Assembly: GCA_944389785.1 (NCBI GenBank)
Contig: CALXNP010000015.1
Coordinates: forward strand, 1-34,520
Direction of reading: 5' to 3'
Length of the DNA: 34,520 nt
Source of the DNA: an uncultured Anaerobiospirillum sp.
GTDB taxonomy: Bacteria > Pseudomonadota > Gammaproteobacteria > Enterobacterales > Succinivibrionaceae
The notes beneath the pieces were generated by a model. That model saw nothing but the letters and a program-made list of their open reading frames with translations, was not told the DNA's origin and searched no databases. A program made the position numbers and the translations under genes. Every line of letters begins with the position of its first letter. The first letter of the stretch is position 1. This document shows, one piece after another, positions 1 through 34,520 of this stretch.

Positions 1-247
1 GCCCATAGAATAAAGGAGTTGCGTCTGTTATTCGTATATACCAATAATTTATATACTAATTCCGTCCGTACAGTTCCTTTTCCATATCAAAATCATCTAA
101 ATATACTTAATAAAAAAATAATTATTAATTAAAAAATAGTGCAATAGTAATTCATACCTATAACTTATAAACGTACATGCTAAGTTAGCATGTTATAATT
201 AACATCAATATAGTTAATAAAAATTTATAAATTTGCGGAGAAAGTAA
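1..247. other. Intergenic region upstream of the TSUP-folD-ldhA operon
   Basis: AT-rich sequence with no convincing ORF or RNA gene. The only clear signals are at its right end: the palindrome and extended -10 promoter described separately, and a GGAG ribosome binding site at about 236-239 in front of the ATG at 248. The preceding gene, if any, lies outside the window. Confidence 0.5.
175..199 (+). promoter_or_regulatory. Extended -10 promoter overlapped by a perfect palindromic operator candidate
   Basis: TATAAT at 194-199 is preceded by TG at 191-192, an extended -10 sigma-70 element. Immediately upstream and reaching into it is ACATGCTA (175-182), AGT, TAGCATGT (186-193), a perfect 8-bp inverted repeat with a 3-bp spacer. 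A dyad in the -35/-10 spacer is the usual place for a repressor site. The regulator is unknown. A weak -35 and a strong palindrome would fit regulated expression of the operon that starts at 248. Confidence 0.6.
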
Positions 248-1084
248 ATGGAACAGCTATTTACTGATATTAATGGTCTTATTTTTACTGTGGTTATTTT
301 AATTATTTGTGGTGTAGTAGCGGGTTTTCTTGCTGGATTATTAGGTATTGGCGGTGGTGTAATCTTTGTACCTGTTTTATATTTTGTTTTCATGTCATTT
401 TTTCATGTACCTGCAGATGTAGCTATAGTATTAGCTACAGGCACATCTTTAATGTGTATGATACCTACTTCAATATCAGCAGCTATTAGTCAATATAAAA
501 GAGGTAATACTGATCTTAATATTATTAAATCATGGTCACCTTACATGTTTATAGGTGTGGTTGTAGGATCAGTTATTGCTGCTTTTTATGGCGGTCAATG
601 GCTTGCAATCTTATTTGGTGTAGTTATGATTATCAATAGTATCAATACCTTATTTAGAGCTAAAGCTAAACCTTTTTTGGATGGTTTGCCTAAAGCTATT
701 TATCAAAAAATAATTGCCTTTAGTATAGCTTGCTTTTCTGTCATGTTAGGTATTGGTGGTGGTACTTTAACTGTACCTATTTTAAATGCCTGCAATGTTG
801 AGCCACACAAATCTATTGGAACTTCATCTGCTGTATCATTATTTGTATGTATACCTGGTGTAATTGTATTGCTTGCTACAAGTACTACACCCCAACTTGC
901 ACCTATTGGTACTTTTGGTTTTGTTAATATTTTAGCAGCACTTTGTGTAATTCCAAGCTCCGTATTAATAGCTCCATTTGGTGTTAAAATTGGTAAAAAT
1001 GTAAGTCCTGTGACTTTAAAACGTATTTTTGCTATAGCTTTATTTATAATTTCATTGCGTATGCTTTATTCTGCGCTTTTCTAA
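248..1084 (+). CDS. TSUP (TauE/SafE) family membrane transporter
   Basis: A 278-residue, almost wholly hydrophobic protein with about eight predicted membrane helices arranged as two related halves. Each half starts with the family's glycine motif: GIGGG at residues 33-37 and GIGGG at 168-172, each followed by a VPxL stretch. The TSUP family exports sulfite, sulfoacetate or related organosulfur anions, or takes up small carbon compounds; substrate cannot be read from sequence. The ATG has a GGAG site about 8 bases upstream. It is first in a three-gene unit with folD (14-base gap) and a D-lactate dehydrogenase. Being expressed with LdhA is compatible with a role in organic-anion movement, but this is a guess. 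Confidence 0.85.
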   Translation: MEQLFTDINGLIFTVVILIICGVVAGFLAGLLGIGGGVIFVPVLYFVFMSFFHVPADVAIVLATGTSLMCMIPTSISAAISQYKRGNTDLNIIKSWSPYMFIGVVVGSVIAAFYGGQWLAILFGVVMIINSINTLFRAKAKPFLDGLPKAIYQKIIAFSIACFSVMLGIGGGTLTVPILNACNVEPHKSIGTSSAVSLFVCIPGVIVLLATSTTPQLAPIGTFGFVNILAALCVIPSSVLIAPFGVKIGKNVSPVTLKRIFAIALFIISLRMLYSALF

Positions 1085-1098
1085 TTTAAGGAGATAAC

Positions 1099-1965
1099 AT
1101 GACTTATCAAATCATTGATGGCAAAAACATTGCAAAAAAACTACGTGAAAATCTTAAACAAATTGTAGAAAAGTCTGTAGCTAATGGTCATAGACAACCT
1201 GCCCTAGCTGTAATTCTTGTTGGCAATAATCCTGCCTCACAAGTTTATGTGCGCAATAAGAAAAAAGCATGTGAAGAAATTGGTATTAAAACTATATCCT
1301 ATGAGCTTGAAGCTAATATTGGACAAGCTAAATTGTTAGAGCTTATTGAGCAATGTAATAATGATGCAAGCATTGATGGTATTTTAGTACAATTTCCACT
1401 TCCTAGTGATTATGATTACTGTGAAAGTCAAATTATAGAAAAAATTCTACCTACTAAAGATGTTGATGGTTTTCATCCTTACAATGTTGGCAGACTTTGT
1501 CAAAGAATTCCTAATATCTGTGCCTGTACTCCACATGGTGTTATGACTATGCTAAAAAGCATTAATTATGATGTCTTAGGTAAACATTGTGTAGTAGTAG
1601 GAGCTTCTAATATAGTAGGTCGACCTATGGCTCTTGAACTATTGTTAGCAGGGGCTACTGTGACTGTTACCCATAAGTTTACTCAAGATTTGAATTCTTT
1701 TATAAAACAAGCTGATGTATTAATAGTAGCTGTAGGTAAACCTAAATTTATTGATGGCAATTTAATAAAAGATGGTGCAGTAGTAATAGATGTAGGTATC
1801 AATCGTTTAGAAGATGGTAGTTTATGTGGTGATGTAGATTTTGAAACCGCAAAAGAACATGCTTCTTTTATTACTCCAGTACCTGGTGGTGTAGGCCCTA
1901 TGACTGTAGCTACATTAATGGAAAACACCATTATTGCCTATAAATCCCATGTAAATTTAGAATAA
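1099..1965 (+). CDS. folD: Bifunctional methylene-THF dehydrogenase / methenyl-THF cyclohydrolase
   Basis: FolD interconverts 5,10-methylene-, 5,10-methenyl- and 10-formyl-tetrahydrofolate with NADP in the cytoplasm, supplying one-carbon units for purines, formyl-Met-tRNA and methionine. The 288 residues match the family length. The active-site pair is visible as Y50 and K54 in [10 protein letters not shown], the conserved Asp as D121 in [10 protein letters not shown], and the NADP-binding loop as [10 protein letters not shown] at 168-177. The C-terminal [11 protein letters not shown] signature is intact. A clear AAGGAG site precedes the ATG. Second gene of the TSUP-folD-ldhA unit, with 14-base gaps on both sides. 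Confidence 0.97.
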
Positions 1966-1979
1966 TACGAGGAGTATGT

Positions 1980-2972
1980 ATGAAAATAATATTTTATAGT
2001 TATCATAGCTATGATAAGCAATATTTTGATGAAGCTAATAAAAATTTTAATTATGAAATCTTATATGTAAGATCAAAATTAACTAAAAATACAGCAAAAC
2101 TTGCTAATGGTTATGATGTAGCTTGTATTTTTGTTAATGATGTAGCTGATGAACAAGCTATTCTTGAACTACAAAAAAATGGAATTAAACTTATAGCTTT
2201 ACGTTGTGCAGGCTTTAATAATGTAAATTTAAATATAGCTAAACAATGCGGTATACCAGTAGTAAGAGTACCAAAATATTCACCATATGCTGTTGCAGAA
2301 TACGTTATAGCTTTAATCTTAAGCTTAAATAGAAAAATACATAGAGCCTATTGGCGTACACGTGATGGAAACTTTTCATTACATGGTTTAGAAGGCTTTG
2401 ATTTACACAATAAAACTATAGGTATTATTGGTACAGGTAAAATTGCTCAAGTTTTAATTAAAAACCTACAAGGTTTTGATGTAACTATAAAAGCCTATGA
2501 TATCAAGCCAGACCTTGAATTTGCTAAAACAGTTAAAATGAGCTACTGTGACTTAGATGAAATCTATCAAAGCTCTGATATTATTTCTCTGCACTGTCCA
2601 CTAACAGAACAAACAAAACATATTATCAATGCTGAATCTATTGAAAAAATGAAAGATAATGTGATGATTATAAATACAAGCAGAGGTAAATTAATAGATA
2701 CTAAAGCTTTAATTGATGGCTTAAAGAGCAAAAAAATTGGCAGTGCTGGTCTTGATGTTTATGAGGAAGAAGCTCAATACTTCTATGATGACAGTTCTGA
2801 TGTTATTTTAGATGATGATATCTTAGCTCGCTTACTCAGCTTCAATAACGTGATTGTAACCTCACATCAAGGCTTTTTTACTCATGAGGCTTTAACAAAT
2901 ATAGCTAATATTACTTTAAATAATATAAGAGATTTTAGCGAACACAAAGAACTTATCAATCTTGTAGAATAA
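1980..2972 (+). CDS. ldhA: D-lactate dehydrogenase (fermentative, NAD-dependent)
   Basis: Reduces pyruvate to D-lactate with NADH, regenerating NAD during fermentation. At 330 residues it matches E. coli LdhA in length, and the catalytic residues fall at the same numbers: R235 (INTSRGKLID), E264 (DVYEEEA) and H296 (TSHQGFF). The Rossmann NAD motif GIIGTGKIAQ is at 148-157. The YSPYAVAEYVIALIL helix typical of this subfamily follows at 100-114. GAGGAG lies upstream of the start; an overlapping out-of-frame ATG at 1976 is ignored. Last gene of the operon, ending before the bidirectional hairpin at 2991-3015. Other 2-hydroxyacid dehydrogenases are possible but less likely given the exact match of positions. 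Confidence 0.93.
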   Translation: MKIIFYSYHSYDKQYFDEANKNFNYEILYVRSKLTKNTAKLANGYDVACIFVNDVADEQAILELQKNGIKLIALRCAGFNNVNLNIAKQCGIPVVRVPKYSPYAVAEYVIALILSLNRKIHRAYWRTRDGNFSLHGLEGFDLHNKTIGIIGTGKIAQVLIKNLQGFDVTIKAYDIKPDLEFAKTVKMSYCDLDEIYQSSDIISLHCPLTEQTKHIINAESIEKMKDNVMIINTSRGKLIDTKALIDGLKSKKIGSAGLDVYEEEAQYFYDDSSDVILDDDILARLLSFNNVIVTSHQGFFTHEALTNIANITLNNIRDFSEHKELINLVE

Positions 2973-2990
2973 TATCAATTACTAAAAATT

Positions 2991-3015
2991 AAGTGTGAGA
3001 GAGACTCTCACACTT
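2991..3015. terminator. Bidirectional stem-loop between convergent ldhA and fabV
   Basis: AAGTGTGAGAG (2991-3001), AGA, CTCTCACACTT (3005-3015): perfect 11-bp stem with a 3-base loop. On the minus strand it is followed by AATTTTTAG, acceptable as an intrinsic terminator for fabV. On the plus strand the following bases (ATTAATAA) are not a T-run. Confidence 0.75.
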
Positions 3016-3026
3016 ATTAATAAGCT

Positions 3027-4226
3027 TTAACCTACTAAATCAATTAAATCAAATTCTACTTCTGGGTTAACATCTGCACTATAATCAACATTATCAACCT
3101 CAAAGCCAAATAGTTGCAAAAATTGCTTTTTGTAGTCAGCATAATCTGTTTTTTCAAATAGATTTTCATTAGTAACTTCTTGCCAAATTTGCTTACATCT
3201 ATCTTGAACTTCATCTTTGAGCTCAAGTGCATCTACACGCACTCTATCTTTATCATCTAATAATAAATTAGGACCATAAAGCATGTCTGCAAACATTCTT
3301 TGAATATGTTCAATTACTGACTCATAAGTACCAAGCTCACGCATAACCTTAAAGCAAATTGAAATATACAAAGGCATTACAGGAATAGCAGATGAAGCTT
3401 GAGTTACTACTGATTTTAAAACAGCAACACGAGCATGACCACCTACTGCTTCTAAACGCTTATTATTAGCAGCTGCTGCTCTATCTAAATCCTCTTTGGC
3501 CTTACCTAAGGTACCATGCCAATATATTGGCCATGTTATTTGTGTACCAATATAACTATAAGCTAAAGTTTGACAATTTTGGGCAACAACACCTGCGTTT
3601 ACTAAAGCTTCAATCCATAATTCCCAATCTTGGCCACCCATGACCTTAACTGTGTTTTCAATTTCTTCTTGAGTTGCACATTCTACACTTGCTTGAATAA
3701 TACAATCTTTATTGGTATCAATAGCAGTTGAAGTATAAACCTCACCTATTGGTTTTAAAGCAGAGCGTACTATCTCACCAGTTTGTGGCATTTTACGCAC
3801 AGGAGCAGCTAATGAGTAGATAATTAAGTCAACTTGACCTAAATCTTGTTTAATAACTTCAATAACCTTTTGACGGCACTCATCACTAAAGGCATCAGCA
3901 TTTATTGATTTTGCATATAACCCTTCAGCTTTAGCAAACTCATCAAAAGCTGCACTATTGTACCAACCTGCACTACCACTTTTACGAGCATTGCCTTTCT
4001 TCTCAAAAAAGACACCGATAGTAGCAGCCCCACTACCAAAAGCTGCACTGATACGAGAAGCTAAACCATAACCTGTTGAGGCTCCAATAACTAAAACTTT
4101 TTTAGGACCATTTTTAATAGGACCACGAGCCTTAACTAATTGAATTTGAGATCTAACATTTTCTCTACAGCCTGTAGGGTGGGTAGTGGTGCAAATAAAA
4201 CCACGAACCTTAGGTTCAATTATCAT
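3027..4226 (-). CDS. fabV: Trans-2-enoyl-ACP/CoA reductase FabV
   Basis: NADH-dependent reductase that completes each round of type II fatty-acid elongation; the family is unrelated in detail to FabI and is typically triclosan-tolerant. The 399-residue length is right. The NAD-binding motif GASTGYG is at 48-54. The catalytic Tyr and Lys are Y235 and K244 ([10 protein letters not shown]), the FabV-specific Y-x8-K spacing. The N-terminal block with [14 protein letters not shown] is also characteristic. Start ATG is preceded by GGAG at a good distance. Monocistronic, convergent with ldhA and divergent from dacB. In anaerobes the same fold is used as a trans-2-enoyl-CoA reductase (TER) making butyryl-CoA, which cannot be excluded. 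Confidence 0.95.
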
Positions 4227-4405
4227 AAAAAATCTCCACTATAAAGACACTTTTAGCCTCAATTATAAACTATTACATAAAAAAAGCTATGCATCTATAT
4301 TTTGCTTATATACAAAACCTATTAAATTGTAAGTAAAAATTACTTAAACTACTGCAGACAAATAGTATAAGAGCACCATAAATGGCACTTACTTTTGATA
4401 TAACT

Positions 4406-4434
4406 TTGCTAAGTGTGTGTAATCATATTATAAT
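4406..4434 (+). promoter_or_regulatory. Sigma-70 promoter for dacB
   Basis: TTGCTA (4406-4411), 17 bases, TATAAT (4429-4434). The predicted start of transcription near 4441 leaves a leader of about 55 bases before dacB. Confidence 0.7.
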
Positions 4435-4496
4435 TGCATAACTTCATATAGTTCATAATATCTTTTATATAGGCTAGCTAGATTAAGAGGTTCATC

Positions 4497-5981
4497 TTGT
4501 TTAAACATCTAATTACACTATGTATTGGAGCTAGTATATTTATTGCCAATACCTCCTTTGCTTTAACCGCAAAATCTACACCCCTTGAGGGTTCTAATAC
4601 TGCTGTAGCCTATATGCTACCTGGCAAAACTAATGTATCAGGATATAATATAGATACTTTTTACCATCCTGCATCTACTCAAAAATTATTAACAGCTTTA
4701 AGTGCTACTTTATTTTTAGGTAATGATTATACTTTTAAAACTAAGCTTTTAATTGCTTCTAGTGCGGTAAAAAATAATAAACCAGTAGTTACTAATGGTA
4801 CTATAAATTCAGATGTAGTAATTAAATTTGTCGGAGATCCTACTTTAACTACGGCTAACTATTACAATCTTTTATCTGTACTCACTCAATACAATATCAA
4901 AAAAATTAATGGTAAAGTTATCTTAGACATTAGCCGCTTTGGTGAACCTAATAGAGCTCCTGGCTGGTCATGGAATGATCTTCCTGTATGTTTTAGTGCA
5001 CCTAGTGCTCCTATAATTCTAAATAAAAACTGCACCTATGCCACCTTAAATACCAATGGGGCAGGCAACGTAGTAGTGCCAAATGTTCCAAGCGGTGTAC
5101 CTATTAACATAGTTGCAGATGCTATTGCGGTAAATGCTAGAGATTATGGTGGAGATTGTGAGCTACAAGCTAACTTATACTATGGTAATAAATATCACCT
5201 AACAGGTTGCGTGCCTTTACAAAAAAACAATAAACCATATCCTTTATCTTTAGCTATTATAGATCCTAATCAATGGGGGCTTGATTGGACTGTTAAGTAT
5301 TTAAGCAAACTTGGCATTAGTACTACAGGTGGTGTTGAACTTAGTAAAAATCCAAGAAGTGACCTTACTATGCTAGCTCAAGTTAAATCACAAAGACTAC
5401 AAGCTTTAGTTAAATATATGCTTGAGCGCTCTAATAACCTTTATGCTGATGCTATAGCCAAAAATCTTGCCTATGAGTACTATAATGTACCTGCTACTTA
5501 TAACCGAGCCTCACGTGCTATACGTTCTATTTTAAAACAATATGCCAAAATAGACCTATCTGAAACATATATTGTAGACGGTTCAGGATTATCTCCTCAT
5601 AATATGTTGCGTCCACGTGATTTACTCAATGTTTTAACTTACATAAAACAACATGATAAAAAATTAGATTTAATCAACTCTCTGCCTATTTCAGGTAAAA
5701 GCGGTACTATGCATTGGCGTCGCTCAAGTGTAGAAGAACCTTTAAAATTTAATGTGATAGCCAAAACTGGTACTTTGCAGAATATCTCAAATATAGCAGG
5801 TTTTGTTAGAAGTAAGAACAATAATCTCATTCCATTTGTCATGTTTACTAACTCTATTTCTTATGATCAAAACACAAGAAATAAAGTAAAAAACAGACGT
5901 ATAGCTTCACCTCATTATAATTATGAAAAATATGTACTCTTACAAATTTATGATGAAGCTGAAATAAAAAGACCACAATAA
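4497..5981 (+). CDS. dacB: D-alanyl-D-alanine carboxypeptidase/endopeptidase (PBP4, peptidase S13)
   Basis: Periplasmic penicillin-binding protein that trims pentapeptides and cleaves D-Ala-mDAP crosslinks in murein. An N-terminal signal peptide is visible (residues 1-22, hydrophobic, ending SFA-LTA). The three penicillin-binding motifs are in order: SxxK as S60-T-Q-K63, SxN as S312-N-N314, and KTG at 423-425. The inserted domains between the first two motifs account for the 494-residue length usual for the S13 family. The start is TTG at 4497: AAGAGG at 4485-4490 is correctly spaced from it and the signal peptide begins exactly there. Followed by a strong terminator; single-gene unit. Confidence 0.93.
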   Translation: MFKHLITLCIGASIFIANTSFALTAKSTPLEGSNTAVAYMLPGKTNVSGYNIDTFYHPASTQKLLTALSATLFLGNDYTFKTKLLIASSAVKNNKPVVTNGTINSDVVIKFVGDPTLTTANYYNLLSVLTQYNIKKINGKVILDISRFGEPNRAPGWSWNDLPVCFSAPSAPIILNKNCTYATLNTNGAGNVVVPNVPSGVPINIVADAIAVNARDYGGDCELQANLYYGNKYHLTGCVPLQKNNKPYPLSLAIIDPNQWGLDWTVKYLSKLGISTTGGVELSKNPRSDLTMLAQVKSQRLQALVKYMLERSNNLYADAIAKNLAYEYYNVPATYNRASRAIRSILKQYAKIDLSETYIVDGSGLSPHNMLRPRDLLNVLTYIKQHDKKLDLINSLPISGKSGTMHWRRSSVEEPLKFNVIAKTGTLQNISNIAGFVRSKNNNLIPFVMFTNSISYDQNTRNKVKNRRIASPHYNYEKYVLLQIYDEAEIKRPQ

Positions 5982-6005
5982 TGAAAATATAATATGATTA
6001 AATTT

Positions 6006-6036
6006 AAGCTCTTCTCTTTTTAAAGAAGAGCTTTTT
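6006..6036 (+). terminator. Intrinsic terminator after dacB
   Basis: AAGCTCTTCT (6006-6015), eight-base loop, AGAAGAGCTT (6024-6033), followed by TTT. Ten-bp perfect stem with a short T-run. Confidence 0.85.
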
Positions 6037-6113
6037 AATTTAAAAAACATAATGTTAATTTATTAAACACTTTTATTACAAAACATATTCAAAACTATTT
6101 ATCTATTAGCACC

Positions 6114-6143
6114 TTGAGTAAAAACTTTACTAAGGCATATAAT
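6114..6143 (+). promoter_or_regulatory. Sigma-70 promoter for alaA
   Basis: TTGAGT (6114-6119), 18 bases, TATAAT (6138-6143). It predicts a leader of about 54 bases ahead of the alaA ATG. Confidence 0.7.
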
Positions 6144-6179
6144 AAAGCAATGCTATATTTAACTTAATCAATATGGAGT

Positions 6180-6192
6180 AAGGCTAAGCCTT
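6180..6192 (+). promoter_or_regulatory. Small hairpin between the alaA Shine-Dalgarno sequence and its start
   Basis: A GGAG sits at 6175-6178, about 25 bases before the alaA ATG, too far for a standard ribosome site. Between them AAGGC, TAA, GCCTT (6180-6192) forms a 5-bp hairpin that would shorten the gap by 13 bases if folded. No other Shine-Dalgarno sequence is visible near the ATG. Confidence 0.35.
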
Positions 6193-6203
6193 GTAATATT
6201 GCC

Positions 6204-7418
6204 ATGAAAACAATAGAAAAATCTCATAAATTAGATCATGTCTGCTATGACATTAGAGGTAAAATTCATCAAGAGGCTTTACGTCTTGAAGATGAAGGTA
6301 TTAGAATTTTAAAGCTCAATATAGGCAATATGGCGACCTTTAATTTTGAAGCTCCTCAAGAAGTAATACGTGATGTAATTAAAAACTTACCAAATTCACA
6401 AGGTTATTGTGATTCAAATGGTATTTTCCCAGCCCGTAAAGCTATCGCTCAATACTATCAACAAAAAGGCTTAAAAAATGTAGATGCTGATGATGTCTAT
6501 ATTGGTAATGGTGTTTCAGAGCTTATTACTACATCTATGTATGCCTTACTTAATAACGGCGATGAAATCTTAGTACCAGCACCTGATTATCCATTATGGA
6601 CAGCAGGAGTATCCTTAGCTGGAGGTAAAGCTGTACATTATATTTGTGATGAGCAAGCAAATTGGTTTCCTGATTTGCAGGATATTAAAAGAAAAATTAC
6701 TAGCAGAACTCGTGGTATTGTGCTTATTAACCCAAATAATCCAACAGGTGCAGTTTACTCTACAGAGTTATTACAAGATATTATTGCCATAGCAAGAGAA
6801 CACGATCTTATAATTTTTGCAGATGAAATCTATGATAAGATTTTATATGATGATGTAGCTCATAGATCAATTTGTACTTTATGTGATGATGTTAATATTA
6901 TAACTTTTAACGGTCTATCTAAAATTTATAGAGCCTGTGGCTTTAGACAAGGTTGGATGGTAATTACAGGGCCTAAAAAACCTATTCAAGGTTATGTAGA
7001 AGGTATAAAGATGATGATGTCTATGCGTCTTTGTGCTAATGTACCTTTACAACATGCTATTCAAACTGCTTTAGGTGGATATCAAAGTATCAATGAGCTT
7101 ATTGTACCAGGTGGCAGATTACATACACAAAGAGAAGTGTTATATCAAAGATTAAATGCTATTGATGGTGTTAGTGTAGTTAAACCTCATGGTGCTTTAT
7201 ATATGTTCCCAAAACTTGACACTAAAAAATTTAATATCAAAGATGATCAAAAGTTCTGTTTAGATCTATTGCGTCAAGAGAAAATGCTTTTAGTTCAAGG
7301 TACTGGATTTAATTGGATAGCTCCAGATCATTTTAGAATAGTCTTCTTACCAAGTGTTGATGTATTAAATGATGCTTGTGATAGACTTGAGCATTTCTTA
7401 AAGAACTATCATCAATAA
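6204..7418 (+). CDS. alaA: Alanine aminotransferase (glutamate-pyruvate)
   Basis: PLP enzyme that makes alanine from pyruvate with glutamate as donor. The N-terminus (IEKSHKL, VCYDIRG) aligns by eye with E. coli AlaA from its first residues, which fixes the ATG despite its odd ribosome site. Fold-type I motifs: NPNNPTGAVYS at 176-186, ADEIYDK at 206-212, the Schiff-base lysine K240 in FNGLSKIYR, and the substrate-carboxylate arginine in DHFRIVFLP near the C-terminus. At 404 residues it is full length. Stand-alone gene with its own promoter and a following stem-loop. Confidence 0.95.
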   Translation: MKTIEKSHKLDHVCYDIRGKIHQEALRLEDEGIRILKLNIGNMATFNFEAPQEVIRDVIKNLPNSQGYCDSNGIFPARKAIAQYYQQKGLKNVDADDVYIGNGVSELITTSMYALLNNGDEILVPAPDYPLWTAGVSLAGGKAVHYICDEQANWFPDLQDIKRKITSRTRGIVLINPNNPTGAVYSTELLQDIIAIAREHDLIIFADEIYDKILYDDVAHRSICTLCDDVNIITFNGLSKIYRACGFRQGWMVITGPKKPIQGYVEGIKMMMSMRLCANVPLQHAIQTALGGYQSINELIVPGGRLHTQREVLYQRLNAIDGVSVVKPHGALYMFPKLDTKKFNIKDDQKFCLDLLRQEKMLLVQGTGFNWIAPDHFRIVFLPSVDVLNDACDRLEHFLKNYHQ

Positions 7419-7745
7419 TCACAACTATAAAATTTAATTGCTCTAAATTAAACTCCATCTAAATTATAAAAAGTTTAGATGGAGATAATGTAAAATAAAT
7501 ACTATTTTTATGCTTATATTAAACTAAGTTAAGCTAGGCTATAATATAAGCCTTACCTATTGAGCAAAGTATAAAATAAAAATATCACAACAAATACAAA
7601 CAATCAGTAGTGAGGTTAATTACTTTGTAAATATCTTTTTTATTAAATATTATTTTGCAGGTCTCTTAAACTTGCTTTTATTAATAAAAATCAGCTATAA
7701 ATTGTATGCTTTATTGTTAAAAGCATTAAAAGGATAATTAAATAT
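7419..7745. other. Intergenic region with stem-loops and a -10-like element
   Basis: Begins with a perfect 11-bp stem, CTCCATCTAAA (7453-7463) and TTTAGATGGAG (7474-7484), probably the 3' end of alaA although no T-run follows. A TATAAT at 7540-7545 lacks a good -35. Near the right end ATGCTTT (7706-7712) and AAAGCAT (7720-7726) can pair just before the AAAAGGA ribosome site (7728-7734) of the methyltransferase gene. No ORF or RNA gene recognised. Confidence 0.5.
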
Positions 7746-9098
7746 ATGCCAATAGATCAAAAACAAAAATCTTTTGTCAAAAAAGCAGCTACTAAAAGTT
7801 TTGCTAAAAAAACATATAACAAAAATAGCAATAATAAAATTAACCAAACTAAACATAAAGATTATAAAAAAGAACAAAATATAGTTAAAATACCAGGGTT
7901 TTCAGCTTTTCAGCTACGCTTAATTCAATCTATTTTACAAGCAGTTTTAGTTGAAAAAAGATCACTTGATAAAGCTTATGCTTATTTCTTTGCTAAAGTA
8001 AAGCTTAGTGATGTTGAACAAGGCTTTATTATTAAGCAAGTCAACGCTATGTTTTCACATTTATCTTTATATGCTTTTATCAGTGGCTTAAAACGCCCAT
8101 CAGATCTATCACGTCATATCAATAGATTGATAATAAGCTATTGTGCTCATAAGAAACTATCCTTGCCAGAAATTGATGGTGGTGAAGGTTTTGATAGACG
8201 TAATCTTGATAAAAGAATACAAGAAGCTAAAGACGATGTACTACTATCAGAAGGCTGCCCTATTTGGCTAAATGAATTATGTCAAACAGAACTTAAAGAA
8301 TTATGGCCAGAGCAAAGAAAAGCTTTAGGTTTAGAAGCATTACGTTATATCAGAACAAATACTATCAAAACAACACGTGAAGAACTTGCAAGTAAACTTG
8401 CTAATGAAGGTGTTGTAACTAAACCTGTTAAAGGTATTCATGAGGCCTTACAAGTTACATCTAATTCTGCAATTTTTAGAACACAAGCTTTTAAAGATGG
8501 TCTTTTTGAACAGCAAGATGCAGGTTCTCAAGAAATAGCTAACTTTTTAGAAGTAGCACCACGCATGCGTGTAATTGATGCTTGTGCAGGATCAGGCGGT
8601 AAGACATTACAACTTGCTGCTTTAATGCAAGCTACAGGAAGCTTAATTGCACTTGATATTGCTTCATGGAAATTAGATGATCTAAAAAAACGTGCTAAAC
8701 GTGCAGGAGCTTTTAATATTGAAACAAGACATATCAACTCAACTAAGGTAATCAAACGCCTTTATGATAGTGCAGATCGTGTGCTAATTGATGCTCCTTG
8801 TTCTGGTATCGGTGTATTAAGACGTACACCTGACTCAAAATGGAAAGATTTAAGAAGCTCTTTGATTGAGTTAAAACAAATACAACAAGAAATACTTGAT
8901 AGCTATAGTAAAATGGTTAAAGTTAACGGATTGATTGTATATTCTACTTGCTCAATCTTACCTAGCGAAAATCAAGAACAAATCAAAGCTTTCTTAGCCA
9001 AACACCAAGATAGTTTTGAGTTAATTGAAGAAAAAAATATCTATCCATCTAGCATGTTTGATGGCTTTTATATGGCTAAACTTAAACGCATTAAATAA
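7746..9098 (+). CDS. RsmB/NOP family RNA (cytosine-5) methyltransferase with lysine-rich N-terminal tail
   Basis: SAM-dependent methyltransferase that forms 5-methylcytosine in RNA, probably 16S rRNA. Motif I is D278-ACAGSGG-285; the two catalytic cysteines of this family are C352 in DAPCSG and C402 in YSTCS; the SENQEQI tail of motif VI follows. Residues about 50-140 are helical and may correspond to the NusB-like RNA-binding domain of RsmB, but similarity is weak, so I give no symbol. Residues 1-45 are unusual: about a third lysine, with many Asn and Gln, likely disordered and RNA-binding. At 450 residues it is slightly longer than E. coli RsmB (429). AAGGA precedes the ATG by about 12 bases. 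Confidence 0.85.
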   Translation: MPIDQKQKSFVKKAATKSFAKKTYNKNSNNKINQTKHKDYKKEQNIVKIPGFSAFQLRLIQSILQAVLVEKRSLDKAYAYFFAKVKLSDVEQGFIIKQVNAMFSHLSLYAFISGLKRPSDLSRHINRLIISYCAHKKLSLPEIDGGEGFDRRNLDKRIQEAKDDVLLSEGCPIWLNELCQTELKELWPEQRKALGLEALRYIRTNTIKTTREELASKLANEGVVTKPVKGIHEALQVTSNSAIFRTQAFKDGLFEQQDAGSQEIANFLEVAPRMRVIDACAGSGGKTLQLAALMQATGSLIALDIASWKLDDLKKRAKRAGAFNIETRHINSTKVIKRLYDSADRVLIDAPCSGIGVLRRTPDSKWKDLRSSLIELKQIQQEILDSYSKMVKVNGLIVYSTCSILPSENQEQIKAFLAKHQDSFELIEEKNIYPSSMFDGFYMAKLKRIK

Positions 9099-9126
9099 GT
9101 ACACTATAAAAATACATATATAAAAC

Positions 9127-9162
9127 AAGGTGTTAGTAACAAAATAAAATTACTAATACCTT
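9127..9162 (+). terminator. Stem-loop after the methyltransferase gene
   Basis: AAGGTGTTAGTAA (9127-9139), ten-base loop, TTACTAATACCTT (9150-9162): 13-bp stem with one G-T pair. No T-run follows, so termination by this hairpin alone is uncertain. Confidence 0.5.
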
Positions 9163-9372
9163 ATATCTAATATTATTTATCACCTCATTTGCTATTCTTA
9201 TCCATAAAATATTATATACGTAAGCTTAAACTTCATAATATTTAACTACTTAAGAACTTATTATAAAAAATAAATTAAGATGTAAAATAGATATAATAAC
9301 TTATACCTAAGTTTTTACTAAGACTAATGTTATAAGTTTAGCAATATCCATAATTATAAACCAGGACTAACT

Positions 9373-10677
9373 ATGCTTAAATTTAGACCATATACATATT
9401 CATCTATACTGAGTCTTCTAATAGTTGTAGGTGCATTATTAAGTTACTATCAAGTACCTGTAACCTTTACTAGAAAAGCGTATATTGATGAATTTAGATT
9501 CTTCACTGGTGTTTTATGCTGGGTTTTTATTTCTCTAAACATCATTATAGCAGCTAGACCTTGCTTAATTGGTAAGCTATTACCACTTGATGCTTGGTAT
9601 AAAATGCATAAAGTTTTTGGTATTTATGCAGCTATTTTTACTACTCTGCACTTTTTTGGTAAAGATATAGCTATAGCTGTTTTAGATATGACTATAAGTT
9701 TTCCTGAAGTTACAGGAGCTAGCCCTCCTAAACCAATGCCTTATAAGGGTTTTGCAAAAGATCTTGGTGAATATATTGCCTATTTAGCTCTTGTTTTATT
9801 TGCAATCAGTTTTATTAGTAAAATTAGCTATAAACATTGGTATTATACTCACAAACTATTTTCTATATGTTATATAGCATTACTCTTCCATGCATATTAT
9901 TTAACAAATGATATTAAGCACACTACAGTATATATATGGTTTGTTGATGCAATTACTATTTTAGCTACAATTGCTGCGTTTATTCTGCTATTTAATTTTG
10001 CAGGCGGACACAGACGCTTTAAAGCTAAGGTATTAGACATAAAGCATCAAGATAACACTACTTTACTAGAACTTGAAGCCCAAAATAATATTGCAGGCAA
10101 TGTGGGTAATTTTTATTTCTTAAAATACAATAAACAAAATTTCCATCCATTCTCCGCTTACAATATTGATGGCAATAAAATTAGCTTTTTAATTAAAGGC
10201 TATGGAGCATTTACTAAAAATGTAGCTAATTTGAAAAATAATGATGAAGTTGTAGTAGAAGGTCCTTACGGTGATTTTGAACCTTTAAAAGCAAAAGGAC
10301 ATAATGTCTTATATTTTGCACAAGGTGTAGGTATTGCCCCTTTTGCAGGTACATTAATACGCCTTGCTAAACAAAATAAACTTGATTTTAAATTACATGT
10401 TATGTTATTGAGCCATGAAGGCAGAGATGACAGCTCTTGTAAGTACCTGCAAGATACTTTAGCACAGCTTGAACAAAAAGGAGTAAATGTTAATTATTAC
10501 AATATCAAGCAAGATGGATATTTTGATGAAGCTAAAGCAAAAGTATTACTTGATAATGGTTTTGATAGTATATATTACTGTGGCTCATCTCAATTAGGAA
10601 AACTACTTGCAAAAGTATATAAGCAACAAGGTGGTAATCTAAATAATTTCCATCAAGAATTTTGTAATTGGCGTTAA
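9373..10677 (+). CDS. Ferric-reductase-like transmembrane flavocytochrome (FAD/NAD-binding oxidoreductase)
   Basis: Integral membrane electron-transfer protein: residues 1-210 hold about six helices and the remainder is a cytoplasmic ferredoxin-NADP-reductase-type module. Two histidine pairs of the bis-heme core are visible, H79/H93 and H160/H173, spaced as in ferric reductases and NADPH oxidases. The FAD motif HPFSAY is at 258-263, the nicotinamide-binding GVGIAPFAG at 318-326, and a C-terminal YYCGS near residue 400. Electrons would pass from NAD(P)H through FAD and two hemes to an acceptor outside the inner membrane. Ferric iron, oxygen or a peptide-methionine-sulfoxide partner are all possible; acceptor unknown. 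AGGA lies 7 bases before the ATG. Followed by a strong shared terminator; no partner gene adjacent. Confidence 0.85.
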   Translation: MLKFRPYTYSSILSLLIVVGALLSYYQVPVTFTRKAYIDEFRFFTGVLCWVFISLNIIIAARPCLIGKLLPLDAWYKMHKVFGIYAAIFTTLHFFGKDIAIAVLDMTISFPEVTGASPPKPMPYKGFAKDLGEYIAYLALVLFAISFISKISYKHWYYTHKLFSICYIALLFHAYYLTNDIKHTTVYIWFVDAITILATIAAFILLFNFAGGHRRFKAKVLDIKHQDNTTLLELEAQNNIAGNVGNFYFLKYNKQNFHPFSAYNIDGNKISFLIKGYGAFTKNVANLKNNDEVVVEGPYGDFEPLKAKGHNVLYFAQGVGIAPFAGTLIRLAKQNKLDFKLHVMLLSHEGRDDSSCKYLQDTLAQLEQKGVNVNYYNIKQDGYFDEAKAKVLLDNGFDSIYYCGSSQLGKLLAKVYKQQGGNLNNFHQEFCNWR

Positions 10678-10695
10678 ACATATACACAACAAACT

Positions 10696-10726
10696 AAGAC
10701 TAAGGCTAAATTAGCCTTAGTCTTTT
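10696..10726. terminator. Strong bidirectional terminator between the flavocytochrome gene and metQ
   Basis: AAGACTAAGGCTAA (10696-10709), one base, TTAGCCTTAGTCTT (10711-10724): 14-base arms, with the innermost bases forming the loop. TTTT ends the plus-strand copy; the minus-strand copy is followed by AGTTTGTT. Confidence 0.85.
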
Positions 10727-10735
10727 AAAAAGCTG

Positions 10736-11593
10736 TTATTCTTGATATTTAAATACAGGTATAGCAGCACCTTTATATTGTTCTATAACCAAGGCTGCTG
10801 TTTGTGCTTTTTGATATTCAGCTATAACTTTTTTAAGTATAGGATTATCCTTATCAGCTTTACGACAAATAACTACATTAACATAAGGATTGTCACTTTC
10901 TACCCCACCACCACTTAAATCAGAAAAAATTGCATCCTTAGCTGGATCTAATTTATTATCTACAGCATAGTTTGAGTTAACAATAGAAGCTGCTACATCA
11001 GGAATTAAACTTACAGTATTAGCAGCATCAACCTCATAAATTTTAATATGTTTTGGATTTTCAATAATATCCTTAACCTCTGGTGTATAGCCTTTACTTG
11101 GATCTAATTTAATAACATTAGCTTTTTCTAAAAGTTTTAATGCTCTGCCACCATTAGTTAAATCATTAGGTATAGCTATAGTATCCCCCTCTTTTAATTC
11201 ATCTAAGCTTTTAATTTTATCTGAATAAGCTGCAAGAGGTACAATAAAAGTATCAGATAAAATTTCAAAATCATAATTATGTGCTTTTGAATCTTCCTCT
11301 AAATAAGCTTTATGCTGAAAAGCATTTAAGTCAATTTCACCATCATTTAACACACGATTAGGTAATGAGTAATCAGCAAATTTAACAATAGTAAGTTTAA
11401 CATCTGAGCCCTCAAGACGTTTGCTTACAGCTTCCCATTCAGCATTATGCTCACCTACTAAGCCTATTTTTACCTCAGTAACATTAGACTCGCTTGTATT
11501 GCTTGTGTTAGTTTTAACATCTTTTGAGCAAGCACTCAAACCTAAAGCTAAAACAATTGCTGTTAAACTTAAAAAAGTATTTTTTAATTGCAT
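10736..11593 (-). CDS. metQ: Methionine-binding lipoprotein of the MetNIQ ABC transporter
   Basis: Periplasmic substrate-binding component, tethered to the inner membrane. The lipoprotein signal ends in a lipobox LSAC with the acylated cysteine at C22. The NlpA/MetQ fold is recognisable from IGLVGEHNAEWEAV near the start, the FAD-Y-rich region, LNAFQHKAYLE, and DTIAIPNDLTNGGRALKLLEK. Length 285 is typical. AAGGA lies 9 bases before the ATG. Last gene of metN-metI-oxidoreductase-metQ, 55 bases after the oxidoreductase gene with no terminator between, and ending at the shared terminator. Its likely cargo is L-methionine, and possibly D-methionine as known for the E. coli system. Confidence 0.93.
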   Translation of the reverse strand: MQLKNTFLSLTAIVLALGLSACSKDVKTNTSNTSESNVTEVKIGLVGEHNAEWEAVSKRLEGSDVKLTIVKFADYSLPNRVLNDGEIDLNAFQHKAYLEEDSKAHNYDFEILSDTFIVPLAAYSDKIKSLDELKEGDTIAIPNDLTNGGRALKLLEKANVIKLDPSKGYTPEVKDIIENPKHIKIYEVDAANTVSLIPDVAASIVNSNYAVDNKLDPAKDAIFSDLSGGGVESDNPYVNVVICRKADKDNPILKKVIAEYQKAQTAALVIEQYKGAAIPVFKYQE

Positions 11594-11648
11594 AGTAATA
11601 TATCCTTATTAAATAAAAAATAAAAAACAAAAATAAACAAATACGATA

Positions 11649-12980
11649 TTAAAGCTCAGATCCTGCCTCAAAATTTCTATAAGCAATAGTAGCATTTGCT
11701 CCAATAGCTCTAAATGGCTCTGGTGGCAGATAACTAGCCTTATAATTTTGCTTAATATAATTAAGCTCTGCAGAATCAATACCTAAAATCAGATGCGCAA
11801 GATAAGTACCCACAATAATGGCACGAGTTACACCAGAACCATCTGAAGTACTTGCTGCATAAACATTGTCAGCCATTTTTCCAAAAATAGGTAAAGTATT
11901 GCCAGTAAAAGCAATAAGACCACCATATAAATCTTTAAGCTTAATATCTTTAAGTTGAGGAAATCTTGCATAAAAAGCGTGATTTAACAATTTATAAGCT
12001 CTTAAAGCTCTTTGCTGTGAAGTATTTAAACTGCTTGCATAAGCTATATCTGTTCTAACAAAAATTCTTTTATCACGAGTAAAGCGTATAGTAGCTCCTG
12101 CTGGATGTGTTGCAGTAATACCCCATGGTTTTACCTTTGCCAAATTCCCTAAAATTTCATCATCTAAAACATCAGTCATAGCTCCAAAACTATGTATTGC
12201 AGTTAAATTTTTAGCTTGTTTTGGATAAAAGCACTTCAAAAAAGCATTGTTTAATACAATAATCTTAGAGCCTTTAATTACTCTTCCATCATTTAACTCT
12301 ATAGAAGGAACTAAGCCATCGTTAATCTTAATGACAGGAGTATTTTCATAAATAAATACATTTTTAGGCAATACAGTTGCCAAAGCACGTATTAACTCTG
12401 CTGGATTATTTAAATAGGTTTCATCTAAATATAAAGCCTTATTATAAAAATTAGTACCAAGGCGTGAAGCTAGATCATCTTTTGCTACATATTCATACTT
12501 CACATCAAGCTTATCAAAATATGAAGCTAAGAGATCTAAAGCCTTTTGATTACGTTCTTCACGTACAGCTTTATACATACCCTCTTTATCAAAATAAATA
12601 TCAAGTTTATGCTCTTTAATTTGAGATAAAACTATATCTAATGCCTTTTGATTTAATCTAAGTAGCCATTTTTGATCTTCTAAAGTAAATTTTTGTCTGC
12701 CAATTAAAGCTTTAGCAATTTGAGCAACAGAGAAAAACCCAGCATTGCGTCCTGAACTATTTTCTCCAATACTTAAAGCATCAACAAGCAAAATACTTTT
12801 TTCACTTTGTCTTTTAGCTAATTCTAAAGCAGCACTAACTCCTCCAAAACCTGCCCCTACTATGATGTAGTCATAGTTATTTTTTATATAATGATTATCT
12901 AAAAAACGTACATCTTTATATTTTGATAATTTCTGCCAAGGACTTTGTCCTATTTGATGTGGTAAAACTAAATTTGTCAT
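11649..12980 (-). CDS. FAD-dependent amine/amino-acid oxidoreductase (DAO family) inside the met transport operon
   Basis: A 443-residue DAO-superfamily flavoprotein. The dinucleotide-binding motif GAGFGG is at 42-47 in YDYIIVGAGFGG, followed by the FAD-contact signature SSGRNAGFF and a C-terminal second FAD region with YAASTSDGSGVTRA. Relatives oxidise amino acids or amines (D-amino-acid dehydrogenase, PuuB, sarcosine oxidase). No signal peptide or membrane helix, so cytoplasmic. AGGAG lies 6 bases before the ATG; the gene starts 13 bases after metI. The position inside a methionine transporter under a methionine-responsive leader suggests methionine, its D-form or an N-methyl derivative as substrate. 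That is inference from context only. Confidence 0.85.
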   Translation of the reverse strand: MTNLVLPHQIGQSPWQKLSKYKDVRFLDNHYIKNNYDYIIVGAGFGGVSAALELAKRQSEKSILLVDALSIGENSSGRNAGFFSVAQIAKALIGRQKFTLEDQKWLLRLNQKALDIVLSQIKEHKLDIYFDKEGMYKAVREERNQKALDLLASYFDKLDVKYEYVAKDDLASRLGTNFYNKALYLDETYLNNPAELIRALATVLPKNVFIYENTPVIKINDGLVPSIELNDGRVIKGSKIIVLNNAFLKCFYPKQAKNLTAIHSFGAMTDVLDDEILGNLAKVKPWGITATHPAGATIRFTRDKRIFVRTDIAYASSLNTSQQRALRAYKLLNHAFYARFPQLKDIKLKDLYGGLIAFTGNTLPIFGKMADNVYAASTSDGSGVTRAIIVGTYLAHLILGIDSAELNYIKQNYKASYLPPEPFRAIGANATIAYRNFEAGSEL

Positions 12981-12993
12981 AAAAAACTCCTAA

Positions 12994-13680
12994 TTATTTG
13001 TTATGATTTACTCTTTTTATTGCAAGATTGCCTACAAGCTGAATTATTGCCACCATGATTAAAATAATAACCACTGTTAAATAAGTAATGTCAGTTTGTC
13101 CTCTTTGATGACCATATCGTATAGCAAAATCACCAAGACCACCGCCACCTATAGCACCAGCCATAGCAGTAAGACCTAATAAAGACACAGCTGTAATTTG
13201 CACAACACGAATAAGTGGGGCAATACTTTCTTTTAGATATACTCTAAAGATGATAGCAAAGCGTGAACACCCCATAGATAAAGCAGCTTCTATTAAACCT
13301 TTATCAATTTGAGCCAGTACACTTTCTACCTGTCTTGCAAAAAAAGGTACTGTACCCACAACTAGTGGCACTATAGCTCCTGTTGTACCTATAGCACTAC
13401 CCACAATAAAACGTGATACAGGAATTAAAGCTGCCAATAAAATAACAAAAGGAATTGATCTAAATAAGTTAATTATGCTTTCAAGTATCTTATTGACATA
13501 AGCATTTTCATATAATCCGCCTTTTTTAGAAACAATTAACAATACACCTAAAAATAAACCAAAAATAAAGGCTAAAGAACCAGAATATAGCAACATAATT
13601 AAAGTTTGATAAATACTTGCATAAAGTTCATCTGTCTTATTAGCTACATTTGGGCTTAAAGCAATTAATAAATTATCCAT
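12994..13680 (-). CDS. metI: Methionine ABC transporter permease
   Basis: Inner-membrane permease subunit of MetNIQ, 228 residues with five to six helices. The EAA loop that docks on the ATPase is visible as IEAALSMGCSRFAIIFRVYLKES. I place the start at the ATG at 13680 rather than the TTG five codons upstream: GAGGAG sits 7 bases before this ATG and MDNLLIALSP is a natural beginning. With this start the gene overlaps the metN stop by 8 bases (ATGGATAA), indicating translational coupling. Confidence 0.95.
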   Translation of the reverse strand: MDNLLIALSPNVANKTDELYASIYQTLIMLLYSGSLAFIFGLFLGVLLIVSKKGGLYENAYVNKILESIINLFRSIPFVILLAALIPVSRFIVGSAIGTTGAIVPLVVGTVPFFARQVESVLAQIDKGLIEAALSMGCSRFAIIFRVYLKESIAPLIRVVQITAVSLLGLTAMAGAIGGGGLGDFAIRYGHQRGQTDITYLTVVIILIMVAIIQLVGNLAIKRVNHNK

Positions 13681-14707
13681 GTAATAACTCCTCAACTTTA
13701 ACGTTTTTAGCTTTTAAATAAGCAATTGCTGATCGAATATCTTCTTGTTTGCCTGATAACACACCAACGGTACCACCAACAGGACTATTATTAATAAGTT
13801 CAATATCTGCGTATAAGATATTCATGATTAAATTAAATTTATGGCTTATATTTGAGATTAAAGGTTCACTAATGCCTTTGTCTGTATAAAGTAATCTTAC
13901 TAATACATCATTTTCTTGTAGATTAAGCAGATGACTTTTAGCTAACAATTTATCAATCTTGTTAAGATTAGAACTTTTATTAATAAAGGATATAGCAGCT
14001 TTTGAGCTTGGATTGGCAAATACATCAAACACATCTGCACATTCAACTACTTGACCATGCTCCATCACTGCAACTTTATTACAAATTTGCTTAACTACAG
14101 CAAGTTCATGTGTAATTAACACTATGGTTAATTTAAGTTTTTGATTTAATGTTTTTAATAATTCTAAAATCTCATGTGTTGAATTTGGATCTAGAGCTGA
14201 GGTAGCTTCATCACATAATAAAATCTTAGGATCATTTGCTAAAGCTCTAGCTATAGCTACTCTTTGCTTTTGACCACCTGATAATTCATGTACATAATTA
14301 TTAGCTTTTGAAGAAAGACCTACAAGTTCTAATAAATCTAAAGCTTTTTTAACACGCTGTGATTTTTTTATACCTTTGTAAGCTAGAGGAAAAAGTACAT
14401 TATCTAGAACATTACGTGATGGCATTAAGTTAAAATGCTGAAAAATAAAACCTATCTTACTTCTTTTTTCACGTAACTGTTTTTCATTTAAACTTAAAAG
14501 CTCATCATTATCAACAATAATAGATGAACCTTCATCAGGTCTTTCAAGTAAATTTAAGCAGCGTACTAAGGTAGACTTACCTGCACCAGAAAAACCAATA
14601 ATACCAAAAATATCTTGAGGTTTAATATGTAGATTAATATTCTCTAAAGCTTTAAAGCAATTATTACCTTGATAAAAATGCTTATTTAAATTACTAATTT
14701 TGATCAT
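13673..14707 (-). CDS. metN: Methionine ABC transporter ATP-binding protein
   Basis: ATPase that drives methionine import through MetI. Walker A is GFSGAGKS at 38-45, the ABC signature LSGGQ at 142-146, Walker B ILLCDEAT with D166-E167, and the switch histidine lies in LITHELAV. Residues about 260-344 form the C-terminal NIL regulatory domain, which in E. coli MetN binds methionine and inhibits transport at high internal levels. Length 344 agrees with E. coli. AAAGGG lies 6 bases before the ATG. First structural gene after the attenuator leader described separately. Confidence 0.97.
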   Translation of the reverse strand: MIKISNLNKHFYQGNNCFKALENINLHIKPQDIFGIIGFSGAGKSTLVRCLNLLERPDEGSSIIVDNDELLSLNEKQLREKRSKIGFIFQHFNLMPSRNVLDNVLFPLAYKGIKKSQRVKKALDLLELVGLSSKANNYVHELSGGQKQRVAIARALANDPKILLCDEATSALDPNSTHEILELLKTLNQKLKLTIVLITHELAVVKQICNKVAVMEHGQVVECADVFDVFANPSSKAAISFINKSSNLNKIDKLLAKSHLLNLQENDVLVRLLYTDKGISEPLISNISHKFNLIMNILYADIELINNSPVGGTVGVLSGKQEDIRSAIAYLKAKNVKVEELLHG

Positions 14708-14748
14708 TTGTTACCCTTTTATTATGTTTTAATTTATTGCTTGAGGTT

Positions 14749-14787
14749 ACAAATGGTCTATTTAGCGAAAAAAAAGAGACCATTTGT
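14749..14787 (-). promoter_or_regulatory. 11-bp inverted repeat competing with the terminator's 3' arm
   Basis: ACAAATGGTCT (14787-14777 on the minus strand) and AGACCATTTGT (14759-14749) are perfect complements separated by 17 bases containing the terminator T-run. The upstream arm includes most of the loop and 3' arm of the met terminator, so the two hairpins exclude one another. It can form only in transcripts that have passed the terminator. Possible roles are stabilising read-through mRNA or controlling access to metN, whose start is 41 bases downstream. Confidence 0.55.
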
Positions 14788-14799
14788 AGTGGCCTCTTT
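14768..14799 (-). terminator. Attenuator terminator in the metN leader
   Basis: On the minus strand AAAGAGGCC (14799-14791), loop ACTACAAAT, GGTCTCTTT (14781-14773): nine-bp stem with one G-T pair, running into eight T ending at 14768. It lies 25 bases after the leader ORF stop and 60 bases before metN, so as an intrinsic terminator it would stop transcription before the transport genes. Confidence 0.85.
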
Positions 14800-14849
14800 A
14801 CCGCATAAAAAAACTTAAATTTAACTATTTCTTACAGGAATAGAGGCCA
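14790..14849 (-). promoter_or_regulatory. Predicted antiterminator pairing of the met attenuator
   Basis: TGGCCTCT (14849-14842, inside the leader ORF just after its last Met codon) is exactly complementary to AGAGGCCA (14797-14790, the 5' arm of the terminator). Pairing would prevent terminator formation. A competing upstream partner GGCCA (14885-14881) can pair with TGGCC (14849-14845) when no ribosome is present. This gives the 1:2, 2:3, 3:4 logic of ribosome-mediated attenuators. Confidence 0.7.
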
Positions 14850-14965
14850 ATAAACATACGCATGTACATATGCATTGACATGGCCATCATAAAGAATAAA
14901 GATGCAATCTTAGTATTGTTTACTAAGATATTAGTATTTATATTTACTAAAGTTAATATCTGCAT
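14825..14965 (-). CDS. Methionine-rich leader peptide of the metNI-FAD-metQ operon
   Basis: A 46-residue ORF with ATG at 14965 and TAG at 14825-14827, not a member of any known protein family. Residues 26-37 read MMAMSMHMYMRM, seven methionines in twelve, followed by FIGLYSCKK. A weak AGGA (14976-14979) lies 10 bases before the ATG. Alternatively translation starts at the Met pair itself (ATG at 14890), giving a 21-residue peptide, but that ATG has no Shine-Dalgarno sequence. Position just before an intrinsic terminator, overlap with the antiterminator sequence and location upstream of methionine-transport genes argue for a control peptide whose translation senses Met-tRNA supply. A copper-binding Met-rich peptide is a less likely alternative. 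Confidence 0.78.
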   Translation of the reverse strand: MQILTLVNINTNILVNNTKIASLFFMMAMSMHMYMRMFIGLYSCKK

Positions 14966-14968
14966 CTT
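14899..14968 (-). ncRNA. Predicted three-way-junction fold in the met leader RNA
   Basis: Reading the minus strand, AAGATGCA (14968-14961) pairs with TGCATCTT (14906-14899) to close P1 (8 bp). GATATTA (14960-14954) pairs with TAATATC (14933-14927) as P2 (7 bp). ATCTTAGTA (14929-14921) pairs with TACTAAGAT (14915-14907) as P3 (up to 9 bp, sharing three bases with P2). There are almost no unpaired junction bases. The start codon at 14965 lies within P1. It does not match any riboswitch class I know. Confidence 0.45.
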
Positions 14969-15010
14969 AAATTCATCCTAAAAATTTTTATTAAAAAGTA
15001 GATGATAAAT

Positions 15011-15039
15011 ATATTATGTGAAAATTTATTTAAAGTCAA
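15011..15039 (-). promoter_or_regulatory. Sigma-70 promoter of the met transport operon
   Basis: On the minus strand TTGACT (15039-15034), 17 bases, TAATAT (15016-15011), the best sigma-70 match in the window. Predicted start near 15004 gives about 40 bases before the leader ORF and about 300 before metN. No MetJ-type AGACGTCT repeats are visible. Confidence 0.8.
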
Positions 15040-15233
15040 AATTAAACTTTTTTAGTTCAAAAGTTTGCACTAAATTTTACCTAAAAATAAAAATTATTAT
15101 TTTTCAATAAATTAGTCTAAACACTATGCTTATATTTGGTGCTTTAATTAAATTTTGTGATTTTTTAATAACCTATAAATTATATGAGTTTATTTGTGAT
15201 CTAGCTAAAACACTTATGAATAAAAAAAAATAC

Positions 15234-15250
15234 TTGGCTCAATAAATGCT
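15234..15250 (+). promoter_or_regulatory. Sigma-54 promoter for the chemoreceptor gene
   Basis: TTGGCTCAATAAATGCT: GG (15236-15237) and GC (15248-15249) are exactly 10 bases apart, with TTGGC and TGCT matching the -24/-12 consensus. Predicted start near 15261 leaves a leader of about 37 bases. An overlapping extended -10 (TGCTAGAAT) at 15247-15255 is a weaker sigma-70 alternative. Confidence 0.6.
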
Positions 15251-15297
15251 AGAATAAGATATCATATATAAATTACAATAATTTTAAGGTAATACAA

Positions 15298-17052
15298 ATG
15301 TTTAATAAATTTTCTCTTAAAGCTAAAATGCTTATATTAAGCGCAGGTTTAGCTATTAGCTTTGTAGTCTTACTTATAATTATAGCTATTAATGAAGCTA
15401 GTCTACTAAAAAACACCAACACACAAATAAAATCTTTGATACAAGCGGAAATTGAACAAAAAATTAAATTAGCCACTGATAGTGCTGCTAATTTATTAGG
15501 TGATCTTGTTGTTGGTTTAAGTGAAGAAGAGCAAATAGCTGTTATAGCTCAAGCTATTGAAAAATTTAGATTTGAAGATGATAAATCTGGTTACTTTTTT
15601 GTATATAAAGAATATGTTCCTGTAGCTCATCCAACTCGTAAAGATTTACTTGGTAAATCTTTATACGAAGCTAAGGATGAAAATGGTGTTTACTATGTAA
15701 GAGATCTATTTGAAACCGCTAAAACTCAAGGAACAAAAACACAATTTGTTTACTTTACCTTTTCAAAGCCTCTGCCTGATGGCACTTTAACTACAGCCTC
15801 AAAAGTAGGCTATGCTGCTATGATACCTAATACACAAAATATTTGGATCTCAACTGGTGTCTATGTAGATACTCTAGAACCTTATGCTAATAGTATCTCT
15901 GTTAAAATTACGGATGATATTAAAAGCAGTATCACAAAAGCTTTAATCTATGCTTTTATTGCCTTTACTGTAATTTCAATTCCTTTGTTCTACACTTTTT
16001 ATAATAATATTACTCAAAGTGTACAAAAGCTCAATCACAATATCAAAAACTTCTTTAAATACTTTAACCACGAAATTAAAGATTTCGACTTTGTTGATAT
16101 TAATGCTCAAGATGAATTTGGCATTATGTCACAATTAATTAAACAAAATATAATTACAAGCAAAAAGGGGCTTGAACAAGACGATCAAGCTATTGCTACT
16201 GTAGTTAAAACAGTACATGAAATTGATAAAGGTAATTTAGCAGTTAGAGTAAATGCACAAGTAACTAACCCTCATTTAAAAGAATTACTTACTGTATTAA
16301 ACTCTATGCTTGATACTCTAGAAAATAAAATTGGCTCTAATTTAAATAATCTATTAAGTATCTTTAAATCTTATCAAAATTTGGATTTCACAAAAGTTAT
16401 TGATAATGCTAAAGGTAATGCCGAGCTTGCAATAAATAATTTAGGTCAGCAAATGTGTAGTAACCTTAGTGCTTCTAAAAACTACGCTAACATGCTATGT
16501 GAACAAACAGAAGTTTTAAATAACTCTATGACTAAACTTTTAGAATCAAGTTCTTCTCAAGAACGTTCTATTCAAAGCTCTGCAGCTTCAATTGAACAAA
16601 TTAGTGTCTCTATGCAAAATGTTGCTACTAAAACTAATGAAGTTAGCAATTATGCAGAAGATATTAAAAAGGTTGTAGCTGTAATTAAAGATATTGCAGA
16701 ACAAACAGATCTACTTGCACTAAACGCAGCTATTGAGGCAGCACGTGCAGGTGAACATGGTCGCGGATTTGCGGTAGTAGCAGATGAAGTTCGTCAATTA
16801 TCAATGCGCACAAGCAAATCACTTAGTGATATTGAGACTAATGTAGGTGTACTTGTTCAAGGTATGGAAGATATGAATAATTCTATCAAAGAACAAACTG
16901 ATGGTATTAATCATATCAATGACGCTATAATCTCGCTTGAAAATGTTATCAATGCTAACGTACAGGTAGTAGATGAAACTAATGCTATAACACGTAATGT
17001 TAAGGATATTGCAGATAAAATTTTATCTGATGTAGCTTCTAAAAAGTTTTAA
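15298..17052 (+). CDS. Methyl-accepting chemotaxis protein with sCache sensor domain
   Basis: Inner-membrane chemoreceptor, 584 residues. A first membrane helix (about 11-32) is followed by a periplasmic sCache_2-type domain (about 45-195) containing [26 protein letters not shown] and [13 protein letters not shown] second helix (about 205-226) and a HAMP-like linker follow. The signalling hairpin tip lies within 468-502 ([26 protein letters not shown]). sCache_2 receptors often sense small organic acids; the ligand here is unknown. There is no CheR-binding pentapeptide at the C-terminus. AAGG lies 8 bases before the ATG. Divergent from the met operon; their leaders share the intergenic region, but nothing shows the receptor senses methionine. 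Confidence 0.93.
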
Positions 17053-17073
17053 ATATAAAATAAAAATATGATC

Positions 17074-17098
17074 AGAGGTGCCTAGCACCTCTTTTTTT
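17074..17098 (+). terminator. Intrinsic terminator after the chemoreceptor gene
   Basis: AGAGGTGC (17074-17081), CTA, GCACCTCT (17085-17092), then a run of seven T ending at 17098. Canonical. Confidence 0.93.
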
Positions 17099-17109
17099 AC
17101 TAAAAATTT

Positions 17110-17183
17110 TGCTGACTACAGGACTTGAACCTGCAACCTTATGATTACGAATCACACGCTCTACCAATTAAAGCTAAGCCAGC
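17110..17183 (-). tRNA. tRNA-Thr(CGT)
   Basis: Full cloverleaf on the minus strand: acceptor GCTGGCT/AGTCAGC (one G-T pair), D arm GCTT/GAGC, anticodon stem TGTGA/TCATA with loop TTCGTAA giving anticodon CGT (codon ACG), five-base variable loop, T arm GCAGG/CCTGT with loop TTCAAGT. Discriminator is A. No CCA is encoded: the gene runs into AAATTTTTA, unlike most gammaproteobacterial tRNA genes, so CCA must be added after transcription. It starts 12 bases after the lptG stop and is probably co-transcribed with it. Confidence 0.95.
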
Positions 17184-17195
17184 ATTGCTTTAATA

Positions 17196-18260
17196 TTATG
17201 CCTTTCTTTTAAGTAAAAATACAGCTAATATTAAAAATAATAAGCTAGGTGTTACAGCACTTATAATAGGAGGTATACCATAGGCTAGAGCAAAAGGTGC
17301 TCCTACTTGATTAGCTACATAAAAAGAAAAACCAAGACCAATACCCATTACAATTCTTGCTCCCATAGTAATTGAGCGCATAGCACCAAATACAGTAGAA
17401 GCTGCTAATAGTAACATGATTACAATAGTAAAAGGTAAAACAAATTTGTTGTATAACTCAAGACGATATTTTGAAGCATCTTGATTATTGTTTTCTAAAT
17501 AGCCAATATAATCTATTAAACCAGAGGCTGTTAGATATAAGCCCTTTACTCCCACTGTTTGAATACGGCTTGGATTTAATTGTAAATCAAAATTTAATTT
17601 GTCATGATGTTGTGTGACTACCTCATTATCTTTAAACTCATAAGTAATAGCATCATACATATCCCAAGTATTGCCGTTATATACAGCTTTTTTTGCTTTA
17701 CATAATTTTTTTAAATTAATATTATCAAATTCATAGGCAGATACTTCCTGCAATGAACCATCAGATAAAGTAAACCTAATAGATATAAAGGTATTTTTTT
17801 CTCTTATCCAAAGACCTTTATGAGTAATAGATATTTGATTAGAGTTTGAAACACGACTTAATCTACTTTCTGCATAACTTTGTGTATAAGGTACTACAAA
17901 CTCACCTAATAAAAAAGTTATTAAAATAAAAGGTAAAATAGTTTTTAGTGCAATAAAAATAATACCAAAACGGGAAATACCTATAGACTGCATAACAATA
18001 AGCTCTGAGTTTTTAGCTAAGTTACCCAAAGCTACAACTCCACCTAAAAGCACACCAACAGGTACCATTAACACTAACATTTCAGGAATTTGCAAAGCCA
18101 CATGGCTTAGCACAAAAGTAAAATCCACATCGCCACGACCAATGTAGCGCAATTGATCAACAAAAGTTATTAAAGCTGTAATAAAGGTTAAAATTATTAT
18201 GACTGTAAAAATAGTCATAATTACTATTTTACCCACATATCTATCTAGTATTGAAAACAT
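17196..18260 (-). CDS. lptG: LPS export system permease LptG
   Basis: One of two inner-membrane permeases of the LptB2FG complex that extracts lipopolysaccharide and passes it to LptC/LptA. At 354 residues it has the family's three N-terminal and three C-terminal helices flanking a periplasmic beta-jellyroll domain (about 125-265). The N-terminal ILDRYVGKIVI and the SELIVMQSIGISRFGI coupling segment are typical. Its ATG overlaps the lptF stop by one base (TAATG), so translation is coupled. Together with lptF it closes an operon begun by mltG, and a tRNA gene follows. Confidence 0.95.
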   Translation of the reverse strand: MFSILDRYVGKIVIMTIFTVIIILTFITALITFVDQLRYIGRGDVDFTFVLSHVALQIPEMLVLMVPVGVLLGGVVALGNLAKNSELIVMQSIGISRFGIIFIALKTILPFILITFLLGEFVVPYTQSYAESRLSRVSNSNQISITHKGLWIREKNTFISIRFTLSDGSLQEVSAYEFDNINLKKLCKAKKAVYNGNTWDMYDAITYEFKDNEVVTQHHDKLNFDLQLNPSRIQTVGVKGLYLTASGLIDYIGYLENNNQDASKYRLELYNKFVLPFTIVIMLLLAASTVFGAMRSITMGARIVMGIGLGFSFYVANQVGAPFALAYGIPPIISAVTPSLLFLILAVFLLKRKA

Positions 18261-19354
18261 TAATTTTTAACCTTTTTTATCTTAATAAAAATATGAGCTG
18301 GTAGATTTAAAGGGATTGCCACAAAGATAAAAAATACTATAGGCACTATATAAATTCCAGGATATAAAGGTATTGTACCTGATAAAACCATATTACGCAT
18401 GGATAACAATAGCAAATAGTATGAAGCATACAATAAAATAGCTGGAACTAATCTAGTGTAACGCCCTTGACGCGGATTTACCATTGATAAAGGTACTGCA
18501 ATTAAACTCAATACTATACAGGCAAAAATAACACTAATGCGCCATTGAGCTTCAACATTAGCATATAAATTATCTGATTGTATTAACTCTAAAGTGCTTT
18601 TCTCCATAAGATCAGCATTAGTATTTTGTGCATTAGAGTCTACTGCTACAGGTGCACGCAATCTATCAAACTCAGCTACTCTAAAACTACCGTCTGTTTT
18701 TAAAGGTCCTTCATAACGCTTGCCATTTTCAAGATACAACCACTGTATACCTTTTTCATCAGTCTTTAAATAACCTTTTTGAGATACTGTTACTGAGCTT
18801 AAACTAGCATCTTCTGGTAATGTCATTACATAGACATTTTGTATAGTTTGACCTTCTTTGTTAGCACTAACATTCTCTACATAAATATTAAAAGCTCCAA
18901 AACTAACAAAACGACCACTCTCAAGAGGTAAATATTCAGGACTAGTTTGAGCTTTATATAGTAAAGCAGAACGCTCTACAGCAGCTTTTGAGCTTAAATA
19001 ATTACTGCATATACCACTAAATATGGCAGTAATTACAGCTAATACCAAGACAATAGCTAAAATTTTATAAGGTGATATACCAAAGGATCGTATTACTACC
19101 ATTTCAGAATCAGAACAAATGCGCCCTAAAGTTAACAAAATAGCTATAAATAAAGTCAAAGGCAGCATGATTACAGAAATATCAGGTAAGGAAAGTATAG
19201 CTAAATAAGCAACAATATTGACAGGTATACTGCCTATTACTGCTTGACTTGCTAATCTTATCACGCTTTGAGATAAGAATACTGTCAATAGAATGAGTAA
19301 AACGACCAATTGTGTTTTAAACAATTCTTTAAAAATATATTTATTTAAAATCAC
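18260..19354 (-). CDS. lptF: LPS export system permease LptF
   Basis: Partner permease of LptG in the LPS transporter. The 364 residues show the same six-helix plus jellyroll layout; LILNKYIFKELFKTQ-like N-terminus, the SEMVVIRSFGIS coupling helix and VPLSMVNPRQGR before the last helices match LptF. The start is GTG at 19354, directly following the holB TGA, with AAGGA about 10 bases upstream inside holB. Gram-negative outer-membrane biogenesis gene; essential in most relatives. Confidence 0.95.
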   Translation of the reverse strand: MILNKYIFKELFKTQLVVLLILLTVFLSQSVIRLASQAVIGSIPVNIVAYLAILSLPDISVIMLPLTLFIAILLTLGRICSDSEMVVIRSFGISPYKILAIVLVLAVITAIFSGICSNYLSSKAAVERSALLYKAQTSPEYLPLESGRFVSFGAFNIYVENVSANKEGQTIQNVYVMTLPEDASLSSVTVSQKGYLKTDEKGIQWLYLENGKRYEGPLKTDGSFRVAEFDRLRAPVAVDSNAQNTNADLMEKSTLELIQSDNLYANVEAQWRISVIFACIVLSLIAVPLSMVNPRQGRYTRLVPAILLYASYYLLLLSMRNMVLSGTIPLYPGIYIVPIVFFIFVAIPLNLPAHIFIKIKKVKN

Positions 19355-20410
19355 TCAAACTACTTCCTTAAACAGGTGCAACAACTCACGCAAACGTGTT
19401 TCTTGCAGCTTTAATAATAATTGGCTATCATCTAGTAAATTTTCATTTATATAGCTATAAGCCTTAAATAATTTATCTTTTTTTATTTTATATAAAACTT
19501 TAACATTTTGCTCATCAAGCAAACATAAATTGTCTAAACTAAATTGAACTTTGTATTTTAAAATTTGTACTATAAACTCATTTAAAAATAAGTCCCTAAC
19601 TTTAGGCTCTAAGTCTAAGAGTAATTGAATACATTTATTTTCTTTATCTATAGATTGAGGATTAATAATATACAGTACAAAATTTGTGATAAATTGCTCA
19701 ATTAATTTATCATTATCTAAATTAATAATATCTAAAGCTAAATTTGGATTATAGCCACTTATACCTATAGCCTTAACTATTCTGCTGTCATCTATATTAT
19801 AGCTTTTTAAAAAAGCGTAACACATCTCATAACTTGGCTTTTTTATATTGAGTTTATAGGCTCGTGACAATATTGTAGGTATAAGTTTTTCTTGAGCATT
19901 AGTCTGTAAAATAATTAAAGTATTAGCAGGAGGTTCCTCAAAAGTCTTAAGTAAGGAATTAGCAGCCCCCTCTTGCATTAAATGGGCATTAGCAATAATT
20001 GCAGCTTTATTATGAGCAAGCACAGCAGATTCATACAGATAATGATTAATAGTACGTATACTATCAATTCTAATTACCTTATTAGTGGTATTATCCTGCA
20101 CTGCTTGCTCTACATAACCTATATCATTAACTATATCTAAATTTTTATCACAATCTTCTTTTGAGCTAGCTAATACTACTCTAAAATCAGGGTGAGATGC
20201 AGATTCAAACAGCACACAAGATTTACACTTATTGCAAGGCTCATCTCCATTTTCATGACATAAATATAGCTTAGTAAAATATAAAGCCAAATCAATGCTG
20301 CCTAAGGCTACATCACCACCTATAATTAAAGAATTAGTTAATCGCTTGTTTTTTAAAGCTAAAACTAATTGCTTATAGCTGTCTAAAAGATGTGCTTTTA
20401 GCTCTTGCAT
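19355..20410 (-). CDS. holB: DNA polymerase III delta-prime subunit
   Basis: Clamp-loader subunit that, with delta and tau/gamma, opens the beta clamp on DNA. The zinc module is visible as C51, C59, C62 and C65. The P-loop position is degenerate (GGDVALGS at 31-38, no Lys), as expected because delta-prime does not hydrolyse ATP. EEPPANTLIIL and the ILSRAYKL segment are family-typical. 351 residues. The ATG lies within the last 38 bases of tmk, so the two genes overlap. In E. coli holB likewise follows mltG-tmk. Confidence 0.92.
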   Translation of the reverse strand: MQELKAHLLDSYKQLVLALKNKRLTNSLIIGGDVALGSIDLALYFTKLYLCHENGDEPCNKCKSCVLFESASHPDFRVVLASSKEDCDKNLDIVNDIGYVEQAVQDNTTNKVIRIDSIRTINHYLYESAVLAHNKAAIIANAHLMQEGAANSLLKTFEEPPANTLIILQTNAQEKLIPTILSRAYKLNIKKPSYEMCYAFLKSYNIDDSRIVKAIGISGYNPNLALDIINLDNDKLIEQFITNFVLYIINPQSIDKENKCIQLLLDLEPKVRDLFLNEFIVQILKYKVQFSLDNLCLLDEQNVKVLYKIKKDKLFKAYSYINENLLDDSQLLLKLQETRLRELLHLFKEVV

Positions 20411-21029
20411 TTAAAAAATCCTTTATAATATTTAAAACATCATAAGTTACAGTTAACAATTGATTTGATGCATCTACCACTTTAACATAATCTAATTTTT
20501 TAGCTTCTAACAAATATCTTTGTCTAACACGCTCAAAAAAATCTAACTGCTCATGCTCAAATCTATCAAGCTCCCCTCTTTTATGAACTCTCTCCATACC
20601 CTTAGTTACATCTATATCCATTAAGATAGTTAAATCAGGGTGAAAGTTACCAATTGCTGCCTGTCTTACACTATAGATAATATCATCACTAATACCACGG
20701 CCACCACCTTGATAAGCAAGAGTTGAGAGATCATACCTATCAGCTATAACAACAAAACCCTCTTGTAACTTTGGTTTAATTAAACTTTCAACTAATTGAG
20801 CACGAGCTGCATACATTAATAAAAGTTCACTTTGTGAGCATAAAGTCTCATCAGTTTTAGTCTTTAAAATAGAGCGAATCTGCTCAGCAATAGGGGTACC
20901 GCCTGGTTCTCTAATCTTAATTACTTTTGAGGTAACATTATTGTAGATAAAATCATATACAGTCTCAATCATAGTGCTTTTACCAGCACCTTCAGAACCT
21001 TCAAAAGAAATAAAAGCACCACTATTCAT
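20373..21029 (-). CDS. tmk: Thymidylate kinase
   Basis: Phosphorylates dTMP to dTDP for DNA synthesis. P-loop EGSEGAGKST at 10-19, the REPGGTPIAEQIR substrate segment, DRYDLSTLAYQGGGRG, and a LID-region ELDRFEHE are all present. I choose the ATG at 21029 (218 residues): the P-loop then sits at the usual distance from the N-terminus and AGGAC lies 8 bases upstream. A longer reading from 21092 would add 21 unconserved residues. The start overlaps the mltG stop by 8 bases, implying coupling. Confidence 0.95.
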   Translation of the reverse strand: MNSGAFISFEGSEGAGKSTMIETVYDFIYNNVTSKVIKIREPGGTPIAEQIRSILKTKTDETLCSQSELLLMYAARAQLVESLIKPKLQEGFVVIADRYDLSTLAYQGGGRGISDDIIYSVRQAAIGNFHPDLTILMDIDVTKGMERVHKRGELDRFEHEQLDFFERVRQRYLLEAKKLDYVKVVDASNQLLTVTYDVLNIIKDFLNARAKSTSFRQL

Positions 21030-22236
21030 TATTATTTGTCCTATATTCTCTAACTTTTTGTTTATAAGTACGCACTGCTTGGTTATGCTCATTTAAGCTG
21101 TTTGAAAAAATATGACCATCTTTTGGATCTACACCTTTTGCTACAAAATAAATAGCATCAGTTTGCTGTGGCATTAAAGCTGCTAAAATTGATTTAACAG
21201 ATGGATTTGCTATAGGAGTTGGAGGCAAACCTACTCTAGTATAAGTATTATAAGGATGATCTTGTTGTAAATGTTTTTTTAATAAAGGACCTTTAAATAC
21301 AGGTGAAATACCATACATTACAGCAGGATCTGTTTGCAGACGCATTCCCCTATTTAAGCGATTACAAAATACTCCAGCAATTAAAGAGCGCTCACTATCT
21401 AAAGAGGACTCTCTTTCTATTAAAGAAGCTAAAATTAAAACCTCATAAGCTGATTTTAACTTACAAATTCTATCGTCTTTTCTTGCATAATTTTCATCTA
21501 AAAAAACAGCCATATGATTTATAGCATCTTTAATTACACTTAAATAATTATCTCCATCATAATAAGGATAAGTAGCAGGCAATAATAAACCCTCAAGACT
21601 TGTTATATCTTTAGAAAAGTATTTAATTAGCTCTTTGTTATTTAAGCTAGCTAAAATAAAATCATAAGGCTTATTTAAAGGCTCAAAACTAGCCTCTTGT
21701 AAATAATAGATAGATGCTTGATCTTTAATCAAACCTGCAGCTAAAGCCTCTTGTACTTTTTGATTATGGGTCTTAAGCTTATTTTCTACAGCCTCTAAAG
21801 TAGTACCTTCAACTATAGTAAAAATCATAGGCTCTTCTTTTACTACTAAGCCTTTATTCATATTAGTTAAAATTTGTTTTAAACTCAAAGTACCATCAAC
21901 ACTATAACGACCTTTTAAAATGTGAGTTAAATCCTTGTTTAGATATAAATACATATCTACAAAAATATCATAATAACTATTATCAGTAAGATCTCGTATT
22001 ACTTTTTTAGCTGTATAGCCTGATTTAACTTCATAAGGTCTGTCTAACTTAGCTACTATATATGAATCAAGGCTTGTATAGGCTTTAAATACTGTAAAAA
22101 TAGCAAAAGCTATTACAAATAAAACTACAAATTGTACTAGATAAAAAACCTTGGTATTAATAGTTTTGCCTGAAGATTGTTTATTATGTTGTACCTTTTG
22201 CTTGTCATTAATCTTATTATCTGCTGTAGGTTTCAT
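21022..22236 (-). CDS. mltG: Endolytic murein transglycosylase MltG
   Basis: Inner-membrane-anchored enzyme that cuts nascent glycan strands and is thought to set their length. One membrane helix lies at about 31-50 after a short cytoplasmic tail. The periplasmic part has the LysM-like segment (VEGTTLEAVENKL) and the YceG catalytic core: catalytic Glu E274 in LASLIERESS, RLQTDPAVMYG, and YNTYTRVGLPPTPIANPS. 404 residues, somewhat longer than E. coli (340). First gene of the mltG-tmk-holB-lptFG-tRNA unit. Confidence 0.95.
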   Translation of the reverse strand: MKPTADNKINDKQKVQHNKQSSGKTINTKVFYLVQFVVLFVIAFAIFTVFKAYTSLDSYIVAKLDRPYEVKSGYTAKKVIRDLTDNSYYDIFVDMYLYLNKDLTHILKGRYSVDGTLSLKQILTNMNKGLVVKEEPMIFTIVEGTTLEAVENKLKTHNQKVQEALAAGLIKDQASIYYLQEASFEPLNKPYDFILASLNNKELIKYFSKDITSLEGLLLPATYPYYDGDNYLSVIKDAINHMAVFLDENYARKDDRICKLKSAYEVLILASLIERESSLDSERSLIAGVFCNRLNRGMRLQTDPAVMYGISPVFKGPLLKKHLQQDHPYNTYTRVGLPPTPIANPSVKSILAALMPQQTDAIYFVAKGVDPKDGHIFSNSLNEHNQAVRTYKQKVREYRTNNNE

Positions 22237-22873
22237 TAATTAATTCCTAAAAATAATTTTAATAAACAAAGAAAAAATATAGGTAAAAGATAAAATTAAA
22301 CAAGACACTATTTAACTTTTTATATCTAAAAGATTATTAACTATGAACTTGTTAATCTTATCTATTTTAATATGTTAAAAACAAGATATTAATATTATCA
22401 ACGAATATCAATAGCTACATCATTATTGACACAAGTTTTAGACAATAATCTTGCTATCTATCTAGTCTTAGTTTTAATTATTTACTAAATATTAGATCTA
22501 CCTTACTTAGTTTTTTAATTATCTACATTTTGACATCTTTTTAACTTAAATAAAGCTAAGTAGCTTGAATTTTTGATATTTTATGCAGATAACTTACCGC
22601 TCTTATTATAACTTTTTATTAATTAAGTGACAATTAGCCCATGAGACTAGGCTAAGAAGCTAGCAGAAAGCTAATTTAACTTACAACCAATCTTATTTAT
22701 TTAAATAAAACTATTATAGATTATAAAGACAATGCCTTGTATAATAGCTAGCAGCTTTATTAACTAAATCAATACTGTCTATTACAGCAATACTTCAAGA
22801 GCATAAATATTAACTAAACTTCGCTCTTAGCTTGCCTAACAGGATTAAACAATCTATTAACAAAGGTTAAATC
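22237..22873. other. Divergent intergenic region between mltG and valS
   Basis: 637 bases without a credible gene. The left end holds the mltG promoter. The rest should contain the valS promoter and leader; TTGACA occurs at 22426 and 22531 but neither has a convincing -10 at 16-18 bases. Several tiny ORFs occur, one Leu/Ile-rich, but none has a ribosome site or an associated terminator. No T-box or tRNA was found. Confidence 0.5.
22276..22303 (-). promoter_or_regulatory. Probable sigma-70 promoter of the mltG operon
   Basis: On the minus strand TTGTTT (22303-22298), 16 bases, TATATT (22281-22276). Predicted start near 22269, about 33 bases before mltG. Confidence 0.5.
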
Positions 22874-25747
22874 ATGGAAGAAATAGCAAAAACATATCAA
22901 CCAGAAAGTTTTGAAAAAGATATTTATAAAAAATGGGAAGAACAAGGCTTTTTTATCCCAACTATGGACGAGAGTAAAAACTCTTTTTCTATAGCACTGC
23001 CACCACCTAACGTTACAGGCTCATTACATATGGGTCATGCTTTTCAGCAAACATTAATGGATTGTCTGACTCGTTATCATCGTATGAAAAACGATAATAC
23101 CTTGTGGCAATGTGGTACTGATCATGCTGGTATTGCTACACAAATGGTAGTAGAACGCAAACTTGCAGCTGAAGAAAAATTAACTCGTCATGATTTAGGT
23201 CGTGAAGAATTTATCAAACGTATTTGGCAATGGAAAGAGCAATCAGGTGGCACTATTACCTCACAAATGCGCAGATTAGGTGCTTCTGTAGATTGGTCTA
23301 CTGAGCGTTTTACTATGGATGAAGGACTTTCTGCTGCTGTACTTGAAGTCTTTGTTAGATTATATGAAGAAGATCTTATTTATCGTGGTAAAAGATTAGT
23401 TAATTGGGACCCTAAATTACGTACTGCAATTTCAGATCTTGAAGTTGAAAATAAGCAAGTTCAAGGTTCAATGTGGTATATAAAATATAAGCTAGCAGAT
23501 GGTGTCAAAACTAAAGAAGGCTTAGATTATCTTGTTGTAGCTACTACAAGACCTGAAACCCTTTTAGGTGATAGTGCTGTAGCTATCAATAAAGATGATG
23601 AGCGTTATAATGATTTAATTGGCAAAGAACTTATTTTACCTTTAGTTAATCGTCGTATTAAGATTGTAGCAGATCCTCATGCTGATATGACTACAGGTAC
23701 AGGCTGTGTTAAGATTACCCCTGCTCATGATTTTAATGACTATCAAGTAGGTAAACGCAATAAACTTAATATGATTAACATCTTTACACAAGATGCTAAA
23801 CTTAAAGATAAATGTGATGTATATGATTATGAAGGTAATGTCTTAGATTGTGAAATTTTAATACCAAAAGCTTATGCTAATCTTGATAGATTTGAAGCAA
23901 GAGAGATTATGGTAAAAGACTTACAAGCTCAAGACCTTCTTGTTAAAATTGAGCCTCACACTCTAGCACAACCTTTTGGTGATAGAGGTGGTGTACCTAT
24001 TGAACCTATGCTCACTGATCAATGGTATGTTAGAGCTTCTGTTTTAGGTAAAGATGCTCTAGAAGCTGTTGAAAGCGGCAAAATAAAATTTGTTCCAGCA
24101 CAATATACTAACATGTATTACTCATGGATGCGTGATCTACAAGATTGGTGTATTTCACGTCAGTTATGGTGGGGCCATAGAATACCTGCTTGGTATGATG
24201 AGCAAAATAATATCTATGTAGCACGCAATGAAGCAGAAGTACGCACAAAATATAAGCTTAGTGACGATGTAAAACTAAGACAAGATGAAGATGTATTAGA
24301 TACATGGTTTAGCTCAGCTTTATGGACATTCTCAACCTTAGGTTTTCCAGAAAAAACTAAAAAGCTCAAATTATTCCACCCTACTTCAGTGCTAGTTACT
24401 GGTTTTGATATTATTTTCTTCTGGGTTGCCCGCATGATCATGATGACCATGCATTTTATGAAAGATGAACAAGGCAATAGTCAAGTACCATTCCATACTG
24501 TATATGTAACAGGACTAATTCGTGATGAAGAAGGTCAAAAAATGTCAAAATCAAAGGGTAATGTCATTGACCCTATTGATATGATTGATGGTATTAGTAT
24601 TGATGATCTTGTAGCTAAGCGTACCTCTAATATGATGCAGCCTCAGCTTGCTCAAAAGATTGAAAAAAGAACTAGAAAACAATTTCCTAATGGTATCAAT
24701 GCTCATGGTACTGATGCTTTGCGTTTTACATTATGTGCTCTTGCATCAAATGGCCGTGATATCTTATGGGATATGAGTCGTCTTGAGGGCTATAGAAACT
24801 TCTGTAATAAGATCTTTAATGCTAGCCGATTTGTAATGATGAATGTACAAGATTACGATCTTAAAAACTTTAAGGCTACATCTGAAGATTTATTGGCAAA
24901 TAGCTATATTAAAGCTAAATTACATGACACTATCAAAGAAGTAATAAACTCAATTGAACACTATCGCTTTGACAATTTAGCTAATGCTTTATATGAGTTC
25001 ATTTGGAATGAGTATTGTGATTGGTATTTAGAATTTACCAAAGCTATTTTTAAAGATGAAACTATTAGTTATGAGCAAAAGCAAGCTACTGCCTTTACTT
25101 TAATGGATGTACTTGAAACAGTATTACGCTTAGCCCATCCTGTAATACCATTTATCACTGAGCATTTATGGCAAAATTGTGCTGCTATGTTAGGACGTAC
25201 TAATAAATATAATAGTATTATGATGGCAACTTATCCTACAGAGCAAGACTTTGCAAGCAATGCTCAAGCTTTAGAGGATATTGGCTTTATTAAAGAATTT
25301 ATCAGCGTAATTAGAAACTTACGTGCAGAAATGAAAGCCTCACCTGCAATTGCTTTAAATGTAATGTTACGTGGTGTAAGCACACAACAAGAGCTTTGTG
25401 TTAAGAGCAATCAAAATCTAATTACTACTCTTGCTAACGTAGCACAAATTAGTTTTGTTAAGGCTGATGAAGAAGTAGCAGGTGTAATATCTAAGCCTAT
25501 TTTAAATGCAGAAGTTTTAGTTGAAATGAAAAACCTCATTAACAAAGCAGATGAGCTTAAGCGTTTAAATGATATGCTTAAAAAACTTGAAGCTAATATC
25601 AAAGGTGGTGAAGCTAAGCTTGCTAATGAAGCTTTTGTATCTAAGGCACCTGCTAATATTATTCAAGGAGCTAAGGATCAATTAGAACTAAATAAGACCC
25701 AATTAGAAAAGGTCAAAGCAGCTATTGCTCAAATTGAAGCATTATAA
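22874..25747 (+). CDS. valS: Valyl-tRNA synthetase
   Basis: Class Ia synthetase that charges tRNA-Val and edits mischarged Thr. Nucleotide-binding motifs: HIGH as H52-M-G-H55 in [15 protein letters not shown], and KMSKS at 556-560. The CP1 editing domain lies between them ([10 protein letters not shown], and [14 protein letters not shown]). The anticodon-binding domain and the C-terminal coiled coil specific to ValRS ([23 protein letters not shown]) complete the 957 residues. Unlike E. coli, holC is not adjacent. A palindromic terminator follows. Confidence 0.97.
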
Positions 25748-25758
25748 ACTTTTTAAAT

Positions 25759-25790
25759 AAAGATCCATTATGTATTAATAATGGATCTTT
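25759..25790 (+). terminator. Stem-loop terminator after valS
   Basis: AAAGATCCATTA (25759-25770), eight-base loop, TAATGGATCTTT (25779-25790): perfect 12-bp stem ending in TTT, with only one further T. Confidence 0.75.
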
Positions 25791-25826
25791 TATCTGGATT
25801 ATTTTTTAACTCTATTGGTAACCTTT

Positions 25827-26210
25827 ATGTTAGTTAAATTTAAGATAATTTTGTTAGCATTTATCTTAGCTATAAGCGTTAATACAGCAATAGCAAATGA
25901 TCTAAATAAATATTGCAGACATCTAACAAATAAACACAATCCATCAAATGAAGCAACATTACTTGCTTTATTAGATATTAAACAAGGTATTGCTAAAGTC
26001 TTAGTTGTTGGTTTCCCTAAAAGATTTAGTATTAATCTAAATGATATTGATGCACGTTTTACAAAAATTAAAGAAGAAGATTTTAAATGTAACTATAAAA
26101 ATGCAGGTTCAATTATGTATTTTGACTTAAATAAGCTACACATGAGTGCAGCTTATTTAACTATAAAAGCAGATAGTCACGCCATTAGTAAATCTGTAAG
26201 CTTTAATTAA
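25827..26210 (+). CDS. Small exported protein of unknown function
   Basis: 127 residues with a clear Sec signal peptide (MLVKFK, hydrophobic core, cleavage after AIA at about 23), then a roughly 104-residue mature domain with two cysteines (in YCRHL and FKCNYK) that could form a disulfide in the periplasm. I do not recognise the family. The ATG at 25827 fits the signal peptide best; a TTG four codons upstream is possible. The ribosome site is weak in either case (GGTAA). It follows the valS terminator and ends by overlapping the convergent metY gene by four bases (TTAA), with no terminator between. Codon use resembles its neighbours. Confidence 0.7.
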   Translation: MLVKFKIILLAFILAISVNTAIANDLNKYCRHLTNKHNPSNEATLLALLDIKQGIAKVLVVGFPKRFSINLNDIDARFTKIKEEDFKCNYKNAGSIMYFDLNKLHMSAAYLTIKADSHAISKSVSFN

Positions 26211-27475
26211 ACAAAACTTAAAGCTTTATCAAGATCTGCAATAATATCATTAAGATCTTCAAGACCTACACTTAAACGGACAAGACCTGCTGTAATATTA
26301 GCTTGTTGTAGCTGTTCATCAGATAATTGTCTGTGTGTAGAACTAGCTGGATGAAGTACGCAAGTTCTAATATCAGCTACATGTACCTGCAGTGAACAAA
26401 GCTTTAAATTATCAATAAATCTAATACCACCCTCACGACCACCTACTACTTCAAATGAAATAACACCACTGCCTTTAGCATTTAAATATTTTTTAGCAAG
26501 GTCATAGTATGGTGAATCCTCAAGAGCACAAAATCTAACTGCACTAACTTTGCTATGTTGCTTTAAAAATTTAGCAACCTTTAAAGCATTTTCACAATGA
26601 CGCTCCATACGTAAGCCTAAAGTCTCAAGACCTTGATTTAAATAAAAAGCAGCTTGTGCTGTCATGCATAGACCAATATCTCGCATAATTTGTACTCTTG
26701 CTTTGACAATAAAAGCCATATTAGCAAAAGCTTGGGTATAAATTAAACCGTGATATGAAGGATCTGGTGTATTAAACTCTTCAAAACGTGATGACTTTGC
26801 AAAGTCAAATTTACCACTATCTACAACTACACCACCAACTTGTACAGCATGTCCATCCATATATTTAGTAGTAGAATGCATTACAATATCAGCACCAAAA
26901 TCTATAGGACGACATAAAAATGGAGTAGCAAAAGTATTATCAACAACTAAAGGCACCTCAAAACTATGAGCTATAGTTGCAAATCTTTCAATATCTAATA
27001 CGTTCATGCCAGGATTGGCTATAGTTTCTGCAAATAAAGCTTTAGTATTTGGTCTAAAAGCAGCTTTTATTTCCTCAGTACTTGCATCTTGATTAACAAA
27101 GCTAACCTCAATCCCCATACGCTTTAATGTAACTGCAAATAAATTAAAGGTACCACCATAAATACTGCTTGAACTTACAATATGATCACCTGCTTTTGCT
27201 AAAGTTAAAATAATACTAAAAGCAGCAGCTTGTCCTGAAGAAGTGAACATAGCTGCAACACCACCTTCTAAAGCGGCAATTTTCTTCTCAACTGCGTCAA
27301 CTGTAGGATTTGCTAAACGTGAATAGAAAAAACCAGGTGCTTCTAAATCAAATAAAGCTTGTACATCTTTAGTCTTTTCATAAACAAAGGTTGTACTTTG
27401 TTGAATTGGTAATACTCTAGCTTCACCATTTTTAGGTGTATAACCTGCATGTAATGCTTGTGTGTATAAATTCAT
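26207..27475 (-). CDS. metY: O-acetylhomoserine sulfhydrylase (Cys/Met metabolism PLP enzyme)
   Basis: PLP enzyme of the Cys/Met-metabolism family, 422 residues. The Schiff-base lysine is K204 in HSTTKYMDGH, with YSRLANPT at 51-58, SSGQAAAF at 79-86 and VVDNTFATP at 177-185. Length, the N-terminal TQALHAGYTP and SIYGGTFNLF suit O-acetylhomoserine sulfhydrylase, which makes homocysteine directly from sulfide (or methionine from methanethiol); methionine gamma-lyase is a related alternative. AAGGA lies about 9 bases before the ATG but is buried in a hairpin described separately. Monocistronic, downstream of fliR on the same strand and convergent with the small exported protein gene. Confidence 0.88.
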   Translation of the reverse strand: MNLYTQALHAGYTPKNGEARVLPIQQSTTFVYEKTKDVQALFDLEAPGFFYSRLANPTVDAVEKKIAALEGGVAAMFTSSGQAAAFSIILTLAKAGDHIVSSSSIYGGTFNLFAVTLKRMGIEVSFVNQDASTEEIKAAFRPNTKALFAETIANPGMNVLDIERFATIAHSFEVPLVVDNTFATPFLCRPIDFGADIVMHSTTKYMDGHAVQVGGVVVDSGKFDFAKSSRFEEFNTPDPSYHGLIYTQAFANMAFIVKARVQIMRDIGLCMTAQAAFYLNQGLETLGLRMERHCENALKVAKFLKQHSKVSAVRFCALEDSPYYDLAKKYLNAKGSGVISFEVVGGREGGIRFIDNLKLCSLQVHVADIRTCVLHPASSTHRQLSDEQLQQANITAGLVRLSVGLEDLNDIIADLDKALSFV

Positions 27476-27480
27476 AACTA

Positions 27481-27520
27481 TTTTCCTTATGATGTATTTT
27501 AATGAATTATCATAGGAAAA
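27481..27520 (-). promoter_or_regulatory. Hairpin sequestering the metY Shine-Dalgarno sequence
   Basis: On the minus strand TTTTCCTATGAT (27520-27509) pairs with ATCATAAGGAAAA (27493-27481), 12 bp with one bulged A, around a 15-base loop. The 3' arm contains AAGGA, the metY ribosome site; ATG follows five bases after the stem. The fold would block initiation unless opened. Confidence 0.6.
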
Positions 27521-27624
27521 CTAACTTATAATTAAAAGAGAGATATTTATAAAAATAACAAAAGCTTAAAAATACAACATAAATGTATGTTTTTTGTGCA
27601 AAACCAATATCTAGTACACTATCC

Positions 27625-28422
27625 TTAGTAAGGACCTGTACAATCAGTACCTATTAAATTACAAGTACTTTCTATAATTAAATTAAGCACAATATTAAAG
27701 TTACCCATAAAGGAATTTAAACTGCTTACTAAAACGAATAAACCTACCACCATTGATACAGCAAAACCCATAGAAAACACATTAAGCTGAGGAGCAGCAC
27801 GAGTCATAATACCGAAAGTAAAGTTTACAACTAACATAACACAAATAGCACTAATAGCCATAGACAAAGCACATAAAAACATATTAGCACCAAAAAAGAT
27901 TAGAGCGTTTATATGTATTGCATCAAAACCACTCCAAGATACTGGTAAAAATTCAAAACTCATCACCAGCATATTGATAAAGACTAAATGCCCATCAACA
28001 GCTAAAAAGACTAAAGATGACAAAATAGTAAAGAACTGACCTACTACAGGAGCATTAGTACCAGATACGGGATCAACTAAAGACGCAAAACCCAAACCAG
28101 TTTGCATAGCTACCACCTGACCTGCAATTACAAAAGTTTGAGCTAAATATTGCGTCATTATACCAATAGCTACACCTATAATAACTTCATTTATAGTAGT
28201 TAATATTCCAGAACCTGAAAAAGGTGCTAAATTTTGCGTAGAAACAGCAGGGATTGATGGAAGTATACATACTGTCAAAGTTAGAGCCATCAAAGCCCTT
28301 GCCATAGGAGGTACTGAATTACCACCAGTAATAAACATAGCCATCAGGCAACCACCCACACGACACAATGGCCACATGATAGAAGCTACAGCATCTAAAG
28401 GTATTACTTCCAAAAAATTCAT
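27625..28422 (-). CDS. fliR: Flagellar export apparatus membrane protein FliR
   Basis: Component of the FliPQR export gate of the flagellar type III secretion system in the inner membrane. 265 residues, six or so hydrophobic segments; MWPLCRVGGCLMAMF near the N-terminus and QLNVFSMGFAVSMVVGL near 210 are typical. Its ATG follows the fliQ stop with no gap. Last gene of fliLMNOPQR; flhB, which often follows, is absent and metY is next, with no strong terminator between. Confidence 0.95.
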   Translation of the reverse strand: MNFLEVIPLDAVASIMWPLCRVGGCLMAMFITGGNSVPPMARALMALTLTVCILPSIPAVSTQNLAPFSGSGILTTINEVIIGVAIGIMTQYLAQTFVIAGQVVAMQTGLGFASLVDPVSGTNAPVVGQFFTILSSLVFLAVDGHLVFINMLVMSFEFLPVSWSGFDAIHINALIFFGANMFLCALSMAISAICVMLVVNFTFGIMTRAAPQLNVFSMGFAVSMVVGLFVLVSSLNSFMGNFNIVLNLIIESTCNLIGTDCTGPY

Positions 28423-28692
28423 TTAAGATACCAATTGAGGAACTAACAACATCAGCTCATTAAAAAATGACATTAATTTTTCAAGTCCCCAATGTGCTCC
28501 AAAGATTAAAGCCAAAATAGTTACTATTAAACGTGGTAAAAAAGATAAAGTTTGCTCATTGATTGAAGTAGCAGCTTGAAAAATAGAAACTATAAGACCA
28601 ACAACTAATGAAGGTAAAATACCAGCTAAAACTAAAATAGCTACTAACCATAAAGCAGACTGCACTATATCAACAAAAATCTCTGGCTCCAT
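28423..28692 (-). CDS. fliQ: Flagellar export apparatus protein FliQ
   Basis: Small 89-residue protein with two membrane helices, assembling in several copies around the FliP ring of the export gate. The segment GLIVSIFQAATSINEQTLSF is characteristic of the FliQ family. AAGGAG lies before the ATG; 15 bases separate it from fliP and none from fliR. Confidence 0.95.
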   Translation of the reverse strand: MEPEIFVDIVQSALWLVAILVLAGILPSLVVGLIVSIFQAATSINEQTLSFLPRLIVTILALIFGAHWGLEKLMSFFNELMLLVPQLVS

Positions 28693-28707
28693 AGCAATAC
28701 TCCTTAA

Positions 28708-29532
28708 TTAATTGGGCACGGATAATCCATAACTAGTTAAAATAGTGCCAATAATTAAAGTCCAACCATCTACTAGTACAAAGAGCATAAGTTTAAATGG
28801 TAAAGATACAATCATAGGTGATAACATCATCATACCCATAGCCATAAGAATAGATGCCACAACAAGATCTATAATTAAAAAAGGTAAGAAAATCATAAAA
28901 CCAATCTGAAAAGCTGTTTTAAGCTCACTTACCATAAAAGCAGGTATTAAAACTCTAAGTGGGGTATTCTCAGGACTATCTACAGTAATGCCAGCAAACT
29001 CAACAAAAGCATTTAAATCAGTAAGACGAGTTTGATCTAACATAAACTTTTTTAATGGCTCTTGGCCTAGTACAAAAGCTTCACGGGCTTGAATTTGATC
29101 ATTTAAATAAGGCTCAATAGCCTTATAGTAAATATCATCAAAAACAGGGGTCATAATAAATAAAGTTAAAAATGCAGCTAAACCTATTAATATTTGATTT
29201 GACGGACTAGTTTGCAAACCCAAAGCTTGACGTAAAATAGCTAATATGATGATAATACGCGTAAAAGATGTCATCATAATCATCATTGAGGGTAATAATG
29301 ACAATAAAGTCATTAATAACACTACTTGTAAAGATAAAGAATAATCTTGCGTACCATCTGGATTTGTTTTAACTGTAAAAGCTGTCATATCAAGATCAGC
29401 TGCATAAGTAGCACTTGCATATAAGGCAAAAGCTAAAGCTAGTCCTGCGATAATAAAGCTTTTGTATAGGCTTTCTTTACATGCATAAAGTCTAGCATAT
29501 AAACTTGAAATACTAGTGTTTGTTTTGTACAT
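28708..29532 (-). CDS. fliP: Flagellar export apparatus protein FliP
   Basis: Core of the export gate (five copies in known structures). After an N-terminal signal sequence (ending about ATYA-AD) come the family motifs: [45 protein letters not shown], and [23 protein letters not shown]. Three ATG codons occur in a row (29538, 29535, 29532) and TAAGG is only one base before the first; spacing favours the third, giving 274 residues. The start lies within fliO, so the genes overlap by 20 bases or so. Confidence 0.94.
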
Positions 29533-29917
29533 CATCATGCCTTACATCTTGAGTACAAGCTTGCTGTAACTGCTCTTTAAAACTACTATCTAATCTACAA
29601 ATTAAATTAATATTATGTGCAGTTACCCCTAACAATAAATCCTGACCATGAACATGTACATGAACTATACGTTCTTTTGGTCCTAAAGCTAATTGATCTT
29701 TTATAGTAATATTTTTATTAACATATCTAATTAGTTTAGTCTTTTTTAAGATATAAGCAATAACAAAAATAAAAGCTATAATTACAATGCTAGAGCCTAG
29801 CCATTGTGCAAAATCAGCAGCATTTAAAATAGAACGGCTAGCAGGCTCATTGCCCTCTGCAGCAGCTGCTACAGAGGTAAAACCCACTAGCAATAAAGAT
29901 AATAAGCTTTTATACAT
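29513..29917 (-). CDS. fliO: Flagellar biosynthesis protein FliO
   Basis: 134-residue single-pass membrane protein that helps FliP assemble. A signal-like N-terminus (1-18) is followed by a transmembrane helix at about 38-58, then a small cytoplasmic domain with [23 protein letters not shown], the conserved FliO core. The ATG overlaps the fliN stop by one base (TAATG). Confidence 0.92.
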
Positions 29918-30330
29918 TAACGTAATTTCTTAATTCTCTCAACTTGAGAGATAACATCAGTTAAACGTATACCAAATTTATCATTAACTACAACAACTTC
30001 ACCATGAGCAATTAAAGTGCCATTAACTAAAACATCTAATGGCTCACCAGCTAAACGCTCAAGTTCAATTACAGAACCTTGGTTTAATTGTAGTAAATTA
30101 CGAATAGAAATCTTAGCATGTCCCACTTCCATAGTTATAGTTACAGGAATATCTAAGATAGCATCTAATTTCTTGCGCTCTTCTCTTGATAAAGGAGCTT
30201 TAGATCCTGAAACAGAATCAGCAAATTGCTCAATATCTGCAGGAGAGGCACTTGAAAAATCAGCTACGCTATTCTCAGGAGCATCTACTAATTCACTCCA
30301 ATCAGCTTGATTTTCCTTTTCGTCTGACAT
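29917..30330 (-). CDS. fliN: Flagellar motor switch protein FliN
   Basis: Part of the C-ring that sets rotation direction. The variable acidic N-terminal half (1-60) precedes the SpoA-type C-terminal domain with LDIPVTITMEVGHAKISIRNLLQLNQG and DKFGIRLTDVISQVERI. 137 residues, as in E. coli. 11 bases after fliM; one-base overlap with fliO. Confidence 0.96.
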   Translation of the reverse strand: MSDEKENQADWSELVDAPENSVADFSSASPADIEQFADSVSGSKAPLSREERKKLDAILDIPVTITMEVGHAKISIRNLLQLNQGSVIELERLAGEPLDVLVNGTLIAHGEVVVVNDKFGIRLTDVISQVERIKKLR

Positions 30331-30341
30331 TTTAATCTCCT

Positions 30342-31391
30342 TTAATCATCATCAAACTCTTCCATATCCTCATCATCATCAAATGAAACTCCAGCACCTT
30401 TCAAGAAGGAAACATCTGACTTCATTGATGGAGGACGTTTTAACATTTCAGTAATCTTTATAGCCATACGTTCTTTAGTACGGCCAAGTTTAGCATGATA
30501 AGATGGTAAATCCTCAATACAAACTAAAAGATCATCTGGCATATCAATACCAATGACATCACCCTCTTTTAGATTCATAACCTGTTCAAGGCTTAAAACA
30601 GTATCAAGTAGCTTTACACTCATGTCAACATTGACATCCATTACTTCTTCACGTAAAGCTTTATTCCATCTTACATCAGTGTCACCCTTATCACTTTGTA
30701 CACCAGCATCTAAAAGCTCACGTATAGGCTCAATCATGGAGTAAGGGAACGCAATGTGCATGTCACCGCCACCACCATCTAAATCAATGTGGAAAGTATT
30801 AACAACTAATACTTCACTTGGTGATACGATGTTAGCCATAGCAGGATTTACTTCACTGTCTAAGAACTCAAACTCCACATCCATAACTGGAGACCAAGCT
30901 TCTTTGTAATCTTCAAAAACCATTTTTAATAATTTTTGAATAATACGTCTTTCAGTAGGAGTAAATTCACGACCTTCAATTTTAGCTCTAAAGCGACCCT
31001 CACCACCAAAGAAATTTTCTACTAGAATGAAAACTAACTTAGCTTCAAGTGTAATTAGAGCTGTACCTTTTAAAGGTCTAAAACGCACCATATTTAATGA
31101 AGTTGGCACATACAATGTTTGTACATATTCGCCAAACTTAATCATTTTTACACCAGTCCAAGTTACCTCAGCGGTATGGCGCATCATATTAAATAAGCTA
31201 ATACGCATGTGACGAGCAAAACGCTCATCAACAAGCTCCAAGGTTGGCATACGACCACGAACAATACGCTCTTGAGAGCCAAAGTCAAAAGCCTTAATGC
31301 CATCTGCTTCTTCTTTTACTTTCTCAGGTTCGATATCATCAGCTCCATGTAAAAGAGCATCAATCTCATCCTGTGTTAAAAACTCTGTCAC
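30342..31391 (-). CDS. fliM: Flagellar motor switch protein FliM
   Basis: C-ring protein that receives CheY-P. The N-terminal CheY-binding motif FLTQDEIDALLHG is at 4-16, the middle CheC-like domain includes GEYVQTLYVPTSLNMVRFRPL, and the C-terminal SpoA domain binds FliN. A run of acidic residues ends the protein. 349 residues, close to 334 in E. coli. Nine bases after fliL. Confidence 0.96.
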   Translation of the reverse strand: MTEFLTQDEIDALLHGADDIEPEKVKEEADGIKAFDFGSQERIVRGRMPTLELVDERFARHMRISLFNMMRHTAEVTWTGVKMIKFGEYVQTLYVPTSLNMVRFRPLKGTALITLEAKLVFILVENFFGGEGRFRAKIEGREFTPTERRIIQKLLKMVFEDYKEAWSPVMDVEFEFLDSEVNPAMANIVSPSEVLVVNTFHIDLDGGGGDMHIAFPYSMIEPIRELLDAGVQSDKGDTDVRWNKALREEVMDVNVDMSVKLLDTVLSLEQVMNLKEGDVIGIDMPDDLLVCIEDLPSYHAKLGRTKERMAIKITEMLKRPPSMKSDVSFLKGAGVSFDDDEDMEEFDDD

Positions 31392-31400
31392 CTAGAATAC

Positions 31401-31937
31401 CTACTGCATTACAAAGTTGGTGAATAAAACCTGATCAACTACTGGCTTGCTAACAATACCAATTAAACGAGCTCTAATAGTTTCAAGCAATAAATGTTTT
31501 AATCTTTCTCTGCCACTTTGAGCCATTAAAGATGTATATGACTGTTTAGACAATACATTAGAAATCTCAGATGCAATCAACTGCTTATGCTTAGTAGCCA
31601 ACTCTTCATTTTCAGGACCAAGTACCACTAAAGCAACCTCTATTTGTACTAATCTTTGTCTCTTACTTGTTTCTTGTAAATTAAAAGTAAAGGCAGATTC
31701 TAAATAAACCACTCTCTCTTCTGAGGCTAGTTTCATTTGAGCTTCACGAGCTTTTGCCTCTTTATCAATTTCCTCTTGTGTAGGAATTATAGGAGCAAAT
31801 GGACCCGATTTAGTAAAATAAGCAAAGCCTGCATAGCCACCAGCGCCTAGAATTAATACTAAAAGCACAATAGCTAAAATTATAAACAGCTTCTTCTTAC
31901 TTTTTGGCTCTTTAGCAGCCTTTTTATCTTTAGCCAT
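31401..31937 (-). CDS. fliL: Flagellar basal-body-associated protein FliL
   Basis: 178-residue single-pass inner-membrane protein that rings the stator units. Lysine-rich cytoplasmic N-terminus, membrane helix at about 16-38, then a periplasmic domain with VVYLESAFTFNL and the final VDQVLFTNFVMQ typical of FliL. AAGGA lies 7 bases before the ATG. First gene of fliLMNOPQR. Confidence 0.95.
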   Translation of the reverse strand: MAKDKKAAKEPKSKKKLFIILAIVLLVLILGAGGYAGFAYFTKSGPFAPIIPTQEEIDKEAKAREAQMKLASEERVVYLESAFTFNLQETSKRQRLVQIEVALVVLGPENEELATKHKQLIASEISNVLSKQSYTSLMAQSGRERLKHLLLETIRARLIGIVSKPVVDQVLFTNFVMQ

Positions 31938-32255
31938 ACAACAATCCTTAATATTTACCTAGTTAAATTTTATCTAACTAAAGTTAGTGTGAACTACTCT
32001 TACCAAATTTTAATACGAATAATACTACCCGTACAGGCTGGTCCACACAGCCAACATAAAAGGCTTCTTACAAAAATATATTTAACTTCTTGTAAGATTT
32101 TTGTATATTATATCAATAGCTTAAATTTTTAACTTTACATATTTTCAAGTAAAAAAGCTATTTTTTTAAATACACTTAAAACCTATTACAAACTGTTTAA
32201 CTCTAAATACATTAATTGTTATTTAATATCAAAAAAATGACATCAATCTAAAAAC

Positions 32256-32272
32256 AGCAAGTTATATGCCAA
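32256..32272 (-). promoter_or_regulatory. Sigma-54 promoter upstream of fliL
   Basis: TTGGCATATAACTTGCT on the minus strand: GG and GC exactly 10 bases apart, with TTGGCA and TTGCT both matching the -24/-12 consensus perfectly. Predicted start near 32244, about 307 bases before fliL. It is the best of the three sigma-54 sites in the window. Confidence 0.8.
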
Positions 32273-32628
32273 CATAAACTACTAATATGATATGCATTGA
32301 TTTTAACTATATTAATAAGCTAAAGCAAGTTGATTTAGTTTACATACAACACAACATTTACTCTTTTTAAAGATAGCTATAAAAATATTTAATTTTGTTT
32401 TCTTAGCATAGTTTTATCTATGCTTAAAATCAAAAGTCACAGATGAATTTGTCAAAAAATGTCTAATAACATGCCACTTGCTTAAAATTTGTTTAATATC
32501 AATAAAAACTCTAGATATTGCTGTAATAAATTTTTTATTGAACTATTTTATATGAGGACATACATATCTTACTCATTACTAAGAGCAGAAATTAATTATA
32601 AAAAATCTAAAAATTGTACTTAAATGTT

Positions 32629-32661
32629 AAAAAGGGAGTAACTAACAAGTCACTCCCTTAA
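32629..32661 (-). terminator. Intrinsic terminator after fliK
   Basis: On the minus strand AAGGGAGTGAC, loop TTGTTA, GTTACTCCCTT, then TTT: 11-bp stem with one G-T pair and a five-T tail. It separates fliK transcription from the fliL operon. Confidence 0.88.
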
Positions 32662-32686
32662 TATATAGAGATTAAAGTATTAAGCT

Positions 32687-34237
32687 TTAAGCAAAGTAAG
32701 AAACACTATTATCATCTAGATTAATATAATTATGTGTAGCAGTATTTGCTTGTGCTAATTCTTCTTCTGTTTCATTTAAATCAGCAAAAAGAACTTGCTT
32801 ATCACTAAATGGCTTTTGCTCTTGATTTTGTCCAGAGTTTTGATCAAAATTAAAACCACCATTAGCATCAAAAGAACTATCTAAAGCATAAATATTATTA
32901 TCTAGCACAATATTATTAGCTTGCAAAATTTCACGTAAACGTGGTGCAGATTGCTCAAGTAAATCCTTAGTTATAGGACTTGCTGCGGCAATAGCTACGG
33001 ATACAGCCTCATTGTTATCATTTAGATTAAAAGCTATCTTCATCTTACCTAAATTATTAGGATCAAGATCAAGCTCCATAACCTTTAAATTCTTACTAGC
33101 CATCTGCATAACTTTATGTGCAATCTCTTGAGCATTAGTTTGAGCATCTTGGCTTAATAATAAGCTATTGGTATTGGTACTAGCTTTAGCAGTGGCAAAA
33201 CTATTTAAGTTAGTAAAAGTATTATTACTTAAAATTGAACTATTGGCACTGCTAACAAAAATATCTTGTTGATTACCAAATAATGATGATTTAGCTGTTG
33301 TGCTGACAAGAGCTTGCTCTACATTATAGTTCATATCAAGATCATAACTATTACCAAACTTTGAATTTTTAACTACATTCTGCAAACTAGCTAAAGCTGC
33401 ATTCATAGCATTGTCTACAAAACTATTGAGCTTATTAGTTAAATTAACTTGCTCCATAGTTGGCTTTTGTGAATTTTCATTAAGCTTATTTAAGTAATCT
33501 TCTTTTAACTTAGTAATATAGCTGTTTTGCTCATCAGCAACATTTTCCATGCCATTTAATAAACTATCTGCAGTCTTACTACTAGCATCATCTGTCTTAA
33601 CATTTTCTAAAGTTTTATATGACACTGTTTTGATATTTAAATCATTTGCCATATCATCTAAAGACAATTGCTGTGTATCTTGATTTAGTAAATTATTTAA
33701 TTGTGATGCATCAAAATCAATATCAGTATTTGAATTTAAATTAGCAAAAATATTTGTATCTTGCTTTGTTGCTTGAGCATTTAAAAACTTAATACCATTA
33801 CTCTTAGTCTTGATCACATCATAACTTTGTTCAGCAGTAAGATCTTGTGTATTTATTCCATTTTCATTAATTTGCCTTGACTCATAGCTTACTGGCAATA
33901 ACTCATTATCTGATAGCAATAGCTCATTATTTTGAGTCAGTTGCTTATCTTCCTCATCTTCGTTAGTTAGATCTTCTACTTTATCTTTACCATTGCGATT
34001 ATCAGTCTTCTTATTAGTCCTAAAATCGCTATCAAATTTTGAAAAAGATTTTTGCTCATGACTTAATGCCTCTTTATCCTTATTAGGCTTAACATTATTG
34101 TTATCCTTATTAGACATAAGCATAGAGAAAATATCATCAAATTGATTTTTTAGGTTAAGATTTGAATTACCTTTTAGGTAATCATTAATGGCAATATTTG
34201 CATTATTACCATTATCTATTGTAATCCCACCTGCCAT
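32687..34237 (-). CDS. fliK: Flagellar hook-length control protein FliK
   Basis: Secreted ruler protein that sets hook length and switches export specificity. The first 370 or so residues are low-complexity and rich in Asn, Asp, Lys, Ser and Gln, as usual for the ruler part. The C-terminal Flg_hook domain (about 385-460) contains MELDLDPNNLGKMKIAF and SAPRLREILQANNI. The start is taken as the ATG at 34237 (516 residues): GAGG lies 6 bases upstream. The longer reading would begin with a TTG that overlaps that site. Own sigma-54 promoter and own terminator, unlike species where fliK is joined to fliL. Confidence 0.92.
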   Translation of the reverse strand: MAGGITIDNGNNANIAINDYLKGNSNLNLKNQFDDIFSMLMSNKDNNNVKPNKDKEALSHEQKSFSKFDSDFRTNKKTDNRNGKDKVEDLTNEDEEDKQLTQNNELLLSDNELLPVSYESRQINENGINTQDLTAEQSYDVIKTKSNGIKFLNAQATKQDTNIFANLNSNTDIDFDASQLNNLLNQDTQQLSLDDMANDLNIKTVSYKTLENVKTDDASSKTADSLLNGMENVADEQNSYITKLKEDYLNKLNENSQKPTMEQVNLTNKLNSFVDNAMNAALASLQNVVKNSKFGNSYDLDMNYNVEQALVSTTAKSSLFGNQQDIFVSSANSSILSNNTFTNLNSFATAKASTNTNSLLLSQDAQTNAQEIAHKVMQMASKNLKVMELDLDPNNLGKMKIAFNLNDNNEAVSVAIAAASPITKDLLEQSAPRLREILQANNIVLDNNIYALDSSFDANGGFNFDQNSGQNQEQKPFSDKQVLFADLNETEEELAQANTATHNYINLDDNSVSYFA

Positions 34238-34520
34238 AAAAAACCTCAAAAATACTTAAATCTCAATATGTTAACTTAGAATAATATGTACCTACCATAT
34301 TACAAATAACCTAAGTTTTACTTTAAAATGCAGATTTTATGCCAAAGCATATAAAGCTATAAAATCAATAAGTTAACTTTTAACAAATAGTTTTTAAGCC
34401 TTTTTATATTTATACATATGAAAAATTAAATTAAGTAAAAAATAATACGGCAAACCGATGAAGCGTGTTAGATCACACTTTTGATTTGCATGATACCTAT
34501 AAATTAGGGTAAGTTGACAG
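34238..34520. other. Upstream region of fliK
   Basis: Contains the sigma-54 promoter. Further upstream, GTGT-TAGATC-ACAC (34466-34479) is an imperfect dyad that could bind an activator, for example an enhancer-binding protein, but it matches no site I can name. No ORF seen. Confidence 0.4.
34329..34345 (-). promoter_or_regulatory. Sigma-54 promoter of fliK
   Basis: TTGGCATAAAATCTGCA on the minus strand: GG and GC 10 bases apart, TTGGCA perfect, CTGCA one base from consensus. Predicted start near 34317, about 80 bases before fliK. Confidence 0.7.

What the first reader, a model, noticed from the sequence alone, without database searches (positions are those of the whole stretch)
14768..15039. 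Candidate methionine-responsive transcription attenuator with a Met-rich leader peptide
Seen directly: a near-consensus sigma-70 promoter, a leader ORF with MMAMSMHMYMRM (7 Met in 12 codons), TGGCCTCT right after the Met codons, an exact complement AGAGGCCA forming the 5' arm of a terminator with eight T, then metN. Established: his, thr, trp, phe, leu and ilv operons of Gammaproteobacteria use this arrangement, where ribosome stalling at scarce-aminoacyl-tRNA codons frees the antiterminator. Inference: the system senses Met-tRNA and induces methionine uptake when methionine is short. Known methionine control in this class is MetJ, and elsewhere SAM riboswitches or T-boxes; I know of no well-described Met leader-peptide attenuator here. 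A point of subtlety is that elongator Met-tRNA, not initiator, would be sensed.
Basis: partly seen in the sequence, partly recalled or inferred. Interest (0 to 1): 0.93.

Follow-up and report, generated by a model that had tools for sequence, protein, structure and literature searches.

The report
Methionine-sensing leader peptide before methionine importer
Just before the genes for a methionine importer, this bacterium carries a tiny methionine-rich reading frame and a switchable RNA stop signal; evidence from relatives suggests that it turns the importer on when methionine runs short, a kind of switch well known for other amino acids but hardly described for methionine.

Summary
Upstream of metN, on the minus strand, lie a 46-codon ORF with 7 Met in 12 codons, an arm TGGCCTCT, its exact complement AGAGGCCA, and an intrinsic terminator with eight T. 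None of 20,000 shuffles reached 7 Met, and this is the only intergenic (ATGNNN)3ATG in the genome.

Relatives support the interpretation. Met-run leaders precede metN (once metQ) in five Succinivibrionaceae genomes and twelve loci of Clostridia type. The arms differ in sequence yet keep pairing in several. Other Firmicutes carry T-boxes or SAM riboswitches there, never together with a Met leader. MetJ is absent from all 57 family genomes searched; the host also lacks a SAM riboswitch, MetH and a canonical MetE.

Best explanation: a trp/his-type transcription attenuator sensing elongator Met-tRNA. Translation and methionine response are untested. One weaker precedent was found, metL of Streptomyces lividans (PMC8079986). 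Twist: most leaders in relatives also hold Cys codons, and S. dextrinosolvens has a Cys-rich leader without a Met run on the same operon.

The parts
15011..15039 (-). Candidate sigma-70 promoter, TTGACT-17-TAATAT; transcription start would fall near 15004
   Evidence: Sequence; pattern scan 9 of 12. Weak alone, as such sites are common in this AT-rich DNA.
14825..14965 (-). Leader ORF, 46 codons, AGGA-type ribosome site upstream (TTTTTAGGATGAATTTAAGATG)
   Evidence: Sequence, translation
14855..14890 (-). Regulatory Met run MMAMSMHMYMRM (7 Met in 12 codons)
   Evidence: 0 of 20,000 shuffles reach 7; only intergenic (ATGNNN)3ATG in the genome
14842..14849 (-). Antiterminator 5' arm (segment 2) TGGCCTCT, inside the leader ORF, 5 nt after the last Met codon
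   Evidence: Exact complement of 14797-14790; duplex -14.8 kcal/mol, shuffle p about 0.001
14790..14849 (-). Antiterminator hairpin (segments 2:3), with an inner stem that includes the leader stop codon
   Evidence: -19.6 kcal/mol, z -4.18
14790..14797 (-). Segment 3, AGAGGCCA, shared by antiterminator and terminator
   Evidence: Sequence
14768..14799 (-). Intrinsic terminator (segments 3:4) with eight T
   Evidence: 10-bp stem, -11.9 kcal/mol, z -4.66
14744..14788 (-). Extra 12-bp hairpin that pairs segment 4 with a segment 5 downstream of the T tract; role unknown
   Evidence: -15.5 kcal/mol, z -7.78
13673..14707 (-). metN, ATPase of a MetNIQ-type importer with NIL domain
   Evidence: NCBIfam ABC_MetN 366 bits, best family but below the equivalog cut-off of 499.7; Pfam NIL above cut-off
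12994..13695 (-). metI, permease
   Evidence: NCBIfam MetI 180 bits, below the cut-off of 212
11649..12980 (-). FAD-dependent (DAO family) oxidoreductase kept with the transporter genes in relatives
   Evidence: Pfam DAO; found beside metN or metQ in relatives
10736..11593 (-). metQ, substrate-binding lipoprotein
   Evidence: Pfam Lipoprotein_9 247 bits; NCBIfam MetQ 200 bits, below cut-off

Best explanation
This is a ribosome-mediated transcription attenuator of the trp/his kind whose control codons are Met. When Met-tRNA is charged, the ribosome runs through the Met codons to the leader stop at 14827-14825; it then sits on the inner part of the antiterminator stem, segment 3 is free to pair with segment 4, and transcription stops at the eight T before metN. 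When charged elongator Met-tRNA is scarce, the ribosome stalls in the early Met codons (14890 to about 14866), segment 2 (14849-14842) stays free, pairs with segment 3, and transcription runs on into metN-metI-oxidoreductase-metQ. Shown: the sequence elements, their departure from chance, and their recurrence in relatives. Inferred: translation of the ORF, stalling, and the methionine response.
For: All parts of a classic attenuator are in the right order and spacing. At least 5 Met in 12 codons occurs upstream of metN in 13 of 116 loci, against 0 on the reverse strand, 0 further upstream and 0 of 2,320 shuffles. Five Succinivibrionaceae genomes have a Met leader, with a terminator after it in each, and segments 2 and 3 pair with shuffle p of 0.03 or less in four of the five plus L091, although the arm sequences all differ. 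Orthologous metN of other Firmicutes have T-boxes (26 loci) or SAM riboswitches (6 loci) upstream, never together with a Met leader. The MetN tree puts the Succinivibrionaceae clade that holds the leaders in one supported group with leader-bearing Clostridia. Other methionine controls are missing: MetJ in 0 of 57 genomes of the family, SAM riboswitch 0 in the host. The host lacks MetH and a canonical MetE (only a short 24.5-bit relative), so methionine import should matter. The neighbour upstream of the leader is divergent (15298-17052 +), so the terminator cannot be that gene's own.
Against: No transcript, ribosome or growth data. Segment 2:3 pairing is not better than chance in L018 (p 0.69), and in most Clostridia leaders no simple antiterminator was found, so their mechanism may differ. 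Other Succinivibrionaceae metN of the same clade (e.g. L013, L020, L022, L038, L040) show no Met leader. Folds without a ribosome favour the antiterminator, so untranslated RNA would read through unless a segment 1 protects it; segment 1 is only loosely identifiable (GGCCA at 14885-14881). The transporter proteins score below NCBIfam cut-offs, so methionine as substrate is itself inferred. The host has no close relative in the collections used, so column-by-column covariation could not be counted.
Confidence: 0.86

Rival explanations
1. The leader reports sulfur amino acids in general: in the family it senses Met and Cys charging together, and the host is one Met-only end of a range. This extends rather than replaces the main explanation.
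For: 21 of 103 non-Met residues in 16 Met windows are Cys, binomial p 2e-11 against 2/61 (windows from related loci are not independent). S. dextrinosolvens and relatives carry a conserved leader ORF ending CSCFCCSRM or similar before the same operon. S. lividans metL reads CMCRRMC (PMC8079986).
Against: The host's run has no Cys; its single Cys lies after segment 2, where a stall would not free the antiterminator. Cys codons between Met codons also make GCATGTGCATG self-complementary, which might be an RNA-level reason.
Confidence: 0.3
2. An arrest peptide: methionine or SAM bound by the ribosome or the nascent chain stalls translation, TnaC-style, rather than uncharged tRNA.
For: The N-terminal 25 residues could serve as a tunnel segment (sequence only).
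Against: Apart from the Met/Cys run the peptide sequences look unrelated between most loci, unlike arrest peptides, which need fixed residues.
Confidence: 0.05
3. A metal-sensing leader: Met- and Cys-rich peptides bind copper and could control the operon through metal.
For: MxM and CxxCC spacings resemble Cu(I)-binding motifs (own knowledge, not tested).
Against: The downstream genes are a MetNIQ-type importer, and orthologous genes carry T-boxes or SAM riboswitches, which sense tRNA or SAM.
Confidence: 0.04
4. Chance: a random Met-rich frame beside an unrelated terminator.
For: AT-rich DNA has many short ORFs and promoter-like sites.
Against: Shuffle, reverse-strand, far-upstream and whole-genome controls and recurrence in 17 loci.
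Confidence: 0.02

Closest known systems
Leader-peptide transcription attenuators of Gammaproteobacteria (trp, his, thr, leu, ilv, phe)
   Same: Short ORF with a run of the codon of the regulated amino acid, then mutually exclusive antiterminator and intrinsic terminator before the operon
   Different: Control codon is Met, and the target is an importer rather than a biosynthetic operon
metL of Streptomyces lividans TK24, upstream of metNIQ (PMC8079986)
   Same: Proposed leader peptide with Met (and Cys) codons before a methionine importer operon
   Different: Three Met in a 29-residue leaderless ORF (start Met counted) and, by the authors' account, no typical Rho-independent terminator; here 7 Met in 12 codons with terminator and antiterminator
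T-boxes and SAM riboswitches upstream of metN in Firmicutes
   Same: Same place before an orthologous gene; both commonly act by transcription attenuation, and T-boxes also read tRNA charging
   Different: No ORF; the RNA itself binds tRNA or SAM. No Rfam match at this locus
Histidine leader peptides of bacilli in place of T-boxes before hisS/hisZ (PMC2965389)
   Same: Precedent for exchange between T-box and leader peptide on related genes
   Different: Histidine, tRNA synthetase genes
Cys-codon leaders (mycobacterial cys operons, PMC1262725; cysS of Rhodobacterales, uORFC-8-2 in PMC8632094)
   Same: Run of sulfur amino acid codons before a cognate gene
   Different: Cys rather than Met; the mycobacterial ones lack a conserved terminator hairpin

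Membership tests
Leader-peptide (trp/his-type) transcription attenuator | Short ORF with start and ribosome site between promoter and operon | tested here: met
   14965-14825; translation itself not shown
Leader-peptide (trp/his-type) transcription attenuator | Run of codons for the amino acid of the downstream pathway | tested here: met
   7 Met in 12 codons before a MetNIQ-type operon
Leader-peptide (trp/his-type) transcription attenuator | Intrinsic terminator before the first gene | tested here: met
   14799-14768
Leader-peptide (trp/his-type) transcription attenuator | Mutually exclusive antiterminator whose 5' arm lies downstream of the control codons | tested here: met
   14849-14842 with 14797-14790
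Leader-peptide (trp/his-type) transcription attenuator | Protector hairpin 1:2 for untranslated RNA | tested here: inconclusive
   Only a 5-bp GGCCA/TGGCC candidate seen by eye; folds did not favour it
Leader-peptide (trp/his-type) transcription attenuator | Conservation of codon run and alternative pairing in relatives | tested here: met
   Four further Succinivibrionaceae genomes have the run; arms pair in L009, L011, L021 but not clearly in L018
Leader-peptide (trp/his-type) transcription attenuator | Termination responds to charging of the cognate tRNA | not testable with these tools
   Needs experiment
T-box leader | Match to RF00230 | tested here: not met
   No match in the window or L001; the only T-box found in the genome is before trpE
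SAM riboswitch | Match to RF00162 | tested here: not met
   None in the genome or the window
MetJ regulon | Presence of the MetJ repressor | tested here: not met
   0 of 57 genomes of the family; E. coli control positive

The most novel reading that the evidence does not exclude
Leader-peptide attenuation by Met codons, often Met and Cys together, is a widespread and largely undescribed control of methionine import in Succinivibrionaceae and Clostridia. It takes the place of T-boxes and SAM riboswitches on orthologous genes, and it can shift to Cys sensing on the same operon.
Probability: 0.6. Interest if true: 0.72.

Novelty: new variant of a known kind. Interest (0 to 1): 0.66.

Why it matters
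Methionine is not among the amino acids with an established leader-peptide attenuator (own knowledge); the one proposal found (S. lividans) lacked a typical terminator. Here the full anatomy is present in a family without MetJ, which offers a regulator for that gap, and the same slot carries T-box, SAM riboswitch, Met leader, Met/Cys leader or Cys leader in relatives. That makes the exchange of regulators on one operon directly testable. Because every ORF starts with Met, the case also asks how a leader tells shortage of elongator from initiator Met-tRNA.

Tried and rejected
First upstream scan ignored strand, since whole-genome loci are not turned; repeated correctly. (ATGNNN)3ATG over the family matches in every genome and the list was cut, so it was not informative there. 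Gammaproteobacteria outside the family: 26 metN loci have at most 2 Met per 12 codons; Cys-rich frames there were inspected by eye and look like parts of upstream genes or chance. In most Clostridia leaders no simple segment 2:3 antiterminator was found. The script stopped with an error at L061, so the combined p-value was never computed and L042 was not tested; its finder missed the terminator of L060, which is visible and folds. Rfam gave nothing at the locus. Literature searches found no other Met leader.

Full report
Observation. Reading the minus strand from 15039: TTGACT-17-TAATAT, then an ORF from 14965 to 14825 encoding MQILTLVNINTNILVNNTKIASLFFMMAMSMHMYMRMFIGLYSCKK, with the Met run at 14890-14855; TGGCCTCT at 14849-14842; AGAGGCCA at 14797-14790; a 10-bp stem and eight T ending at 14768; then metN from 14707. 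The downstream genes are metN with NIL domain, metI, a DAO-type oxidoreductase and metQ. The upstream neighbour (15298-17052 +, a methyl-accepting chemotaxis protein by its domains) is divergent, so the terminator belongs to a transcript that starts between the two genes.

Chance. In 20,000 dinucleotide shuffles of the 400 nt upstream of metN the best run had 5 Met in 12 codons, once; the locus has 7. In the host genome (ATGNNN)3ATG occurs at a handful of places: all others lie inside longer open frames, one of them in frame, and only this leader is intergenic. The segment after the Met run pairs with the terminator's 5' arm about as well as the best 1 in 1000 shuffles. Antiterminator -19.6 kcal/mol (z -4.18), terminator -11.9 (z -4.66).

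Relatives. The host lies in Succinivibrionaceae, judged from its nearest named MetN relatives and the family-level genome set. In 116 metN upstream regions, 13 have at least 5 Met in 12 codons; the reverse strands, the far-upstream stretches and 2,320 shuffles have none. With the 4-Met cases L011, L021 and L042 and one leader before metQ (L063) there are 17 loci: five Succinivibrionaceae genomes (G000, G012, G034, G039, G042) and twelve loci of Clostridia type (Oscillibacter, Agathobaculum, Lacrimispora, Hungatella and others; L053 is labelled only as an uncultured bacterium). An intrinsic terminator follows in 13 of the 14 that the script tested, and L060 has one by eye. In L001, L009, L011, L021 and L091 the arms pair with shuffle p of 0.03 or less although their sequences differ (TTGGCCTCTA/AAGAGGCCA; CGGGGAGCTGTTG/AAACGGAGCCCC; AGCTCCCG/AGGGAGCC; TGCTTTCCC/AGGGAAGC; AGATGACCGCGTC/AACCGGTCATC). 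It is not shown for L018 or most Clostridia. Not every relative has it: several MetN of the same Succinivibrionaceae clade show no Met leader.

Exchange of regulators. T-boxes lie upstream of metN in 26 loci and SAM riboswitches in 6; none of these has a Met leader. On the MetN tree the labels are clustered: six changes for four labels, 22.9 in shuffles. The Succinivibrionaceae clade (100/100) sits within a supported group of 48 MetN (98/89) that otherwise holds mostly Clostridia. This fits horizontal transfer, possibly with the leader, but the number of origins is open.

Other controls in the host. MetJ is missing from all 57 family genomes while the E. coli control rings. No SAM riboswitch. 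MetH is not found, and PF01717 finds only a short 24.5-bit relative and no canonical MetE. The host therefore probably depends on imported methionine; that is inference from absence in a genome rated 99% complete.

Mechanism. A stall at the early Met codons leaves segment 2 free to pair with segment 3; a ribosome at the stop codon covers the inner antiterminator stem, so 3:4 forms. A stall at the last Met codons would cover segment 2, so the early codons should carry the response; this is a prediction. Without a ribosome the fold prefers the antiterminator, so either translation is tightly coupled to transcription or a weak segment 1 acts.

Cys. In 16 Met windows Cys makes up 21 of 103 non-Met residues (p 2e-11 against 2/61; the windows are not all independent). 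In G030, G031, G032 and G046 the operon is preceded by an ORF with a conserved start MSAVVS and end CCSRM and no Met run; in the two read in full, L039 and L041, the oxidoreductase gene comes first. So the sensed amino acid appears to drift between Met and Cys on one operon.

Literature. The library searched holds open-licence papers only. The only Met leader found is metL of S. lividans (PMC8079986). PMC1262725 reports no conserved RNA structure for methionine operons in Actinobacteria. PMC2965389 documents T-box/leader peptide exchange for hisS. Absence elsewhere is not proof of novelty.

Verdict. A complete and comparatively supported Met-codon attenuator at the level of sequence: a known kind of device with a new specificity and an informative distribution, awaiting an experiment.

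Noticed in passing
L162 1501-1763 (-), genome contig C49 16796-17058: A T-box (RF00230, 95.8 bits) lies directly upstream of trpE in this gammaproteobacterium, with an apparent UGG (Trp) specifier read by eye.
   Followed up: partly
L166 about 1528-1645 (reverse complement), L163-L165 likewise: Succinivibrio relatives carry a conserved Cys-rich leader ORF (MSAVVS...CCSRM) before the oxidoreductase-metQ-metN operon, without a T tract but with a hairpin near the ribosome site.
   Followed up: partly
window 14788-14744: A very stable extra hairpin (z -7.8) pairs the terminator's 3' arm with a segment beyond the T tract; L009 does not appear to share it. Role unknown.
   Followed up: no
L059, L055, L064, L044 just upstream of metN: Some Treponema and Lachnospiraceae metN upstream regions hold palindromes such as CCTACTAACTTAGTAGG (L059), possibly a repressor operator.
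   Followed up: no
L176-L201; L023, L024, L025: 26 gammaproteobacterial metN outside the family show no Met leader; more distant Succinivibrionaceae metN (about 50% identical) also show none.
   Followed up: partly
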